Source of the DNA: Pareuzebyella sediminis
Lineage (GTDB): Bacteria; Bacteroidota; Bacteroidia; Flavobacteriales; Flavobacteriaceae
Reading direction: 5' to 3'
NCBI RefSeq assembly: GCF_008367235.1
Contig: NZ_VTZS01000001.1
Span: 930,001-994,000, forward strand
DNA length: 64,000 nucleotides
The notes beneath the pieces are model-generated. The model worked only from the letters and a program-made list of their open reading frames with translations, made no database searches and was not told the DNA's origin. The position numbers were made by a program, and so were the translations under genes. Below, one piece after another: positions 1-64,000 of the stretch (position 1 is its first letter; each line of letters opens with the position of its first letter).

Positions 1-655
1 CGTCGGAGGAAGTGTCTTTCAAAAAGTTTTCTATTTCTTCGAGGGTTGGAGGAAGGCCCGTTAAATCTAAACTCAACCGGCGTAATAAAATTTCCCTGTC
101 CGCCCTAGCACTATAACCCTTATTTTTTTCTTCCAATCTGGCGAGAAAGAAGTTATCAATGGGGTTTGAAACAAGTTCTTTAGCGCTTACATCGGGCAGA
201 GCGACCTTCTTTGGTGCAAGAAAAGCCCAGTGATCTTTATATTCGGCACCTTCTTCTACCCATTTTACCAACAGGGCCTTTTCGCGTGCCGAGAGATTAA
301 GGTGAGAAGATGGCTCCGGCATAATGATTTCCGCATCTTTCGTCAGAATACGCCTGATTATTTCGCTATTGGCGGGCTCTTTAGGACGTATGGCATAAAT
401 TCCAGGGGTATTTTTCGATTCGGCATAGGCCAATTCACGAAGGTGTAATTGTAAACCTCCTTTTACCTTTGACTGGTCCGGACCATGGCAAATAAAACAT
501 TTATCCGAAAGAATGGGCTTTACATGTAAATTGAAATCGACCTTTTCAGGTAGGTCTCCATAAGCAACGGCCACATCTTCGGGAAGTTCGATCCCGTTGC
601 AGGAAGCTAATATATACAATCCCAAAAGGACAAGACCTTTCTTCAAATTCCGCAT
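1..655 (-). CDS. Planctomycete-type cytochrome c (PSCyt1/DUF1549) lipoprotein, 3' end outside window
   Basis: This is the N-terminal 218 residues of a larger protein; the coding frame is still open at base 1. It starts with a lipoprotein signal ending LASC. A heme-binding CFICHG (CxxCH) follows near residue 55 in a context typical of the planctomycete cytochrome C domain. After that comes sequence typical of the start of DUF1549 (an RLSLDLTGLPPT segment). Full-length family members usually also carry DUF1553 and are exported; their exact substrate is mostly unknown. The gene lies 72 bases downstream of an exported oxidoreductase in the same direction and may supply an electron-transfer or oxidation step for the sugar locus. 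The ATG at 655 was chosen because it gives an intact lipoprotein signal. The family call is good; the function is inferred. Confidence 0.8.
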   Translation of the reverse strand, partial: MRNLKKGLVLLGLYILASCNGIELPEDVAVAYGDLPEKVDFNLHVKPILSDKCFICHGPDQSKVKGGLQLHLRELAYAESKNTPGIYAIRPKEPANSEIIRRILTKDAEIIMPEPSSHLNLSAREKALLVKWVEEGAEYKDHWAFLAPKKVALPDVSAKELVSNPIDNFFLARLEEKNKGYSARADREILLRRLSLDLTGLPPTLEEIENFLKDTSSD

Positions 656-727
656 AGCATCATCAAGTGATTCAATATTATCATGGTCAAAGCCGTTCTC
701 CGTATATCTGTGACTCACAAAAGTAAC

Positions 728-2050
728 TTAGGCGTACTTTCTGTTTTCCCTGCTTCGCATCTTATTGGCTTCTTTATCCCTTTTAAATCTTTCCTTCACA
801 GGATCCCATTCCAATGTTCGTCCCAGCTGGTATGCAATATTACAAATATTACCGACAGACGCAGAGCGGTGGCCAATTTCAACGTCACAAAGGGGCTGAG
901 TTCTTGTCTTTATGGCATCAAGCCAGTTTTGATAATGATTTCCCCTTGACTTCAATTGCGTAGCATCACCTACATTAGCGGTAAGAATGTTCGGTGGATC
1001 GGTTTCGAGATAACTTCTGCTAATATCAAGGTTTCCTTTAGACCCTATAAAACGAACTCCCCATTTTCGACCGAAATCTTCATGTACCATTTCGATACCA
1101 TTGTCATAGATCATTCGCATGCCCCTAACTGCACTTCGGTCTTTTGGTGGAATGAACCTTACGGGTCCGGAACGATCTTTTCCCAATCCCCACTGGGCAA
1201 TATCGAACATATGCGCGCCCCAATCCGTAAGTATGCCACCGCCCGTTTCGCGAAACAGACGCCAATCGGGAAAAAATGTGGTACTTACAGAAGGTGCGAG
1301 CCGTTCGTTATAGGGCAGCATCGGTGCGGGACCGCACCATTCGTTCCAGTCAATTTCTTCCGGGGTAGGTTGAGTCTGCAAATTAAAAGGTACGGCCGGG
1401 TCTCCGACGTTTACGAGTACCTTTTTTATTTCGCCAAGATACCCCTCTCGAACCAGTTGAGTGGCTTTCTGAAAAGTCTCCCATGAGCGTTGCATACTAC
1501 CGGTTTGAAGTATTTTTCCCGTCTTTTTCACCGTTTTAACCAAGTCGATACCCTCCCGTATTTTATGGGTCAATGGTTTTTCGCAATAGATATCCTTTCC
1601 TGCTTTCAAAGCTTCAATGGCCTGAATTGCATGCCAATGGTCGGGAGTAGCTATTATTACCGCATCTACATCTCCTCTCTCCAAAATTTCGGTATAGTTC
1701 CCTGTGGTAGTTATGCCCTTATACGCGCTCAGGTTACATTTTTCAGCGTACAGTCTTGATACGTGGCTTTTGAACCATTCATTTTTGGTGGTCCACACAT
1801 CAGAACCTATAACAATTTGGGCATCTTTGGTATGTTCAAGGAAAGACCTTGCCAACCCCCCGGCCTGCTTGCCCAATCCTATAAAGCCTAGATTTATTCT
1901 ATCGTTTGGGGACACAAACCCTCGGCCCATTACATGGCGGGGTATAATCGAAATTGCACCCACGGCCATAGCAGATCTTGTAATAAAGGCTCGGCGGGAT
2001 TTTTGAAAATTATGAACTTCCTTTTTGGAATAGTTTTTATCCTTTTTCAT
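728..2050 (-). CDS. Exported Gfo/Idh/MocA-family oxidoreductase
   Basis: This 440-residue NAD(P)-dependent oxidoreductase-family protein has a twin-arginine signal (RRAF at residues 19-22, followed by a hydrophobic stretch). A Rossmann-fold start (INLGFIGLGKQAGG) follows, then TPDHWH and the CEKPL motif that carries the family's catalytic lysine. The C-terminal substrate domain includes GGGILTDWGAHMFD. Family members oxidise or reduce hydroxyls of sugars, inositols or their 3-keto derivatives. The Tat signal implies folding with bound cofactor before export. It is the penultimate minus-strand gene of the locus, 72 bases before the cytochrome-like gene and 241 bases after the BASS transporter, so it may have its own promoter. 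The substrate cannot be read from the sequence. Confidence 0.87.
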   Translation of the reverse strand: MKKDKNYSKKEVHNFQKSRRAFITRSAMAVGAISIIPRHVMGRGFVSPNDRINLGFIGLGKQAGGLARSFLEHTKDAQIVIGSDVWTTKNEWFKSHVSRLYAEKCNLSAYKGITTTGNYTEILERGDVDAVIIATPDHWHAIQAIEALKAGKDIYCEKPLTHKIREGIDLVKTVKKTGKILQTGSMQRSWETFQKATQLVREGYLGEIKKVLVNVGDPAVPFNLQTQPTPEEIDWNEWCGPAPMLPYNERLAPSVSTTFFPDWRLFRETGGGILTDWGAHMFDIAQWGLGKDRSGPVRFIPPKDRSAVRGMRMIYDNGIEMVHEDFGRKWGVRFIGSKGNLDISRSYLETDPPNILTANVGDATQLKSRGNHYQNWLDAIKTRTQPLCDVEIGHRSASVGNICNIAYQLGRTLEWDPVKERFKRDKEANKMRSRENRKYA

Positions 2051-2291
2051 TGCTAAGGGGGTTTGAAATCACTTTTCTAAAATAGTCAATTTGGCACAGT
2101 AATTCTTCCAAGCTATTGAACATTACGTAAATATATTGAATATCGGAGAGTATACCCATGACCATTCGGTGTAATTCTCGGTCTAGAAGTTTACTGTAGG
2201 TATCTTAATTCCCATAAAGGTGCAAGGTACCTTACGCATCCATGCCCGTAATACGCATGTATAAAAAGATTCAAAGACAAGTTTGCGCCTA

Positions 2292-3392
2292 CTAATCGGC
2301 CAAAGCTGCCTGCCCTCTTATTTTCGGTGGTTTCTTATGCCAGTATGAGGCGAGCATGGAGCCCGTGACGTTCATTAAGGGACCAAAAACGGCGGGAGCT
2401 AGACCCATTGTTGCAATTTTTCCGAGCGAATTGGCTATTCCGGATGCCAGACCTCCATTTTGCATTCCGACTTCGATGGCAATCGTACGGGCATCCTGTT
2501 CCGTCATTTTGAACAATCTGGCAAACCAATATCCAAGTAAGTAGCCAAAGATATTGTGGATCAATACCAGCAACATCAAAATACCTCCAATTTCCAAAAG
2601 GCTATCCCTTCCCGCCGCCGTAATAATAGTGATGATTATTCCAATGGCTAACATGGAAACCATAGGCATTGCCTTATCTAGCCATTTCGTCTTAAAAAAC
2701 TTATTGAATAGCAAACCAGCTCCAATGGGTATGATGATCATCTTGGTAATGCTCCACATCATATCAATCACATTTATTTCTATGAATTCACCAGCCAATA
2801 ACTTCATGAGCAATGGGGTTAGAAAGGGAGCTAACAAAGTAGCAATAGAGGTAATAGTTATGGAAAGCGCCAAATTAGCATTGGCCAAATAGGCCATTAC
2901 ATTGGAAGCTACCCCACTTGGGGAACACCCGATCAATACAATTCCCGCGGCAATCTCGGGAGGGAAACTACTTGCCTTTGCCAACGCAAAACCTACCAAC
3001 GGCATAATTAGCAATTGTGCACAAACACCAATAAAGACGCCCCTTGGAGTCTTGAAAACCGAGGCAAAGTCCTTAATGCTCATCGAAGTACCCATGCCAA
3101 ACATTATTATCTGAATAAGGGGTATGATCAAGACAGTCAATTTAATTCCCGCAATCACTGTAAAGAGTTCGGGATAATATAAAGCCGCTGATACGCCGGC
3201 GAAAATCATAATGGTGAAAACCAGACCACTAAGGCTTTTGTAACCACTAAAACCAAAGGCTAAAAGTGCGAAAAAAAGAAGGAAAAGGACACCGGCCTCA
3301 TTTATTTTACCCATAAATATCATACCGAGCAAAACCAGAAACAACAAAGCGGCAAGAGCTAGGGCAACTGAATAAATAGTAATTTTTTTCAA
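2292..3392 (-). CDS. Bile acid:sodium symporter (BASS) family transporter
   Basis: This 366-residue inner-membrane protein consists almost entirely of hydrophobic helices. It carries the BASS family signatures: GCSPSGVASNVMAYLA near residue 155, and EVGMQNGGLASGIA in the second half. Bacterial BASS proteins couple sodium to uptake of organic acids such as bile acids, 2-keto acids and pantoate. Here the neighbours (sugar-acid dehydratases, RraA-like protein) suggest an organic-acid product or intermediate as substrate, which is inference. It follows the DUF4440 gene by 21 bases, so the two are probably co-transcribed. An extra N-terminal hydrophobic stretch of about 70 residues precedes the core fold. 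Its ATG is clear at 3392. Confidence 0.88.
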   Translation of the reverse strand: MKKITIYSVALALAALLFLVLLGMIFMGKINEAGVLFLLFFALLAFGFSGYKSLSGLVFTIMIFAGVSAALYYPELFTVIAGIKLTVLIIPLIQIIMFGMGTSMSIKDFASVFKTPRGVFIGVCAQLLIMPLVGFALAKASSFPPEIAAGIVLIGCSPSGVASNVMAYLANANLALSITITSIATLLAPFLTPLLMKLLAGEFIEINVIDMMWSITKMIIIPIGAGLLFNKFFKTKWLDKAMPMVSMLAIGIIITIITAAGRDSLLEIGGILMLLVLIHNIFGYLLGYWFARLFKMTEQDARTIAIEVGMQNGGLASGIANSLGKIATMGLAPAVFGPLMNVTGSMLASYWHKKPPKIRGQAALAD

Positions 3393-3413
3393 GATGTTTG
3401 AGATTTCAAAAAG

Positions 3414-3845
3414 TTATAACTTATATGCTTGTCGAGCGATAAGCTTCCAATTATCGTGCTGTTTTAAAAAAATAAGCATAGCGCCAATACGTACGTCGAC
3501 CGGTTCGCCCGCATTAATACCCTCGGCTTCAAAAATATGTCGGACAACTGCCGTTTTATCCGAGATACTGATTGTTTGATCTTTTGGGGTAATCGAAATA
3601 AAATCAAAAGGCCCGTTCATTACCGCGTCGATATATGTAATCTTATCTTCAATGGTGCCACTGGAATGACCGTAACTTAACTTTTCGGAAGTCAACTTTT
3701 CAAGAATATCGTTCTTTTTGTTCACCATAGCATCATATAGGACGTCAACGGTATTCTGAATAGTAGTTTCATCCGATTTTGACTGGCCGAAAGAAACCAG
3801 CGTGAAGGATGTAAAAAGGAGCAGTGCGAGAACTTGTTTACTCAT
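3414..3845 (-). CDS. Secreted NTF2-like (DUF4440/SnoaL-type) protein
   Basis: This 143-residue protein has a Sec signal peptide ending near SFGQS, followed by one NTF2-like alpha+beta cone domain. The domain starts with the usual helix (TIQNTVDVLYDAMVNK) and ends with a strand pair (MLIFLKQHDNWKLIARQAYKL). NTF2-like proteins of the DUF4440 class bind or isomerise small molecules; many have no known activity. It lies 43 bases after the RraA-like gene and 21 bases before the BASS transporter, so it is an operon member. Two other proteins of this type occur in the window (at 19733 and 29977), also next to sugar-related genes. The family call is reasonable; the role is unknown. Confidence 0.75.
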   Translation of the reverse strand: MSKQVLALLLFTSFTLVSFGQSKSDETTIQNTVDVLYDAMVNKKNDILEKLTSEKLSYGHSSGTIEDKITYIDAVMNGPFDFISITPKDQTISISDKTAVVRHIFEAEGINAGEPVDVRIGAMLIFLKQHDNWKLIARQAYKL

Positions 3846-3888
3846 AGAATCAATTAATGGTTTAGTCGTTGGTGGTAATTTTCAGATA

Positions 3889-4845
3889 TTACCATTTTTG
3901 TGTATTAAGATAGTCGTTCAATTCTTTTCGTGTTGTAGGCAGTTTATCATCAGGGTATTTGTTAAGCCAATCCCTGAAATCAGCTCTGATCTCATCCGTC
4001 CACCTCGTATCGATTTGCCCTGGAGTATACTTCTTTTCCCGAAGTCTTTGAAAACCGAACAAATCACGAAGGCCGACCACCTCAGAAGACAGTACTAACC
4101 TTTCGACCAGATGGGCCGGAATAAAAATAACACCGTGGGGATTTGCCAAAACCACATCCCCGGGCAAAACAATAGCTCTTCCTATTCGAATGGGCATATT
4201 GATACTTGTAAGCATTTGTTCTTGAAGGTAAGACGGGTCTGCCCCTCGGTACCAGGCATGAAAACCTTTGATATCGAGCAGTCCGGCCACATCGCGAACA
4301 CCTCCGTCGAATATAACGCCATTTTTTGAATTGGCATAAATTGCATTCCCCAGATTAGAGCCAATTAAAGTTCCGTCGATGATGCGACCATAACCATCGG
4401 CCACATACACATCGCCCGATTTCAGAATTTCTATGGGCCAAGAATTACTGCCCCCAATGGTGTCACGGTTCTCCTCACCGCCCTTCTGTTTGATCAACTC
4501 TTTAAAATCAGGTCGGAGCGGCATGTATTGTGCGGTTAGCACTCTTCCCGTCATTATTCCACCGGAATGAAGCATTTCCCAATCGCCATCGTATTGATTG
4601 TGATATCCCCTACCCCGTAAATACCCCCAAGCTTCTTCAATTTGAATATTCTTTAGACGCTCGAGCAAGGCATCCGAAACTTTGGGTCTCCCGTCCTCAA
4701 AACGTTCTCCTTTCCATTCGGAAGTCAATTGTTTTATGTACTCTGGTGTCGCAGCAACCCCCTGCGCCGTTAGTGATACTACTGCGAAAAAGCAAAGAAG
4801 GCCGGTTAATATTCTTTTTTTCGATAGTACGGTTTTGGTATTCAT
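3889..4845 (-). CDS. Exported RraA-like (dimethylmenaquinone methyltransferase-fold) protein
   Basis: The 318-residue product has a signal peptide (hydrophobic run ending SLTAQG) and then an RraA/HMG-aldolase fold. Family motifs are visible: GVIFDGGVRDVAG and GDVVLANPHGVIFIP. Enzymes of this fold include 4-hydroxy-4-methyl-2-oxoglutarate/oxaloacetate aldolases, and relatives sit in sugar-acid pathways. RNase E inhibition is the other family role, but export makes that unlikely here. An upstream in-frame start at 4938 exists, but the ATG at 4845 places the signal peptide at the N-terminus and was preferred. A C-terminal extension after the fold is not recognised. The gene lies 157 bases downstream of an enolase-superfamily gene, and that gap contains a strong hairpin. 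Confidence 0.82.
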   Translation of the reverse strand: MNTKTVLSKKRILTGLLCFFAVVSLTAQGVAATPEYIKQLTSEWKGERFEDGRPKVSDALLERLKNIQIEEAWGYLRGRGYHNQYDGDWEMLHSGGIMTGRVLTAQYMPLRPDFKELIKQKGGEENRDTIGGSNSWPIEILKSGDVYVADGYGRIIDGTLIGSNLGNAIYANSKNGVIFDGGVRDVAGLLDIKGFHAWYRGADPSYLQEQMLTSINMPIRIGRAIVLPGDVVLANPHGVIFIPAHLVERLVLSSEVVGLRDLFGFQRLREKKYTPGQIDTRWTDEIRADFRDWLNKYPDDKLPTTRKELNDYLNTQKW

Positions 4846-4903
4846 AGGGTCATGATATTTAAGATTGAACAATGTAACGAATTTCTGTTGTGTTGCCAAA
4901 ATA

Positions 4904-4939
4904 GTTGAACTCCCTAAAGTTTTGCCTAGGGAGTTCAAC
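4904..4939 (-). other. Intercistronic hairpin with a 12-bp perfect stem
   Basis: GTTGAACTCCCT at 4904-4915 pairs perfectly with AGGGAGTTCAAC at 4928-4939, leaving a 12-base loop. It lies between the enolase-superfamily gene and the RraA-like gene. On the minus strand only a weak T-rich stretch follows, so it may be a leaky terminator or an mRNA-processing or stability element. No T-run follows directly on the plus strand. Confidence 0.6.
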
Positions 4940-5002
4940 CGAAACTAACTAACTCAACCAACTCTTTTTTTTTGATTTTTATAAAAATCGATTTCTTGAA
5001 TA

Positions 5003-6502
5003 CTAACTATAGGTCCTATCGTGTGAACGAAGTTCGTTCCATTGATCCGTCGGTGCGAAATAACTCTTATCACGTGGGTCAATATGCTTTTTGAGAACCT
5101 CTTCATTAAGTTCGATTCCAAGTCCTGGTGCGGTCAAAGGCACCGTTGCGAACCCTTTGTCGATCATCTTGAAGCCTCCGACCGTTTTGACCAAATCTTC
5201 CCACCAAGGTAAATCTACCGAGTGGTGCTCTAGTGCCAAAAAGTTTTGTGAAGCCGCCGCACAATGCACGTTAGCCATGAAGGAGACCGGCGTACCTGCT
5301 TGGTGCATGGCCATGGCAACGCCATATTCTTCAGCATAATCGGCAATCCTTTTGGTTTCCAGCAAACCGCCTGAGGAGGCTAAGTCTGGATGAACGATAT
5401 CGACGGCCCTTGCTTGAATCAAAGGTTTGAAATCACGCAATAGGTAAATATCCTCGCCTGTAGTAGTAGGCGTTTCAATGGCCTCGGTAATGGTTCGCCA
5501 TTGCTCGGTATATTGCCAGGGTACCATATCTTCGAACCAAGCCAATCTATACTTTTCCAAAGCTTTCGCCATGCGAATATTATTATTGAGATCAAAATGG
5601 CCATAGTGGTCGGTAGATATTGGTATTTCGTAGCCGACCATATTGCGAACGTCCTCGACTACCTGTTGTAATACTTCCAACCCTTTCTCGGTAATTTGAA
5701 TTTGGGTAAAGGGGTGCATGGTATTTCCATAGGACATGAAATTTCGACGATCTCCCCATTGATTCAGGTTTCCCTTGGAATCTTCCCAGAACTTGCCGTT
5801 TACGACCGTATCTTTTTTTCCTTTTAGCTCTCCGATGGATACATCCATTTTCAGCCAGGTATATCCCTGTTCGTTGACCCTGAAATTAATTAAACGTTGT
5901 TGCTCCTCTGGCGAACTAGCTTCTGGAGTATCGGCATATAGCCTGACCTTGTCTCGGTATCTTCCACCTAACAATTGCCAAGCGGGTACGTTATAGGCCT
6001 TACCGCAAAGATCCCAAAGTGCCATTTCGACAGCGCAGACACCTCCCGCTTGTCGTGCAGGACCCCCAAATTGCTTGATGCTCTTAAAAATCTTCTCCAC
6101 ATTGCAGGGGTTTTCCCCTAAAATTCGACTTTTCAACATTAGTGCATATCGAACATCGGCGGCGTCACGTACCTCTCCCAGTCCATGAATGCCCTGATTG
6201 GTTTCTATCTTAATGATAGGAGTGCCTCCCATGACATTGGTGAGCACATACCGCATATCCGTAATTTTCAATTCGGAAGGAGCCGATGCCCGCTTCACTT
6301 TCGAAGTCGTTTCGGCTACCGTATCTTCGAAGGAATATCCCATGAAACTGGATAGTGCAATACCGCCTAAGGCCGTCTTTTTTAAGAAATTTCTACGATC
6401 GTCCCCGGTTTTGGGGTTATCGATTTCGGCCTGTCGCGAAGCCTTGTAAGCCCTTTCTTCTTTTTTGTTTTGTTCGATAAGCTGCTTTAAGATGTTCTTC
6501 AT
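5003..6502 (-). CDS. Exported enolase-superfamily (mandelate racemase/muconate lactonizing) enzyme
   Basis: The 499-residue protein carries a twin-arginine motif (RRNFLKKTALGG, arginines at residues 36-37). An enolase-superfamily N-terminal domain and TIM barrel follow. Metal-binding and catalytic segments are visible in order: WLKMDVS (KxD at the KxK position), STDHYGHFD, WFEDMVPW, TTGEDIY and MHQAGTPVSFMANVH (likely the general acid/base histidine). This pattern fits the mandelate racemase subgroup, which includes galactonate, altronate and mannonate dehydratases and cycloisomerases. The exact sugar acid is not resolved. An export signal is odd for a family that is usually cytoplasmic. It is 82 bases downstream of susD, so its product probably acts on the imported or captured ligand. 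Confidence 0.85.
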   Translation of the reverse strand: MKNILKQLIEQNKKEERAYKASRQAEIDNPKTGDDRRNFLKKTALGGIALSSFMGYSFEDTVAETTSKVKRASAPSELKITDMRYVLTNVMGGTPIIKIETNQGIHGLGEVRDAADVRYALMLKSRILGENPCNVEKIFKSIKQFGGPARQAGGVCAVEMALWDLCGKAYNVPAWQLLGGRYRDKVRLYADTPEASSPEEQQRLINFRVNEQGYTWLKMDVSIGELKGKKDTVVNGKFWEDSKGNLNQWGDRRNFMSYGNTMHPFTQIQITEKGLEVLQQVVEDVRNMVGYEIPISTDHYGHFDLNNNIRMAKALEKYRLAWFEDMVPWQYTEQWRTITEAIETPTTTGEDIYLLRDFKPLIQARAVDIVHPDLASSGGLLETKRIADYAEEYGVAMAMHQAGTPVSFMANVHCAAASQNFLALEHHSVDLPWWEDLVKTVGGFKMIDKGFATVPLTAPGLGIELNEEVLKKHIDPRDKSYFAPTDQWNELRSHDRTYS

Positions 6503-6584
6503 ATTTACTTATTAATGCAGTTTTTAATTGGGTTCATGTACCTGAAAATACCAATTTTATTGCAGGTCTCTACTTTTATCCCGT

Positions 6585-8123
6585 TTACTGGTCCCACCAA
6601 ATTCTTGTTTCCAAATTATCAGGCCCTTGTCTTGCAACGGCTTCCTGTAAATTGGACGAATTGACGGTCTTTTCGGAATCAGGATAGGTCAAACGGCGTA
6701 TGAACGGTTCGTTTTGCAGTTCACTACCGGGGTAAGTGTTTGGAGCCACTACCGGAAAACCCGTTCTTCTAAAATTAGCCCAACTCTCCGAGCCATTCAA
6801 AAAAGTGGATATCCAGTATTGGTTGTTGATTTGTTCAATTTCCATTCCCGAAGTCAATTCATGTGTGGATAAATAGTCCTGAATATCGGCTTCAGCAATC
6901 GTTGTATTACCCGGCCAGTCTGCAAATTGCTCCATATTGGCACGTATGGCTTCTTGGTACAGTGCATTGGCATCTCCGCTAGCCCATCCACGTACAACGG
7001 CCTCGGCATAAAGTAAGAGGGTTTGGGAGTACGTTACGAAAAAACTTGGTGCTTCTGGACTACCTAATCTTGATCTATCGAGTTGACTATAGGCAAAAAG
7101 GCTCGCCACGCCATCATTCTCAACTGCAGGGGATATAGTCGTATTGTCATACCCTTGAGGCATACCGATCTGGATGTCAGGATCGCGATTAGCGTTATCT
7201 TCGATTTGATCTCCACCTGATTCGGCACCCACGTACCTGACCGCTATGGCAGGTAACCTTGGATCATCATTGGCCTGAAGAAAATCGACAAATTCTTCAT
7301 CCAAGTAATAAAAAGGTGCTTGTCCGCCATTGAGGTTCGTTCCCAACTCGTTTCTGAAACTGGCATCATGACGTAATAAGGCGTTATCTTCATTGGAGGT
7401 CATTACTCCTCCACCGATAGCCTTGGCCGCATATTCCTGGGCCTTTGCCGGGTCTACCTTTACCAGTCTCATGGCTGCTCGCAACATCAAGGAGTAACCC
7501 AATCTTTTCCAAGCCGAAATATTATCCCCAATACCAGCTCCTGCATACATAATCTCTTGGTCTACGGCATCATTGGCAGGGTTCAGGGCGGCGGATGCTT
7601 CTTCCAATTCGTTTAACAAATCGTTATATATATCGGCCTGAGGAGTATATTCGGGAAACGGTATATCTTCTAAAAAACCTTTTCCCGCCTCGAAATAAGG
7701 GACGTCACCATAGGTATCCGTCACCTTTAAAAATTCGTGCACACGCCATATCCGCAGAATGGAGCGCAAATTGGTCTTCTCGGGATCATCTGCTATAGCT
7801 GCTATACCGTCTACTAAATTCTTGATAGTGGTCTGATATGAACTATTCCAAAGAAACAATGTGGCGGCACGATTATCTTGATTAATATTCGCACCACTAC
7901 CCACCCCTGTAAAGGGAGTAATCATTTGCCTGACTATTGTTACTTCATAGGTCAGGTTGTCGCCATACCCAGGTGCACTGCCTATGATGGCCGTATTGAG
8001 TTGAAAGGTTGGATCTATAGATGTTAACCTTACTGGGTCGGTATTAAGTTCGTCAAATCCATTATCACAGGAGACATTGAATACCAAAAAACTTATCGCT
8101 ATGTATCGTATTATATTTTTCAT
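6585..8123 (-). CDS. SusD/RagB-family outer-membrane nutrient-binding lipoprotein (SusD-like_2 type)
   Basis: The 512-residue surface lipoprotein has a signal ending NVSC, with the lipidated cysteine at about residue 19, followed by DNGFDELNTDP, a typical SusD N-terminus. TDTYGDVPYFEA and repeated TPR-like helices are characteristic of the SusD fold. SusD proteins form the lid over the SusC barrel and capture the ligand at the cell surface. Its start is 10 bases past the susC stop, so the two are translated from one message, the canonical order. With no glycoside hydrolase or lyase in the locus, the ligand is probably small or processed elsewhere. The call is firm; ligand specificity cannot be read. 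Confidence 0.93.
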   Translation of the reverse strand: MKNIIRYIAISFLVFNVSCDNGFDELNTDPVRLTSIDPTFQLNTAIIGSAPGYGDNLTYEVTIVRQMITPFTGVGSGANINQDNRAATLFLWNSSYQTTIKNLVDGIAAIADDPEKTNLRSILRIWRVHEFLKVTDTYGDVPYFEAGKGFLEDIPFPEYTPQADIYNDLLNELEEASAALNPANDAVDQEIMYAGAGIGDNISAWKRLGYSLMLRAAMRLVKVDPAKAQEYAAKAIGGGVMTSNEDNALLRHDASFRNELGTNLNGGQAPFYYLDEEFVDFLQANDDPRLPAIAVRYVGAESGGDQIEDNANRDPDIQIGMPQGYDNTTISPAVENDGVASLFAYSQLDRSRLGSPEAPSFFVTYSQTLLLYAEAVVRGWASGDANALYQEAIRANMEQFADWPGNTTIAEADIQDYLSTHELTSGMEIEQINNQYWISTFLNGSESWANFRRTGFPVVAPNTYPGSELQNEPFIRRLTYPDSEKTVNSSNLQEAVARQGPDNLETRIWWDQ

Positions 8124-8133
8124 ATCGCTTGTC

Positions 8134-11100
8134 TTAGAATTTCATATTTACATTAAAGCCGATTTCTCTCGTAATAGGTAAGCCTGTCGCCTCGAGTCCT
8201 ACAAAATTATCGCCTATGATCCCGTTCTGATCGGGATGTATGTGAGGCACCCATTTCTTTAGAACAGCGACGTTATTGGCTATAATATCGAACTTCAAGC
8301 CTTTGATAAACCCGATATTCTCCATGTACTTTGTAAAATCGTATCCGAGGGAAATTTGGCGGAGTTGCCAGGAGCCCGCGTTAAAAACGGATTGTTCAGA
8401 AGCCCTAAAAGTTCGGATCTGCTGATAAAATGGTTGAATTTCAGCTTGTGCCGTATTCACGCTTCCATCGGGGTTTACTCCTTCCCCTATAACATATCCT
8501 ACGTCCCTTCCGACCAAAGTAGCTTTATCGAGACCGTGGCGGTATGCGTTGATATGTGTTCCTGAAATCATCTTATGGCCTAACTTATAGTCGATCAGAA
8601 AAGAAAATGAAAGGTTTTTATATTTAAACGAGTTCGTAAACCCACCGACCCATATTGGGAGTGCCGTACCAAAATTTAATTGTTCTTCAGACCGCAGTGG
8701 AAGGCCACTATTTGGATCGAAAACCTGGTTTCCTTGATCGTCTCGCAACCAACCCCATCCGTATAATTGGGCCATAGGTTTTCCGACCACCTGTCTAAGT
8801 TCACCATGAAACTCCGCGTTTCCTACAGTGATAAAGGTATCGTCGACACTTTCACCCAAACTCAATACCTTCGAGGTATTGTAAGAGACATTGGCCGATG
8901 TATTCCAAACAAAGCTATCTGTTCGGATGGGTGCTAACGAAACGAATATTTCAACCCCTTGATTCTCGCTTTCCCCCACATTGATCAATCGCGTTGTATA
9001 CCCTGACGCATCGGAAACCTGTGCGCTTAGTATTTGATCTGCAGATAATTTATGATAATAAGACCCTTCGAACCTTAGATTATTGAACAGCGTCAATTCA
9101 AGACCCACCTCACGTTCGGTAACCCGCATAGGCTTGAGATTTGAATTAGGAATGGTATTGGTGTTGATGCTACCGACGGGCCTATTCAAAAGTTGAAGTG
9201 GATTCACATTATAAAAAAGGTTATCAGAGTACGGTGCCACGTCGGTATCACTGCCGACCTCTGCAAAAGCGAATCTGATTTTCCCAAAAGACAGCCACTG
9301 CGGCATATTATCGAACGCTTGGCTAAAAACAAAACTTCCGGTCACAGAGGGGTAAAGAATGCTTCTATTTTCCGGAGAAAGTGTGGAAAACCAGTCGTTT
9401 CTGGCCGTGGCATTCAAATAGAGATATCCTCCATACGATAGTTCGGCGGCGGCATACAAAGAATTTACCTGACGTTCAGATAGACTATAATTAGGTGATA
9501 CCGTACTTGCATTTCCAATGGTATAAAGGTCTCGAGTATAAAAATTTTCTCCCAAAATGGTGTTTATATCGGAACGTCTGTACATCAAGTTACCCCCGCC
9601 GTTTACTAACACTCCGAATTCACCGAACTGTTTATTGATCGTAACAAGAAAATCGGTATTGATTTCCCTGAACCGCCTTTGATCTTGAATGTATTGACCA
9701 TTGACAAAGCCTGGAGGTGGGGAAGATTGCCGCCGGGAGCCCGTTGGTAAATTATAGTCGACATCTCTCATATAGTAGTCCTGACCCACCCGCGCTTGAA
9801 GCGAAAGCCAATCGGTAAAATCATATTTTGCCGTGATATTACCAAAAATCCGATCCCGTCGGTTGTTCTCAAAACGCTTTAGTGCAAAATAAGGGTTAGT
9901 TCTATTGGTAAATCTCGAGTACAAAATTTCATCACCGTTCTCATCACAACAATTTTCCTCCAGTAAATCCATGGGCATCGTCGAAGCCAGTGTATATATC
10001 ACCACCGGACTATAATCTTGCTCCGCAATATTGGGTGGATTGGTCCTTATCTCATTGGAGTAGTTGACATTGCCCGAAATCGTAAATCGTTTGAGTTTTT
10101 GGGTGAATCCCATATTTACGGTTCGTCGCGTATACTTTGATCCTGGAAGTATCGAGTTGGCATCCATATTAGAGGCGGAAAAACTAATTCCCCCATTATC
10201 ACCTCCAGAAGCCACCGAAATAGTATTCATTAAAGTGGAGCTATTGCGATAATAATCCCTGATTTTGTTCGGCGTAGGTAGGTAAGGGGCTACAATTCCG
10301 TCAAAAAGAATTTGTGTGCCGCCCACGGGTTCTCCGAAACTCCAAACCCCTGAGGTGGGAAATGGCGAATCTGGCCTCTCGCCCCCCTCACCTTGTCCAT
10401 ATTCATATTGATAGTCCGTATAATCAAGCGGAGTTCCGTTCGTATAATTCGCATTATAGGTGATTTCGACACCGCCGTCAGCTGACCTATTCTTTGTAGT
10501 AATCATTATGACCCCATCTTTCGCCCTAGATCCATAAAGAGCCGAGGCGGCCGCCCCTTTCAAAATGGTCATTGTTTCTACGTCGTCGGGATTGATACTA
10601 CTTAATCCGTCACCACTATCGGAACGCCTGTTGCTACCCACTTCACCAATATCGCCTTGTACCCCGAAAGATGTATTGTTAATGGGTACTCCGTTTACCA
10701 CTATTAAAGGCGCATTATTATTTCCAAAGGAAGAAATACCACGAATTCTAATTTTACTACTTCCCTGTGGACCCGAACCAAGACCCGAAATATTTACACC
10801 GGCCACTTTTCCTTGAAGTGCATCCATAAAATTAGGTGTTCTATTCACGGTAAATTCATCGGAGTCTACCTTTGCCGTAGCATACCCGAGGGTCTTTCTA
10901 TCCCTTTCAATTCCCAAAGCCGTCACCACGACTTCTCCCAAAGCCTGTGTACTCTCTTGCAACACCACATTAAGCGTCGATTGACCATTTACGGCAATTT
11001 CCTTGGAGGTAAAGCCTATATATCCGAAAACGAGAACCGAGGATTCACTGGGCACGGAAAGCGAGTAGTTACCATCAAAATCGGAAGTGGTTCCCAAGGT

Positions 11101-11595
11101 GGTTCCTTTTATTAAAATGGTGGCACCCGGCAATGGCGTGCCATTGGCATCGGTAACCTTTCCACTGACCTCCGTATCTTGCCTTGCTACGCTATTATTT
11201 TGGAAGTTTTCCGCCTTATCGATCTGCTCCTTGAAAGGTGTCAGTATAATTTGACTGTCTAAGACCTTGAAGGTAATTCGGCCTCTATTGAATATTTTGT
11301 TTAAAATTTCATCAATTGTCGCTTGTTGAACATTGATATCTACTTTCCGATTCAGATCCACTTCATCACTACTGTAGAAAAATTTGTATTCTGTAGTGGA
11401 CTCGATAATTGAAATTACTTCTTGAACCGTTATACCGCTTTTGTTGAGGTCAATCTTTATCTTCAGGTTATTTTCAGATTCCGCTTGAACCTGGAAAAAT
11501 ACCGAAATCATAAACATGAGCATCATTTTCACTTTGAAATCGATTTTTGGGAGGATAGATGATACACCACACCCTAAATGTTTTGGATTTTCCAT
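8134..11595 (-). CDS. SusC/RagA-family TonB-dependent outer-membrane transporter with STN domain
   Basis: The 1153-residue protein has, in order: a signal segment near residues 25-38; a secretin/TonB N-terminal (STN) domain (about 45-120); a carboxypeptidase-regulatory-like beta-sandwich with GTTLGTTSDFDGNYSL (about 145-220); the TonB plug (ALGEVVVTALGI, the SusC signature RIRGISSFG, and a plug end with SALYGSRAKDGVIMITTK); and a 22-strand beta barrel ending in MKF. The STN domain is typical of transporters that signal ligand occupancy to a FecR anti-sigma factor; fecR lies directly upstream. Starting at 11595 leaves a 151-base leader containing an opposite-strand terminator. It forms a pair with SusD. 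Confidence 0.95.
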   Translation of the reverse strand: MENPKHLGCGVSSILPKIDFKVKMMLMFMISVFFQVQAESENNLKIKIDLNKSGITVQEVISIIESTTEYKFFYSSDEVDLNRKVDINVQQATIDEILNKIFNRGRITFKVLDSQIILTPFKEQIDKAENFQNNSVARQDTEVSGKVTDANGTPLPGATILIKGTTLGTTSDFDGNYSLSVPSESSVLVFGYIGFTSKEIAVNGQSTLNVVLQESTQALGEVVVTALGIERDRKTLGYATAKVDSDEFTVNRTPNFMDALQGKVAGVNISGLGSGPQGSSKIRIRGISSFGNNNAPLIVVNGVPINNTSFGVQGDIGEVGSNRRSDSGDGLSSINPDDVETMTILKGAAASALYGSRAKDGVIMITTKNRSADGGVEITYNANYTNGTPLDYTDYQYEYGQGEGGERPDSPFPTSGVWSFGEPVGGTQILFDGIVAPYLPTPNKIRDYYRNSSTLMNTISVASGGDNGGISFSASNMDANSILPGSKYTRRTVNMGFTQKLKRFTISGNVNYSNEIRTNPPNIAEQDYSPVVIYTLASTMPMDLLEENCCDENGDEILYSRFTNRTNPYFALKRFENNRRDRIFGNITAKYDFTDWLSLQARVGQDYYMRDVDYNLPTGSRRQSSPPPGFVNGQYIQDQRRFREINTDFLVTINKQFGEFGVLVNGGGNLMYRRSDINTILGENFYTRDLYTIGNASTVSPNYSLSERQVNSLYAAAELSYGGYLYLNATARNDWFSTLSPENRSILYPSVTGSFVFSQAFDNMPQWLSFGKIRFAFAEVGSDTDVAPYSDNLFYNVNPLQLLNRPVGSINTNTIPNSNLKPMRVTEREVGLELTLFNNLRFEGSYYHKLSADQILSAQVSDASGYTTRLINVGESENQGVEIFVSLAPIRTDSFVWNTSANVSYNTSKVLSLGESVDDTFITVGNAEFHGELRQVVGKPMAQLYGWGWLRDDQGNQVFDPNSGLPLRSEEQLNFGTALPIWVGGFTNSFKYKNLSFSFLIDYKLGHKMISGTHINAYRHGLDKATLVGRDVGYVIGEGVNPDGSVNTAQAEIQPFYQQIRTFRASEQSVFNAGSWQLRQISLGYDFTKYMENIGFIKGLKFDIIANNVAVLKKWVPHIHPDQNGIIGDNFVGLEATGLPITREIGFNVNMKF

Positions 11596-11602
11596 AATTT
11601 TG
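11595..11602 (+). promoter_or_regulatory. Candidate -7 element (TAATTTTG) for an antisense transcript
   Basis: TAATTTTG matches the Bacteroidota -7 consensus TAnnTTTG exactly, on the strand opposite susC and overlapping its start codon. No TTG is visible at the expected -33 spacing, so the support is partial. It lies about 40 bases before a strong plus-strand terminator. Confidence 0.35.
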
Positions 11603-11607
11603 TAAAG

Positions 11608-11676
11608 GTTTTAGTTATTTTCTCGACTGAAATCTTTTTAGATCGGAAAGTGTTGCCGCACTTTCCGATTTTTTTT
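11608..11676 (+). ncRNA. Putative antisense small RNA opposite the susC leader
   Basis: The interval runs from just after a TAATTTTG -7 element to the end of an intrinsic terminator, giving a predicted RNA of about 70 bases antisense to the 5' leader of susC. Both flanking genes run on the minus strand, so the terminator has no annotated gene to serve. Cis-encoded antisense RNAs of this size and position (DonS type) are known to repress Bacteroides polysaccharide-utilization loci that use sigma/anti-sigma control. The existence of this RNA is inference; its 5' end is only estimated. Confidence 0.35.
11642..11676 (+). terminator. Intrinsic terminator on the plus strand in the fecR-susC gap
   Basis: ATCGGAAAGTG (11642-11652) pairs perfectly with CACTTTCCGAT (11659-11669) around a six-base loop, and a run of eight T follows on the plus strand. 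The minus-strand reading has no T-tail after the stem. It therefore points against the direction of both flanking genes. Confidence 0.75.
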
Positions 11677-11746
11677 GTGCTTCAATTCATACTTATTCTT
11701 TTTAGTGAATATTCTGTTTTGTTCTTCATAATGAAACCATATTAGG

Positions 11747-12946
11747 CTAATCTTCCATATAAATAGTAATTACTTTTTCCTTTCTGGAGAACTTGAAAGA
11801 AGTATGCTCTTGAAATACATTCAGAATCTCCTCTATGGATTCTTCAGTAAAGGTTCCCGTAAATTTTTTAAGGTTCATCTCTTCAATTTCATTGTGTATT
11901 ACCACATTGAAATGTCGTTCCAGTTCCTTTAATATTTTTTCAAATTCGTCATCGTTAAAAAAAAGCTTTCCCTCCGTCCAGGCAGTATATTTATTGACAT
12001 TTACATTATCTACTACGATATGGTCATCGGTAAACAAAGCTCTCTCCCCTGGTACGATTTTGCGTATTTTATCTTGTTTACGCCCTTCTAAAGGGTACAC
12101 CCCGACACTGCCCTCTACCAAAACAGTCTCAATATTTGTTTCATTGCTATAACTTGATACATTGAATTTTGTACCATACACTTGCGTATTCATGCTTTTC
12201 GTCACCACAATAAAGGGACGATCTGAATCTTTTTCCACTGAGAAATACGCTTCCCCATCTAGATATACCTCACGGGTAGTCCCCGATGCGAAGACTACAG
12301 GGTATTTCAAGGTTGTTCCTGAATTCAGAAAGACGTGCGACCCATCAGAAAGCACAATCCCAAACTTTTTACCGTAGGGCACCTTCAACTCATTATATTT
12401 TAGTTTAAACTCCTTCTTTTCGTTTCCGCCATAAATCAACTGATTGTGATTTTGTGTAACAACACTGCCCTCGGTCTCGAGAATAATCTCCGAACCATTT
12501 TCATTCAAAATTTGGTGCGTACCGTCTTGCAGTTTAAGAATAATGGCATTTTCTTCAATTTCGGGGGGTAGGGTATCATTGGGATTATGGTCCGAATCCA
12601 TTTTAAAAATCGACAGTATGATTCCTAAAATACTAGCGGCAACTCCAAACAGCACTATTTTATTCTTATACAAAGGAATTCTCGGTCTTGATTTTATTTG
12701 CCCTTTATCTTCTCGCATTTCGAGAATGTTGTTCCAGAGCTCATCGACCTCCTTATCTGACAATCTTTCCCCGTCATGCATCGATTTAACAAGGGCGATG
12801 GCACTATTTAAAATCTGCCTTTTCTCCGGATGTTTTCTCGACCAGTCGGTCCAAAATTCATCAACCTCACTATTGGAATCTAAAACCCACCTTTGAAAGT
12901 GTGCGTCAGCAATAAAATCTTCTTCTGAGTATTCGCTATATCTCAT
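11747..12946 (-). CDS. FecR-family anti-sigma factor
   Basis: The 399-residue inner-membrane protein has a cytoplasmic N-terminal region that should bind the sigma factor (about 1-90) and one membrane helix (about residues 96-113, IVLFGVAASILGIIL). The periplasmic FecR domain contains KVPYGKKFGIVLSDGSHVFLN and AYFSVEKDSDRPFIV. The C-terminal DUF4974 domain, which contacts the STN domain of the receptor, ends the protein. It should hold the ECF sigma factor inactive until SusC signals ligand binding. The sigma gene is not adjacent: it is 4.3 kb away on the other strand, beyond three metabolic genes. The spacing to susC is 151 bases. The call is firm. Confidence 0.93.
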   Translation of the reverse strand: MRYSEYSEEDFIADAHFQRWVLDSNSEVDEFWTDWSRKHPEKRQILNSAIALVKSMHDGERLSDKEVDELWNNILEMREDKGQIKSRPRIPLYKNKIVLFGVAASILGIILSIFKMDSDHNPNDTLPPEIEENAIILKLQDGTHQILNENGSEIILETEGSVVTQNHNQLIYGGNEKKEFKLKYNELKVPYGKKFGIVLSDGSHVFLNSGTTLKYPVVFASGTTREVYLDGEAYFSVEKDSDRPFIVVTKSMNTQVYGTKFNVSSYSNETNIETVLVEGSVGVYPLEGRKQDKIRKIVPGERALFTDDHIVVDNVNVNKYTAWTEGKLFFNDDEFEKILKELERHFNVVIHNEIEEMNLKKFTGTFTEESIEEILNVFQEHTSFKFSRKEKVITIYMED

Positions 12947-13142
12947 TACCTATGAATGATTTGACGTATTATCGTCGTCTACTAATAAAGAGAGTGCCCG
13001 CCCTATTTTTACCCCATGAAAAATGCATTTATTTACGATTGTTTTAAATAAAATCCCATAAAAATGAAATAGAACTATTTTTTGGTTAAAATTTTATCTG
13101 TTTTATAAAAAATACGGTGAGGTTCTAATAAAGGTTCCATCC

Positions 13143-14324
13143 TCAATGATAACCCATTTCTATCGCGTGCATCAGTGCTTTAATGTATCCGAAAGCATAG
13201 GCATGACCCTGCAGATAACTCGCCGGGTCTTCATGATGGGGTATATGATCGGGCATCACCATGGCATCATATCCAACATCCCTTAAGGCCATTAATATTT
13301 CACCAAAATCCATATCGCCATTATCCGGATATACCTCTTGAAAATTATTATAACCCCCTTTAATATTCCGTAGGTGAATATTAAAAATCTGATTGCGGTC
13401 ACCGACCCATTTAATTATGGGCAAAATTTCGGTTCTCGGATCTTGAAGACCTTCTGCAGTTGATCCCAGACACAGGTTAAAGCCATGAGACGGACTGTCG
13501 TACAATTGAGCAAAGCGTTTTATGCCTTCAAAAACATCAGGGCTGTTCCATCGCGTAATGCCCCGATACCCAACCGGTGCAGGGGGGTCGGCAATATGAT
13601 TGGCCAATTGCACATTATACTCTTCCGCTACTGGTAAAACCCGGTCTAGAAAATAAGTGATTCTCTCGTACATCTCATCTATATCAACCTTACCCGCTAC
13701 GGTAAGCCCCTCATTTTTCGCCAATGCCTTTTCAAGATTCCAGGTTCTATAATACGTATTCCCACGAGTAGTATCAAGCGTGTCTTCAGTTCTAAGGATT
13801 ACATGAATTATCGTATTGTACATCAATGTTTTGACTCCGGTTTTGCTAGCTACGGTAATCATTTGCTGAATCTGCTCTATCTCCCGATCCCTTTGGGGAC
13901 TCTTACCCAGCATAATGTTGGGTGTGCTTACTTTTTCTATGCCCGCAGATGATAATGGTAAGTGATAGGCATCCAATGAAATACCATATTTCTCGCAGGC
14001 TTCCTTTTTTTTAAGCGAATCTTCCAAATCCCATCCCACACCTTCAATAACTTTTGGTGCTCCTCCGTCCATATTGAAGACACCGTATCGCGCCAAAAAT
14101 TCTAAGTTTTGCTTACCAGTTCCGCCATGTTGACATCCTACTTTATATAAAATTTTATTTTTATTTGAGAAGTTGCCAACGTTCTTATTTTCGTTAGGGG
14201 TCATTTTCGGTGAAGCTCCCGAAAGTTGACCTGAAGCCCCTAATGCCGTTACACCCAAACCGCCTTTGACAAGCGTTGACAAAGCCTTTCTACGGTTTAC
14301 ATTAACTTTTTCTTCCATATCCAT
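13143..14324 (-). CDS. Exported UxuA/mannonate-dehydratase-like TIM-barrel protein
   Basis: The 393-residue protein has a twin-arginine motif (NRRKALSTLVKGG, arginines 11-12) and then a xylose-isomerase-like TIM barrel. The strongest match is to the UxuA (D-mannonate dehydratase) group. The features are a GFNLCLGSTAEG segment carrying a UxuA-type cysteine, the FNIHLRN segment with a metal-binding histidine, a GDMDFGEILMALRDVGYDA stretch and the MPDHIPHHEDP segment. UxuA dehydrates D-mannonate to 2-keto-3-deoxygluconate in hexuronate catabolism. Export is unusual for this enzyme, so activity on a related ligand in the periplasm is possible. It lies 47 bases after the glucarate-dehydratase-like gene. 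Family placement is fairly sure; the substrate is not. Confidence 0.75.
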   Translation of the reverse strand: MDMEEKVNVNRRKALSTLVKGGLGVTALGASGQLSGASPKMTPNENKNVGNFSNKNKILYKVGCQHGGTGKQNLEFLARYGVFNMDGGAPKVIEGVGWDLEDSLKKKEACEKYGISLDAYHLPLSSAGIEKVSTPNIMLGKSPQRDREIEQIQQMITVASKTGVKTLMYNTIIHVILRTEDTLDTTRGNTYYRTWNLEKALAKNEGLTVAGKVDIDEMYERITYFLDRVLPVAEEYNVQLANHIADPPAPVGYRGITRWNSPDVFEGIKRFAQLYDSPSHGFNLCLGSTAEGLQDPRTEILPIIKWVGDRNQIFNIHLRNIKGGYNNFQEVYPDNGDMDFGEILMALRDVGYDAMVMPDHIPHHEDPASYLQGHAYAFGYIKALMHAIEMGYH

Positions 14325-14371
14325 TATTTAATTTTAGTGTACACTCTATCTCAAACAACCCGTACTTGGAG

Positions 14372-15655
14372 CTACCATCGTTGCAACTTGAACTCCCATT
14401 CCGGATTTATTTTCTTCATTTCTATTTCATCGTCTCTTTCCTTGAGGCCGCATCTTAAAAAGTTTTGATGTAATTTCTCTAACTGGTCTCGATCTAATTC
14501 GACCCCTAGACCAGGACTATCAGGGGGGGTCACGTACCCTTCTTGTATCGGAATTTTACCCCCTTGAATCACTTCGTCTTCTTGCCATGGATAATGTGTA
14601 TCCAGCGCATAATCAAGATGTGGTACGGCAGCGCCCAAATGGGTCATGGCGGCCATAGAAATGCCCAAATGACTGTTCGAATGCATAGAAAACCCACGGC
14701 CAAAAGTTTCGCAAATTTTATTCAATTGCATCGAAGCCTGAAGTCCGCCCCAAAAGTGATGATCGGACAGAATGATATGTTCAGAGGCAAGGGCAATGCT
14801 AGAGGGCAGGTCATCGAAAGAAGTGGTGCACATATTTGTGGCCAAAGGAATATTTACCTCTTTGGCCAAGAGCGCCATGTTTTTTTGTCCCCTCACCGGG
14901 TCCTCATAGTATTCTAAAATACCTTCGAGTCGTTTGCCACATTCGATTGCCGTTGGCAAAGACCAAATAGCGTTAGGGTCTAACCTCAAAGGCGTATCCT
15001 CGCCAAATGCTTCACGAAGGGCCAACATACTATTACATTCCTCATTTGGCGGTAAGGCGCCTCCCTTGAGTTTAATGGACTTAAAACCGAATTCTTCGCA
15101 CATGGCCGTGGCTTGATCGACAATTTGGTCAGGAGTCAGGGCTTTTTGCTGCCGGGCAAGCCACCAACCCTTTTTGCTTGAATCGATATCAAAACCCAAA
15201 TCTCCTCCGGCCCCTTCATACTTATAGAATAGATAAGCCGCAAAGGGTACCTTCTCTCGTGATTTGCCTCCTAATAAATCCACAATGGGCCTCTTCAACT
15301 TTTTGCCGATACAATCGAGGCATGCGACTTCTATAGCACTGAATAGATGTACCAATAGTCGTTGATCCCAAGGGGCAACCCCTCTTTCATTATCACGAGT
15401 TCCAAATTTCTCAAGGATTAACCGCTTAATACCGTGAAGTCCAAAAACGTCTTTACCTACCAAGAGCGAACTTAAATCCTCAAGAGCCAAATAAATTTTC
15501 TGACTTCCAGGTATTTCACTTAGCCCAATAATTCCAGCATCTGTCTTTAGCTCAACGATAATGCGCAGGGCATATGGTGCATGTAGGCCTGCCGCATTGA
15601 GAAGTGGTGGGTCGCCCACAGCAATCTGTGTATTTTTTAGATGTACAATCTTCAT
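14372..15655 (-). CDS. Glucarate-dehydratase-like enolase-superfamily enzyme
   Basis: This 427-residue cytoplasmic enzyme aligns along its length with GudD of the enolase superfamily. The visible segments are: THAPY-like HAPYALRIIVELKTDAG; SIKLKGG (KxK catalytic lysines); RLDPNAIWS, YYEDPVRG and ATNMCTT (metal and substrate ligands); SDHHFWGG; MHSNSHLGISMA (catalytic histidine); and GLGVELDRDQL near the C-terminus. GudD converts glucarate or idarate to 5-keto-4-deoxyglucarate. The usual GudD length is about 445. It has no export signal. An upstream in-frame start at 15709 overlaps the permease gene, but the ATG at 15655 gives the normal family N-terminus. It follows the gntP-like gene by 25 bases. 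Confidence 0.85.
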   Translation of the reverse strand: MKIVHLKNTQIAVGDPPLLNAAGLHAPYALRIIVELKTDAGIIGLSEIPGSQKIYLALEDLSSLLVGKDVFGLHGIKRLILEKFGTRDNERGVAPWDQRLLVHLFSAIEVACLDCIGKKLKRPIVDLLGGKSREKVPFAAYLFYKYEGAGGDLGFDIDSSKKGWWLARQQKALTPDQIVDQATAMCEEFGFKSIKLKGGALPPNEECNSMLALREAFGEDTPLRLDPNAIWSLPTAIECGKRLEGILEYYEDPVRGQKNMALLAKEVNIPLATNMCTTSFDDLPSSIALASEHIILSDHHFWGGLQASMQLNKICETFGRGFSMHSNSHLGISMAAMTHLGAAVPHLDYALDTHYPWQEDEVIQGGKIPIQEGYVTPPDSPGLGVELDRDQLEKLHQNFLRCGLKERDDEIEMKKINPEWEFKLQRW

Positions 15656-15680
15656 TCGTATTTGTTTAATCTTTCTAATG

Positions 15681-17114
15681 CTAGACCAAAGGCCATAGTT
15701 TCGCCGCAATCAATATCACGATCAACCCGGTCACACCCATGATTGTCAACATCGGCGAAAATGTCTTCAATACTTCCTTTTCGGTAAGGTTGCTCATTTT
15801 ACATACAATCCAAAATCCGCTGTCGTTCATCCATGGAAAAATCTTTGAACCACAAGCAATAGCGAGTCCTACATACAATTGATGGTATCCTAAATCCATG
15901 GTTGCGGACATACCCGCAAGTATACCCGAAGCTGTAATCATGGCTACGGTAGCGGAGCCTTGAGCCGTGCGAACGATTACTGCGATAAAAAAAGCCAGGG
16001 GAATAATTGCCATTTGATAGCCTTGGGTCAATTCGCCTATTCTAGCGCTAATTCCTGTTTGCTGTAGCATAGCGCCAAAGGCACCTCCGGCAGAGGTGAT
16101 CAAAATGATAACTCCCCCACTCATTAAGGCCGCCTGAACACTTTTTATAAGGTTCTTTCCCTCTTTATTGTGAAAGACCACCAGAAGTAGCGCGGAAAGC
16201 GCTCCACATATCAAGGCCGTATTTTTCTCTCCAAAAAAGTCGATTATTTGAATTACGAAGGAATCCGAAGTAATATTTAAAAAGGTATCTATTGTAGCCT
16301 TAACCGTAATGAAGAGTAACGGTATTACAATCGGAAGTATCGAAAACCACAATGATGGAAGGTGCTCATCGGACTTCAAGGAAAGGTTCTTAATATCTTT
16401 AAGTGGAGCTTCCGCAGAGTCACGAAGGGGAACTGGCCATTTTCGATTTGCCCAAACGGCATACATATATCCGGCCACTACAGTAAAAAGTCCCACCAAA
16501 ATACCTCCCACCATCATCATACCGATAGGAATGTTCATTTCTCCTATTAAGAAAAGGGGGCCCGGCGTTGGAGGAACTAAGGAATTAGCCATAGCCGCAC
16601 CTGCAGTTATAGCTAATACCAATAGCAGGTAATTCTTTCCGATTCTATTTGCCAAGGCTTTTGCCAAAGGAATCATTAGATAGAAAACGGTGTCAAAAAA
16701 AACGGGGATACCAAGAAAAAAACTACCTCCTAGAAAAGATAGGGGTGCTTTATCCATACCCGTCCATTTGATGAGGGATCGCACGATTTTTTCCGCCGCA
16801 CCGCTTTCAAGCATACATTTACCAATAATCGCCGCCATGGCGATAAGAATACCGATCTTTCCACAAGTTTCACCAAAAGCGGTGGCAATACGTTTGCCTA
16901 CATGCCATTGAGACATTTGTATCGCTGTTTGGGCATTGACCCCCTTACTTAAGGCAAAGGCTTCGACGGCACTGGCCGGTGTCAATAAAGCCACCGCGAA
17001 AGCGGCTAACAATAATGCCAGAAAGGCATGTAACCTAAGCCCTATAATTCCGCCAACAACAATAATAATTCCTATTAGCAGAATGAATAAAGGGTCTTGA
17101 AGAAGCATAAGCAT
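15681..17114 (-). CDS. GntP-family gluconate/sugar-acid:H+ symporter
   Basis: The 477-residue inner-membrane permease has about a dozen hydrophobic helices and GntP family features: GKIGILIAMAAIIGKCMLESGAAEKIVRSL near residues 85-115 and PTPGPLFLIGEMNIP around residue 180. Later parts include the GSATVAMITASGI and WMNDSGFWIV segments typical of gluconate permeases. GntP proteins import gluconate, and some import other aldonates, glycerate or fructuronate. The next gene is a GudD-like dehydratase, so an aldonate or aldarate substrate is likely. It is the first gene of the minus-strand series and is transcribed away from the ECF sigma gene across a 167-base AT-rich spacer. A second ATG at 17108 is also possible. 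Confidence 0.9.
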   Translation of the reverse strand: MLMLLQDPLFILLIGIIIVVGGIIGLRLHAFLALLLAAFAVALLTPASAVEAFALSKGVNAQTAIQMSQWHVGKRIATAFGETCGKIGILIAMAAIIGKCMLESGAAEKIVRSLIKWTGMDKAPLSFLGGSFFLGIPVFFDTVFYLMIPLAKALANRIGKNYLLLVLAITAGAAMANSLVPPTPGPLFLIGEMNIPIGMMMVGGILVGLFTVVAGYMYAVWANRKWPVPLRDSAEAPLKDIKNLSLKSDEHLPSLWFSILPIVIPLLFITVKATIDTFLNITSDSFVIQIIDFFGEKNTALICGALSALLLVVFHNKEGKNLIKSVQAALMSGGVIILITSAGGAFGAMLQQTGISARIGELTQGYQMAIIPLAFFIAVIVRTAQGSATVAMITASGILAGMSATMDLGYHQLYVGLAIACGSKIFPWMNDSGFWIVCKMSNLTEKEVLKTFSPMLTIMGVTGLIVILIAAKLWPLV

Positions 17115-17281
17115 ACCTGATAAATATCAAATGGTTGGATGCGATTCTTTCTTCTCACATAATTAAAAGAACCGACTTTGTTAACAAGAGAAGATATTAT
17201 CAAATTTACCCCATTAATTAAATGATAATTTTAAAAATTTATATTATTAATTGAATATACTTTAACTTTTGTGCTATATTT

Positions 17282-17971
17282 ATGACAAATAACCAATTCC
17301 TTGAACCTAAATATTACGTTTTGGAGCTGCAATTCGTTTTTTCGCAAAACCATTTCAGAAAGGAGCCTACCAAAGAAATTAGGCATTCCGAAAGTTTGGT
17401 TGGAAATTTGACAGATGACCAGCTGTGGAAAGAATTCAAGGCAGGTAGCGAAGAGGCATTTTCCTTAATTTACCGCAAAAACGTTTCGCTTCTTTATAGC
17501 TATGGGCTAAAAATTGTTACTGACAAAGAATTGATAAAAGACTGTATTCAAGACCTCTTTGTTGAAATATGGAACACTAAACACAGACTAGGCGCGGTCA
17601 AATCTATAAAATCCTATCTTTTCAAATCAATCCGTAGAAAATTAATTTCTGAGTCCGTTAAAAGGCGTAAAAAACTAAGAAAGCAAGAATCCCTGGTCCT
17701 TTCGCAGCATACAATAACCAAGGTCGAAGAGCCTGATTTCATCATAAGTTCCAAAGAAAGCCCCAATGAGCAAAAGTTAAGAGTAGCTTTGGAACATCTC
17801 ACAAGCCGTCAAAAAGAAATCGTTTATCTCAAGTATTTTTCGAAACTCACTTATGTTGAGATTGCCGATACCATGGAACTTAGCATTAAAGGAACGTACA
17901 AGCTCATGGGACGATCTATAGGCTTTTTACGTAAATACATGGTCAACGATCACAAAGTAAATAGGTTATAG
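17282..17971 (+). CDS. ECF-type RNA polymerase sigma factor
   Basis: The 229-residue protein has sigma region 2 at about 55-120 (EEAFSLIYRKN, LYSYGLKIV, IKDCIQDLFVEIW, IKSYLFKSIRRKL) and region 4 at about 165-220 (LTSRQKEIVYLKYFSKLTYVEIA, a helix-turn-helix). This fits the Bacteroidota ECF group that works with FecR. It should direct transcription of the sugar locus once FecR releases it. It is divergent from the permease gene at 17114, an unusual layout because the partner fecR is four genes away. The ATG at 17282 gives about 45 residues before region 2, longer than common, so a later start is possible. Confidence 0.9.
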   Translation: MTNNQFLEPKYYVLELQFVFSQNHFRKEPTKEIRHSESLVGNLTDDQLWKEFKAGSEEAFSLIYRKNVSLLYSYGLKIVTDKELIKDCIQDLFVEIWNTKHRLGAVKSIKSYLFKSIRRKLISESVKRRKKLRKQESLVLSQHTITKVEEPDFIISSKESPNEQKLRVALEHLTSRQKEIVYLKYFSKLTYVEIADTMELSIKGTYKLMGRSIGFLRKYMVNDHKVNRL

Positions 17972-18004
17972 ACTTTTTGATCAATCCAAGTTCTGCGCAA
18001 ATCT

Positions 18005-19582
18005 TCAATTAAGGTTTTCATTGCTCAATATTTGTTTCATAACCTGTTCATTGGCATCGGTATCGCCATATTTTAAGCGTTCTTTTTTCAACTCTTTCTT
18101 CATTTCGGCAATAATAGTTGCATAAGCCTTGTCGTTTATGGCATTGTGCAATTCTTTAGGATCTTTTTGTAGGTCGTAGAATTCCCAGGCGGGCTTAGTG
18201 GTTTCCTTTGAAACTCCCTTTTTATCGAGGCCTTGACCATAGAAAAAAGCCAATTTGTAGCGTTGGTTCCGGATACCGAAGTGTGCCGGTCTATTCGGAT
18301 GATGCAACCAATATCTATAATACATTTGATCTCGCCATTCCTGAGGTGTTTGCCCATTTAAATTTTTACGAAAGCTTTTTCCCTGAATGAATTCGGGTTT
18401 CGGTATGCCCGCATAGTCGGCCATCAAAGCCGAAAAATCAATATTCAAAATGATGTCATCAATACGCTGTCCCCCTCTAATTTCCTTGGGATATCGGATG
18501 ACGAACGGCATACGTAATGACTCTTCGTAAATCAATCTTTTATCAAAAAAGCCGTGTTCCCCTAAGAAATAACCTTGGTCGGCCGTATAGATCACTACCG
18601 TATTGTCGGCTATACCCTCGGCCTCGAGATAGTCGAGCAATTTTCCAATGTTATCGTCGATAGCGGCCCCACAGCGCATGAAATCCTTAACCAATTTTTG
18701 ATAGATTTTTTTTCGCATTTGAACACTGTCCAAACCTTCGAGCGGGTAAGGTAATCCAGGATAGGTAGTCCACCAATTATCCGGATCTTTTGTGGCATTG
18801 TCCCATCGCTGTCCTAAATTCTCCAGTTTTTGTCCAACAAAGGTTCGCCCGGTAGTTTCAGGGCCAAAATCGTATAAAGACGCAGGTTCCGGAATCTCTT
18901 CCCCCTCGTACAACGATGCGAAACGTTCTGGGTAATCGAAAGGCTCATGGGTAGCCTTAAAATTGCAAAACATTAAAAAAGGCTTGGATTTATCCCGGTT
19001 TTCTAAGTGTTCTATGGTCAAGTCGGTAATTACGTCGGTGGAGAAACCTTGGTATTCGCTACCTCCCGAACTATCATATCCATCTTTCCAATCTTCTTCT
19101 GTTTTTAGAATGGGATCCCAATATCGACCCTGTCCGGGCAATACGTTGAAATAATCAAAACCTTCCGGCTTACCGACCAAGTGCCATTTACCGATAATAG
19201 CGGTTTGATACCCATTTTTAGAAAAGGTCTTTGCAATATTAGGATGTCCTTCGGGCAAGGGCTCACTAAGCGTATATACCTGATTGATGTGGCTATACTG
19301 CCCCGTAAGAATGCTACCCCGGCTGGGCGTGCAAATACTATTGGTACAGAAGGCATTCTCAAGAACGGCACCTTCGGCCGCCAATCTCTTGATATTGTCA
19401 TTCTTCACATAATCGGAAAGTAGACCTCCATAAATTCCCCACGCCTGTGACGTATGGTCGTCAGAAAGTATAAAAAGGATATTGGGTCTTTCTTTTTCGG
19501 TTTTGATTTGCCCATAGGCACAATTTCCTATAAATATCACTTGGATGCTAAAGAGTAAAAAGGGAAGAAATATTTTGGTCAT
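18005..19582 (-). CDS. S1-family (formylglycine-dependent) sulfatase
   Basis: The 525-residue protein starts with a signal peptide (FLPFLLFSIQVIFIGNCAYG). Sulfatase metal ligands DD (residues 41-42) follow. The formylglycine motif is CTPSR with the cysteine at about residue 84, followed by GSILTGQY. Downstream are IGKWHL, and TADQGYFLGEHG with metal-binding residues. It needs a formylglycine-generating enzyme for activation, which is not in this window. Such enzymes remove sulfate from glycans of algae or animal matrices; the exact sulfoglycan is not readable. It is convergent with the sigma gene and divergent from a small NTF2-like gene. Its proximity to the SusCD locus suggests a sulfated substrate, but it is not in the same operon. 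Confidence 0.92.
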   Translation of the reverse strand: MTKIFLPFLLFSIQVIFIGNCAYGQIKTEKERPNILFILSDDHTSQAWGIYGGLLSDYVKNDNIKRLAAEGAVLENAFCTNSICTPSRGSILTGQYSHINQVYTLSEPLPEGHPNIAKTFSKNGYQTAIIGKWHLVGKPEGFDYFNVLPGQGRYWDPILKTEEDWKDGYDSSGGSEYQGFSTDVITDLTIEHLENRDKSKPFLMFCNFKATHEPFDYPERFASLYEGEEIPEPASLYDFGPETTGRTFVGQKLENLGQRWDNATKDPDNWWTTYPGLPYPLEGLDSVQMRKKIYQKLVKDFMRCGAAIDDNIGKLLDYLEAEGIADNTVVIYTADQGYFLGEHGFFDKRLIYEESLRMPFVIRYPKEIRGGQRIDDIILNIDFSALMADYAGIPKPEFIQGKSFRKNLNGQTPQEWRDQMYYRYWLHHPNRPAHFGIRNQRYKLAFFYGQGLDKKGVSKETTKPAWEFYDLQKDPKELHNAINDKAYATIIAEMKKELKKERLKYGDTDANEQVMKQILSNENLN

Positions 19583-19732
19583 ATCTTTAAATTAAAAGGA
19601 CCGACAATATAAAGAAGAATAATCAAAAACCACTTGGCGTTTTTATAAAGTATTACCAGCATTTATCCTACACAAGATATACCTCATCTTTTTTAGGAGA
19701 ATTAGTTTATCTTTCAGATTAAAATGTAACCG

Positions 19733-20158
19733 ATGAAAATAACCTTTTCCCTTTTACTGCTTATATTGGCCTTACCTCCACTTCATGCTCAAGAAGAGGA
19801 GGTTAAAACAATTCGAAAAATTCTACAAGAACAACAGGAAGCATGGTCAGACCATGATTTGGAAGGTTTTATGCAAGGATATTGGAAATCTGACTCCTTA
19901 ACCTATTTTAGTGGTGGGCAAACTACCAAAGGTTGGCAAACCACCTTAGACAACTACAAAAAAGGATACCCTACCCCTGCCCATACGGGAACACTGAACT
20001 TTCGAATTGCTGAAATCACAAAAATCAATGATGACGCATACTATGTGATGGGGGAGTATTTTTTGACCCGTGAGGTGGGTGACTCCAAGGGTACGTTCAT
20101 GATTATATTCAAACGGATCAAAGGAGAATGGAAAATCGTAGCCGATTCCTCTTGTTGA
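19733..20158 (+). CDS. Secreted NTF2-like (DUF4440-type) protein
   Basis: The 141-residue protein has a signal peptide (hydrophobic, ending PPLHAQE) and one NTF2-like domain: the helix TIRKILQEQQEAWSDHDLEGFM, then a strand carrying YFSGGQTTKGW, and a final sheet with GTFMIIFKRIKGEWKIVADSS. This domain type often binds small ligands or acts as a hydrolase or isomerase; no activity can be assigned. It is transcribed divergently from the sulfatase and converges on an unknown gene whose stop lies four bases away. It is not clearly in an operon. Confidence 0.8.
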   Translation: MKITFSLLLLILALPPLHAQEEEVKTIRKILQEQQEAWSDHDLEGFMQGYWKSDSLTYFSGGQTTKGWQTTLDNYKKGYPTPAHTGTLNFRIAEITKINDDAYYVMGEYFLTREVGDSKGTFMIIFKRIKGEWKIVADSSC

Positions 20159-20161
20159 CCC

Positions 20162-21076
20162 CTAATCTTCTATGTTTTCGGGAGTCTCATAATACACAAT
20201 TCTGCGGGTCGTGTAGGTATTATCAGGTGTGACTATTTCCTTTACCCAATTATTGTATCGGCTACCATCGAACTGATAGATGTAGTGTTCGGCAGTAGTT
20301 ATTAGGCCACGCTTCGTAGTCACCTCTGAAAGCACACCGTCTTTATCATACACATAGTGCACTTCGGATTGGGGCAGCCATTTCTGGGTTACACTATCCA
20401 TGGCAAATTCGGCCTCGAAAATCAAATTATCTTTTCTGAGAATTTCCTTTTTCCTAGTGCTCAAGTCTCCGTTGATATAGTCATCGGTAACAATTTTGAT
20501 CTCTACTGAATCTATTTTCTCACGTCGAACAGACTGGAGCAAGACATTATTTCGCTTTTTAATCATAACCGATGCGTCTTCCGAGTCGGTATACTCTATT
20601 GTTATTTCGTCCGTACCATTGGTATCGGTATGTACAATTTTTATCAATGCGCCTGTATCATCATAGTGATAAATATTTTTTTCCAAGGCCTCTTGTTCAT
20701 AGGAAACAATATTTTCAACAACTTGCCTCTTTAATCCTGTGGTATCGAATTCGTATAAATTGGCAATAGAGGTTGCCGGGTCAAAAGTGTTGTCGTGGTA
20801 ATTTTCTACTCTTTTTTCTATAAGCTCACCATTGCGGTATCTATAAAAGGTATTTTCATAGTCATCGTCGCTATATCGTGTAACGGCTTTTGACAGGCGC
20901 CCTTTTTGATCAAAGTGATACTCTTCTTTTCCATAATCGGTGATAACAAGCGCCGATTTCACTTCGCCAATCAAATCAAAATCCTCCACTTTAAAGGTTT
21001 TGATTTCTTGGGATGATAGTATCGAACTTAGGCTACTTGTCAGAATTATAATACTAAATACGTACCACTTTACCAT
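20162..21076 (-). CDS. Unknown secreted protein with RHS-like short repeats
   Basis: The 304-residue product has a signal peptide (about 1-22). The rest is beta-rich with repeated short strands of the type YHFDQKGRLSKAVTRYSDD, YHYDDTGALIKIVHTD and YVYDKDGVLSEVTTKRG, about 20 residues each. This spacing resembles RHS/YD-type sheets, and the protein may be a surface or periplasmic beta-sheet protein. No enzyme motif is seen. It lies just upstream of the dnaK terminator and its stop is four bases from that of the convergent NTF2-like gene. The function is unknown. Confidence 0.7.
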   Translation of the reverse strand: MVKWYVFSIIILTSSLSSILSSQEIKTFKVEDFDLIGEVKSALVITDYGKEEYHFDQKGRLSKAVTRYSDDDYENTFYRYRNGELIEKRVENYHDNTFDPATSIANLYEFDTTGLKRQVVENIVSYEQEALEKNIYHYDDTGALIKIVHTDTNGTDEITIEYTDSEDASVMIKKRNNVLLQSVRREKIDSVEIKIVTDDYINGDLSTRKKEILRKDNLIFEAEFAMDSVTQKWLPQSEVHYVYDKDGVLSEVTTKRGLITTAEHYIYQFDGSRYNNWVKEIVTPDNTYTTRRIVYYETPENIED

Positions 21077-21133
21077 GTTGCAAAATTAGTTGTTATTCGG
21101 TCAATGGGAAACAAAAGCCATGACAAATCGATG

Positions 21134-21176
21134 AAAAGAAAAACCCGTCAGGTTTCATTTTGATACCTGACGGGTT
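21134..21176 (-). terminator. Intrinsic terminator of dnaK
   Basis: AACCCGTCAGGT (21142-21153) pairs perfectly over 12 bp with ACCTGACGGGTT (21165-21176). On the minus strand the stem is followed by TTTCTTTT. It lies 24 bases past the dnaK stop. Confidence 0.85.
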
Positions 21177-21200
21177 GTATTTAAAAGATTTATAGATGTA

Positions 21201-23111
21201 TTATTTCACTTCTTCAAAATCTACATCTTCGACATTATCCCCTTCTTTAGCACCTGAATCCGCGGTATCTTCTCCGCCTGGAGCTTGACCTTCACCTTGT
21301 TGTGCTTCGGCTTGGGCCTTGTACATTTCTTCGGAAGCGACCTTCCATGCCTCATTGATTTTTTCCAAGGCTGGGGTTATTACCGCCAAGTCTTTACCTT
21401 CATGAGCCTTTTTCAGTTCTTCCAAAGCCTCTTCGATAGGCTTTTTCTTATCTTCGGAAAGCTTATCGCCAAATTCTTTCAACTGCTTTTCAGTCTGGAA
21501 AATCATGCTATCAGCTTCATTAAGCTTATCGGCCGTTTCTTTTGCCTTTTTATCACTTTCCGCATTAGCCTCGGCTTCGGCTTTCATCTTTTTGATTTCT
21601 TCTTCTGTCAAACCAGATGATGCCTCGATTCTAATATCTTGTGACTTCCCTGTTGCTTTATCGGTTGCGGAAACTTTAATGATTCCGTTCGCATCGATAT
21701 CAAAGGTCACTTCTATTTGAGGCGTTCCTCTTGGTGCGGGCGGAATTCCATCTAAATGGAAACGACCAATTGTTTTATTGTCAGTCGCCATGGGTCGCTC
21801 ACCCTGCAATACATGAATCTCAACGGAAGGCTGATTATCGGCTGCAGTGGAAAATACCTGTGATTTTTTTGAAGGTATTGTTGTATTTGCTTCAATCAAC
21901 TTAGTCATAACACCGCCCATGGTTTCTATACCCAAGGACAAGGGCGTAACGTCTAACAATAACACATCTTTTACGTCTCCGGTCAGTACACCACCTTGAA
22001 TTGCCGCACCGATCGCTACAACTTCATCAGGATTTACACCTTTAGAAGGTTTTTTTCCAAAAAACTTCTCCACAGCCTCTTGTACAGCAGGTATTCTTGT
22101 CGATCCACCTACTAAGATGATTTCGTCAATATCGCTCTTTGATAGTCCCGCAGATTTTAATGCGGTCTCACATGGTGCAATAGTTCTTTTCACCAAATCA
22201 TCGATCAACTGCTCAAACTTAGATCGAGTAAGGGTTCGCACCAAGTGCTTAGGTCCAGATGCAGTTGCCGTCACATAGGGCAAATTGATTTCTGTTTGTG
22301 CTGAAGAAGATAATTCGATTTTCGCCTTCTCGGCGGCCTCGCGTAAACGTTGCAGTGCCATAGCGTCTTTGCGCAAATCGATTCCCTCGTCTTTATTGAA
22401 CTCTTCTGCCAACCAATCGATTATTTTTTGGTCTACATCATCGCCACCTAAGTGGGTATCACCGTCAGTGGACAGTACTTCGAATACACCATCGCCAAGC
22501 TCGAGGATGGAAACATCATGCGTACCACCTCCAAAGTCAAAAACTACGACTTTTTGATCGGTATCCTTTTTATCAAGGCCGTAGGCCAAAGAAGCCGCAG
22601 TAGGTTCGTTGATGATGCGCTCAACGGTCAATCCTGCAATTTCACCAGCTTCCTTAGTTGCCTGACGCTGAGAGTCATTAAAATACGCCGGTACCGTGAT
22701 AACGGCACGGGTTACATCCTGTCCTAAATAATCTTCTGCGGTTTTCTTCATTTTTTGAAGAATCATAGCCGATAATTCTTGGGGGGTGTATTTACGACCA
22801 TCCACATCTACACGCGGTGTATCATTGTCACCTTTGACCACTTTATAGGGTACCCTTTCTGCTTCCTTTGAAGACTCGGAATACTTATTCCCCATAAAAC
22901 GTTTTATCGAATAAATCGTTTTTTCTGGATTAGTTACCGCTTGTCGCTTCGCAGGGTCCCCCACTTTTATTTCGCCTCCCTCAACAAATGCAATTACCGA
23001 GGGGGTAGTTCGTTTTCCTTCTGCATTTGGGATTACCACGGGTTCGTTGCCCTCCATAACGGAGACACAGGAATTGGTCGTACCCAAATCGATGCCTATG
23101 ATCTTGCTCAT
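21201..23111 (-). CDS. dnaK: Molecular chaperone DnaK (Hsp70)
   Basis: The 636-residue protein is a complete Hsp70. The ATPase domain opens with [17 protein letters not shown] and contains [14 protein letters not shown] and [18 protein letters not shown]. The substrate-binding domain has [20 protein letters not shown], and the lid ends in the usual acidic tail (EDVDFEEVK). It folds nascent and heat-damaged proteins with DnaJ and GrpE, which are not in the window. It appears monocistronic: a strong terminator follows and the upstream neighbour is divergent. Upstream lies a composite promoter (TGACA-N3-TGTCA, TTGG-N20-TACC) that is shared with clpB. Confidence 0.99.
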
Positions 23112-23151
23112 TCTATATGTTTTAAATTATTAGTGCTTTATTTTTTCGGTC

Positions 23152-23204
23152 GGTATGAGAATGACAAACAATATGCCAAGAGGCGGAGACCTGACATGAT
23201 GTCA
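23152..23204 (-). promoter_or_regulatory. dnaK upstream region: dyad plus TTGG-N20-TACC promoter-like element
   Basis: Read on the minus strand, a perfect 13-base dyad TGACATCATGTCA (23192-23204) is followed after 10 bases by TCTTGG (23176-23181) and ATTGTT (23167-23172). TACC follows at 23152-23155, exactly 20 bases after TTGG. The same arrangement stands upstream of clpB. It does not match the housekeeping -7 TAnnTTTG, which suggests a distinct heat-shock promoter with an operator. The ATG is 41 bases past TACC. Confidence 0.6.
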
Positions 23205-23325
23205 TTTTTAGATTATTTGTTTAGGTAAATTAGAAAAACGAGCCCCCTTCATTAAAGTTTAGTCCAAGAAGTGCGGTTATTTTTATAATTTGCGCCTTAC
23301 CTGAAAATACTTCAATACAAAATTT

Positions 23326-24486
23326 ATGAAATCTAATCGCCGTAATTTTCTGAGAAAAGGCCTGTCATCTGCCGCTGGGTTTGCAGCCGCCTCCATGATT
23401 CCTTTTGACAGCTTTGGAATGGACCCCCAAGCGCACAAAGAAATTATTGTACCTGCCAAAGCGCATTCCAAACCGAAAGATGCTATAAGATTCTCAGTAA
23501 TCGGAATAAATCACGGTCACATCTACGGCATGGTCGATTCATTGATCAAAGGTGGGGGTACCTTGGTTGAGGTATATGCTAAAGAACCTGACCTCTTAAA
23601 AAATTTCACTAAGAGATTTCCTGAGGTTACCATTGCCCGAAACGAAGACGAAATCATTCAAGACAATTCCATACAACTTGTAGCTAGTGCCGCGATTCCT
23701 GTCGAAAGGGCTCCAATAGGTATAAAGGTCATGAAATCGGGAAAAGATTACATGGTTGACAAACCAGGCATAGTTACCTTTGAGCAGTTTGATGAGGTCA
23801 AGAAAGTTCAAAAAGAAACCGGTCGAATCTACTCAATTACTTATAGTGAAAGACTTGGAAACCCAGCTTCGGTGATGGCCGGAGAACTAATACAGGAAGG
23901 GGCTATTGGAAAAGTAGTTCAACTCATAGGTCTTGGGCCCCATCGTATGCGTCCGGAAAGTCGCCCAGATTGGTTCTTTTATCCAGAAAAGGCAGGTGGA
24001 ATTTTATGTGATATAGGCTCTCACCAATGTGATCAGTTTCTGTACTATACCAATTCAAAACAGGCAGAGGTAAGTATGGCACAAACGGGGAATTTTGATA
24101 TCCCACAATATCCTGATTATCAAGATTTTGGAGATATGAGTGTACGCAGTGACCATGCCACAGGTTATATTCGCATTGACTGGTTTACCCCAGAAGGTCT
24201 GGGTACTTGGGGAGACGGCCGTACGTTCATTCTAGGGACCGATGGATATATCGAAATGCGAAAATATATTGACATTGCTGGGCGAGAAGGGGGCAACCAT
24301 TTGTTCCTAGTCAATCAAAAGGAAACCAAGTATTATAACTGCAGCAATGTACACATGCCCTATGGTGAACAATTGGTCAGTGATGTGGTACATCGTACCG
24401 AAACGGCCATGGGACAAGCACATTGCTTTCTAGCTACCGAACTGGCCCTGACAGCTCAGAAAATGGCTTATAAATTGTCTACTTAA
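23326..24486 (+). CDS. Exported Gfo/Idh/MocA-family oxidoreductase
   Basis: The 386-residue protein has a twin-arginine signal (RRNFLRKGL, arginines 5-6) and a Rossmann-like start (IRFSVIGINHGHIYGM). The MVDKPG segment stands where the family's EKP motif carries the catalytic lysine, and GGILCDIGSHQCDQFLYY is in the C-terminal domain. It probably acts on a sugar or cyclitol in the periplasm. It is divergent from dnaK; the spacer is 214 bases. The nucleotide-binding glycine pattern is looser than in the other two copies in this window, so the catalytic state is less sure. It is followed by L-serine dehydratase after 143 bases. The substrate is unknown. Confidence 0.8.
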   Translation: MKSNRRNFLRKGLSSAAGFAAASMIPFDSFGMDPQAHKEIIVPAKAHSKPKDAIRFSVIGINHGHIYGMVDSLIKGGGTLVEVYAKEPDLLKNFTKRFPEVTIARNEDEIIQDNSIQLVASAAIPVERAPIGIKVMKSGKDYMVDKPGIVTFEQFDEVKKVQKETGRIYSITYSERLGNPASVMAGELIQEGAIGKVVQLIGLGPHRMRPESRPDWFFYPEKAGGILCDIGSHQCDQFLYYTNSKQAEVSMAQTGNFDIPQYPDYQDFGDMSVRSDHATGYIRIDWFTPEGLGTWGDGRTFILGTDGYIEMRKYIDIAGREGGNHLFLVNQKETKYYNCSNVHMPYGEQLVSDVVHRTETAMGQAHCFLATELALTAQKMAYKLST

Positions 24487-24629
24487 GTATTCGAAAAACT
24501 CAATTTTCAACAGTAATATCGGTGGATGCCTTTAAGCAAATGAATAGACGGCTGAACATGTCTTTGAAATAGCAAATCCACTTAACGGGAATAGACCTAC
24601 ATCTATAACTTCTCTAATTCACCATATCT

Positions 24630-26057
24630 ATGGAAGCCATCAGTATTTTTGACATGCTTAAAATTGGTGTAGGGCCCTCAAGTTCCCACACCCTTGGTCC
24701 TTGGCGGGCAGCAGAACGATGGATTTCAGAACTTAAAGCCGCTGACCTCTTTGCTAAGGTAGTACAAATTAAAGTCCACATATATGGTTCTCTTTCCCTG
24801 ACGGGAAAGGGGCATGCCACTGACTATGCCATTATGCTAGGCCTATCGGGTGCCGATCCGATTACCATACCCATTGATTCCATCCATTCTACCGTTGATA
24901 CTATTAAAGAAACCCAAGCATTACAGTTTGATGGCAAGGTCGAACTTCCTTTTCGGCCTGAAACCGATATCGTTTTTCATAGTAAATTCTTGCCATTTCA
25001 TGCTAATGGACTGCAATTCGAGGCCCTTTTCAAATCAGGGGATAAAAAAGTTAACACATATTACTCCATTGGTGGCGGTTTTGTAGTCACAAAAGAACGT
25101 AAGAATGCTAAAAGAAAACTTGATGCCTTTCATAATTTTCCATTTCCGGTACAGCATGGAGCAGAACTTTTGACTTATTGTAGGGGCCAAAATAAATCGA
25201 TTTCCCAGCTGGTACTCGAAAATGAGCGATCGCTACGTTCCGATGAAGAAATTAACTTGCGCCTCAATCATATTTGGTCTACCATGCTTGAATGTATGTA
25301 CATTGGCTGCCATACCGATGGGAAATTACCAGGTGGACTCCAGGTACGCAGAAGGGCGTTCGACCTCAATCAAAGTCTACTCAATGGCAGAAAGTCATAT
25401 GAGAACCCCATAGAATGGCTAGAGACCATTCGCGGTACCGAAGTGAGATTCCGTGAAATATTGAAATGGGTCAGCTGTTTTGCCCTTGCCGTAAATGAGG
25501 TCAATGCTAGCTTGGGACGTGTCGTCACGGCTCCTACGAACGGTAGTGCAGGTGTTATTCCCGCGGTGTTAATGTATTACATGGTCATCGAAAACCATAA
25601 TGCAGGCTTTGAGCAGATTAAAAGTTTTCTTCTTGTGGCCGGTGAAATTGGAAGTATTTTCAAAAAAGGAGCCACTATCTCCGCAGCAATGGGCGGTTGT
25701 CAGGCGGAAATCGGTGTTTCTTCCGCAATGGCAGCAGGGGCCTTAACGGAACTTCTTGGTGGAAGTCCGGAGCAGGTTTTAATGGCTGCAGAAATTGCCA
25801 TGGAACATCATCTAGGTCTAACTTGCGATCCAGTGGCGGGCCTTGTTCAAGTACCTTGTATCGAGCGAAACTCCATGGGGGCTATAAAAGCAATTAACGC
25901 AGCCGAACTAGCCCTAGGATCTAATCCCAAAGATGCAAAAGTATCCTTGGACAAGGTTGTGGAAACCATGTGGCAAACTGCGAAGGATATGAGCTCGAAA
26001 TACAAGGAAACTTCGGAAGGGGGTCTTGCCGTGGGAATCAATATCAGTGATTGCTAG
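24630..26057 (+). CDS. sdaA: L-serine ammonia-lyase, single-chain iron-sulfur type
   Basis: The 475-residue enzyme converts L-serine to pyruvate and ammonia in the cytoplasm. The N-terminal domain opens ISIFDMLKIGVGPSSSHTLGPW, the family signature. The catalytic alpha domain has TAPTNGSAGVIPA. Cysteines of GGCQAEIG, LTCDPVAG and VPCIERN fit the oxygen-labile [4Fe-4S] cluster ligands of SdaA. Length agrees with single-chain family members (about 455-475). It is on the plus strand downstream of an oxidoreductase gene, with no clear operon partner. Confidence 0.95.
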   Translation: MEAISIFDMLKIGVGPSSSHTLGPWRAAERWISELKAADLFAKVVQIKVHIYGSLSLTGKGHATDYAIMLGLSGADPITIPIDSIHSTVDTIKETQALQFDGKVELPFRPETDIVFHSKFLPFHANGLQFEALFKSGDKKVNTYYSIGGGFVVTKERKNAKRKLDAFHNFPFPVQHGAELLTYCRGQNKSISQLVLENERSLRSDEEINLRLNHIWSTMLECMYIGCHTDGKLPGGLQVRRRAFDLNQSLLNGRKSYENPIEWLETIRGTEVRFREILKWVSCFALAVNEVNASLGRVVTAPTNGSAGVIPAVLMYYMVIENHNAGFEQIKSFLLVAGEIGSIFKKGATISAAMGGCQAEIGVSSAMAAGALTELLGGSPEQVLMAAEIAMEHHLGLTCDPVAGLVQVPCIERNSMGAIKAINAAELALGSNPKDAKVSLDKVVETMWQTAKDMSSKYKETSEGGLAVGINISDC

Positions 26058-26206
26058 ATGTGAAATTTTCGATGAAAGCCCATAAAAGGCCAATTATCAC
26101 TAGGTTCATCGACCTGCCGGTCTTACTTCAACCATTCTTTAACAGCTTTTCAAGTTGAACAACTATGTGTTTTTCAAAGCGAGCAGATTCCCTTTAGACC
26201 CAATCT

Positions 26207-26214
26207 TAATTTTG
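26207..26214 (+). promoter_or_regulatory. Candidate promoter -7 element for the TIR-receiver gene
   Basis: TAATTTTG matches the Bacteroidota -7 consensus TAnnTTTG exactly, 63 bases before the ATG at 26278. No clear -33 TTG is visible at the usual distance, so support is moderate. Confidence 0.35.
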
Positions 26215-26277
26215 TTTTAAAATCATTCTTTCAATATCTTAGTATTCCTCCCCCGATAATGCACCCAAAGCATCAAA

Positions 26278-27207
26278 ATGGAAAAAGAAAAACCTAAGGC
26301 GTTCATCAGCTATTCTTCATCAAACGGCGACTTTGCTGAATTGCTGAAAGTGAAGTTAGAGCAATCAGGAATAGAGGTCTGGCGGGATACTCATGAAATT
26401 GCAGCTGGTGAAGAATGGAGAAACGAAATTGATTACGGGCTTTTAAATTCAGATTGTATTATTATTATTTTGAACAAAAACGCTTCTAAGTCCCCTTACG
26501 TTACCTATGAATGGGCCTTCGGTTTGGGAAATGGAAAAAAGATAATCCCGGTCTTACTAGAAGATTGTGACATACACCCTAGAATTCGAGTATTGCAATA
26601 CCTTGATTTTACTGAAAATAAAAGACCTTGGGGAGTGCTCGCCGAAAGAGTTCATCAAGTATTTAAAAAAAATATTTCGCAAAAAAATAATAAGGAACGG
26701 CTTTCTTTGGAACAAATATTCGAGGGCATACAATCTTTGGTGAACGCGACCGAAAAAAGAAGTGCCGGTTCAGGTAACTTGACCGCAGCAGCCAACAAAA
26801 TGATGAATGCCGGTAATTATCTAAAGTCGGTTGAACTTGAATCACAGCGCATTCTCTGGGTAGACGATAATCCGGATAATAATATCTATGAAAGGGAGGC
26901 CCTAAAAACTTTAGGATTCGAATTCGATTTGGCTAAAACCACAAAAGAGGCCCTCAACTTGTTAATAAATACTTCGTATTGTGTAGTTATATCAGATATG
27001 GGTCGAGCTGAAGGTGCCCATGAAGGGTATGTACTACTTAAAGCCCTAAGACAACAAGGAAACCAAATACCTTTTCTTATTTATGCCAATTCAAACCGTT
27101 TAGAACATAAAATAATGGCTCAGGAAAAAGGTGCACAGGGAAGTACAAATAGGGCCGACGAACTCATCGACTTTGTAACGACCCATGCACGAACTAAGTC
27201 TTCATGA
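26278..27207 (+). CDS. TIR domain-receiver domain fusion protein
   Basis: The 309-residue protein has an N-terminal TIR domain (about 5-130): KAFISYSSSNGDFAELL, EVWRDTHEIAAGEEW, DCIIIILNKNASKSPYVTYEWAFG, then KKIIPVLLED. Glu78 in the YVTYEW segment sits where TIR NADases have their catalytic glutamate. A linker of about 60 residues leads to a response-regulator receiver (about 190-305): RILWVDDNPD (Asp196, Asp197), VVISDMGR (phosphoacceptor Asp240) and QIPFLIYANS. The usual lysine of the final motif is replaced (GSTNRADEL), so it is an atypical receiver. It has no signal peptide and is probably cytosolic. It stands alone with no obvious sensor kinase nearby. Many bacterial TIR proteins act in NAD+ depletion, often in phage defence; that is inference here. 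Confidence 0.85.
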   Translation: MEKEKPKAFISYSSSNGDFAELLKVKLEQSGIEVWRDTHEIAAGEEWRNEIDYGLLNSDCIIIILNKNASKSPYVTYEWAFGLGNGKKIIPVLLEDCDIHPRIRVLQYLDFTENKRPWGVLAERVHQVFKKNISQKNNKERLSLEQIFEGIQSLVNATEKRSAGSGNLTAAANKMMNAGNYLKSVELESQRILWVDDNPDNNIYEREALKTLGFEFDLAKTTKEALNLLINTSYCVVISDMGRAEGAHEGYVLLKALRQQGNQIPFLIYANSNRLEHKIMAQEKGAQGSTNRADELIDFVTTHARTKSS

Positions 27208-27250
27208 CCTAAACAAACCTTGTGTGCTAGAGAACGTGAATCAACCTTAC

Positions 27251-28192
27251 TTATTCGACCCGAGGCGTCACCGTGAATTTACGGAAGGAAATGGGGCCAT
27301 GGTCACCTTGGATCAAGAACGGACCAGGTTCCGACTCCTTGCTATCCAGGGCTCCACCTGTGATTCCCGGAATATTCTGTTCACAAATTATGGTTTTCCC
27401 ATTTGCCACCACGGTAACGCGACGCCCCACTAAGGTCACGTCATAGGTTTGCCATTCGCTGGCAGGATTAGCTGCCATTTCGTTCGGGGTCAAAAATCCG
27501 TAAATACCTCCGAACAAAACACTACTTGGTTCGCTGCCATGGTCGTCGGTTATCTGTATTTCGTATCGGCCTCGTAGATAAACGCCACTATTGCTTCCTG
27601 GAGGAACCTTAAACTCAATATGGGCCTTAAAATCATTGAATTTTTCTTTGGATACCAAATTGGCCCCGGACTCCGGACTAGTCAAAATACCGTCTTCAAC
27701 AATCCACTGGTTTTCGCCCATGGCCTTCCATCCGCTTAGGTCTTTGCCATTAAAAAGTTCGATGGTTTCACCCCATTTTGGATTTTTGGTGTAGGGTATT
27801 TTCGGAGCCCGAACTGCAGTCCAGCTATAGGACTTTCCATCGGTAAATATCATCTCACCTTTTAGCCCATCTCCATCAACGCTACCTTCAAACTCCATAT
27901 CTTGACCTTCAGGTTCCCATTGTTTGGGTATCGAAAAGTAAAATGTACCATCATCGATTTTCACTTCAGAAATGGGTCTGGCACTACCGGAAGCATAAAC
28001 GAAACGGCCTACATAAGTACTCGTTCCGGAATGTGAAATCTCGAGCCATGAGGGTAGCTTTTTCCCATCTTTTTCGATGACCATATCCCATTTACCTTCA
28101 AAGGGGTTCGTATTGTTGGCATGTTGACCATATGAAAGTATTGAGGTCAACAGGGTAATCAGTGTAATACGGAGGGTGATTTTAATTTTCAT
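27251..28192 (-). CDS. Secreted DUF1080 (3-keto-disaccharide hydrolase family) protein
   Basis: The 313-residue protein has a signal peptide (ending LSYGQ). An N-terminal beta domain of about 100 residues is followed by a concanavalin-like DUF1080 domain (about 135-310): IELFNGKDLSGWKAMG, VPPGSNSGVYLRGRYEIQI and EPGPFLIQGDHGPISFRKF. Related proteins cleave or otherwise process 3-keto-glycosides made by Gfo/Idh/MocA dehydrogenases. The neighbour across a 168-base spacer is such an oxidoreductase, transcribed divergently, which supports that role. It converges on the TIR-receiver gene, 43 bases apart. The family call is good; the catalytic role is inferred. Confidence 0.87.
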   Translation of the reverse strand: MKIKITLRITLITLLTSILSYGQHANNTNPFEGKWDMVIEKDGKKLPSWLEISHSGTSTYVGRFVYASGSARPISEVKIDDGTFYFSIPKQWEPEGQDMEFEGSVDGDGLKGEMIFTDGKSYSWTAVRAPKIPYTKNPKWGETIELFNGKDLSGWKAMGENQWIVEDGILTSPESGANLVSKEKFNDFKAHIEFKVPPGSNSGVYLRGRYEIQITDDHGSEPSSVLFGGIYGFLTPNEMAANPASEWQTYDVTLVGRRVTVVANGKTIICEQNIPGITGGALDSKESEPGPFLIQGDHGPISFRKFTVTPRVE

Positions 28193-28360
28193 TAGAGTGT
28201 TTTTTTATGCAAGCCCTAAATATATGAAAACTGAGAATATCTAAATAAAATTACGGGCAATTAGCATATATTCAAGAATGATCTTTTTTTTAAACGATGT
28301 CTTAAATTTATTAACTTTATACTCTTGATTTTTTAATAATATTCCAAAAAGAACCAAAAA

Positions 28361-29827
28361 ATGAAACAGAAAAAGTCGAAATCGACGGCCAATTCACGTC
28401 GGTCATTCATTAAAAAAGGAGCATTGGCATCCTCAATATTTATTGTACCTAGGCATGTACTAGGGGGTGCTGGCTATCTTGCACCTAGCGATCGATTGAA
28501 TTTAGCCGCCATCGGTTCGGGAGGAAAGGGTGCAAGCGATATTTTTAACGCCTCGGTCAATGGTCGAGAAAAAGTAGTCGCTCTTTGCGACGTCGATTTC
28601 GAAGGTTCTGCAAAAAAATCGGTCGAACGTTTTCCTAAAGCTAAATTATATGCAGATTACAGGGAAATGTTGGATAAGGAAAAGGGCATCGATGCGGTTA
28701 CAATATCCACCCCCGACCACGTTCATGGTCCGGCCGCAGCCTATGCAATGGACAGGGGTGTTCATGTGTACGTTCAAAAACCAATGACCCATAATATTCA
28801 GGAAGCACGGAAGCTCACACAAATGGCCCGTGACAAAAAAATAGTGTCGCAAATGGGGAACCAAGGAGGGTCAAACCCGCTTTTGGGAATGGTTCAAAAA
28901 TGGATCGACAATGGTTCCATCGGTGCCGTATCTAAGGTGCAAATATGGACAAATAGACCCGTTTGGCCCCAGGGTCATGCCATGCCAGAACCCAATGCAA
29001 GTCTAAAACCTGAAAGTCTCGACTGGAACCTATGGTTAGGTCCAGCGGAAAAAAAGCCGTATATACCCAACATACATCCCTTCAATTGGAGAGGATGGTG
29101 GGACTATGGAACTGGGGCCCTAGGAGATGTTGGCTGCCATTTGGTGGATATTCCTTTCCGTACGTTAGGGCTTAAATATCCGACAGACGCCGAATGTAGT
29201 GTTGGGTCTGTCTATTCTCAAATGTGGAATGCCGACTATCATCCGGAAGGCTGCCCTGCTTCGTCTTTTATTACCCTTCATTTTGATGCCACGGAAAAGT
29301 CGAAATCTCCCATTGAGATGACATGGAGTGATGGAGGTATTCGGCCCTCACATCCGGATATTATTCCTGCAAGCAATGACATTGGAGGTCCTGACAGTCA
29401 AAATGGCGTTCTTATTATCGGAGAAAAAGGCATCATTTCTACCAATATCAACGACAGTAGCCCATTAACCCCGAAACTATATTTGAATGATGGCACTACC
29501 GATTTCGGTCCAGAAACCGAATCTAACGAAGAGCCGGAATACGGTCACCAAAGAAAGTGGGTCGATGCTTGCAAAGCCGGCTTCAACAGCCCCGAACACC
29601 GAGCCCTGACTTCTTCTTTTGATTATGCCGGTCCCATGACAGAAACGGTTCTTATGGGCAACTTGGCTATTCGTAGTTATTTGTTACGCAAAGAGGATGA
29701 TGAAGGTAAAATGGAGTTCTACGGCCGTAAAAAATTATTATGGGATGGTGAAAATATGAGAATCACCAACTTTGAGGATGCCAACCAATTTGTAGGACGC
29801 AATCATCGTACTGGTTGGGAAGTATAG
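28361..29827 (+). CDS. Exported Gfo/Idh/MocA-family oxidoreductase
   Basis: The 488-residue protein has a twin-arginine motif (RRSFIKKGA, arginines 13-14) and the IVPRHVLGG end of the signal. The Rossmann part (NLAAIGSGGKGASD) and STPDHVHGP follow. Where most members have EKP, this one has VQKP with the lysine kept. The C-terminal half has GTGALGDVGCHLVDIPFR. It is divergent from a DUF1080 protein, which suggests a 3-keto-glycoside or related oxidation module in the periplasm. It is followed by a strong terminator. The substrate is not readable. Confidence 0.87.
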   Translation: MKQKKSKSTANSRRSFIKKGALASSIFIVPRHVLGGAGYLAPSDRLNLAAIGSGGKGASDIFNASVNGREKVVALCDVDFEGSAKKSVERFPKAKLYADYREMLDKEKGIDAVTISTPDHVHGPAAAYAMDRGVHVYVQKPMTHNIQEARKLTQMARDKKIVSQMGNQGGSNPLLGMVQKWIDNGSIGAVSKVQIWTNRPVWPQGHAMPEPNASLKPESLDWNLWLGPAEKKPYIPNIHPFNWRGWWDYGTGALGDVGCHLVDIPFRTLGLKYPTDAECSVGSVYSQMWNADYHPEGCPASSFITLHFDATEKSKSPIEMTWSDGGIRPSHPDIIPASNDIGGPDSQNGVLIIGEKGIISTNINDSSPLTPKLYLNDGTTDFGPETESNEEPEYGHQRKWVDACKAGFNSPEHRALTSSFDYAGPMTETVLMGNLAIRSYLLRKEDDEGKMEFYGRKKLLWDGENMRITNFEDANQFVGRNHRTGWEV

Positions 29828-29862
29828 GCTTTTCACATAAACCGTAGCACATGTTTGACATT

Positions 29863-29905
29863 TTAGGGGGAAGGCGATAGTACATCGTTTTTCCCCTAAT
29901 TTTTT
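29863..29905 (+). terminator. Intrinsic terminator after the oxidoreductase gene
   Basis: TTAGGGGGAA pairs with TTTTCCCCTAA around a nested CGAT/ATCG core, followed by a run of T to about 29905. It lies 36 bases past the stop codon of the plus-strand oxidoreductase. Confidence 0.75.
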
Positions 29906-29976
29906 GATCCATACAAGTCTGATTCCAAACCTCCAATTTAAATATACCAATCGACGAGGCTTTTTCTTAAGTACTC

Positions 29977-30435
29977 TTATTCGCAAGGTTTTCTGCGCCG
30001 TGTATCAACAATATAAATAATCTGCCATCCTTTGTCGGTATCTTTTACCAACTGAAAAGAATTAACCCCACAGTGATGAAAATTATGGTTTAATCGAAAC
30101 TCATAAGGCGTCCAAGCATGTGCCATTGGACCATCGATTTGAATAGTGAAATCTTTTATAATCTCTCTGAATTGAGTGGTTTTAGGAATACTCACGATAG
30201 ATCTTAAAAAATGAACAAGTTCCTCGTCCTTAACCGTGACATTCCCTTCTTCTGTCATACTAATTGTTTGAATAACGACATCCTCGGAAATTGTTTCCTT
30301 GATTTTCATGGAATCTTGTGCATGAAAGCCTTCAAAAAAAGTTTCAATCGTCTTTTGAACCTGGGCTTTTTCCTCACCTTGACCAAAAAGTTGACTCACA
30401 AAAAGAAATAGAAGAAGTGATAGCACGTTTCTCAT
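29977..30435 (-). CDS. Secreted NTF2-like (SnoaL-type) protein
   Basis: The preferred reading is 152 residues from the ATG at 30435, which begins with a signal peptide (MRNVLSLLLFLFVSQLFGQ). A longer in-frame extension to 30588 would overlap panB and bury the signal, so it was rejected. The mature part is one NTF2-like domain: TIETFFEGFHAQDSMKI, a strand with VHFLRSIV, then AHAWTPYEFRLNHNFHHCGVNSFQLVK and KGWQIIYIVDTRR. The two histidines in the NHNFHHCG segment are notable and could bind metal or ligand. It is the third such domain in the window. Its function is unknown. Confidence 0.78.
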   Translation of the reverse strand: MRNVLSLLLFLFVSQLFGQGEEKAQVQKTIETFFEGFHAQDSMKIKETISEDVVIQTISMTEEGNVTVKDEELVHFLRSIVSIPKTTQFREIIKDFTIQIDGPMAHAWTPYEFRLNHNFHHCGVNSFQLVKDTDKGWQIIYIVDTRRRKPCE

Positions 30436-30575
30436 GAAAATAAATTTTACCAAACTTACTAAAAATTGCATCTCATCTCCATTCGAAACAATTGATCTGA
30501 GAACCGAGAATTGACAATGAGAATTCACAAACCCAACATTTTCATTACATTTATCCTTCAAAAAGTAATTTTTAA

Positions 30576-31394
30576 ATGTCAACGGCAAAAAAAAAGTATA
30601 AAAGGGTTACGGTAAAGTCTCTCGTGGATATGAAACAAAATGGAGAGAAAATCTCTATGCTTACCGCTTACGACTATTCCATGGCAAAGATTATCGACTC
30701 GGCCAATGTGGATGTTATTTTGGTGGGCGATTCGGCCAGTAACGTTATGGCCGGTCATGAAACTACCCTACCTATAACTTTAGATCAAATGATATACCAC
30801 GCATCTTCGGTAATTCGAGCCGTAGAGAGGGCACTTGTCGTTGTCGATATTCCCTTCGGCAGTTATCAAAGTGACCCAAAACAAGCGTTGCGATCTGCCA
30901 TTCGAATTATGAAAGAAAGTGGAGCCCATGCGGTCAAACTTGAAGGCGGAATAGAAATCAAAGAATCGGTCAAAAGAATCTTAAATGCTGGTATACCGGT
31001 CATGGGCCACCTAGGTCTTACACCCCAATCTATATATAAATTTGGCACCTACACAGTGCGGGCAAAAGAAGAACAGGAAGCCGAAAAACTAATGAAAGAT
31101 GCCGAGCTTTTAGAAAGGCTCGGGTGCTTTTCCATCGTACTTGAAAAAATTCCCGCAACATTGACAAAAAAGGTATCTGAAAGCATCTCAATACCAACAA
31201 TCGGTATTGGGGGCGGTAAATTTGCAGATGGACAAGTATTGGTCATCCACGACCTTTTAGGCATGACCCATGAGTTTAATCCCCGATTTTTAAGAAGATA
31301 CATGAATCTTTATGAAGAGATGGGAAGCGCCATCTCGCAATACGTATCGGACGTCAAAAGCATGGATTTCCCCAGTGATGAAGAACAGTATTGA
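30576..31394 (+). CDS. panB: 3-methyl-2-oxobutanoate hydroxymethyltransferase
   Basis: The 272-residue enzyme transfers a hydroxymethyl group from 5,10-methylene-tetrahydrofolate to 2-ketoisovalerate to give ketopantoate, the first step of pantothenate synthesis. Metal-binding and active-site segments are visible: [39 protein letters not shown] and [10 protein letters not shown], then TIGIGGG and VIHDLLGMT. Length agrees with the family (260-280). No other pantothenate gene is adjacent. It begins a plus-strand run with lspA and a pseudouridine synthase. Confidence 0.97.
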
Positions 31395-31443
31395 GTAAAG
31401 TAAATGTCTTAACCAGGTTTCAGAATTATCGACAAACCCTAAA

Positions 31444-31926
31444 ATGCTAAGAAAAACGGTTATTGTTGTTTTGGTATTGTTGAATATTGGTTGTGACCAA
31501 CTTTCTAAAACCGTCGTTCGTAAGAGTGTCGAATCAAAAGATTATATCGAGGTAATCGAAAATCACTTTATCTTGACCAATGTAGAAAATACAGGAGCCA
31601 TGTTGGGTTTTGGGCAAAACCTCCCTCCTATTTTGAAAATCATTTTTCTGCAAGTTTTACCTGTACTCGTTCTGGTCATTCTATTAATGCGGATTCTTTG
31701 GAAATCACATCTTAATGGTTGGCTCATTGTAGCTTTTGGCTTTGTCATTGGCGGTGGTATCGGAAACCTCATCGATCGTATTGCCTATGGGTCGGTAACT
31801 GATTTCTTTCAAATAAGATTGGGCATTTTCAAGACCGGTATTTTCAATATGGCAGATGTTTCGGTGACCATTGGCATACTATTGCTTTTGTTCTTTTCTA
31901 TGAGTAAACAAAAATGGTCAATCTAG
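31444..31926 (+). CDS. lspA: Lipoprotein signal peptidase (signal peptidase II)
   Basis: The 160-residue inner-membrane aspartyl protease removes signal peptides of lipoproteins after lipidation. Four hydrophobic helices are visible. The catalytic motifs are GGIGNLIDRIAYGSVTDFF and FNMADVSVTIG, each with an active-site aspartate. Length agrees with the family. It follows panB by 49 bases and overlaps the next gene by 13 bases, so translational coupling with the pseudouridine synthase is likely. Many lipoproteins in this window depend on it. Confidence 0.96.
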   Translation: MLRKTVIVVLVLLNIGCDQLSKTVVRKSVESKDYIEVIENHFILTNVENTGAMLGFGQNLPPILKIIFLQVLPVLVLVILLMRILWKSHLNGWLIVAFGFVIGGGIGNLIDRIAYGSVTDFFQIRLGIFKTGIFNMADVSVTIGILLLLFFSMSKQKWSI

Positions 31927-32630
31927 TGGACTCCAAAATCATTTCAAACCCCAATAACCTTAAGGTTCTATATGAAGACAATCACCTCATTGCCATTAAT
32001 AAAAGACCTGGCGATATCGTGCAGGGTGATAAGACCGGGGACATGCCCTTGAACGAAGTAGTGAAATTATTTTTAAAGAAAAAATACAAGAAGCCCGGTA
32101 ATGTGTATTTGGGGGTGGCACATCGCCTTGACCGACCGACTTCGGGCATTATTGTTTTCGCTAAAACTTCAAAAGTGCTACCCCGCCTTAACAAGCTTTT
32201 TGCAGAGAAAAAAGCAAAGAAAACCTATTGGGCAATTGTAAAAAATCTCCCTGAAAAAGATAGTGATACCCTAGTCCATTGGTTAAGCCGTAATACCAAG
32301 CAAAACAAATCGTATGCCCATACCCATGAAATAGCATCGGGAAAAAAAGCTGTGCTTGAATATCGGATTTTTCAAAAATTGAACAATTATTATGCCTTGG
32401 AAATCGATCTGCTGACTGGTCGACACCACCAAATTAGAGCCCAATTAGCCGCTATAGGGTGTCCCATTAAGGGAGATTTAAAATATGGTTTCGATAGAAG
32501 TAATAAAGATGCCAGTATTCATCTACATGCCCAAAGTCTTTCCTTTGTACACCCTGTTCAAAAGTCTGCGATTACCCTTACGGCATCCCCTCCCGATGAC
32601 CCGCTCTGGAATATTTGTGCGAAGAAATAG
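31914..32630 (+). CDS. RluA-family RNA pseudouridine synthase
   Basis: The 238-residue protein has the RluA-type catalytic domain. Key segments are VLYEDNHLIAINKRPGDIVQ, VAHRLDRPTSGIIVFAK (with the catalytic aspartate of HRLD), and LLTGRHHQIRAQLAAIGCPIKGDLKYG. No S4 RNA-binding domain is present, so it is like the short members that modify one or few sites of tRNA or rRNA. Its start overlaps the end of lspA by 13 bases. The target uridine cannot be told from the sequence. Confidence 0.93.
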   Translation: MVNLVDSKIISNPNNLKVLYEDNHLIAINKRPGDIVQGDKTGDMPLNEVVKLFLKKKYKKPGNVYLGVAHRLDRPTSGIIVFAKTSKVLPRLNKLFAEKKAKKTYWAIVKNLPEKDSDTLVHWLSRNTKQNKSYAHTHEIASGKKAVLEYRIFQKLNNYYALEIDLLTGRHHQIRAQLAAIGCPIKGDLKYGFDRSNKDASIHLHAQSLSFVHPVQKSAITLTASPPDDPLWNICAKK

Positions 32631-32660
32631 TATATTAGTACAACTATAAAACACTATACC

Positions 32661-33194
32661 ATGAAAAGAATATTTTCGCTACTTGTACTACCGCTACTTA
32701 TGTCTTGCAGTACCTATAATTCCATTGATAGCTTTTACAATGCGCATAAAGCAGACAATCAGGTTACGGCGATAAGGATTCCTCATTTTATGCTCTCCTT
32801 ACTTAGTAATATATCACCGGAAATGAAATCGTTGGTCGGCAATACCAAAGATTTAAGGTACATGCAATTTCCAAGCACTACCCCAGCGCGCACAAAATTT
32901 CTAAATGAACAAATGAATGGAATAACTGGCAGTTCGTTTATAGAGGTGTACCGCAAAAACGATAATCTTAAACGGAATGTAGTGTCTATAAGAGAAAAAA
33001 GGGATGTCGTAAAGGAAATATTAATTTACAACAACAATAATGATAGGGGATCCTTTTTATATTTCAATGGTAATTTTGACCCCGTAAAGGTTCGTAAAAT
33101 GGCTAGTAATGAAGAGTTTATGAAGTTCGGGAATGATCTTATCGACCAATATAATTTGGGTACAAATACAGGTATCAATCAAGAGGGTGATTGA
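32661..33194 (+). CDS. DUF4252-like lipoprotein
   Basis: The 177-residue protein has a lipoprotein signal ending PLLMSCS (lipidated cysteine about residue 16). Its body (IDSFYNAHKADNQVTAIRIP, then FIEVYRKNDNLKRNVVSIREK) resembles DUF4252 proteins common in Bacteroidota. No enzymatic motif is visible. It lies 30 bases after the pseudouridine synthase and may share its message. The role is unknown, probably periplasmic or at the inner face of the outer membrane. Confidence 0.72.
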   Translation: MKRIFSLLVLPLLMSCSTYNSIDSFYNAHKADNQVTAIRIPHFMLSLLSNISPEMKSLVGNTKDLRYMQFPSTTPARTKFLNEQMNGITGSSFIEVYRKNDNLKRNVVSIREKRDVVKEILIYNNNNDRGSFLYFNGNFDPVKVRKMASNEEFMKFGNDLIDQYNLGTNTGINQEGD

Positions 33195-33233
33195 CCAATC
33201 AAAAATGAAATTCCCTTCTTCTTCCTGAACCAA

Positions 33234-34097
33234 TTATCGATATGACCGAACACTTTCTACAATAACGGAGGTCAGAATTAAGGCACCGCCAAAAATAGTG
33301 GTCAAAGTAGGTACTTCAGATAATGCGAGGGCCCCTATTAAAATACCGTATACGGGCTGAATACTACTTAGAATACTTATCGTAGTGATCGAGAAATGCT
33401 TGAAGCAATTAATAAACATGGTATGACCGAATACCGTGGTAATCAGCGCTAGCCCCAAAAGGGCTTCCCAATACTCTCCAATACCTCCAAGATCGTATGT
33501 AAAAAATGCCGGAATCAACAAAACACCTGAAATTGCCATTTGATATGCCATCAATAGAGAACCCTCATAACGATCAACTTTTGTTTTTAATATCAAATTA
33601 CGAATGGCATAACATAAGGCGGAAAACAACCCAAAGCCAATGGCCACGGTATGTTCGTTCTTAAAACTAAAAGCCGGTACCAAGAGATAAACACCAAAGA
33701 GAACGAGGCCGCCAAGAAGCAGGTGCATCTTTTGAAACCTTACTTTCAAAAATAAGGGTTCCAAAAATGCGGTCATTACGGGGTATGTAAATAAAGAAAG
33801 CATGCCAATGGCGACATTCGAAAGTTGTAATGCCTGAAAATAACTTACTAGGTGTACCCCCATCAAAACACCGCACAGCAGAATAGGACCTCTGTCCTTA
33901 CTACTGAGCCTAAAAGAGATGTTTTTCGCCTTACAATAAATAAATAGAAACAAAAATGCCAAGACCACTCTTAGGCCAATAGTTAAGGGCGGGGGTAGTA
34001 CTATAAATTTACCGAAAGGCCCCGAGGTACTCATAAGTACCATGGCTAGATTAATTTCGAAAAAATTACGTGTATTAAAAGAGGATTGTTGACTCAA
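33234..34097 (-). CDS. EamA/DMT-family transporter
   Basis: The 287-residue inner-membrane protein has about ten hydrophobic helices organised as two EamA repeats, each of about 140 residues. The first repeat starts NLAMVLMSTSGPFGKFIV and the second starts near GFGLFSALCYAIRNLIL; ALALSEVPTLTTIFGGALI is typical of the family end. DMT transporters export or import amino acids, sugars or metabolites; the substrate is unknown. It starts three bases past the stop of the upstream minus-strand gene, so the two are probably co-transcribed. Confidence 0.88.
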   Translation of the reverse strand: MSQQSSFNTRNFFEINLAMVLMSTSGPFGKFIVLPPPLTIGLRVVLAFLFLFIYCKAKNISFRLSSKDRGPILLCGVLMGVHLVSYFQALQLSNVAIGMLSLFTYPVMTAFLEPLFLKVRFQKMHLLLGGLVLFGVYLLVPAFSFKNEHTVAIGFGLFSALCYAIRNLILKTKVDRYEGSLLMAYQMAISGVLLIPAFFTYDLGGIGEYWEALLGLALITTVFGHTMFINCFKHFSITTISILSSIQPVYGILIGALALSEVPTLTTIFGGALILTSVIVESVRSYR

Positions 34098-34100
34098 TAT

Positions 34101-35645
34101 CTATCTTATAACAGCCATGGCCTTTTCGCGTATAATTTGATCCACCGGCTTGTTTTCCAAGTGGCTTTCAAGCCAAGAAATAATATCTAAATATAGAAAT
34201 GCCCGTTTTTCATAAGGATGGTCTTCATATTTTTTCAATTCGTTATAAAGTTTCAGAAACTCATTTTTCAACTCATGGGGATATATGTTTCCAAGATTAC
34301 GTAAAAATTTAATCATCTCCTTTTGCACGGCGTGTAAATCGTTCATCTTCAACAAGAACTTGTAGGTGCTCTTCAACTGAATTTCTAAATGATAATCCAT
34401 ACCTGCTTCATAATGAGCTACCAAACTTAATACTCTGGCAAAACACATTAAATCCTCACGCATCTTTAGATTCTTATTATTAATAATTTTTTTCAAAAAC
34501 TGAATGCATGTCTTGTTATCTCCGACACCAAAGTACAAGCAAGCAATTTTATAGTACAAAATCATGATATGATGAGCATCGATTCGGTCTTTATGCTTGT
34601 TGATTCCGTATTCAATGATTTTCACCAAATACAGTCCCTTTTTAAAAGTACCTTCTAGAAAATGTAGGTTTAATTTATTGGCATTGATATATAAAAAAGT
34701 CAATGAGGCAATGTTGTCGTTTTTTGGAAAACTCTTACTTTGAACCACTTTTTCCAAACGGTCAAGCGTATGTTTGAATTGAGAACTGTATTTGACATAA
34801 AATAAAGATTCCAAGAGATAGTGGTTGCCCTTAAGAAAGAAAACGGGGTTTAGCTGAATCTGTTCTTTTTGATCATAAAATAGGTCGACCCATTTGCTCG
34901 CATATTTATAAGAGGACAAAAAATCCTGTATTAGAAAACTATACCATAGATGTGCTTTGTACAGCCATAACTTTTCACGAAAACCGAGGGTTTCAATTTG
35001 GTACTTTGGAAGATGACTTTCAAAATATTCCTTTACCCTAATAAAATCTTCATCGCTTCTAACATAGCCTACCTTAAGCATGATGCCGTAAAGTTGAAGC
35101 GATAAATTCGACAACTTGCTAGTCATGACGTTCTGCGCCGAGAGCTGCTTTGCTTGCACCGCCAACTCGTCTGCACGATCGGGAATACTACGGGTGATGT
35201 ATTGGGTCTCGATAATTTTTTCGAGTTCCACAATCTCATATGCTATATTCTTTTCTTCATTCTCAATGGCAGTCGACTTGGCCTTGTCCAAAATTTTCAA
35301 ACTCTGCTTGTAAAGACCCTTTTGATATAATATAGTAGCAAAATCAAGTTGCTCCCTAATCTGCACCCTTATACTTTGGTTTACGGGATTCAAGCGTAAG
35401 CTGACCAATATCTGTTTATAAAGATGGGCTTTAAGATTAGAAAGTTGTGATTTTTTGACAATACCGCTATCGAGTATGGTTTTTTCATCATATTTTTTCA
35501 TCTTGTCCATCAAGTTGAACAAGGCTAAAAATTTGGCATCGGTATTCACCCCCAGCCTACCTACATATAATTTGAATTGGCGTTTTTCAGATTTTGAAAG
35601 TGATTTTATCAACACGAACAAAGCATCTCTATGCGCATTTGTCAT
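34101..35645 (-). CDS. Unknown all-helical protein
   Basis: The 514-residue protein has no signal peptide and no clear membrane helix. It is rich in Leu, Lys, Tyr and Phe, with helical repeats reminiscent of TPR-like arrays (ILYQKGLYKQSLKILDKAKSTAIENEEKNIAYEI and ILYYKIACLYFGVGDNKTCIQFLKKII). Its N-terminus (LIKSLSKSEKRQFKLYVGR) is a lysine-rich segment. Long proteins of this type are common in Flavobacteriaceae without known function. It is cytosolic by prediction. It may be co-transcribed with the downstream EamA transporter. Confidence 0.75.
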   Translation of the reverse strand: MTNAHRDALFVLIKSLSKSEKRQFKLYVGRLGVNTDAKFLALFNLMDKMKKYDEKTILDSGIVKKSQLSNLKAHLYKQILVSLRLNPVNQSIRVQIREQLDFATILYQKGLYKQSLKILDKAKSTAIENEEKNIAYEIVELEKIIETQYITRSIPDRADELAVQAKQLSAQNVMTSKLSNLSLQLYGIMLKVGYVRSDEDFIRVKEYFESHLPKYQIETLGFREKLWLYKAHLWYSFLIQDFLSSYKYASKWVDLFYDQKEQIQLNPVFFLKGNHYLLESLFYVKYSSQFKHTLDRLEKVVQSKSFPKNDNIASLTFLYINANKLNLHFLEGTFKKGLYLVKIIEYGINKHKDRIDAHHIMILYYKIACLYFGVGDNKTCIQFLKKIINNKNLKMREDLMCFARVLSLVAHYEAGMDYHLEIQLKSTYKFLLKMNDLHAVQKEMIKFLRNLGNIYPHELKNEFLKLYNELKKYEDHPYEKRAFLYLDIISWLESHLENKPVDQIIREKAMAVIR

Positions 35646-35791
35646 CGTAAAAATTATTCTTTAATACACTGTTTATCAATTAATTAAGCAATCACAAAAC
35701 CTACTTAACGTTGTACATTGCCCTGTAAACTTTAGGTGGTTTGCCCTATTGGTTATATATTCGTACAATCTCGCTAAACTACACAAAAATA

Positions 35792-36967
35792 ATGAGTAAA
35801 GATAAGGTACAAATTTTTGATACGACACTTCGAGATGGAGAGCAAGTACCCGGTTGTAAGTTGGATGCCGGACAAAAATTGGTAATTGCGGAACGATTAG
35901 ACCAATTGGGTGTGGATATCATAGAAGCAGGCTTTCCTATATCAAGTCCGGGGGATTTCAAATCAGTCTCACAGATTTCCGAATTGGTTAAAAATGCTAC
36001 CGTTTGTGGACTAACTCGTGCTGTAAAAAAAGACATAGAAGTTGCGGCGCAAGCACTGAAACTTGCCAAAAAACCACGTATACATACCGGAATAGGGACA
36101 TCGGACTCACATATTAAGTATAAGTTCAACTCTAATCGCGATGCCATTATCGAACGTGCGGTGAGTGCCGTAAGCTATGCGAAGACTTTCGTAGAAGATG
36201 TTGAATTTTATGCGGAAGATGCGGGTCGTACCGATAATGAATTTTTAGCGAAAATTTGTGAAGCTGTGGTCAAAGCTGGAGCAACGGTCTTGAACATTCC
36301 TGATACCACGGGATATTGTCTACCTGAAGAATATGGCGCGAAGATGAAATACTTAAAAGAAAATGTGACAGGTATTCACAAAGCCACCCTGTCTTGCCAT
36401 TGCCATAACGATTTAGGACTTGCCACTGCCAATTCGATTGCCGGCGTAATAAATGGAGCCCGACAAATAGAATGTACCATCAACGGAATTGGGGAACGAG
36501 CCGGTAATACCGCCCTCGAAGAGGTTGTAATGATTCTCCGGCAGCACCCCGATCTCAACCTCGATACGAATATCAATAGCAAATTACTTTATGATACGAG
36601 CCGTATGGTCTCAGAAAAAATGGGTATGATCGTGCAGCCAAATAAAGCTATTGTTGGTGCAAACGCTTTTGCGCACAGTTCGGGCATACACCAAGATGGT
36701 GTTATCAAGAATAGGGAAACTTATGAGATTATTGACCCCGTAGACGTCGGTGTTAATGAATCCTCCATTGTACTTACCGCTAGAAGCGGACGGGCCGCCT
36801 TGGCCTATCGCGCAAAGATTGTGGGGTATGAGTTGACAAAAAAGCAGCTCGACGTAGTGTATCAAGAGTTTTTGAAATTTGCCGATGAGCACAAAGAGAT
36901 ATCGGATAACGATATTCCAAAAATTATTGAGACCAGCAAGCTTAAAATCGAAAGTGTTTCGCAATAA
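35792..36967 (+). CDS. leuA: 2-isopropylmalate synthase, short form without regulatory domain
   Basis: The 391-residue enzyme condenses acetyl-CoA with 2-ketoisovalerate in leucine synthesis. The catalytic TIM barrel shows [30 protein letters not shown] (the HxH metal ligands) and [16 protein letters not shown]. The linker segment [15 protein letters not shown] is present, but the C-terminal allosteric domain (LeuA dimer domain of about 120 residues) is missing, as the protein ends soon after. It is therefore probably not inhibited by leucine in the usual way. An upstream start at 35741 was rejected because the ATG at 35792 gives the normal N-terminus. leuB follows; leuC and leuD are not here. 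Confidence 0.93.
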
Positions 36968-37112
36968 ACATTTAAAAGCCTGCTCCTTCTTGTTTTACGC
37001 TTAAATTTTTTGTTAATTTAATTAGTAAGGGTCTTATTATCCTTCTCCTAAACTAGAAAATCTTAATTAGGTATTCTAGAAAAAAGGATTAACAGTCGTA
37101 TTACCTTCCTAT

Positions 37113-38231
37113 ATGCAACTAAAGATTGCCCTTCTTGGGGGAGATGGCATCGGACCAGAAGTTTTGGCCCAGTCCATAAAGTGTTTAAAGGCGGTCGAGG
37201 AGACTTTCAATCATCGTTTTGAATACGTAGAGGCGCCCGTTGGTGCCGTTGCCATATCGAATATGGGAAAACCCCTACCCAATGAAACATTAAAGCTTTG
37301 TCGAGAAGCCGATGCCATTCTATTCGGAGCCATTGGCGCTCTAGAATATGACAACAACCCGGAAGCGAAGGTTCGTCCCGAGCAGGGCCTACTCCGACTT
37401 AGAAAAGAATTAGGTCTTTATGCAAATATTAGACCTATTAAAATGTTTCCGGCACTTTTGAAAAATTCGTCCTTAAAAGAAAAAGTGGTTGCCGAAACCA
37501 ATATGGTCATTTTTAGGGAACTCACCGGTGGTATCTATTTCGGTGAAAAAAAGATAAGCCCTGATGGTACGCAAGCTTCCGACCTCTGTAGCTATTCCGA
37601 AGGTGAAATTAGTCGTATCGCCCACTTGGCCTTTAAAGCAGCGAAAAAAAGAAGAAAAAAATTGACTTTGGTCGACAAAGCCAATGTTTTGGAGTCATCA
37701 CGGCTATGGCGAAAAACGGCAACCGAAATAAGTAAAAGTTATCCCGAAATTGATTTTGAATGCCTTTTTATTGATAATGCAGCCGTTCAATTAATGATGA
37801 AGCCCAGCAAATTCGATGTAATTCTTACCGACAATATGTTTGGCGACATCCTGTCTGGACTCGGAAGTGTGATCATCGGTTCTGCAGGGTTGCTTCCTTC
37901 CGCATCAATCGGTGAAGAAAACGCTATGTTCGAACCGTTACATGGCTCATACCCCCAGGCAAAAGGTAAAAACATCGCCAATCCTTTGGCATCCATATTG
38001 AGTGCCGCCATGTTATTGCAGCATTTCGGTTTGGATGAAGAGTCGAACGCCATTGTCGCCGCTGTGCACAAATCTTTATTTAAAAAAGTAGTCACTTCGG
38101 ATATTCTGGGAAGTAGTAAATATGGTACTGAGTATGTAGGTGATTTTGTGGCAGAGAACATTGTGGACTCGGAAGAGAACCGTAAAATCAATGAAGAGAA
38201 CATTGGCTTAGGCAAGTCAACCATCATATAG
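37113..38231 (+). CDS. leuB: 3-isopropylmalate dehydrogenase
   Basis: The 372-residue enzyme oxidatively decarboxylates 3-isopropylmalate with NAD+. Typical segments are IALLGGDGIGPEVLAQ, FGAIGALEYDNN, RPEQGLLRLRKELGLYANIRP and FRELTGGIYFGEKK, then VDKANVLESSRLWR, TDNMFGDILSGLGSVIIGSAGLLPSAS and FEPLHGSYPQAKGKNIANP. Length fits the family. It lies 145 bases after leuA, and that spacer holds no gene. The missing leuC and leuD must be elsewhere in the genome. Confidence 0.96.
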   Translation: MQLKIALLGGDGIGPEVLAQSIKCLKAVEETFNHRFEYVEAPVGAVAISNMGKPLPNETLKLCREADAILFGAIGALEYDNNPEAKVRPEQGLLRLRKELGLYANIRPIKMFPALLKNSSLKEKVVAETNMVIFRELTGGIYFGEKKISPDGTQASDLCSYSEGEISRIAHLAFKAAKKRRKKLTLVDKANVLESSRLWRKTATEISKSYPEIDFECLFIDNAAVQLMMKPSKFDVILTDNMFGDILSGLGSVIIGSAGLLPSASIGEENAMFEPLHGSYPQAKGKNIANPLASILSAAMLLQHFGLDEESNAIVAAVHKSLFKKVVTSDILGSSKYGTEYVGDFVAENIVDSEENRKINEENIGLGKSTII

Positions 38232-38361
38232 TGAAACTACTTTCCCTATTTATTTAGCAACTGCTATACAATGCCTATGATGGTCAAACCGCTCAGAAAA
38301 ATGGAGCCTATCGAACTTTATGACCCCTTTTCAAAAAAACTTTAAATCAAGGTATTCTATA

Positions 38362-38392
38362 TTGAATGTCTTGGGGCATTGTTTTATCTTTG
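38362..38392 (+). promoter_or_regulatory. Housekeeping promoter of pheT
   Basis: TTG at 38362-38364 and TATCTTTG at 38385-38392 match the Bacteroidota -33 TTG and -7 TAnnTTTG elements with a 20-base spacer. Transcription would start at about 38398, 14 bases before the ATG. Confidence 0.55.
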
Positions 38393-38411
38393 CCCGCATC
38401 AAAACTGACCA

Positions 38412-40838
38412 ATGCAGATTTCGTACAACTGGCTAAAGCAATTTTTGAAGCTTGAATGGGATTCCCGACAAACCGCAGAGCTCTTAACAGATTTGGGACT
38501 AGAAGTGGAGGGCATAACCCCTTTTGAATCTGTTAAAGGCAAGCTGAAAGGTGTGGTAGTAGGCCATGTTCTTTCCTGTGAGAAACACCCAAATGCAGAT
38601 AAGCTAAAACTGACCTCCGTCGATATCGGTGGAAATGTGCCTTTACAAATTGTATGTGGAGCACCAAATGTGGAACAGGGGCAAAAAGTACCCGTGGCCA
38701 CCATAGGAACTACCTTATATACCCCAGAAGGAGAAGCTTGGAAAATTAAAAAGGGTAAAATCAGGGGCGAGGAAAGCCACGGTATGATATGTGCTGAAGA
38801 CGAACTGGGCCTAGGCGGCAGTCATGCGGGCATTATGGTGCTTGAAGACTATTTGGAACCAGGTACACCTTGCTCAGAGGTATTTTCCATAGAAAGTGAC
38901 GAGGTTTTTGAAATAGGCCTTACTCCGAACCGTGCTGATGCCATGAGCCATTTTGGTGTCGCTAGGGACCTGAAGGCGGGTCTCAAACAAAAAGAAATCA
39001 ATATAGAATTGATTACACCATCGATTAGCAACTTTAATATCGATAATCGATCTCTAAAATTACAGGTAACCGTTGAAAACAGTAAGCTTGCTCCAAGGTA
39101 TTGTGGCATCACCTTGAACAACCTTATAGTTCAACAATCTCCAAATTGGTTGAAGAATAGGCTCCTCGCCATTGGGCTAAAGCCTATTAATAACGTCGTA
39201 GATGCTACAAATTATGTACTTCATGAATTAGGCCAGCCCCTACATGCTTTTGATTTTGATCGTATATACGGGAAAAGCGTGGTGGTAAAAACACTAGCCG
39301 CCGGAACTAAATTCGTCACTTTAGATGGAGAAGAACATACATTGCACGAAGATGACTTAATGATTTGCGATGCCGAAAAACCTATGTGCATTGCTGGTGT
39401 ATTTGGTGGCATCAATACCGGTGTAACAAATAATACGACCTCTATTTTCTTAGAAAGTGCTTATTTTGATCCTGTTTCAATTCGAAAGACCGCGAAGAGA
39501 CATGGTTTAAACACCGATGCTTCCTTTCGTTTTGAGCGTGGTATCGATATAGAAAATGTGGAGTATGCCCTGAAGAGGGCTGCCCTTTTGATCAAGGAAA
39601 TTGCGGGAGGAGATATAACTTCCGACATCATTGATCTTTATCCGAAACGGTTCGATGAACATGAGGTATTTCTAACCTTTCGAAAAACCCATTCGCTTAT
39701 CGGTCAAGAAATTCCTCAAGACACCATCAAATCGATATTGGCCTCGCTTGATATCAAGGTCAAAAGCGTAACGGAAGCAGGTCTCGGTCTCTCCATACCC
39801 TCCTATCGGGTCGACGTGCATCGAGAAGTAGATGTTATCGAAGAGATTCTAAGGGTCTATGGCTACAATAATGTCAATTTTAAGAACAAACTGAGCGCTT
39901 CGATTGCACCAGTTTCAATTTTTGAAGATTATAAATTACAGCGAACGATTGGCGATTTATTGGCCGCTCAGGGTTTCTTCGAAATAATGACAAACAGCCT
40001 GACCGCTCCAAATAATATTTTAGAAACAGCAGATAGCGAAGAAAGCGGGGCTATTACAATGCTAAACCCCTTAAGTACAGACCTGTCGGTAATGCGCACT
40101 TCAATGCTATTTACAGGACTCGAAACCGTTGCATATAATATCAATAGAAAGAATCAAAATCTTAAGTTCTTCGAATTTGGTAAAACGTATCATCAGAATG
40201 GTACGGAACGAACCGAAAACAAACATCTCTGCCTTTTTATTACAGGAAGCCGGCATAAAGAGAGTTGGGCTGTTTCTGAAAAGAAGACAGATTTTTATTT
40301 TCTCAAATCTCAAGTAACCAACATACTACAAAGATTGGGAATTCAAGATGTCAGGCCTGTTTTTGACCCAAGCCCCGTATATTCAGAAAGTATCTCGTTA
40401 TATTCCAATTCTAAAAACCTTGTTTCCTTAGGTTCAGTGAAGAAATCGTTACTTTCTAAAATGGACATCAAGCAAGAACTTTATTTCGCCGATTTCAATT
40501 GGGACAATCTTATAGAATTGACCAAAGAGAATAGTATATCATATCGGGAGATTCCAAAATATCCAATGGTAAGACGTGATTTTGCCTTGCTTTTAGATCA
40601 ACAAACGACTTTTCAAGAAGTTTATGACCTAGGTTTCAGAGTAGAGAAAAAGCTTTTAAAAGACATCAATCTTTTTGATGTATATACGGGGAAAAATCTG
40701 CCAGATGGTAAAAAATCGTATGCGGTAAGCTTTACCTTAAGGGATACAAAAAGCACCCTAACCGATAAACAAATCGATCGTATAATGGCTAAACTTCAAA
40801 AAAGCTATAAGGAAGAGCTGGGTGCCGAACTTAGATAG
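38412..40838 (+). CDS. pheT: Phenylalanine-tRNA ligase beta subunit
   Basis: The 808-residue subunit forms the alpha2-beta2 phenylalanyl-tRNA synthetase. The N-terminal part contains an OB-fold tRNA-binding domain (about 40-150, HPNADKLKLTSVDIGG and IVCGAPNVEQGQKVPVA). The B3/B4 editing region, the B5 domain and the catalytic-like core follow, with a FDX-ACB anticodon-binding domain at the end (YPMVRRDFALLLDQQTT and GKKSYAVSFTLRDTKSTLTD). Length is normal. The alpha subunit gene pheS is not adjacent, which is common in this group. The preceding promoter is a good match to the consensus. Confidence 0.97.
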   Translation: MQISYNWLKQFLKLEWDSRQTAELLTDLGLEVEGITPFESVKGKLKGVVVGHVLSCEKHPNADKLKLTSVDIGGNVPLQIVCGAPNVEQGQKVPVATIGTTLYTPEGEAWKIKKGKIRGEESHGMICAEDELGLGGSHAGIMVLEDYLEPGTPCSEVFSIESDEVFEIGLTPNRADAMSHFGVARDLKAGLKQKEINIELITPSISNFNIDNRSLKLQVTVENSKLAPRYCGITLNNLIVQQSPNWLKNRLLAIGLKPINNVVDATNYVLHELGQPLHAFDFDRIYGKSVVVKTLAAGTKFVTLDGEEHTLHEDDLMICDAEKPMCIAGVFGGINTGVTNNTTSIFLESAYFDPVSIRKTAKRHGLNTDASFRFERGIDIENVEYALKRAALLIKEIAGGDITSDIIDLYPKRFDEHEVFLTFRKTHSLIGQEIPQDTIKSILASLDIKVKSVTEAGLGLSIPSYRVDVHREVDVIEEILRVYGYNNVNFKNKLSASIAPVSIFEDYKLQRTIGDLLAAQGFFEIMTNSLTAPNNILETADSEESGAITMLNPLSTDLSVMRTSMLFTGLETVAYNINRKNQNLKFFEFGKTYHQNGTERTENKHLCLFITGSRHKESWAVSEKKTDFYFLKSQVTNILQRLGIQDVRPVFDPSPVYSESISLYSNSKNLVSLGSVKKSLLSKMDIKQELYFADFNWDNLIELTKENSISYREIPKYPMVRRDFALLLDQQTTFQEVYDLGFRVEKKLLKDINLFDVYTGKNLPDGKKSYAVSFTLRDTKSTLTDKQIDRIMAKLQKSYKEELGAELR

Positions 40839-40849
40839 ACGGCAAAAAG

Positions 40850-41407
40850 CTAGATTTTAGTGTTGGGTAGAATTACGTTATCAATTTCATGGATAACACC
40901 GTTACTTTGATTTGAATCGGCAACTATAATGGTGGCGGTATTTCCATGACTATCACGTAAGATAATATCCAAACCCTTCATAGTTGCTACAATTTCATCG
41001 CCTTGAACGGTTGTGAATGCGGCCTGGCCCCCACCTCGCGACATGGCCTTCAAAATCTTTGAGGCAGAAAGTTTTCCAGCAACAATATGATAGGTAAGCA
41101 ATTTTTTAAGTTCTTCTTTGTTACTAGGGTCTAAAAGATAATCTAGGGGTTTTCCCGAAATATTTTCGAAAGCCACATCAGATGGGGCAAAAACCGTGAA
41201 TGGTCCTGCTTCATCCAATAAATTTTCCAAATCTGTCGCTTGAATTACCGTCAATAGAGTCTGATGTGTATTCGATGCCGCCGTAGAACCGACAATTGAT
41301 TTGGTTTTATTCACCTTGAATTGAGCAGATGAATTATAAGATTGTTGGGCACTTGCAAAGAAGGAAAATGTTAAAAACAGAAGTAGACTAGGTCTTAGGT
41401 ATTTCAT
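40850..41407 (-). CDS. Secreted fasciclin-domain protein
   Basis: The 185-residue protein has a signal peptide ending FFASAQQS and one FAS1 domain (about 45-183). Family landmarks are present: HQTLLTVIQATDLENLLDEAGPFTVFAPSDVAFENI, LLTYHIVAGKLSA and the terminal GVIHEIDNVILP. FAS1 domains mediate adhesion or contacts in the envelope. It converges on pheT with an 11-base gap. Its role in this organism is not known. Confidence 0.92.
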   Translation of the reverse strand: MKYLRPSLLLFLTFSFFASAQQSYNSSAQFKVNKTKSIVGSTAASNTHQTLLTVIQATDLENLLDEAGPFTVFAPSDVAFENISGKPLDYLLDPSNKEELKKLLTYHIVAGKLSASKILKAMSRGGGQAAFTTVQGDEIVATMKGLDIILRDSHGNTATIIVADSNQSNGVIHEIDNVILPNTKI

Positions 41408-41576
41408 AAAACTGTTGGGACTATTGCTTATGTTATCGATAAACTGCTTAATTTCTCGGTTAATTTACAACCAAAGCCTAAATATTAGGTGAAAATAAAA
41501 GAGATTCTCTTATTGATTTAACTAAAAATTAACATTTAGGCCTACATATCAAAATTTAAGTCCCTTATGAATTACT

Positions 41577-41584
41577 TAAATTTG
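41577..41584 (+). promoter_or_regulatory. Candidate -7 promoter element
   Basis: TAAATTTG matches TAnnTTTG exactly and lies 27 bases before the ATG at 41612. No TTG is visible at the -33 position. Confidence 0.35.
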
Positions 41585-41611
41585 AGGTAATTGCTAATTA
41601 AAGAAGAAAAA

Positions 41612-42331
41612 ATGCTTTTGAAGAAAACTAATATCCAGGAAAGGCTCGCCCGCGCGAAAATCAATAATCCAGTGCCAAGTAGTCTGATGGCAGAGGTACA
41701 GAAAATATTAGATGCAGATACTCATGCAAGAAGTAAGATAGAAGGGAATATAGTGAAAAGTCAAAACGGGGATGTCAATTTTTTCAATATTGATCTCTTG
41801 GAGACTGAAAACATCTACCATATTGGGCAAATCAAGGAAATATGCATTACCTACAGACTTCGTTTTTTGGACACTAAATATTTCAAAGGCCCTATTCCTC
41901 AAGAAGCCATTTCAAAAATAAAAGCCCTAGAAAAGGCCCACAACACAGAAATAAAGGGATTCAAAATAATTGCTCCTTCGAAACTTTTTAAATTAGAGGA
42001 TAAAGATGACCCGCTTCTTTTTGCGCCTATTGGTAACGGCTATTTTTACCTAGTACATAAATGGGGCAAAGACTTGCACCCCTTGAGAAAGTTTTTAGTA
42101 TGGCCTTTTAAAAATATTGTGAATCTAACTGCGATTACACTGCTAATTAGCTATCTGGTTACTTTAGTGGTTCCTGATGGCCTATTTTCAAAACAAAGTT
42201 CAAACGCTGAATTTTGGATTATTTTCTTCTTTATGTTCAAATGTATAGCTTCAGTGGTTATCTTTTATGGATTTGCCTTAGGAAAGAATTTCAACCATGC
42301 GATTTGGAACAGCAAATACTTTAATGCCTAA
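41612..42331 (+). CDS. Unknown protein with two C-terminal membrane helices
   Basis: The 239-residue protein has a soluble N-terminal part of about 160 residues and two hydrophobic helices near the end (NLTAITLLISYLVTLVV and a second with WIIFFFMFKCIASVVIFYGFA). It is probably an inner-membrane protein with the bulk on the cytoplasmic side. It is not recognised as any known family. An in-frame TTG at 41591 precedes the ATG, but the ATG at 41612 with AAGAAGAAAA upstream is the better start. It stands between convergent and divergent unrelated genes. Confidence 0.75.
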   Translation: MLLKKTNIQERLARAKINNPVPSSLMAEVQKILDADTHARSKIEGNIVKSQNGDVNFFNIDLLETENIYHIGQIKEICITYRLRFLDTKYFKGPIPQEAISKIKALEKAHNTEIKGFKIIAPSKLFKLEDKDDPLLFAPIGNGYFYLVHKWGKDLHPLRKFLVWPFKNIVNLTAITLLISYLVTLVVPDGLFSKQSSNAEFWIIFFFMFKCIASVVIFYGFALGKNFNHAIWNSKYFNA

Positions 42332-42400
42332 AAAATTGGATTCTGTTTCAACCTACTTTCGCACATAGAGAATAGAGAATGGAAATAGGAAAACCATCTG

Positions 42401-43531
42401 TTATTTGAAATACAGGGCATAGGGAATGCCATCAACATCTAGGTTGTCAATAAATTTAGGCTCTGGTGCCGGTTTTACACGCATGATGCCACCCTGTTCG
42501 CTACCATTTACTTTTTTATAGCCTATAATGAGCAAATTGTTGTTTTCATCATAGCGGACCATAGTGGTTTTTTCAATATCAAATTCAAAATTCCGTTGCG
42601 CTTCGGTCAAGAAGTTCTCGAAGGCATACAAGGTTAGCGTGTTAATCTTGAAATCATAAATAGCCGATATTACAGGATAACTGCTAAATGACTCCGTAGG
42701 CATTTCATAATACATTTTTCCGGAACTATCAAAATGTGTAGCTTTCGATGCTATAAAATTCGGGAGAGCAGTTTCACCGTAATTCGTATAGGTCTTTGAC
42801 ATGGTAACGCTATTCAATGTAGTGTGCAGTTGATCGTAACCAATAATAATATTTCCCTCGGGATTTCTAAAAATTCGATGGGCATCAAAACCAATGAGTT
42901 CCTCATATAATAACGCTTTGGTTTGTACATCAAAAACAGAAATTCCATTTTCGCCGGTCACTTCGTCATCGGAAGTCAATATAAACAATCTATTATTGGC
43001 GATAGCGAGTTGTAAAGGCCTAAGACTTATTGAAGCATCTATATGGCTTATTTCAGGTTCGGTAAGATCAATCATTCTGACATAATAATCATTAACTTTC
43101 GACGTCACTTCCAATTCATAGGCAATGAAAAGTTTCCCTGGCATCTGAGCAATGGCCTTTGTGGTTACTGCACAGGCATTTAAGTCATCGAATACGGAGT
43201 AGGTCTTTAAAGAATCAGCCTCAAAATCTTGTATCGTAACTGTTATAGAACAATCTGTTTTTCTGTGAAGTATACTTAATACCTGCCCATCCTCAAAGGT
43301 TAATTCAGGCAAGCTTTGATCTTCAAATGTACCAGATGCCGTAGATATGGCCAGATCTTGACCTTCAGTTTGAAGAAACAAATTTTTCAGCAAATTGTTT
43401 TTTGTCACAAGCAAGGTATAGCCTGATTCAAGCGTTCTTTCCTCTGGATTATTTTCAGGGACATCACTGGATTTACTGCAACCAAGCACAAACAATACCG
43501 TGGCGGCATAGATGAGATTGTAGGTTTTCAT
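42401..43531 (-). CDS. Unknown lipoprotein, possibly beta-propeller
   Basis: The 376-residue protein has a lipoprotein signal ending LFVLGCS (cysteine about residue 18). The mature part is beta-rich with repeated segments around 40-50 residues, such as KLFIAYELEVTSKVNDYYVRMIDL, RLFILTSDDEVTGENGISVFDV and NIIIGYDQLHTTLNSVTM, suggesting a propeller-like fold. No enzyme motif was found. It is on the minus strand, 27 bases upstream of the ABC-F gene, and might be co-transcribed with it. The function is unknown. Confidence 0.72.
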   Translation of the reverse strand: MKTYNLIYAATVLFVLGCSKSSDVPENNPEERTLESGYTLLVTKNNLLKNLFLQTEGQDLAISTASGTFEDQSLPELTFEDGQVLSILHRKTDCSITVTIQDFEADSLKTYSVFDDLNACAVTTKAIAQMPGKLFIAYELEVTSKVNDYYVRMIDLTEPEISHIDASISLRPLQLAIANNRLFILTSDDEVTGENGISVFDVQTKALLYEELIGFDAHRIFRNPEGNIIIGYDQLHTTLNSVTMSKTYTNYGETALPNFIASKATHFDSSGKMYYEMPTESFSSYPVISAIYDFKINTLTLYAFENFLTEAQRNFEFDIEKTTMVRYDENNNLLIIGYKKVNGSEQGGIMRVKPAPEPKFIDNLDVDGIPYALYFK

Positions 43532-43558
43532 GATGTAAAATTTGGGTCTTACACTATT

Positions 43559-45187
43559 TTAAACGGGCACGGCGTACATTTTTTCACGTTGCTCTTTCAG
43601 TGCCTTGTCAGACATATATTCTTCAAACGATAAATATCTATCAATGTTGCCTTTAGGTGTCAATTCTATAATACGATTTGCAACGGTTTGAGCAAATTCG
43701 TGGTCATGTGTCGTTAATAGAACCGTACCCTTGAAATTTTTCAAGGAATTGTTGAATGCCGTTATGCTTTCTAGGTCTAGATGATTGGTCGGCTCGTCAA
43801 GCATAAGTACATTGGCCCGCATCATCATCATACGGCTCAACATACAACGAACTTTTTCACCTCCTGATAACACGGTACACTTTTTAAGAGCTTCTTCGCC
43901 ACTAAATAGCATTTTGCCTAAAAAGCCCCTGATGTAGACTTCTTCACGTTCTTCTTCAGTTTTGGCCCACTGCCTTAACCAATCGACCAGACTAATATTT
44001 TCGGTAAAATAATCTGAATTGTCCGCAGGTAAGTAAGACTGGTTCGTAGTTACGCCCCATTGGTATTCCCCTTCGTCCGGCTTTTTATTAGCGTTGATAA
44101 TTTCGTAAAAGGCCGTGGTAGCCCTCGAATCCTTAGAAATAACGGCGACTTTATCGCCCTTGGCCAAATTGATGTTTACATTTTGAAACAATACATCGCC
44201 TTCATCGGTAGAGGCCGCTAGTCCCTCTACATTCAATATTTGATCACCTGCCTCTCTTTCCCTGTCAAAAATAATAGCAGGATACCTTCTGCTGGAAGGT
44301 CGAATATCTTCAACCTTTAGCTTGGAAAGCATCTTCTTACGAGAGGTAGCCTGCTTACTCTTGGCTACGTTGGCACTAAATCGGGCAATGAATTCTTGAA
44401 GCTCCTTGGCTTTTTCCTCCGCTTTTTTATTTTGCTGTGCCCTTTGACGCGCAGCGAGTTGACTACTTTCATACCAAAAGGTGTAGTTGCCCGAATATAA
44501 GTTTATCTTACCAAAATCAATATCGGCAATGTGGGTACAAACAGAATCTAAGAAATGTCGATCATGCGAAACCACGATTACCGTATTTTCATAATCGGCC
44601 AAGAAGTTTTCCAACCAATGAATGGTTTCATAATCCAAGTCGTTGGTAGGCTCATCCATAATCAATACATCAGGATTACCAAAAAGCGCTTGTGCCAATA
44701 AGACCCTTACTTTGAGCTTAGAGTCGATCTCTGCCATCGTAGTATGGTGCAGTTCCTCAGGTATACCAAGGTTCGATAAAATGGAAGCGGCATCGCTTTC
44801 GGCGTTCCAGCCGTTCATTTCTTCAAATTGAACCTGCAACTCACCGATTCGATCCGCATTTTCATCACTATAATCGGCATAAAGTGCATCTATTTCCTTC
44901 TTGATCGCATACAAAGGTTTATTTCCCATTACTACACTTTCTAAAACCATAAATTCATCATATGCATTATGGTTCTGTTCTAAAATAGACATTCTTTTTC
45001 CCGCTTCAAGGTTGACCTTGCCGGACGTAGGTTCGTTCTGCCCGGAGAGAATTTTAAGAAAAGTTGATTTTCCCGCTCCATTAGCCCCAATAACGCCATA
45101 ACAATTGCCTTCGGTAAAACTTACATTTACTTCGTCGAACAACACTCTCTTTCCGAATTGAACCGACAGATTTGATACTGATATCAT
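43559..45187 (-). CDS. ABC-F ATPase (YbiT-like), one composite ATP site degenerate
   Basis: The 542-residue cytosolic protein has two ABC domains joined by a basic helical linker, as in E. coli YbiT. The first domain has an intact Walker A (GANGAGKST) and Walker B (VLIMDEPTND), but its signature is degenerate (IDSKLKVR in place of LSGGE). The second has an intact signature (LSGGEKVR) and Walker B (VLMLDEPTNH), but its Walker A is lost (SKDSRATT). One complete and one dead composite site are therefore expected. ABC-F proteins act on the ribosome, resolving stalls or gating translation. The ATG at 45187 was chosen over a longer upstream frame. Whether the pattern is general in this group is unknown to me. 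Confidence 0.92.
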   Translation of the reverse strand: MISVSNLSVQFGKRVLFDEVNVSFTEGNCYGVIGANGAGKSTFLKILSGQNEPTSGKVNLEAGKRMSILEQNHNAYDEFMVLESVVMGNKPLYAIKKEIDALYADYSDENADRIGELQVQFEEMNGWNAESDAASILSNLGIPEELHHTTMAEIDSKLKVRVLLAQALFGNPDVLIMDEPTNDLDYETIHWLENFLADYENTVIVVSHDRHFLDSVCTHIADIDFGKINLYSGNYTFWYESSQLAARQRAQQNKKAEEKAKELQEFIARFSANVAKSKQATSRKKMLSKLKVEDIRPSSRRYPAIIFDREREAGDQILNVEGLAASTDEGDVLFQNVNINLAKGDKVAVISKDSRATTAFYEIINANKKPDEGEYQWGVTTNQSYLPADNSDYFTENISLVDWLRQWAKTEEEREEVYIRGFLGKMLFSGEEALKKCTVLSGGEKVRCMLSRMMMMRANVLMLDEPTNHLDLESITAFNNSLKNFKGTVLLTTHDHEFAQTVANRIIELTPKGNIDRYLSFEEYMSDKALKEQREKMYAVPV

Positions 45188-45338
45188 AGCTTTTTCCTCA
45201 TTTGAAAATTCCGTGCAAAAATAGACAAAAAATAACCGTATGCCCAATAATCCTTTAAACCTTACACTTCAACGAGTACGTTAACTTAAAGTCCTAATTT
45301 TTAACTAGCTATTAACAGCGTGGCGCATATCGGTTACT

Positions 45339-45346
45339 TATTTTTG
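45339..45346 (+). promoter_or_regulatory. Candidate -7 promoter element
   Basis: TATTTTTG matches TAnnTTTG exactly, 22 bases before the ATG at 45369. No -33 TTG is visible. Confidence 0.35.
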
Positions 45347-45368
45347 AAGGTTAGATAGTGGATTTCTT

Positions 45369-46757
45369 ATGGATAGACAATTACTGTACTTGGTCCTTTT
45401 ATTTATTGTGGGTTGTGGAGAGGGAGAAAAAAAAGAATCAAACATTTTTTTTGCCGGTGAAATAGTTAATCCTACCGACAGTAAAGTTTTTTTGTATAAA
45501 GGGGACGCTGTTATTGATTCGGCCGCTCTAGACGAACAGAATCGTTTTGCGTTTTCTATTGACTCTATTGAAGATGGGCTCTACCATTTCAATCATTATC
45601 CCGAATTGCAATATGTATATTTAGAACGAGGCGATAGTTTGATGATGCGCCTGAATACTATTGATTTCGATGAATCCTTGATTTTTTCTGGAAAAGGGGA
45701 AGAAATTAATAATTTTCTACTTGAACTCTTTTTATCACATGAAGATGAGGCTGATCTGATTCGTGAATTATATAGACTAGAGCCCACTGATTTCACCGAT
45801 AAAATTGACTCTCTTCAGGAAATCAAACTCGATGAGTTGGCCAAGCTCGTCAATGAAAACAAAATTTCCGAAAAAAAGGAGAAAGTGGCCAAGGCCAGTA
45901 TTGTGTACAATTACAATACCTTCAAGGAAAAATATCCTTTCAAGCATAAATGGTTGACCGGTGCTCAAAAGATAGTGAGCCTGCCAACAGACTTCTATTC
46001 TTACAGAAAGAATCTGACATTTAATGACAAAGACCTTACCTATCTCAGACCGTATTATAATTTTATGAATACCCTCGTAGGTAATATGTCGTTCATGTCA
46101 TGTTATGGAGACTGTGGTGAGGGCAATGAGGCAGTTCGAAATCGGTTACATTTTAATAAACATAAGCTGAAATTGATTGACAGCCTCATGCAGGAAAAAG
46201 AGCTCAAAGACAACCTTTTTAGATTCGTTGCATTCGATTATCTTCTTAAAGCCCATCAAGACAGCGAAAAAAACAATGAAGAATTTATAGAGGAGTTTCA
46301 CCGGCTATCGAATAATAACAGGCATATGGACGAAATCGATGCGCTTTATGAATCGATAAAGAATATGCAACCGAATAAAAGAATTCCCGATGTACTCGTT
46401 TCGGATGTCGATGGCAATCAAGTTTCATTAAAACAAATAGCAAGTAAAAACAACAAAACAGTTTTCTATTTTTGGTCGGGAACCAATAGGAGCCACTTTG
46501 ACAATCTTCGAAAAAGGGTTGCCTATCTTTCCCATTCAAAACCTAACTATTCTTTTGTGGGCATCAATTTGAAAACCACCGAACCAGTTTGGAAGACCAT
46601 GTTGGAAACTTCTGGTTTAGATAAATCCCTTCAGTATCGAGCGGTAGATGTCGATAATTTATCGAAATCCCTAATCATTGATAAACTCAATAAATGTATT
46701 ATTACGGAAGACGAGATTATCGTTGATGCCTTTGCCAACGTTTACGAATCTTTCTAA
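45369..46757 (+). CDS. Thioredoxin-fold (TlpA-like) lipoprotein lacking the CxxC motif
   Basis: The 462-residue protein has a lipoprotein signal (ending IVGCGEG), a beta domain resembling DUF4369 (about 25-125), a long helical linker, and a C-terminal thioredoxin-like domain (about 335-460, starting IPDVLVSDVDGNQVSLKQI). Where TlpA/ResA proteins have WCxxC, this sequence reads FYFWSGTNRSHFD, with no cysteine. It therefore cannot act as an ordinary disulfide reductase. Such domains may bind partners or protect the envelope. It is on the plus strand between minus-strand genes and is not in an operon. Confidence 0.78.
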   Translation: MDRQLLYLVLLFIVGCGEGEKKESNIFFAGEIVNPTDSKVFLYKGDAVIDSAALDEQNRFAFSIDSIEDGLYHFNHYPELQYVYLERGDSLMMRLNTIDFDESLIFSGKGEEINNFLLELFLSHEDEADLIRELYRLEPTDFTDKIDSLQEIKLDELAKLVNENKISEKKEKVAKASIVYNYNTFKEKYPFKHKWLTGAQKIVSLPTDFYSYRKNLTFNDKDLTYLRPYYNFMNTLVGNMSFMSCYGDCGEGNEAVRNRLHFNKHKLKLIDSLMQEKELKDNLFRFVAFDYLLKAHQDSEKNNEEFIEEFHRLSNNNRHMDEIDALYESIKNMQPNKRIPDVLVSDVDGNQVSLKQIASKNNKTVFYFWSGTNRSHFDNLRKRVAYLSHSKPNYSFVGINLKTTEPVWKTMLETSGLDKSLQYRAVDVDNLSKSLIIDKLNKCIITEDEIIVDAFANVYESF

Positions 46758-46965
46758 AAAAAACGAAGCTGTTTTGCTCTAAAAAAGCGTAGTGTACCAT
46801 CTCCCTGTTGAAATGGTTACCTTCCTTCCATAAAGACATTCATAACGACCGCACTCATAGGCATTTTTATTTTTTTTCTTCTTTACGAATCATGCTCGTT
46901 TACAAAGCACCTAAAATGATTCCTAAAAATCACCGCCGAAAAAAAGCCAAGCTGCGAATTTTGCT

Positions 46966-46998
46966 AAAAAAAGATGCAAAGCTTCGAACTTTGCATCT
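46966..46998 (-). terminator. Intrinsic terminator of the transaldolase gene
   Basis: AGATGCAAAG at 46972-46981 pairs with CTTTGCATCT at 46989-46998 with a seven-base loop. On the minus strand it is followed by seven T. It lies 31 bases past the stop of the transaldolase-family gene. Confidence 0.8.
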
Positions 46999-47029
46999 CT
47001 ATATTTGATAAAAATAAATCGGTATGCTT

Positions 47030-47683
47030 TTAGTTTCCCTTTTTATAGTCAGCCAAAAACTTCTCTAGACCGATATCAGTTAATGGATGTTTCAAAAGAC
47101 CTGTAATTGATGATAACCCTCCGGTCATTACATCCGCTCCGACCTTTGCACAATCTATTACGTGCATCGTGTGTCGGATAGAAGCAGCCAATATCTGGGT
47201 TTCAAACGCATAATTGTCATAAATATGACGAATTTCGGCGATCAGGTTTAAACCATCGGTTGAGATATCATCTAACCTTCCAATGAATGGAGATACATAG
47301 GTTGCTCCTGCTTTTGCAGCCAGTAGCGCTTGACCTGCAGAAAATACCAAGGTACAATTAGTTCTGATTCCCTTATCGGAGAAATATTTAAGTGCCTTTA
47401 CCCCATCCTTTATCATGGGTACCTTCACTACAATTTGATCATGAAGTTCCGCCAATTCTTCACCCTCTTTTACAATGGCATTGAATTCCGTCGCAATGAC
47501 CTCCGCCGACACGTCACCGTCAACAATATTGCATATATCTACATAATGTTTCAAGATATTATTTCTTCCTGTAATTCCCTCTTTAGCCATTAGGGAGGGG
47601 TTTGTAGTAACGCCGTCGAGCACACCTAGTTCTTGCGCTTCACGAATTTGGTCTAAATTAGCAGTGTCTATAAAAAACTTCAT
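47030..47683 (-). CDS. tal: Transaldolase / fructose-6-phosphate aldolase-like protein
   Basis: The 217-residue short-form enzyme (TalC/MipB class) has [31 protein letters not shown] and [11 protein letters not shown], where the lysine forms the Schiff base. A later segment, [11 protein letters not shown], has Phe at the position that is Tyr in E. coli F6P aldolase, which argues for transaldolase activity. It acts in the pentose phosphate pathway in the cytosol. Its own terminator follows. The fold is certain; which of the two activities dominates needs an assay. Confidence 0.88.
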
Positions 47684-47754
47684 TATTAGTTGTTTTGTTT
47701 AATTTAAAATTATGCTTGTAACAGCAATATTAAAAGTATTGCTTTTGTACGAAA

Positions 47755-48564
47755 TTACAATTTATAATGGTTAAGCAATAGCTTCTCGAATACTTTATCA
47801 GGCAATATCTTTTTTAACCGTGTAGAGAATTTTTGCATAGGTGCTCCCACTTTATAGTGTACTTTAGGACTTTTGGTGTTGATTACCTTCAATACCTCTT
47901 TGGCTACCAAAATCGGGTCGTCCCCCCCATCGACATCTTCATTGATCATCTTAAGGGTATTCCCATAAGGCTCCTTGTAAGGAGAATCTTCATAGATAGG
48001 TACATGGTAGCGACCTGCAGCAATATTGGTGGCAAAATCACCCGGGGCCAAGGTAGTGATCTCAACACCAAAATTTTTAACCTCCATACGTAAAGCTTCT
48101 GTTAAGGTAGCGAGTGCAGCTTTTGTTGCAGAATAGACTCCTCTGTATGGAAGCCCCATATAACCGGCTATAGATGTTATATTGATGATATGGCCGAAAT
48201 TCTGCCTTCGCATTTGAGGCAGTACGGCTTTTGCCATATGTATCGGCCCGTGAACATTGGTATCGAACACTTTTAAAATTTCTTCATGCGGGGTTTCCTC
48301 GATGGGCCCGGTAATACCAACTCCTGCATTGTTCACGAGAACGTCTATTCGACCCTCCCTATCGAGAAGGCTTTTGACGGCAAAGGCAATACTGTCTGGA
48401 TGGGTTACGTCAAGTTCTAAAAGTTCAAACCCTTCAAATTCGGAGTTTTTTAACAAACTACGAGTGGTTCCATATATCTTGAACCCCTCTTCCTTAAGAT
48501 AAAGCCCTATTGATTTTCCAATACCCGAAGACCCACCAGTGATAAGTACGACTTTTTTTTCCAT
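47755..48564 (-). CDS. Short-chain dehydrogenase/reductase
   Basis: The 269-residue Rossmann protein shows the classical SDR pattern: the cofactor loop TGGSSGIGKSIG, VLVNNAGVGITG, a catalytic serine in IINITSIAGY, and YSATKAAL (the YxxxK pair). It is classical in length, NAD(P)-dependent and cytosolic. The substrate (alcohol, ketone or steroid-like) cannot be read from the sequence. It lies 71 bases upstream of the transaldolase gene and may be transcribed with it. Confidence 0.9.
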   Translation of the reverse strand: MEKKVVLITGGSSGIGKSIGLYLKEEGFKIYGTTRSLLKNSEFEGFELLELDVTHPDSIAFAVKSLLDREGRIDVLVNNAGVGITGPIEETPHEEILKVFDTNVHGPIHMAKAVLPQMRRQNFGHIINITSIAGYMGLPYRGVYSATKAALATLTEALRMEVKNFGVEITTLAPGDFATNIAAGRYHVPIYEDSPYKEPYGNTLKMINEDVDGGDDPILVAKEVLKVINTKSPKVHYKVGAPMQKFSTRLKKILPDKVFEKLLLNHYKL

Positions 48565-48748
48565 AGAATTGCAAAATACGTATTATTGAAAAAATTTATA
48601 TTGAAAAAAGGTATTTCATTTCGCCGAAATTAGCGTAGTAACGAAAAGAACAGAAGTTTTTACTGATACCATCGAAACTTTTATTTTATAAAAATTGTAG
48701 CGCAGGTATAGACTTGATGGGAAAGGATGTTAAAGAAAAATAGGGCAC

Positions 48749-48852
48749 AAAAAAACGGCAAGCTACCTACATCGCACCGCTACGACCGTATACCCTTGCT
48801 GCGTTCCCACCCTGGGGGATTCTACAGGAGCTGGTCGTGTAGGACTTGCCGA
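48749..48852 (-). ncRNA. ffs: Signal recognition particle RNA (small bacterial type)
   Basis: Read on the minus strand, the RNA has terminal pairing between CGGCAAG (48845-48851) and CTTGCCG (48756-48762). The conserved SRP domain IV loop region is GGGTGGGAACGCAGCAAGGG. The 3' end runs into seven T (48749-48755), giving a built-in terminator. The length of about 100 bases matches the small SRP RNA without an Alu domain. It pairs with Ffh to target membrane proteins to the translocon. A near-perfect housekeeping promoter precedes it. Confidence 0.9.
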
Positions 48853-48855
48853 CCG

Positions 48856-48885
48856 CAAATATACAATCTTTTCTAGCTTTTTCAA
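48856..48885 (-). promoter_or_regulatory. SRP RNA promoter
   Basis: On the minus strand, TTG (48883-48885) and TATATTTG (48856-48863) match the Bacteroidota -33 and -7 elements with a 19-base spacer. The predicted start lies about five bases past the -7 element, at the first bases of the SRP RNA. Confidence 0.75.
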
Positions 48886-48979
48886 TCGTTTCACGATCAA
48901 ATTTTATATGCAAATATTCTATAGAGTTCATTATTTTTGTCCACATATCCTTTTAAAATCTTGAGATTAATAGAACCAC

Positions 48980-50032
48980 ATGAACATTTTAAAATATTTT
49001 TCCCTGAATTTATTTTTAGCACTCTTTATAGCCTGTGGAGGGGACAATTCTCCAACGGCGCTTTTTGAAATACAACTTGAGGGAAACAAAAACGTTTTTC
49101 AAGAAAACCAAGTCGTAAACGTTTCTATCGAAAACAAAAAAAATAAAACCATTGATGGAATTATCTATTCAATCGATGGCAACGAACTTCCAATTAAAGA
49201 TGGCAGTATTTCCCTAAATACCGATCAGTTGGGAGATAAAACCTTAAAAGCTGTAATTGACTATGAAGATACATCTGCTGAAATTTCAAAGAATATAAAA
49301 ATTTTCGCTGCAAAAGCACCTGAGATTTATACCTATAAAATTATAAATGAATACCCGCACGATAGCAAGGCCTATACCCAAGGGCTAGAATTTCATAATG
49401 ATACGCTGTATGAAAGCACCGGGAAAAAAGGAAGGTCTTCATTGCGAAAAGTGGATTATAAGACAGGTAAAATTTTGAAGCAAGTAGATTTAGATGCCTC
49501 CTATTTTGGCGAGGGCATCACTATTTTAAACGACAAAATTTACATGCTGACCTGGCAAAGTGGTACCGGTTTCATTTATGACTTAAATGACCTAAAGCGT
49601 TTGGATAGTTTCAAATACGGTCAGAGCAAAGAAGGTTGGGGACTTACAAATGACAGTAAGAATCTTTATAAAAGTGATGGTACCGAACGAATTTGGATTT
49701 TGAATCCCGAAACCCTGGCCGAAGAAGGGTCTATTGAAACGGTAACCAATAAGTCTATAAACGATAGTGCCAACGAATTGGAATATGTGGATGGCAAAAT
49801 ATATGCCAATGTGTACCAGAAGCCCAGTGTCATGATAATCGATGCGCATAGTGGGGCTATTGAAGGGGTAATAAATTTTGGTGGGCTTAGTGAAAAAGTC
49901 ACCCATCATGAGAGCTGGAGCGACACCGACAATGTTCTAAATGGTATAGCCTACCACTCAGATCGTCAGACTTTTTTTGTTACGGGAAAGGAATGGGACA
50001 AAATCTTCGAGGTAACTATTCATAAAAAATAA
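48980..50032 (+). CDS. Glutaminyl-peptide cyclotransferase (bacterial/plant type) lipoprotein
   Basis: The 350-residue protein has a lipoprotein signal (ending FIACGG). A beta-sandwich N-terminal domain of about 100 residues precedes a five-bladed propeller. The propeller has family signatures AYTQGLEFH, YESTGKKGRSSLRKVD, YFGEGITIL, EGWGLTNDSKNLYKSDGT, NELEYVDGKIYANVY and NGIAYHSD. It cyclises N-terminal glutamine to pyroglutamate on exported proteins, a common modification of secreted proteins in this phylum. It is immediately upstream of a thioesterase gene (gap one base). Confidence 0.93.
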   Translation: MNILKYFSLNLFLALFIACGGDNSPTALFEIQLEGNKNVFQENQVVNVSIENKKNKTIDGIIYSIDGNELPIKDGSISLNTDQLGDKTLKAVIDYEDTSAEISKNIKIFAAKAPEIYTYKIINEYPHDSKAYTQGLEFHNDTLYESTGKKGRSSLRKVDYKTGKILKQVDLDASYFGEGITILNDKIYMLTWQSGTGFIYDLNDLKRLDSFKYGQSKEGWGLTNDSKNLYKSDGTERIWILNPETLAEEGSIETVTNKSINDSANELEYVDGKIYANVYQKPSVMIIDAHSGAIEGVINFGGLSEKVTHHESWSDTDNVLNGIAYHSDRQTFFVTGKEWDKIFEVTIHKK

Positions 50033-50033
50033 A

Positions 50034-50444
50034 ATGGATAAATATCACAAGACCATAGTGGTAGAAAAGGACGACCTCGATGAGCTAGACCACGTGAACA
50101 ATGTGCGCTATGTACAATGGATTCAAGATATTTCGAAAGAACATTGGCTTTCATCGGCTTCGGAACAAATGCAGGAAGGTATCATGTGGGTAGTTATGAA
50201 TCATAATATTACCTACAAGAGTGCGGCCAAACTTGGTGATGTCATCGACATGAAGACTTATATTGCGGAGAGCCGTGGTGCGACATCAATTCGTATTGTT
50301 GAAATGTACGATGCGACTACAAACCATTTGTTGGTTCAATCGACCACACAATGGTGCCTGTTAAATTCCAATACCCTTAGACCAGTTCGCATATCGAAAG
50401 AAATCAAAGATGCTTTCGTAAATGAAGACAGAGATAGGCTTTGA
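50034..50444 (+). CDS. Acyl-CoA thioesterase, hotdog fold (4HBT type)
   Basis: The 136-residue protein has the hotdog fold of the 4-hydroxybenzoyl-CoA thioesterase class: DELDHVNNVRYVQWIQDISKEHW (with an active-site Asp-like acidic residue of the family), and a later strand WVVMNHNITYKSAAKLGDVI. Length matches the family. It hydrolyses acyl-CoA thioesters of unknown acyl group in the cytosol. It starts two bases past the cyclotransferase stop, so they share a message, though no functional link is obvious. Confidence 0.9.
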   Translation: MDKYHKTIVVEKDDLDELDHVNNVRYVQWIQDISKEHWLSSASEQMQEGIMWVVMNHNITYKSAAKLGDVIDMKTYIAESRGATSIRIVEMYDATTNHLLVQSTTQWCLLNSNTLRPVRISKEIKDAFVNEDRDRL

Positions 50445-50914
50445 GCGCAGATTCTGGAAGCACATTCAGACGATAGCAAAAGCACTTGAATAATATGGGT
50501 TCAAAAAAACTTCTCAATACCACGGTCACTCTTTTATGATGTACACAAATCTCTTTTCAGACAGTAAGTAGTCCAATAACTACTATTCCCCTATTTAAAT
50601 ACAGCCTAAACATCTACTTTTCGACCTCCCGAGACCAATATACCGGATTTCAAAGATAAATAAGGCCTAGAACGTTCGAGCCATCAGAGAAAAAATAACG
50701 GTGATTGCGAAAAATTATCGAAACTTTCAGATGACCTCTTAGAAGAAGAAACAAAAGTTTAAATATATAAGAAAAAGTTTAAATTTTTTGAAAGAAAAAA
50801 CTTTCAAAAAATCTCATACTCAACGAATTACGGACAAAAACCCCAAATATTATGGGGAATATCTTGGTTCGTATGTAACTTACTGTCATTAATTTAGCTA
50901 AAAATCACCGTACA
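50445..50914. other. Gene-free spacer of 470 bases with repeats and hairpins
   Basis: No gene is seen. The right half holds a pair of identical 12-base direct repeats (50753 and 50773), an 11-bp A/T-rich hairpin (50784-50811, TTTTTTGAAAG with CTTTCAAAAAA) and a small CCCCA/TGGGG hairpin (50841-50857). All of this is upstream of the LytTR regulator and likely contains its promoter and operator. Confidence 0.6.
50753..50784 (+). promoter_or_regulatory. Tandem LytTR-like binding sites
   Basis: AAAAGTTTAAAT occurs twice, at 50753-50764 and 50773-50784, with a start-to-start spacing of 20 bases. Each contains AAAGTTTAA, which fits eight of nine positions of the LytTR consensus (direct repeats separated by about two helical turns). 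It lies about 130 bases before the LytTR gene, suggesting autoregulation. The spacing is one to two bases short of typical. Confidence 0.4.
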
Positions 50915-51646
50915 TTGGAATACACCTATAACATTATAGATTCGGATGCTACCTCAAATTTGCAATTGCAGCACTATTTGGGAGAGTATGGTGATTTCAC
51001 CTGTACTGCTATGTGCAAAGATAGTTCCGAAGGCATTAATCACGTGCTGAAATATTCTCCTGACATTATTTTTATCAATCTAGGGGAAAACGCATATGAA
51101 TATTTCCATATGGTAATGGAACTGCACCAATATTTGACGGACCTCCCCATTATCATAGGGATTGCCAAATGTAAAAAGTATGCGTACGATGCAATAAAAG
51201 GTGGGTTCTTCGACTATTGGCTAATGCCATACAACGAATTTGATATTAGAAAATCGATTTACAGATTAAAGAAACTTCTTCCTGTAAAAGTAGAACCGCA
51301 GACACTTTGTCTAAAATCATACCGAGATTTTCAATATATCAATACCGATGATATTCTTTATTTACAGGCCGATAATAACGCGACCGAGTTTATTATGAAA
51401 GACGGTACAATAAACAATGCCTTTAAAACGTTAAAGACTTTTGAGAATCAACTTCCTAAAAATTTTGTTCGTATTCATCAGAGTTATATTGTAAACACAA
51501 AATATATTTCACGCATCAGTTACGGTAAATCGGTATGTACGCTAAAGCAGAACAAAGAGCAACTGCCATTCTCCAAATCATACCGAAAAAACATTGATGA
51601 ATTGAAGAAAATACTTTCAAAAAACGTGATTTCTAGTCTTAATTGA
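50915..51646 (+). CDS. LytTR-type DNA-binding regulator with degenerate receiver
   Basis: The 243-residue protein has an N-terminal receiver-like domain (about 1-115) and a C-terminal LytTR DNA-binding domain (about 135-240; YINTDDILYLQADNNATEFIM, FVRIHQSYIVNTKYISRI). The receiver lacks the phosphorylation apparatus. The phosphoacceptor is Asn55 (IIFINL), the usual Thr/Ser is Ala84, and the conserved Lys-Pro reads Met104-Pro. It is probably phosphorylation-independent. The start codon is TTG at 50915; no in-frame ATG exists upstream. It lies 138 bases upstream of a small lipoprotein gene and may control it. Confidence 0.85.
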   Translation: MEYTYNIIDSDATSNLQLQHYLGEYGDFTCTAMCKDSSEGINHVLKYSPDIIFINLGENAYEYFHMVMELHQYLTDLPIIIGIAKCKKYAYDAIKGGFFDYWLMPYNEFDIRKSIYRLKKLLPVKVEPQTLCLKSYRDFQYINTDDILYLQADNNATEFIMKDGTINNAFKTLKTFENQLPKNFVRIHQSYIVNTKYISRISYGKSVCTLKQNKEQLPFSKSYRKNIDELKKILSKNVISSLN

Positions 51647-51733
51647 TCAAATACTCACAGAAGTCGCCTGAATACTTTTGAAAGTCGTCGATTTACTAAT
51701 ACATTTTTTGATGGCTATTTTTTCTTACTTATC

Positions 51734-51751
51734 AGCTGTAGTTTAGCTGTA
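51734..51751 (+). repeat. Short direct repeat upstream of the small lipoprotein
   Basis: AGCTGTA occurs at 51734-51740 and 51745-51751, an 11-base period equal to one helical turn, about 35-50 bases before the ATG at 51785. It could be a regulator half-site pair; this is inference from spacing only. Confidence 0.35.
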
Positions 51752-51784
51752 ACAATTAACAATAACCCCCTAAAAATTTTAAGT

Positions 51785-51943
51785 ATGAAAAAAGTAGTTT
51801 GTATTTTCGCAGTAGTAGCAATGAGTATTGGATTTTATTCCTGTGAGTCTGACAGCAATGTAGATGAGACCGACGCAGTATATGAGTTACATGTCGACGC
51901 TCTACCTGACGGAGAGCATGCGCCCAGTGACGGAAGAGACTAA
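51785..51943 (+). CDS. Small acidic lipoprotein, 52 residues
   Basis: An ATG at 51785 opens a 52-codon frame with a lipoprotein-type signal: MKKVV, a hydrophobic core, then FYSC with the cysteine at residue 20. The mature part is 33 residues long and very acidic (11 Asp/Glu, one Arg), ending PSDGRD. No family is recognised. It stands after a LytTR gene and before a strong terminator, then a TPR histidine kinase and its response regulator. The short length, export signal and context make it a candidate secreted signal or sensor partner; this is inference. Codon use and signal make it a likely real gene. Confidence 0.7.
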   Translation: MKKVVCIFAVVAMSIGFYSCESDSNVDETDAVYELHVDALPDGEHAPSDGRD

Positions 51944-51964
51944 AATTCACCGATTGATAAAGTA

Positions 51965-51997
51965 AAAAGCCTTAAATTTATTTAAGGCTTTTTTTTT
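51965..51997 (+). terminator. Strong intrinsic terminator between the small lipoprotein and the kinase
   Basis: AAAAGCCTTAAA (51965-51976) pairs perfectly with TTTAAGGCTTTT (51981-51992) over a four-base loop and continues into nine T (51989-51997). It ends only 17 bases before the kinase ATG, leaving no room for a normal promoter in between, so kinase expression should depend on read-through. Confidence 0.9.
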
Positions 51998-52014
51998 AAG
52001 TAATCATTCTATCT

Positions 52015-54129
52015 ATGCGATTGGAATCATACAAGAAATCAACTTGGATTTTTGCATTATGGAGTTTATCTATACTGCTTACTATTCTTTCATGTGATTC
52101 AAATCTTAAGGGCGACAGTACAAGTAACAATCAACGAGAGGTCGAAATGATATTTGATTTGATTGCGGAAGGAAGAAATATACAGTTACCCTTAGTGGAA
52201 AGAAAAAAGCGATTAGAAGAAGCCCAGAATGCAATTTCAACCATCGAAGGTGATTCATCACGTGCTAAACTTTATTCTAGGTTGTCATTGGCCTATTTAC
52301 GTTTAAACGATTCTCTGAAATTCAGAAACACCAACAAATCGACCATCGAGCTTTCAAAAAAAGTAGACGATAGCATAAGTCTAGCGGAAGCCAAATGGGA
52401 TTTGGCACTTTTTCTCAGAAAACTTGGCGTACCCGACAGTGCGTATTTTCACTATTCTGAAGCACAAAAAATTTATTCAGATCTCGGCATGTCCTATGAA
52501 TCGGGAAGAATGCTCTATAACATGGCTAGTGCACAAAGTGATATTAAAGATTATACCGGTGGTGAAATAACGACCATACAAGCTATAGAAACCCTGAAAC
52601 CCTTCAATAAAAATCAACAATTGTTCAACTGTTACAACCTACTTGGTATAATCACAAGGGGACTGAAGGAGTATGACAGGGCGATTGAGTATTATAATAC
52701 GGCCTTGGAATACCAAAAGGAAATTCCAGAACAGAACAATTTAGATTTAATAGTAAAAAATAATATTGGTATTGTTTATCAAGAACAAGAAAAGTACCAT
52801 GAATCCATACCCTATTTTGAGGAAGTGCTCCAAAACAATTTTCTCATCGAAGAAAATCCGGATTTATATGCAAAAGCGATGAGCAGCCTAGCCTATAGCC
52901 GATTAAAAGTGGGGGATGAAAATCAACTGCAGCAACAATTTGAAAAGGCCATTCGAATTCAAGACAGTATAAATGATATAAGTGCTATTTCTCGAACCCA
53001 GTTCAATTTAGCTGAATTTTTTTTAAACCAAAAAGATACCTTGAGCGCGATAGAGCATGCAAAAAAGGCGAGGAACTCAGCTGAGCTGACTGAGAACAAC
53101 GAGAGAATACTACAAACATTAAAGTTACTGGCAAAATTGGAACCTGAAAAATCGGCCTATTATACCCAACAATATATTACACTTAATGATAGCCTCCAAC
53201 AAGAAGAACGAAAAGTGAGGGACAAATTTGCCCGTATCCGTTTCGAAACCGATGAGTTTATAGCCGAAAACCAAATGTTAACGCGAGAAAAACAACTATG
53301 GACGGGTATCTCAATCGCGGTATTGTTGTTAGGATTGATGACCTTTTTGATATTAGATCAACGATCAAAAAACCAAAAGCTTAGGTTTCATCAAGAACAA
53401 CAAGTCGCTAACCAAGAAATTTTCAACTTAATGCTTGCCCAAAAACAAAAGGTCGAGGAGGGTAAAAAATCAGAGCAAAAGCGCATCAGTGAAGAACTTC
53501 ATGACGGAGTTCTTGGTAAGATGCTTGGAGCACGTATGGTACTTACGGGCCTTAATCAAAAAAATGACCAAAATGCGGTTGTTGAGCGTAAAAGAGCTAT
53601 CGACGCACTTCAAGATGTTGAAAAAGAAGTAAGGGCCATTTCCCATGAGTTAAGCCATGCTGCTTATCAAAAAATGCATAATTTTATACTTTCGTTGGAA
53701 GATCTTATAAAAACGGTCGAGAATACTGCCGGCTTTAAGGTGCAGATGCATTACGCTAAGAACTTTGATTGGGATGCGCTGAAGGGCGAGGCTAAAATAA
53801 ATCTATACCGTATCATACAAGAATGCCTACAAAATAGCGTAAAGCACGCGCGCTGTGAAAATGTAACGATAGATCTGGAAAAATTCTCCACTAGGATTAC
53901 CATTACCATTGCTGACGATGGCCAAGGATTCAAAAATAATTCTGGAAGAAAAGGTATTGGTATGCGCAACATCGAATCTCGGGTCGAAAAACTAAACGGG
54001 GAATGGGATATAAAGGGAGTACTTGGAAAAGGCACTACAGTCAGGCTTGAATTTTCACTTTCGGATATTATGGAAAATGGTAGTTTATATTCGGTAAAAG
54101 AGAAATCTTTGAAAGAAATTAGCGGTTAA
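52015..54129 (+). CDS. TPR-containing sensor histidine kinase (HisKA_3 type)
   Basis: The 704-residue protein starts with a signal peptide or lipoprotein signal (ending TILSCDS, cysteine 27). A periplasmic array of TPR motifs follows (about 35-400, for example DRAIEYYNTALEYQKE and YHESIPYFEEVL), then a coiled coil. One membrane helix (about 430-450, LWTGISIAVLLLGLMTFLIL) leads to the HisKA_3 dimerisation/phosphorylation segment (EELHDGVLGKMLG, His496) and a HATPase_c domain (NLYRIIQECLQNSVKHA, ADDGQGFKN, KGIGMRNIESRV). It should phosphorylate the response regulator that starts 10 bases past its stop. The signal sensed by the TPR array is unknown; the neighbouring small lipoprotein is a candidate. 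Confidence 0.93.
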   Translation: MRLESYKKSTWIFALWSLSILLTILSCDSNLKGDSTSNNQREVEMIFDLIAEGRNIQLPLVERKKRLEEAQNAISTIEGDSSRAKLYSRLSLAYLRLNDSLKFRNTNKSTIELSKKVDDSISLAEAKWDLALFLRKLGVPDSAYFHYSEAQKIYSDLGMSYESGRMLYNMASAQSDIKDYTGGEITTIQAIETLKPFNKNQQLFNCYNLLGIITRGLKEYDRAIEYYNTALEYQKEIPEQNNLDLIVKNNIGIVYQEQEKYHESIPYFEEVLQNNFLIEENPDLYAKAMSSLAYSRLKVGDENQLQQQFEKAIRIQDSINDISAISRTQFNLAEFFLNQKDTLSAIEHAKKARNSAELTENNERILQTLKLLAKLEPEKSAYYTQQYITLNDSLQQEERKVRDKFARIRFETDEFIAENQMLTREKQLWTGISIAVLLLGLMTFLILDQRSKNQKLRFHQEQQVANQEIFNLMLAQKQKVEEGKKSEQKRISEELHDGVLGKMLGARMVLTGLNQKNDQNAVVERKRAIDALQDVEKEVRAISHELSHAAYQKMHNFILSLEDLIKTVENTAGFKVQMHYAKNFDWDALKGEAKINLYRIIQECLQNSVKHARCENVTIDLEKFSTRITITIADDGQGFKNNSGRKGIGMRNIESRVEKLNGEWDIKGVLGKGTTVRLEFSLSDIMENGSLYSVKEKSLKEISG

Positions 54130-54139
54130 ATTTTTTATC

Positions 54140-54811
54140 ATGAACACTCTAATTAGAATACTTGCGGTAGACGACCATGAAATGATTGTTTTGGGGTACA
54201 AATACACACTTGAATCTTGTGAATTCGAAGACTTTAAAGTGGTGGTACATATAGCACCAGGCTATCAACAGGGAAAAACAGAAATTGAGAGTTCAGCAAA
54301 GCGAATGCCTTATGACATTATTTTGTTAGATATCAGCATGTTCCCCGATAGTGCCAAAGAGGAAAGAGGCGGTCAGGATCTTGGTTTGCTCGCCAAACAA
54401 ATCTCGCCTTCCTCTAAAGTTGTTTTTTTATCTTCTTTCAGCGATAGCTACCGAATAAACAATATACTCAAAACCGTAAATCCCGATGGGTATATGGTCA
54501 AGTCAGAGGTCGACCAACGAACACTACAGCAAATGGTAACAACGGTATTGGAAAAACCTCCCTACTATACCGCAGCAGCATTACAGGCTATTCGAAGAAA
54601 AATGGCCAACGAAGACCAGATTGATGAACGCGACAAAAAAATATTATATCAACTATCGATAGGAACCAAGACCAAGGACATTTCAAATGTAGTTGCGGCA
54701 GCGACCACTACAGTTGAGAATAGGAAAAGACAATTGAAATCCATATTCGGCGTAGAGAATGGTAACGATTTTGCCCTGATAGAAGAGGCAAGAAAAAGGG
54801 GATTTATTTGA
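54140..54811 (+). CDS. Two-component response regulator, receiver plus LuxR-like output
   Basis: The 223-residue protein has an intact receiver: ILAVDDHEMI (Asp11, Asp12), phosphoacceptor IILLDISM (Asp64), and a conserved lysine in GYMVKSEVDQ. The C-terminal region (about 155-223) is helix-turn-helix with TKTKDISNVVAAATTTVENRKRQLKSIF, of LuxR/NarL type. It is the cognate partner of the TPR kinase. It has a full phosphorylation site, unlike the LytTR regulator upstream. A terminator follows at 54876. Confidence 0.93.
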   Translation: MNTLIRILAVDDHEMIVLGYKYTLESCEFEDFKVVVHIAPGYQQGKTEIESSAKRMPYDIILLDISMFPDSAKEERGGQDLGLLAKQISPSSKVVFLSSFSDSYRINNILKTVNPDGYMVKSEVDQRTLQQMVTTVLEKPPYYTAAALQAIRRKMANEDQIDERDKKILYQLSIGTKTKDISNVVAAATTTVENRKRQLKSIFGVENGNDFALIEEARKRGFI

Positions 54812-54875
54812 TTTTAGTCCATAGAATTATAACGCCATTTTTATCCCTACCGCTGGCTTTTCTAAGGTGAAAAAG

Positions 54876-54902
54876 AAAAACCCCAATTATTTTGAGGTTT
54901 TT
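54876..54902 (+). terminator. Intrinsic terminator after the response regulator
   Basis: AAAAACCCCA (54876-54885) faces TGAGGTTTTT (54893-54902), pairing imperfectly with an A/T loop, followed by CTTTG. It ends the kinase-regulator message and may also work in the opposite direction. Confidence 0.6.
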
Positions 54903-54929
54903 CTTTGTTTAATAAGGGGCGGGGCTGCC

Positions 54930-54937
54930 TAATTTTG
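54930..54937 (+). promoter_or_regulatory. Candidate promoter of the unknown gene at 54967
   Basis: TAATTTTG matches TAnnTTTG exactly; a TTTG at 54904-54907 sits 22 bases upstream, slightly longer than usual. The ATG follows 29 bases past the element. Confidence 0.45.
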
Positions 54938-54966
54938 TATGCCAATGGAACCAGACTATACATTTT

Positions 54967-55623
54967 ATGCCACTTTATCTGAATAGTTTTAATAATAATT
55001 TACCCGAAAGATCCAACTCTAATACCCAGATCAAAGGTGTTGATTCCTTTCGTCGGGACTTGGAGAAGTACTTTTTTTCACGGGTGATTATTCGAACTGG
55101 AAGACCTCAGATATCAATCACGAACCTTGTGGTTGAATTGCATTGCAACATGAGCTTAGTAGAGACGCTTTTCCATTTCAATAAAGGTAATTGGGGTAAT
55201 TTAAAAAATGATAATAGGCCTTCCCTTCGAAGTATGATTAATGACATGACCTTAAAAAACAAAATGAGGTTGGACATCGGTGAGTTCTCTTTATTTTTTA
55301 AAGACACCACGATCGTTATTAGCAAGATTTATGACAATAGTATACCTGAACAATTCGACACCATCTTTACGGAAATTGGCAAGAATTATGTTCATTTTAG
55401 TAAAGGTCTGTCTGAAATTCCATACGAAATCTATGTACCCGTGTTTGAAGATTCAAAAGATGAAAATAACGCGGTCATAAACAATATCGAAGTTTCCAAT
55501 AATTCTAAAAAGGATTTTTATAAATATTGGGCACTATATTTTGATTCAGAAGAAGACGCCATTATTTATAATCTAGAAAAATCTCGTTTAGAAAACGGCG
55601 ACCTCTTTATGCTTAACCACTAA
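54967..55623 (+). CDS. Unknown protein, 218 residues
   Basis: The product has no signal peptide, membrane helix or recognised motif. It is rich in Asn, Asp and Ser, with a mixed alpha/beta look (FFSRVIIRTGRPQISITNLVVELHC, then KMRLDIGEFSLFFKDTTIVISKIYD, then FYKYWALYFDSEEDAIIYNLE). It has its own promoter-like element and is separated from the two-component pair by a terminator. It may be a target of that system, but nothing in the sequence proves it. Confidence 0.65.
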   Translation: MPLYLNSFNNNLPERSNSNTQIKGVDSFRRDLEKYFFSRVIIRTGRPQISITNLVVELHCNMSLVETLFHFNKGNWGNLKNDNRPSLRSMINDMTLKNKMRLDIGEFSLFFKDTTIVISKIYDNSIPEQFDTIFTEIGKNYVHFSKGLSEIPYEIYVPVFEDSKDENNAVINNIEVSNNSKKDFYKYWALYFDSEEDAIIYNLEKSRLENGDLFMLNH

Positions 55624-55885
55624 CTGGAACATTTTGAGGTGAATGGTATAAAAGTAACTACCCATCCCCAAAAGCCAGTTCCCCCGCTGCCTGCAAAGAT
55701 GCAGATGGGGATGGGATTTTAGATATCAAAATTGTATCCTCGTAAGCTCTATAGGACGGAGAAATTGGCTTTTTGGATAAATTACCCCCCCTGTTTACCC
55801 GCATTACAAAGATGGAAGAACCAAGTGATACTCTTTTTCAAGGTGATTGGCATTTCTCCACGGATCAGCAAAAGTCATGTGTGTA
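55624..55885. other. Spacer with coding-like fragments, possible gene remnant
   Basis: No intact gene is present. A plus-strand frame reads a short stretch containing CKDADGDGILDI at about 55690-55730, the pattern of a calcium-binding (thrombospondin type 3-like) repeat, and ends at a stop. A second short frame near 55770-55889 reads coding-like residues and ends in CVY. These may be remnants of a decayed secreted protein; this is weak evidence. Confidence 0.3.
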
Positions 55886-57160
55886 CTAGAAGTTGAATAA
55901 CTCCCTATCCCCCATCAAAGTGTTCACTTTCTTCTTTACGGATATAATTTTGCTTTCGTCCTCTGAGTTTGTCAATACTTCATCGATTAAATCGACTATT
56001 GTTTTCATATCGTCCTCTTTCAAGCCTCTTGTAGTAATGGCCGCTGTTCCAAAACGGATGCCTGATGTAACAAAAGGGGATTTATCATCAAATGGAACCA
56101 TATTCTTGTTGGCGGTAATGTCGGCCTTCACGAGTATTTTTTCGGCATCTTTACCTGTAATATTCTTATTTCTTAAGTCAATCAACATCATATGATTATC
56201 GGTTCCGCCCGATATAATATGATAACCTTTTGCTACAAAAGCATTGGCCATGGCCTCCGCATTCTTCTTCACTTGTATCATATAATGTAAAAAGTCATCT
56301 GTAAGTGCTTCTCCAAAGGCTATGGCCTTTGCGGCAATAATATGCTCCAATGGACCTCCTTGATTTCCTGGAAAAACGGCCAAATCAAGCAAAGTAGACA
56401 TTTTTCTTAGTTTTCCATTCTTTAGGGTAATACCAAAGGGGTTATCGAAATCTTCCCCCATCAAAATGAGTCCTCCTCGCGGCCCCCGAAGCGTTTTGTG
56501 CGTCGTGGTCGTAACGATATGACAATGGGGAATAGGATCATTTAATATCCCTTTGGCGATGAGACCTGCAGGGTGTGATATATCTGCCAAGAGTATGGCC
56601 TCGACGCTATCTGCAATCTCCCTGAATCTCTTGAAATTCATATCTCTAGAATAGGCAGAGGCACCTGCAATAATCAACTTAGGCTTTTCCTTGAGTGCAA
56701 CCTCTTGAATTTTATCATAATCCAAAACCCCTGTTTCCGGGTCTACACCATAAAAAACCGGATTGTATAGACGACCTGAAAAATTGACCGGTGAACCGTG
56801 CGTTAAATGCCCACCATGCGAAAGATCAAAACCCAGTATAGTATCTCCTGGTTTTAGACAAGCGTGATAAACCGAGGCATTGGCCTGAGAACCTGAATGG
56901 GGCTGTACGTTGGCATATTGGGCACCGAACAATTCCTTAGCCCTGTCAATGGCCAACTGTTCAATTTGATCGACCACCTCGCACCCCCCGTAATAGCGCT
57001 TCCCGGGATAGCCTTCGGCATATTTGTTGGTCAGTACCGATCCTGCGGCCGCCATTACTTGCGGACTCGTAAAATTCTCCGAAGCGATAAGCTCAATGCC
57101 GTCAATTTGTCTTTGTTTCTCTTTGGCAATTAAATCGAAAACTTGGGTGTCGCGATGCAT
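55886..57160 (-). CDS. glyA: Serine hydroxymethyltransferase
   Basis: The 424-residue PLP enzyme interconverts serine and glycine and charges tetrahydrofolate with one-carbon units. Signatures are [50 protein letters not shown] and DISHPAGLI, then [14 protein letters not shown], where the lysine binds PLP. Length fits the family (about 415-430). A -7-like element lies upstream on the minus strand. It is in the cytosol and is not in an operon here. Confidence 0.98.
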
Positions 57161-57186
57161 ACGTCAATGTTCTGTTAAATGAGTTG

Positions 57187-57194
57187 CAAAAATA
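57187..57194 (-). promoter_or_regulatory. Candidate -7 promoter element of glyA
   Basis: On the minus strand TATTTTTG matches TAnnTTTG exactly, 26 bases before the glyA ATG. No -33 TTG is visible. Confidence 0.35.
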
Positions 57195-57270
57195 CAAATT
57201 GCTCTTTGTTAATACTCATAAAAAAAATATTTGATTTGTAATTTATCAAATACAAATTAACAATTCTACC

Positions 57271-57465
57271 ATGACCATTGCAGTCAATAATCCAAAGAAA
57301 ATACCATGGTTGCCGGTACTGAAATTCGGATTTTCCCATCCAAAATATTCCTTTGACATTTTTCTCACTCGGGATGCTAGTATCACCATAACTAGTCATA
57401 TTGAAAATCAAGCTATTGCCCTTAACGCCCTTTATCAGATCGAATATTTTAATGGGAGTGCTTAA
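57271..57465 (+). CDS. Small unknown protein, 64 residues
   Basis: An ATG opens a 64-residue frame with mixed composition (starting MTIAVNNPKKIPWLPVLK). No signal, membrane helix or family is recognised. It is divergent from glyA. It may be a real small gene or chance; a shadow frame on the other strand overlaps it. Nothing else fills this interval. Confidence 0.35.
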   Translation: MTIAVNNPKKIPWLPVLKFGFSHPKYSFDIFLTRDASITITSHIENQAIALNALYQIEYFNGSA

Positions 57466-57724
57466 ACAAGGCCATTTTTACAGGATATCTTGAACGACTT
57501 ACTTTCCGATGGTCAAAACCGGTACAAATAATTTTTCAAGGGTGGTCTGCAAATTGGATTTGGCGAGATTAAAACAAATTTGCTTCCTACCCAATCTTAT
57601 AAATTGTAGGGGCTGAGCCCTAATTTCATCGATTTCATACGATATTTCATCGTTTTACGTTAGTAGAAGTACTTGTTTTGGCATGGCACTTGATTTCATG
57701 TCAAAAATCCCAAATTTGTATGTC

Positions 57725-58918
57725 ATGAAAAAAAACCTACTTTTTCTTTCGATTTTAGCGCTATCGATCGCTTGTGGCGGTGTAAAAAAAACACAAAAGG
57801 CGGTAAACACGGGCAACTATTTTAATGCCATTAATACCTCACTAGTTAATTTGTCAAAAAATAAGGACAAAAAGAGCAATCAACCCTATATAGTTCTTCT
57901 AGAGGAAGCATTCAAAAAAAATACAAAGCGTGAACTACAACGCATTGATTTTCTGGAGAACGATGAAAATCCCGCTCATTTCGAAGAAATTTATAAGACC
58001 TATACCGCTCTGCATCAAATTCAGGAGCGCATAAAACCGTTACTTCCCTTACGCTTATATGACGAAGGCCGAAATGCCTCATTCGCTTTTAACGATTATC
58101 AAGATGCCATCTTAGATAGCAAAGATGATCTTTCAGACTACCTTTACGACAATGCCAGCGAGCTTTTACTCAGCGCCAGGAATAAAGTAGACTTTAGACA
58201 GGCCTTTGATGACTTTACCTACCTCAATGAAATCAACCCTGGTTACGAAGACACAAAGTTAAAAATGGAAGAGGCCTATGAGAAAGGACTCGATTATGTA
58301 AGAGTCGATATGATTAACGACACGGATCAAATAATACCCGCACGATTAGAGGAAGAGTTATTGAACTTCGACATTTACGGTTTAAACGATTTATGGACAC
58401 GATACCACAATAACCCACAAGCTGATATAGCCTACGATTATGCCATGGAGCTGGCCCTAAAAGAAATAATTATATCTCCGGAACAAGTAAGTGAAAAACA
58501 GATTATAAAGGAGAGGCAAGTTAAAGATGGCTACAAATATGCCATAAACAGTGATGGAAATGTACTCAAAGACAGTTTGGGCAACAAAATTAAAGTCGAC
58601 AAGTTCAAAACCGTAAAATGCAATTTCTATCAATTCACCCAACTAAAGACGGCACAAGTTTCCGGACTTGTGCGCTTTACCGATTTAAGGAATAAACAAC
58701 AATTGAGTTCTTACCCACTTTCGAGTGAGTTTATATTTGAGCATAACTACGCAAATTACGATGGGGATAAAAGAGCCTTAGAAGATGATCTAATACCTCT
58801 CCTACAACTTGGTGCCGTACCTTTCCCTAGTAACGAACAAATGGTCTACGATGCGGGAGAGGATATGAAAATGAGGTTAAAGACAATTCTAGACCGACAA
58901 CAATTTAATGCAAGATAA
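57725..58918 (+). CDS. Unknown lipoprotein, 397 residues
   Basis: The protein has a lipoprotein signal (ALSIACGG, cysteine about residue 18). Its N-terminal half is helical with TPR-like segments (NTGNYFNAINTSLVNLSKNKDKK and ALHQIQERIKPL); the C-terminal half is beta-rich (DGYKYAINSDGNVLKDSLGNKIKVDKF). No enzyme motif is seen. The ATG at 57725 was chosen because an upstream start at 57683 would hide the signal. It converges on ytxJ. The function is unknown; similar proteins are typical of Flavobacteriaceae. Confidence 0.78.
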   Translation: MKKNLLFLSILALSIACGGVKKTQKAVNTGNYFNAINTSLVNLSKNKDKKSNQPYIVLLEEAFKKNTKRELQRIDFLENDENPAHFEEIYKTYTALHQIQERIKPLLPLRLYDEGRNASFAFNDYQDAILDSKDDLSDYLYDNASELLLSARNKVDFRQAFDDFTYLNEINPGYEDTKLKMEEAYEKGLDYVRVDMINDTDQIIPARLEEELLNFDIYGLNDLWTRYHNNPQADIAYDYAMELALKEIIISPEQVSEKQIIKERQVKDGYKYAINSDGNVLKDSLGNKIKVDKFKTVKCNFYQFTQLKTAQVSGLVRFTDLRNKQQLSSYPLSSEFIFEHNYANYDGDKRALEDDLIPLLQLGAVPFPSNEQMVYDAGEDMKMRLKTILDRQQFNAR

Positions 58919-58947
58919 AATCTCCAAGCCAAATTCCTAGTTGAATC

Positions 58948-59361
58948 CTACTGCCTTTCCTCCAACGATACATAGGGTTCTAGGTCAATCTCGGTGATCG
59001 CACCGTGGGATTTATGCGCAACAACCGCTCCTTCCTTTATTATCAGAAGTTGAGGTGATTGATGTGTGACCCCAAATTTACGGCTAATCTCATCAGATAC
59101 GTCCCTGTGCTTATGAAGGTCAAGAAAATACATATCCATATGTCCTTCTTCGATCCGATAATTCGCGCTGAACATATTCAGTACCATGCGACTAATGCCG
59201 CAGGTTGTTGAATGCTTGAAAATGACTTGAGGCCTTATTTCAGATTTCTCTTCTATTTCATCGATCTCTACCAGTGAGGTAATCGGTATCCAAGCTATTT
59301 TTCCTGTAGCTTTTTCTTCTTGATTCTTATTATGCCCGAAAAGACCATTAAATAATCCCAT
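58948..59361 (-). CDS. ytxJ: Bacillithiol-associated redox protein YtxJ
   Basis: The 137-residue thioredoxin-fold protein has FKHSTTCGISRMVLNMF with a single active cysteine (TCGIS), then SPQLLIIKEG with a cis-proline. These are features of YtxJ-type monothiol bacilliredoxin-like proteins. Such proteins are thought to act with bacillithiol in reducing mixed disulfides. It suggests the organism makes bacillithiol, though no synthesis gene is in the window. It is upstream of and divergent from clpB and converges on an unknown lipoprotein. Confidence 0.88.
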   Translation of the reverse strand: MGLFNGLFGHNKNQEEKATGKIAWIPITSLVEIDEIEEKSEIRPQVIFKHSTTCGISRMVLNMFSANYRIEEGHMDMYFLDLHKHRDVSDEISRKFGVTHQSPQLLIIKEGAVVAHKSHGAITEIDLEPYVSLEERQ

Positions 59362-59439
59362 TTGGTAAATTTAATTGATAACAACGCTCATCCTTAAAAA
59401 AGAAGACTGACTAAATGTCTTTTTTCTACTTGGTTTTAC

Positions 59440-59491
59440 CGACATTTTGTCAACCCCTTGGTCTTGGTAAGATTGTTGCCTTGAGTTTACC
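59440..59491 (+). promoter_or_regulatory. clpB upstream region: dyad plus TTGG-N20-TACC promoter-like element
   Basis: The plus strand reads CGACATTTTGTCA (59440-59452; GACA-N3-TGTC), then after nine bases TCTTGG (59462-59467), ATTGTT (59472-59477) and TACC (59488-59491), with 20 bases between TTGG and TACC. It matches the dnaK upstream region in order and nearly in spacing. The ATG is 36 bases past TACC. Confidence 0.6.
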
Positions 59492-59526
59492 AAAAAATAA
59501 GGAATACACCAAAAAATAATAGAGAC

Positions 59527-62127
59527 ATGAATATGAATAACTACACAATAAAATCACAAGAAGCTCTTCAGCGTGCCCAGCAGCTGGCACAGGGCTTCGG
59601 ACACCAGCAAATTGAAAATGAACACCTTTTTAAAGCTATTGGAGAGGTAGATGAGAATGTATTGCCCTTCATCTTGAAAAAGTTGAATATCAATGTAGGG
59701 CTGCTCAATCAGATTTTGGATAAAGAGCTAAGTAGTTTCCCAAAGGTATCGGGAGGCGAGCTCATGCTTTCACGAGAAGCAGGAAAGACCGTAAACGAAG
59801 CTGCAATTATCGCACAAAAAATGGGTGATGAATTCGTTTCAATCGAACATCTTCTTCTGGCCATTCTTAAATCTAAAAGTAAGATTGCCCAAATCCTTAA
59901 AGACCAGGGCGCGAACGAAAAAGATTTAACGGCGGCTATTGAAGAATTGAGAAAAGGTGGTAAGGTGAATTCGCAAAGTGCTGAAGAGACGTACAACGCC
60001 TTGGAAAAATATGCAAGGAACCTGAACCGACTGGCTGATAACGGCAAATTAGATCCAGTAATCGGACGTGACGAAGAAATCCGTAGAATTCTTCAAATAC
60101 TATCTAGAAGAACTAAAAACAATCCAATGTTAGTGGGTGAACCCGGTACCGGTAAAACGGCAATCGCGGAAGGCCTAGCACATCGTATAGTGCAAGGAGA
60201 CGTTCCTGAAAACCTCAAGGACAAAGTGATCTATTCGCTTGATATGGGAGCTTTGATCGCCGGCGCCAAATACAAAGGAGAATTTGAAGAACGTTTAAAA
60301 TCCGTTATTAAAGAAGTTACTTCCGCTGATGGCAATATCGTTCTGTTCATCGACGAGATTCACACCTTGGTAGGGGCCGGTGGTGGCCAAGGAGCCATGG
60401 ACGCCGCAAACATTTTGAAGCCGGCGCTGGCTAGGGGAGAATTACGGGCTATTGGGGCAACAACCCTTGATGAGTACCAAAAATATTTTGAGAAGGACAA
60501 GGCGTTAGAACGCCGATTTCAGAAAGTCATCGTAAATGAACCAGACACAGAAAGTGCCATTTCCATTTTAAGAGGTATAAAAGAAAAATATGAAGCGCAT
60601 CACAAGGTTCGGATCAAAGACGAGGCCGTAATTGCAGCAGTCGAACTATCTCAACGTTACATCACAAATCGCTTTTTACCGGACAAGGCCATTGATCTAA
60701 TGGACGAAGCCGCTTCAAAACTACGAATGGAAATTAATTCCAAACCGGAAGAGCTTGATGTACTGGACCGCAAGATTATGCAACTTGAAATAGAGATTGA
60801 AGCGATAAAGCGAGAAGATGACCAAGCTAAATTAAAATTACTGAATGTAGATTTGGCCAATCTAAAAGAGGACCGCAATGAGGTATATGCTAAATGGGAA
60901 AGTGAAAAATCGGTTGTCGATAATATCCAGAAAACAAAACATGATATTGAGGAATTCAAACTGGAAGCAGAACGTGCAGAACGCAATGGCGAATACGGAA
61001 AAGTAGCAGAACTTCGTTACGGCAAGATTAAAGAGGCCCATGAAAGACTGGAAATACTGCAACAAGAATTACAGGAACAGCAAAAGGGAGAAACGCTAAT
61101 AAAAGAAGAAGTCACCACCGAAGATATTGCGGAGGTAGTGGCCAAATGGACCGGAATTCCTGTAACCAAAATGATGCAGAGCGAGCGTGAAAAGTTACTC
61201 AAATTAGAAGATGTACTGCATAAACGTGTAGTGGGTCAAGAAGAGGCCATTCAAGCTGTTTCTGATGCTATTAGAAGGAGTCGGGCAGGCTTACAAGACG
61301 CAAAACGGCCTATCGGATCGTTTCTGTTTCTTGGAACAACCGGCGTCGGTAAGACCGAGCTGGCCAAAACGTTGGCTTCATATCTCTTTGATGATGAGAA
61401 TGCCCTGACCCGTATCGACATGAGCGAGTATCAAGAGCGCCATTCGGTCAGCCGATTGGTAGGTGCACCTCCAGGATATGTGGGGTACGACGAAGGTGGG
61501 CAGCTCACCGAAGCTGTCAGAAGGCGGCCTTACTCGGTCGTATTGCTCGATGAAATTGAAAAAGCACATCCAGATACTTTCAATATTCTGTTACAGGTTT
61601 TAGACGAAGGAAGACTGACCGATAACAAGGGACGTGTTGCCGATTTTAAAAACACGATAATTATAATGACAAGTAATATGGGTAGCCATATCATACAAGA
61701 AAAATTTGAGGACAGTGACGATATTTACAGTGCTACCGAGGCGGCACGTGTAGAGGTGTTGGGGCTGTTGCGTAAGACAATACGGCCGGAATTTTTGAAT
61801 CGTATCGACGATATCATAATGTTTACACCCCTAAGTAAGGATGATATCACCAAAATTGTAAGGCTTCAACTTGAACAATTGAAGAAAATGATAGCCAAGC
61901 AACATATTACAATAGACGCTACCGATGAGGCCGTAGCCTATCTAGCCAAAAGAGGATATGATCCACAATATGGCGCGAGGCCAATCAAACGTGTTATTCA
62001 AAAAGAAGTGCTGAATAATCTTTCCAAGGAATTGTTAAGTGGAAAAATTTCGGCCGAAAGCATTGTTTTGATTGATTCATTTGACGATGCTTTGGTATTC
62101 AGAAACCAAAATGAATTGGTGGAATAA
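59527..62127 (+). CDS. clpB: ATP-dependent chaperone ClpB (disaggregase)
   Basis: The 866-residue AAA+ protein has an N-terminal Clp domain (about 1-145), NBD1 with Walker [14 protein letters not shown] and Walker [15 protein letters not shown], and a long coiled-coil middle domain (about 410-530, rich in Glu and Lys). NBD2 has Walker [13 protein letters not shown] and Walker [14 protein letters not shown]. It ends in the small C-terminal domain with [11 protein letters not shown]. It works with DnaK to rescue aggregated proteins in the cytosol. Two ATG codons are possible (59527, 59533). A terminator follows at 62148. It shares a promoter architecture with dnaK. Confidence 0.98.
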
Positions 62128-62147
62128 CCGAAATGGGGTTGAAATTA

Positions 62148-62177
62148 GGGCATCCATAAAAAAGATGCCCTTTTTTT
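62148..62177 (+). terminator. Intrinsic terminator of clpB
   Basis: GGGCATC (62148-62154) pairs with GATGCCC (62164-62170), then seven T (62171-62177), 21 bases past the clpB stop. It separates clpB from the tetR-type gene. Confidence 0.85.
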
Positions 62178-62186
62178 AGCGATACA

Positions 62187-62204
62187 ATATACCACGCAGT
62201 ATAT
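62187..62204 (+). promoter_or_regulatory. Operator-like dyad upstream of the TetR gene
   Basis: ATATAC (62187-62192) and GTATAT (62199-62204) form a perfect inverted repeat with a six-base spacer, 34-51 bases before the ATG of the TetR-family gene. This is the size and position expected for an autoregulatory TetR operator. Confidence 0.5.
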
Positions 62205-62237
62205 ATATTTTTTATATTCGTATAAAACCTCTCCTTC

Positions 62238-62831
62238 ATGACGACCAAAGCCGAAAGAACCACAGCATATATAATAGAAACGGTGGCTCCCATCTTCAAT
62301 AAGTTGGGTTACATTGGTACCAGTATGAGTGATTTAACCGAGGCAACAGGGTTAACTAAAGGAGCCCTCTACGGCAACTTTGAAAACAAAGAGGCCTTAG
62401 CCCTTTCTGCTTTCGAATACAATAGTAAAAAGTTATTGGCTAAAATCGATGAAGTCTTGACCGGGGGCAATGCCTTGGATAAAATTTTTGCCCTAACCGA
62501 CTTCTATAGAAACTATGACACCTTCACCTTAGAAATGGGGGGATGCCCAATACTTAATACAGGGGTTGACGCACAAAATAACAATCGATTACTGGCAGCG
62601 GCCGTTAAAGAGACGTTGAGGGAAGTTGAAGGTAAAATCGCATTGGTTTTGGAAAACGGTATCAATAACAACGAATTGAAGCTTCCCGTAACACCTTTAC
62701 AATTCGCAAAACAACTGTTCACCATGATTATGGGGGCTGTGTCGATGTCAACAATGACTCGGGACAGAAAGTATTTGGTGAATACTATTGCCTATTTAGA
62801 CCTTCTAATCAAAAAAGAACTAAAAAAGTAA
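62238..62831 (+). CDS. TetR/AcrR-family transcriptional regulator
   Basis: The 197-residue protein has an N-terminal helix-turn-helix (about 5-55): AERTTAYIIETVAPIFNKLGYIGTSMSDLTEATGLTKGALYGNFENKEAL is the family pattern. A helical ligand domain follows with GGCPILNTGVDAQNNN near residue 100, similar to TetR proteins that sense reactive electrophiles through a cysteine. Its ligand is unknown. An inverted repeat in its upstream region suggests autoregulation. It may also control neighbouring genes. Confidence 0.9.
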   Translation: MTTKAERTTAYIIETVAPIFNKLGYIGTSMSDLTEATGLTKGALYGNFENKEALALSAFEYNSKKLLAKIDEVLTGGNALDKIFALTDFYRNYDTFTLEMGGCPILNTGVDAQNNNRLLAAAVKETLREVEGKIALVLENGINNNELKLPVTPLQFAKQLFTMIMGAVSMSTMTRDRKYLVNTIAYLDLLIKKELKK

Positions 62832-62933
62832 CTTCCATTTCACGGCGCACATGGGGCAAACTATTGCCACGACATTTTTACCTTTCCCAAACGAGCTGTT
62901 TTCCTTATTGGAAGTCTTGACTTCGCTCCTACT

Positions 62934-64000
62934 TTATTCACCTACAACCCTAAAAATCCAAGTTTTTCCTGCGTAATTTCCTTCGAAATTAGTGTCTCTG
63001 GCCCTTCTTGCCTCTTGCATGGTATCATACCGACGAAGATAAACATAGTCGTAGTTATTCTTACTTCTTAAGAACGATTTGGGCTGTAACCCATTTCGCC
63101 GTAAATCGGTCATGAAGGCATTCAAATATTTTTTGGTTCCGAATACATTGGCAATCAGATAATAACCGGCCTCTAGTCCATCTTCTGTCTTTACCTCTTC
63201 ATATTTTTCACCTTTTTGCGGTTTATCAGCTGTTGCCGACTCCATTTTGGCTCGTTCTTCGGCCTGTCGCCTTGTCTTCTCGGCCGCTTCAAATTTTATT
63301 TGTTCCAGTGAATCTACTCTACGCTGCTCTTTTAACCTTTGCGCCGCCACTAGAGCCTCGGCCTGCTCTGCCTTACTAATAGAGTCTAACCTTCGAGCTT
63401 GTTCTTGTCGTTGTTGTTCCCGAAGGGCCTCCTCCTTAGCAATTTCATCGGCATCTTCTTTAATCGGTTCGGGCTTGTATTGCGCATCTCCCAATATTAA
63501 TAGGCCCTCCTCTTCCTTATCCACTTCAAAGCCGACGACCTTATGCCTTTCGTCCGGTTTTCCGAGAAAATAGGCCGCCATGATTTCAAAAGAAGGGTCT
63601 TTGGTTACCGATGAACTAACACCTAGTTCTACCAAGGCTCCTAAGGACAAATGCTTGAAGAAAGTGGCACCACCGCCTACAGCGAAACCATAAAAATTGT
63701 TATACCCCACCTGACCCCAGTACTTGTTAGTATTCAACAAGGTATAAAAACCCACTTGGTTTGCCTGGCCTGGAATGGTTCTAAGGTACATCGACGGCCT
63801 CAAAAAAGAAGTTGGCAAGTCACCTAAGGCGACTGGAAAATCATAGGACAGTAAAGACATAAATACCTTATCTTCTTTCTGGGTGTTGCTTTCATTGAGC
63901 GTAAAATTGTAATCCAAAAGATTTTCCGAGGCAACGCTCAGGGTCAAGCGCTCTACCGAAAGACTTACACCAGGTGCCATCTGTACAATAAAATCGTCAG
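62934..64000 (-). CDS. PorP/SprF-family membrane protein with C-terminal SPOR-like domain, start outside window
   Basis: The visible part is about 355 residues and continues past base 64000 on the 5' side. The N-terminal region is a PorP/SprF-type beta barrel (DFIVQMAPGVSLSVERL, SYDFPVALGDLPTSFLRPSMYL, GYNNFYGFAVGGGATFFKHLSL). A long charged coiled coil of Glu, Gln, Arg and Ala follows (about 190-255). The end is a SPOR-like peptidoglycan-binding fold (GYYLIANVFGTKKYLNAFMTDLRRNGL to TWIFRVVGE). PorP/SprF proteins accompany type IX secretion and gliding components. The added SPOR-like end suggests a link between the outer-membrane barrel and the cell wall. Confidence 0.85.
   Translation of the reverse strand, partial: DDFIVQMAPGVSLSVERLTLSVASENLLDYNFTLNESNTQKEDKVFMSLLSYDFPVALGDLPTSFLRPSMYLRTIPGQANQVGFYTLLNTNKYWGQVGYNNFYGFAVGGGATFFKHLSLGALVELGVSSSVTKDPSFEIMAAYFLGKPDERHKVVGFEVDKEEEGLLILGDAQYKPEPIKEDADEIAKEEALREQQRQEQARRLDSISKAEQAEALVAAQRLKEQRRVDSLEQIKFEAAEKTRRQAEERAKMESATADKPQKGEKYEEVKTEDGLEAGYYLIANVFGTKKYLNAFMTDLRRNGLQPKSFLRSKNNYDYVYLRRYDTMQEARRARDTNFEGNYAGKTWIFRVVGE

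What the first reader, a model, noticed from the sequence alone, without database searches (positions are those of the whole stretch)
23152..23204. dnaK and clpB share an unusual promoter architecture (GACA-N3-TGTCA ... TTGG-N20-TACC)
Upstream of dnaK (minus strand) and of clpB (plus strand), the same elements occur in the same order: a GACA-N3-TGTCA dyad, then TCTTGG after 10 or 9 bases, then ATTGTT, with exactly 20 bases between TTGG and TACC in both. The span from the dyad to ATTGTT is 38 bases in each case. The -7 part (TACC) does not fit the housekeeping TAnnTTTG. A GACA-N3-TGTC dyad is expected only about once by chance in a window of this size. Two copies, each 75-95 bases before a heat-shock chaperone gene, are unlikely to be chance. 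This suggests a heat-shock regulon with its own promoter and a regulator that binds the dyad.
Basis: partly seen in the sequence, partly recalled or inferred. Interest (0 to 1): 0.75.

Follow-up and report, generated by a model that had tools for sequence, protein, structure and literature searches.

The report
Sigma-54 heat-shock promoters with activator sites
In this marine flavobacterium and its relatives, the main chaperone genes share a sigma-54 promoter with a palindromic site next to it, probably bound by an activator encoded near groES, which may explain how bacteria without the usual heat-shock repressor control these genes.

Summary
The shared elements are real, but the promoter was misread. 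Upstream of dnaK and clpB lies a sigma-54 promoter (GG-N10-G), not TTGG-N20-TACC. The GACA-N3-TGTC dyad is conserved, centred 18-20 bp before TGG (>=7/8 letters: 68/80, 25/26, 19/40). Further dyads upstream lie mostly at whole helical turns: 51 of 60 within 1.5 bp of 19.5+10.5n. A profile built from dnaK, clpB and groES promoters finds mainly chaperone genes in 60 family genomes, including 20 htpG promoters not used in training; grpE has it in this genome. Sigma-54 control of these genes is published for Flavobacterium psychrophilum; I found no description of the dyad or its binder. Best candidate: a 422-residue AAA+ activator encoded 2 kb upstream of groES, without an N-terminal sensor domain, with a Fis-type HTH nearly invariant in 20 aligned orthologs. 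HrcA was not found in the 15 genomes sampled from the class. Binding, activation and heat response were not tested here.

The parts
23193..23203 (-). dnaK activator-site dyad GACATCATGTC (TGACA-N3-TGTCA with flanks), centred 20 bp before the T of TGG, about -46
   Evidence: >=7/8 dyad at 19 or 20 bp in 68 of 80 dnaK upstream regions
23163..23178 (-). dnaK sigma-54 promoter TGGCATATTGTTTGTC (-24 GG, -12 G; GG-N10-GT)
   Evidence: GG-N10-G in 80 of 80 dnaK upstream regions
23152..23155 (-).
   Evidence: position counted from the -24/-12 element (inference); TACC there in 2 of 80
21201..23111 (-). dnaK, 636 aa
   Evidence: NCBIfam NF001413/TIGR02350
59441..59451 (+). clpB promoter-proximal dyad GACATTTTGTC, centred 19 bp before the T of TGG
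   Evidence: 25 of 26 clpB promoters at 18-19 bp
59409..59419 (+). clpB distal dyad GACTAAATGTC, 32 bp (three turns) upstream of the proximal one
   Evidence: 15 matches of GAC-N5-GTC at offsets 50-52 in 26 clpB promoters
59465..59480 (+). clpB sigma-54 promoter TGGTAAGATTGTTGCC (GG-N10-GC)
   Evidence: top profile hit of the genome (this promoter is in the training set)
59488..59491 (+).
   Evidence: position counted from -24/-12 (inference); TACC there in 1 of 26
59527..62127 (+). clpB, 866 aa
   Evidence: NCBIfam TIGR03346

Best explanation
dnaK and clpB are read from sigma-54 promoters as part of one chaperone regulon (dnaK, clpB, groES-groEL and grpE in this genome; htpG in relatives). 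The TGACA-N3-TGTCA dyad is the binding site of the sigma-54 activator (bacterial enhancer-binding protein, bEBP). The most likely activator is the 422-residue AAA+ protein encoded between miaB and lptE, about 2 kb upstream of groES. It would bind the dyad as a dimer through its C-terminal Fis-type HTH, form a hexamer directly beside the polymerase (site centred near -45, so with little or no DNA loop), and open the promoter by ATP hydrolysis. It has no N-terminal sensor domain, so its activity is probably set in trans, as for PspF, perhaps by free chaperones. Shown here: conservation of promoter and dyad, nearly fixed spacing, helical phasing, regulon content, protein anatomy and co-occurrence. 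Inferred: that this protein binds the dyad, activates there, and responds to heat.
For: GG-N10-G in 80/80 dnaK upstream regions, with high information in the dyad arms and low in its middle and in most of the linker. Dyad >=7/8 at 18-20 bp: dnaK 68/80, clpB 25/26, groES 19/40; after removing promoters 75% or more alike 57/68, 24/25, 14/33. Phasing: 51/60 distal dyads within 1.5 bp of 19.5+10.5n (29% expected by position), best of the periods tried 10.5 (11.0 nearly as good); the 7 distal ones of the 14 class dnaK promoters are all in phase, 4 of them from other families than the window's. Such displacement suits an activator, not a blocking repressor. Own genome: clpB, groES, dnaK are the top 3 profile hits, grpE 6th. 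In 60 family genomes (own included) 58 have hits and the 150 listed are 51 dnaK, 41 groES, 27 clpB (training genes), 20 htpG, 1 grpE, 1 hsp20-like, 3 thioredoxin-like, 1 secA-like, 5 other (htpG, hsp20, thioredoxin, secA named by reading). rpoN present. Regulator: Sigma54_activat, GAFTGA, HTH_8, no receiver; orthologs in the 15 class genomes sampled, 14 matched to the HTH by the search, the 15th by reading. The family's second core bEBP has no HTH. In 9 relatives the groES-linked protein is the only HTH-bearing bEBP found at E<=1e-30; 7 of the 9 have an 8/8 dnaK dyad at offset 19. HrcA found in 0/15 of the class sample. Published start sites at sigma-54 motifs for these genes in F. psychrophilum, where a 'probable sigma-54-dependent transcriptional regulator' with LptE (THC0290_0733-0732) is near groES (THC0290_0729) (PMC9723704).
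Against: No binding, heat-shock or knockout data. -45 is far closer than the 100-150 bp usually given for bEBP sites (PMC7057263 passages). 5 of the 14 class dnaK promoters have no >=7/8 dyad at 10-130 bp. Only 11 of 17 distal dnaK dyads are in phase. No groES promoter has 8/8 at this place, and one half-site is degenerate in grpE. G034, a single-cell assembly of unknown completeness, has a full dnaK dyad but only an HTH-less bEBP was found; G028, a MAG, has only that kind and no proximal dyad; G021 has a second HTH-bearing bEBP. This genome has three further bEBPs with HTH. The same HTH occurs in phylum members that keep HrcA and in f20, where no sigma-54 element precedes dnaK; a sigma-54-like element also precedes dnaK in two HrcA-bearing f13 genomes. 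So the protein's ancestral role, and the link between lost HrcA and sigma-54, are not simple. Clade members are not independent.
Confidence: 0.8

Rival explanations
1. The sigma-54 promoter is real, but the dyad binds a separate repressor or accessory factor that adds heat control; the bEBP acts from elsewhere or from solution, for example the HTH-less receiver-type bEBP whose gene lies about 4.4 kb from dnaJ.
For: The dyad adjoins the polymerase site, unusual for an enhancer; a bEBP without a DNA-binding domain occurs in this genome and eight fetched relatives and could act from solution; G034 has the dyad but only that kind was found.
Against: Dyads at whole turns up to 93 bp upstream and paired dyads 32 bp apart in clpB fit an activator; a blocking repressor would hardly work from there. 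Other regulators were not surveyed.
Confidence: 0.12
2. Another HTH-bearing bEBP (one of the three receiver-type ones of this genome) binds the dyad.
For: They exist in this genome and their sites are unknown.
Against: Nine relatives have no other HTH-bearing bEBP detected, and 7 of them keep the full dnaK dyad at the standard spacing; the groES-linked protein was found in each of the 15 class genomes.
Confidence: 0.05
3. One reading: a special promoter TTGG-N20-TACC read by another sigma factor.
For: Both window copies have it, and the pattern is over-represented in the window, 8 against 2.14 expected.
Against: TACC is at that place in 2/80 dnaK, 1/26 clpB, 0/40 groES promoters, while GG-N10-G is in each of these.
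Confidence: 0.02
4. The shared pattern is coincidence.
For: The dyad alone is no more frequent than its reversed control in the genome, and one of three composites in the window is probably chance.
Against: Composite expected 0.08 times per 64 kb; conserved across the family; 20 htpG promoters found outside the training set.
Confidence: 0.01

Closest known systems
Sigma-54 (SM4) regulon of Flavobacterium psychrophilum (PMC9723704, ISME Commun 2021)
   Same: Same family; mapped start sites at -24/-12 motifs for groES-groEL, dnaK, grpE-dnaJ, htpG, clpB, lon (section 15 part 1 read).
   Different: 'palindrom', 'TGACA' and 'inverted repeat' are not in the main text (supplements not read). The activator is left open among three PF00158 proteins.
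Computed sigma-54 regulons across phyla (PMC12316311, PLoS One 2025)
   Same: Chaperone genes enriched for predicted sigma-54 promoters in Flavobacteriia and Bacteroidia (passages).
   Different: No activator or activator site is named for these genes in the passages seen.
PspF and HrpR/HrpS type bEBPs
   Same: Activators without a cis-regulatory domain, held in check in trans (passages of PMC7057263).
   Different: About 110 residues of linker with one conserved helix; chaperone regulon; site next to -24 instead of 100-150 bp away.
NtrC at glnA (recalled, no call)
   Same: Paired activator sites about three turns apart, as in clpB (32 bp).
   Different: NtrC has a receiver domain, another site sequence and more distant sites.
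Myxococcus HsfA/lonD (recalled, no call)
   Same: An NtrC-type activator controlling a heat-shock gene.
   Different: Two-component regulator; one protease gene, not the chaperone set.
HrcA/CIRCE (recalled)
   Same: Palindrome-based control of groESL and dnaK in many bacteria.
   Different: A repressor; HrcA was not found in this genome nor in the other 14 class genomes sampled. CIRCE itself was not searched for.

Membership tests
Sigma-54 dependent promoter | -24/-12 elements with GG-N10-G(C) spacing | tested here: met
   window dnaK and clpB; GG-N10-G in 80/80 dnaK, 26/28 clpB, 40/41 groES; the -12 dinucleotide is more often GA or GT than GC, except in groES
Sigma-54 dependent promoter | rpoN in the genome | tested here: met
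   PF04552 match at C15:306552-307028, 173 bits
Sigma-54 dependent promoter | transcription requires sigma-54 and an activator ATPase | not testable with these tools
   no expression data here; published start sites in F. psychrophilum agree
bEBP (Sigma54_activat) family | AAA+ sigma-54 interaction domain with Walker A and GAFTGA | tested here: met
   PF00158 226.8 bits; GESGVGKE and GAFTGA in the sequence
bEBP (Sigma54_activat) family | C-terminal Fis-type HTH | tested here: met
   HTH_8 PF02954 at 382-420; RTLYRK invariant in 20 aligned orthologs
bEBP (Sigma54_activat) family | N-terminal sensor domain (optional in the family; absent in PspF) | tested here: not met
   AAA+ domain starts at residue 13; no receiver or other N-terminal domain found
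HrcA/CIRCE | hrcA in the genome | tested here: not met
   PF01628: 0 of 15 in the class, 35 of 46 in the rest of the phylum sample
Sigma-32 (RpoH) regulon | RpoH sigma factor | not tested
   not searched in this genome; F. psychrophilum is reported with sigma A, one sigma-54 and seven ECF factors
Bacteroidota housekeeping promoter | TAnnTTTG -7 box | tested here: not met
   no exact TAnnTTTG within 300 bp upstream of dnaK or clpB
Classical bEBP enhancer | site 100 bp or more upstream, reached by looping | tested here: not met
   centre about -45 in most dnaK and clpB promoters of the family; further upstream in some other lineages; looping not tested

The most novel reading that the evidence does not exclude
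A class-wide heat-shock switch built from sigma-54: a sensor-less bEBP encoded near groES binds directly beside the polymerase, in helical register and without a loop, and is held inactive by free chaperones through its conserved linker helix, so that protein unfolding releases it. The same activator would stand in for HrcA throughout the class.
Probability: 0.3. Interest if true: 0.8.

Novelty: new variant of a known kind. Interest (0 to 1): 0.62.

Why it matters
No HrcA was found in the 15 genomes sampled from this large class, and no regulator of its chaperone genes is named in the papers I could find. This gives a concrete, testable regulator and site. It also offers a natural series in which a candidate activator site stands at whole helical turns from about -45 to about -119, a good test of how bEBPs reach sigma-54 polymerase without a long loop.

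Tried and rejected
TTGG-N20-TACC as a promoter: rejected, TACC unconserved. The dyad alone as a genome-wide signal: rejected, 28 places against 38 for the reversed control. The HTH-less bEBP of about 390 residues as dyad binder: rejected, no DNA-binding domain. HrcA as regulator: rejected, not found. Elimination by single-bEBP genomes alone: not decisive; of five, three keep only the groES-linked protein (G027, G037, G040) and two only the HTH-less one (G028, G034). Three further genomes with two bEBPs (G032, G038, G039) were not fetched. The structure model of the regulator (mean pLDDT 76.9, pTM 0.58) shows the AAA+ domain, low-confidence linker parts (264-280, 329-378), a helix 282-309 and the HTH; no fold search was run. 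Rows dropped before counts: dnaK L081 (contig starts at the gene); clpB 30 loci fetched, 28 with a start found (L153, L162 lost), 26 with a sigma-54 element (L158, L175 lost); groES 41 loci used (12 from bEBP regions, 29 of the 30; L196 lost), 40 with the element (L187 lost). One search listed 150 matches and said more were not listed; it used stricter filters. differ by one clpB promoter (24 against 25); I think because cut the upstream stretch at 170 bases. Two B. thetaiotaomicron papers were searched for rpoN, dnaK, groES and heat shock: PMC12596196 has one passage on SigH, PMC7366714 none of these terms (passages only).

Full report
What is there. The window lies in a 4.9 Mb genome; the closest named dnaK relatives are Zobellia and Maribacter, Flavobacteriaceae. 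The downstream genes are dnaK and clpB.

The promoter. I fetched 80 dnaK loci from named records; 79 were usable and with the window give 80 upstream regions. Each of the 80 carries TGG[C/T]A[T/C]..TTG with GG-N10-G, the -24/-12 pattern of sigma-54. In the alignment anchored on TGG the information is high in the two dyad arms, low in the three central bases (except one C-rich column) and in most of the linker, high in TGGCA and TTG-C, and low where TACC stands. Counting from -24/-12, +1 falls at about 23152 (dnaK) and 59491 (clpB), that is on TACC; this is inference. No exact TAnnTTTG box was found within 300 bp upstream of either gene. rpoN is present.

The dyad. With at least 7 of 8 letters of GACA-N3-TGTC and the centre 18-20 bp before the T of TGG: dnaK 68/80, clpB 25/26, groES 19/40; the rate elsewhere in the dnaK loci is 115 in 459,345 positions. 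After removing promoters 75% or more alike: 57/68, 24/25, 14/33. No groES promoter reaches 8/8 there. clpB promoters often have a second dyad about 32 bp further upstream: 15 matches of GAC-N5-GTC at offsets 50-52 in 26 promoters; the window has it at 59409-59419.

Helical phase. Dyads further upstream stand mostly at whole turns from the proximal position: 51 of 60 lie within 1.5 bp of 19.5+10.5n, 29% expected by position alone; of the periods tried (8 to 13 in steps of 0.5) 10.5 is best (0.77), 11.0 close (0.76). By gene: dnaK 11/17, clpB 13/13, groES 18/21, class dnaK set 7/7, htpG 2/2. The class set is 14 dnaK promoters of the phylum sample that lie in the window's class: two have the proximal dyad, seven a distal one (four of them in other families, at 72, 83, 93 and 30 bp), five none at 7/8. 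Related sequences are not independent, so I give no p-value.

The regulon. A sequence-only profile of 40 sites from dnaK, clpB and groES gives clpB, groES and dnaK as the top three hits of the window's genome and grpE (named by reading) as sixth; five of the other six run into long open frames, the last was not settled. The grpE promoter is TGACATTTTGACA, 12 bases, TGGCAGTACTTTTGCC. In 60 family genomes, own included, 58 have a hit; the 150 listed are 51 dnaK, 41 groES, 27 clpB, 20 htpG, 1 grpE, 1 hsp20-like, 3 thioredoxin-like, 1 secA-like and 5 others. The first three genes were in the training set; the rest were not. htpG, hsp20, thioredoxin and SecA labels are my reading of the proteins printed.

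The activator. Sigma-54 polymerase needs a bEBP (established knowledge; PMC7057263 passages). The genome has five strong PF00158 proteins. One, 422 residues, lies in miaB - bEBP - lptE - unknown - secG - groES - groEL (miaB, lptE and secG named by reading and recall). Its AAA+ domain starts at residue 13, it has no sensor domain, and HTH_8 is at 382-420. Orthologs were found in each of the 15 class genomes sampled, reaching the HTH in 14 by the search and in the 15th by reading. RTLYRK is invariant in 20 aligned orthologs across the phylum, and so are R283, Y287, D296 and K301 in a linker helix. The family's second core bEBP, about 390 residues with a receiver, ends after the AAA+ domain; I saw it in this genome and eight relatives. 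Among 40 relatives searched with PF00158 at E<=1e-30 (41 asked, one not held) I fetched the bEBPs of 12 genomes with one or two, plus one protein of a thirteenth. In nine (G006, G009, G015, G027, G031, G033, G036, G037, G040) the groES-linked protein is the only HTH-bearing bEBP found; seven of these have an 8/8 dnaK dyad at offset 19 and two (G033, G037) do not. G021 has a second HTH-bearing bEBP. G028 and G034 have only the HTH-less one; G034 still has the dyad. This is the main result against my assignment, though that assembly's completeness is unknown.

Heat-shock control otherwise. HrcA was found in 0/15 genomes of the class and 35/46 of the rest of the phylum sample. Outside the class the picture is mixed: three HrcA-less genomes of family f9 have a sigma-54-like element before dnaK, five HrcA-less genomes of f20 and one of f18 do not, and two HrcA-bearing genomes of f13 have one further upstream.

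Literature. PMC9723704 (section 15 part 1 and passages) maps start sites at sigma-54 motifs for groES-groEL, lon, dnaK, grpE-dnaJ, htpG and clpB in F. psychrophilum, and lists a probable sigma-54-dependent regulator with LptE (THC0290_0733-0732) close by locus tag to groES (THC0290_0729), itself behind another promoter type (SM5). It suggests several activators but assigns none. PMC12316311 (passages) predicts sigma-54 control of chaperones in Flavobacteriia and Bacteroidia. I found no paper naming the dyad or its binder in the searches; the library holds open-licence papers only, and supplements were not read. [quoted passage not shown]

Conclusion. The promoter class is known; the conserved, phased activator site and its likely owner are new here as predictions. 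Steps shown: sequence conservation, spacing, phasing, regulon content, protein anatomy, co-occurrence. Steps inferred: binding, activation, heat response, trans control.

Noticed in passing
L123:4839-6002 (genome C17, minus strand): A receiver-type bEBP (387 aa) without any DNA-binding domain, about 4.4 kb from a dnaJ-like frame (named by reading); HTH-less bEBPs were also seen in eight fetched relatives. It may act from solution; its role is unknown.
   Followed up: partly
L122, secG-groES gap (reverse-strand positions 8991-9020): The hairpin after secG contains TGACAAGCTGGCA, a near-dyad about 22 bp upstream of the groES half-dyad, so a terminator may double as a regulator site; similar hairpins stand before groES in many of the relatives printed.
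   Followed up: partly
window 57101-57139: A third dyad plus GG-N10-G composite on the plus strand inside the serine hydroxymethyltransferase gene, probably chance.
   Followed up: no
L263-L266, L269 (phylum family f20): Five genomes without HrcA and without a sigma-54 element before dnaK, yet with the full-length groES-type bEBP; how they control chaperones is open.
   Followed up: no
L317, L322, L363: Profile hits before thioredoxin-like genes (named by reading) in three relatives, suggesting that the regulon includes a thioredoxin in some lineages.
   Followed up: no
G065, G087, G043 clpB places: clpB matches with one or two in-frame stops in three genomes; sequencing errors or broken genes, not examined.
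   Followed up: no
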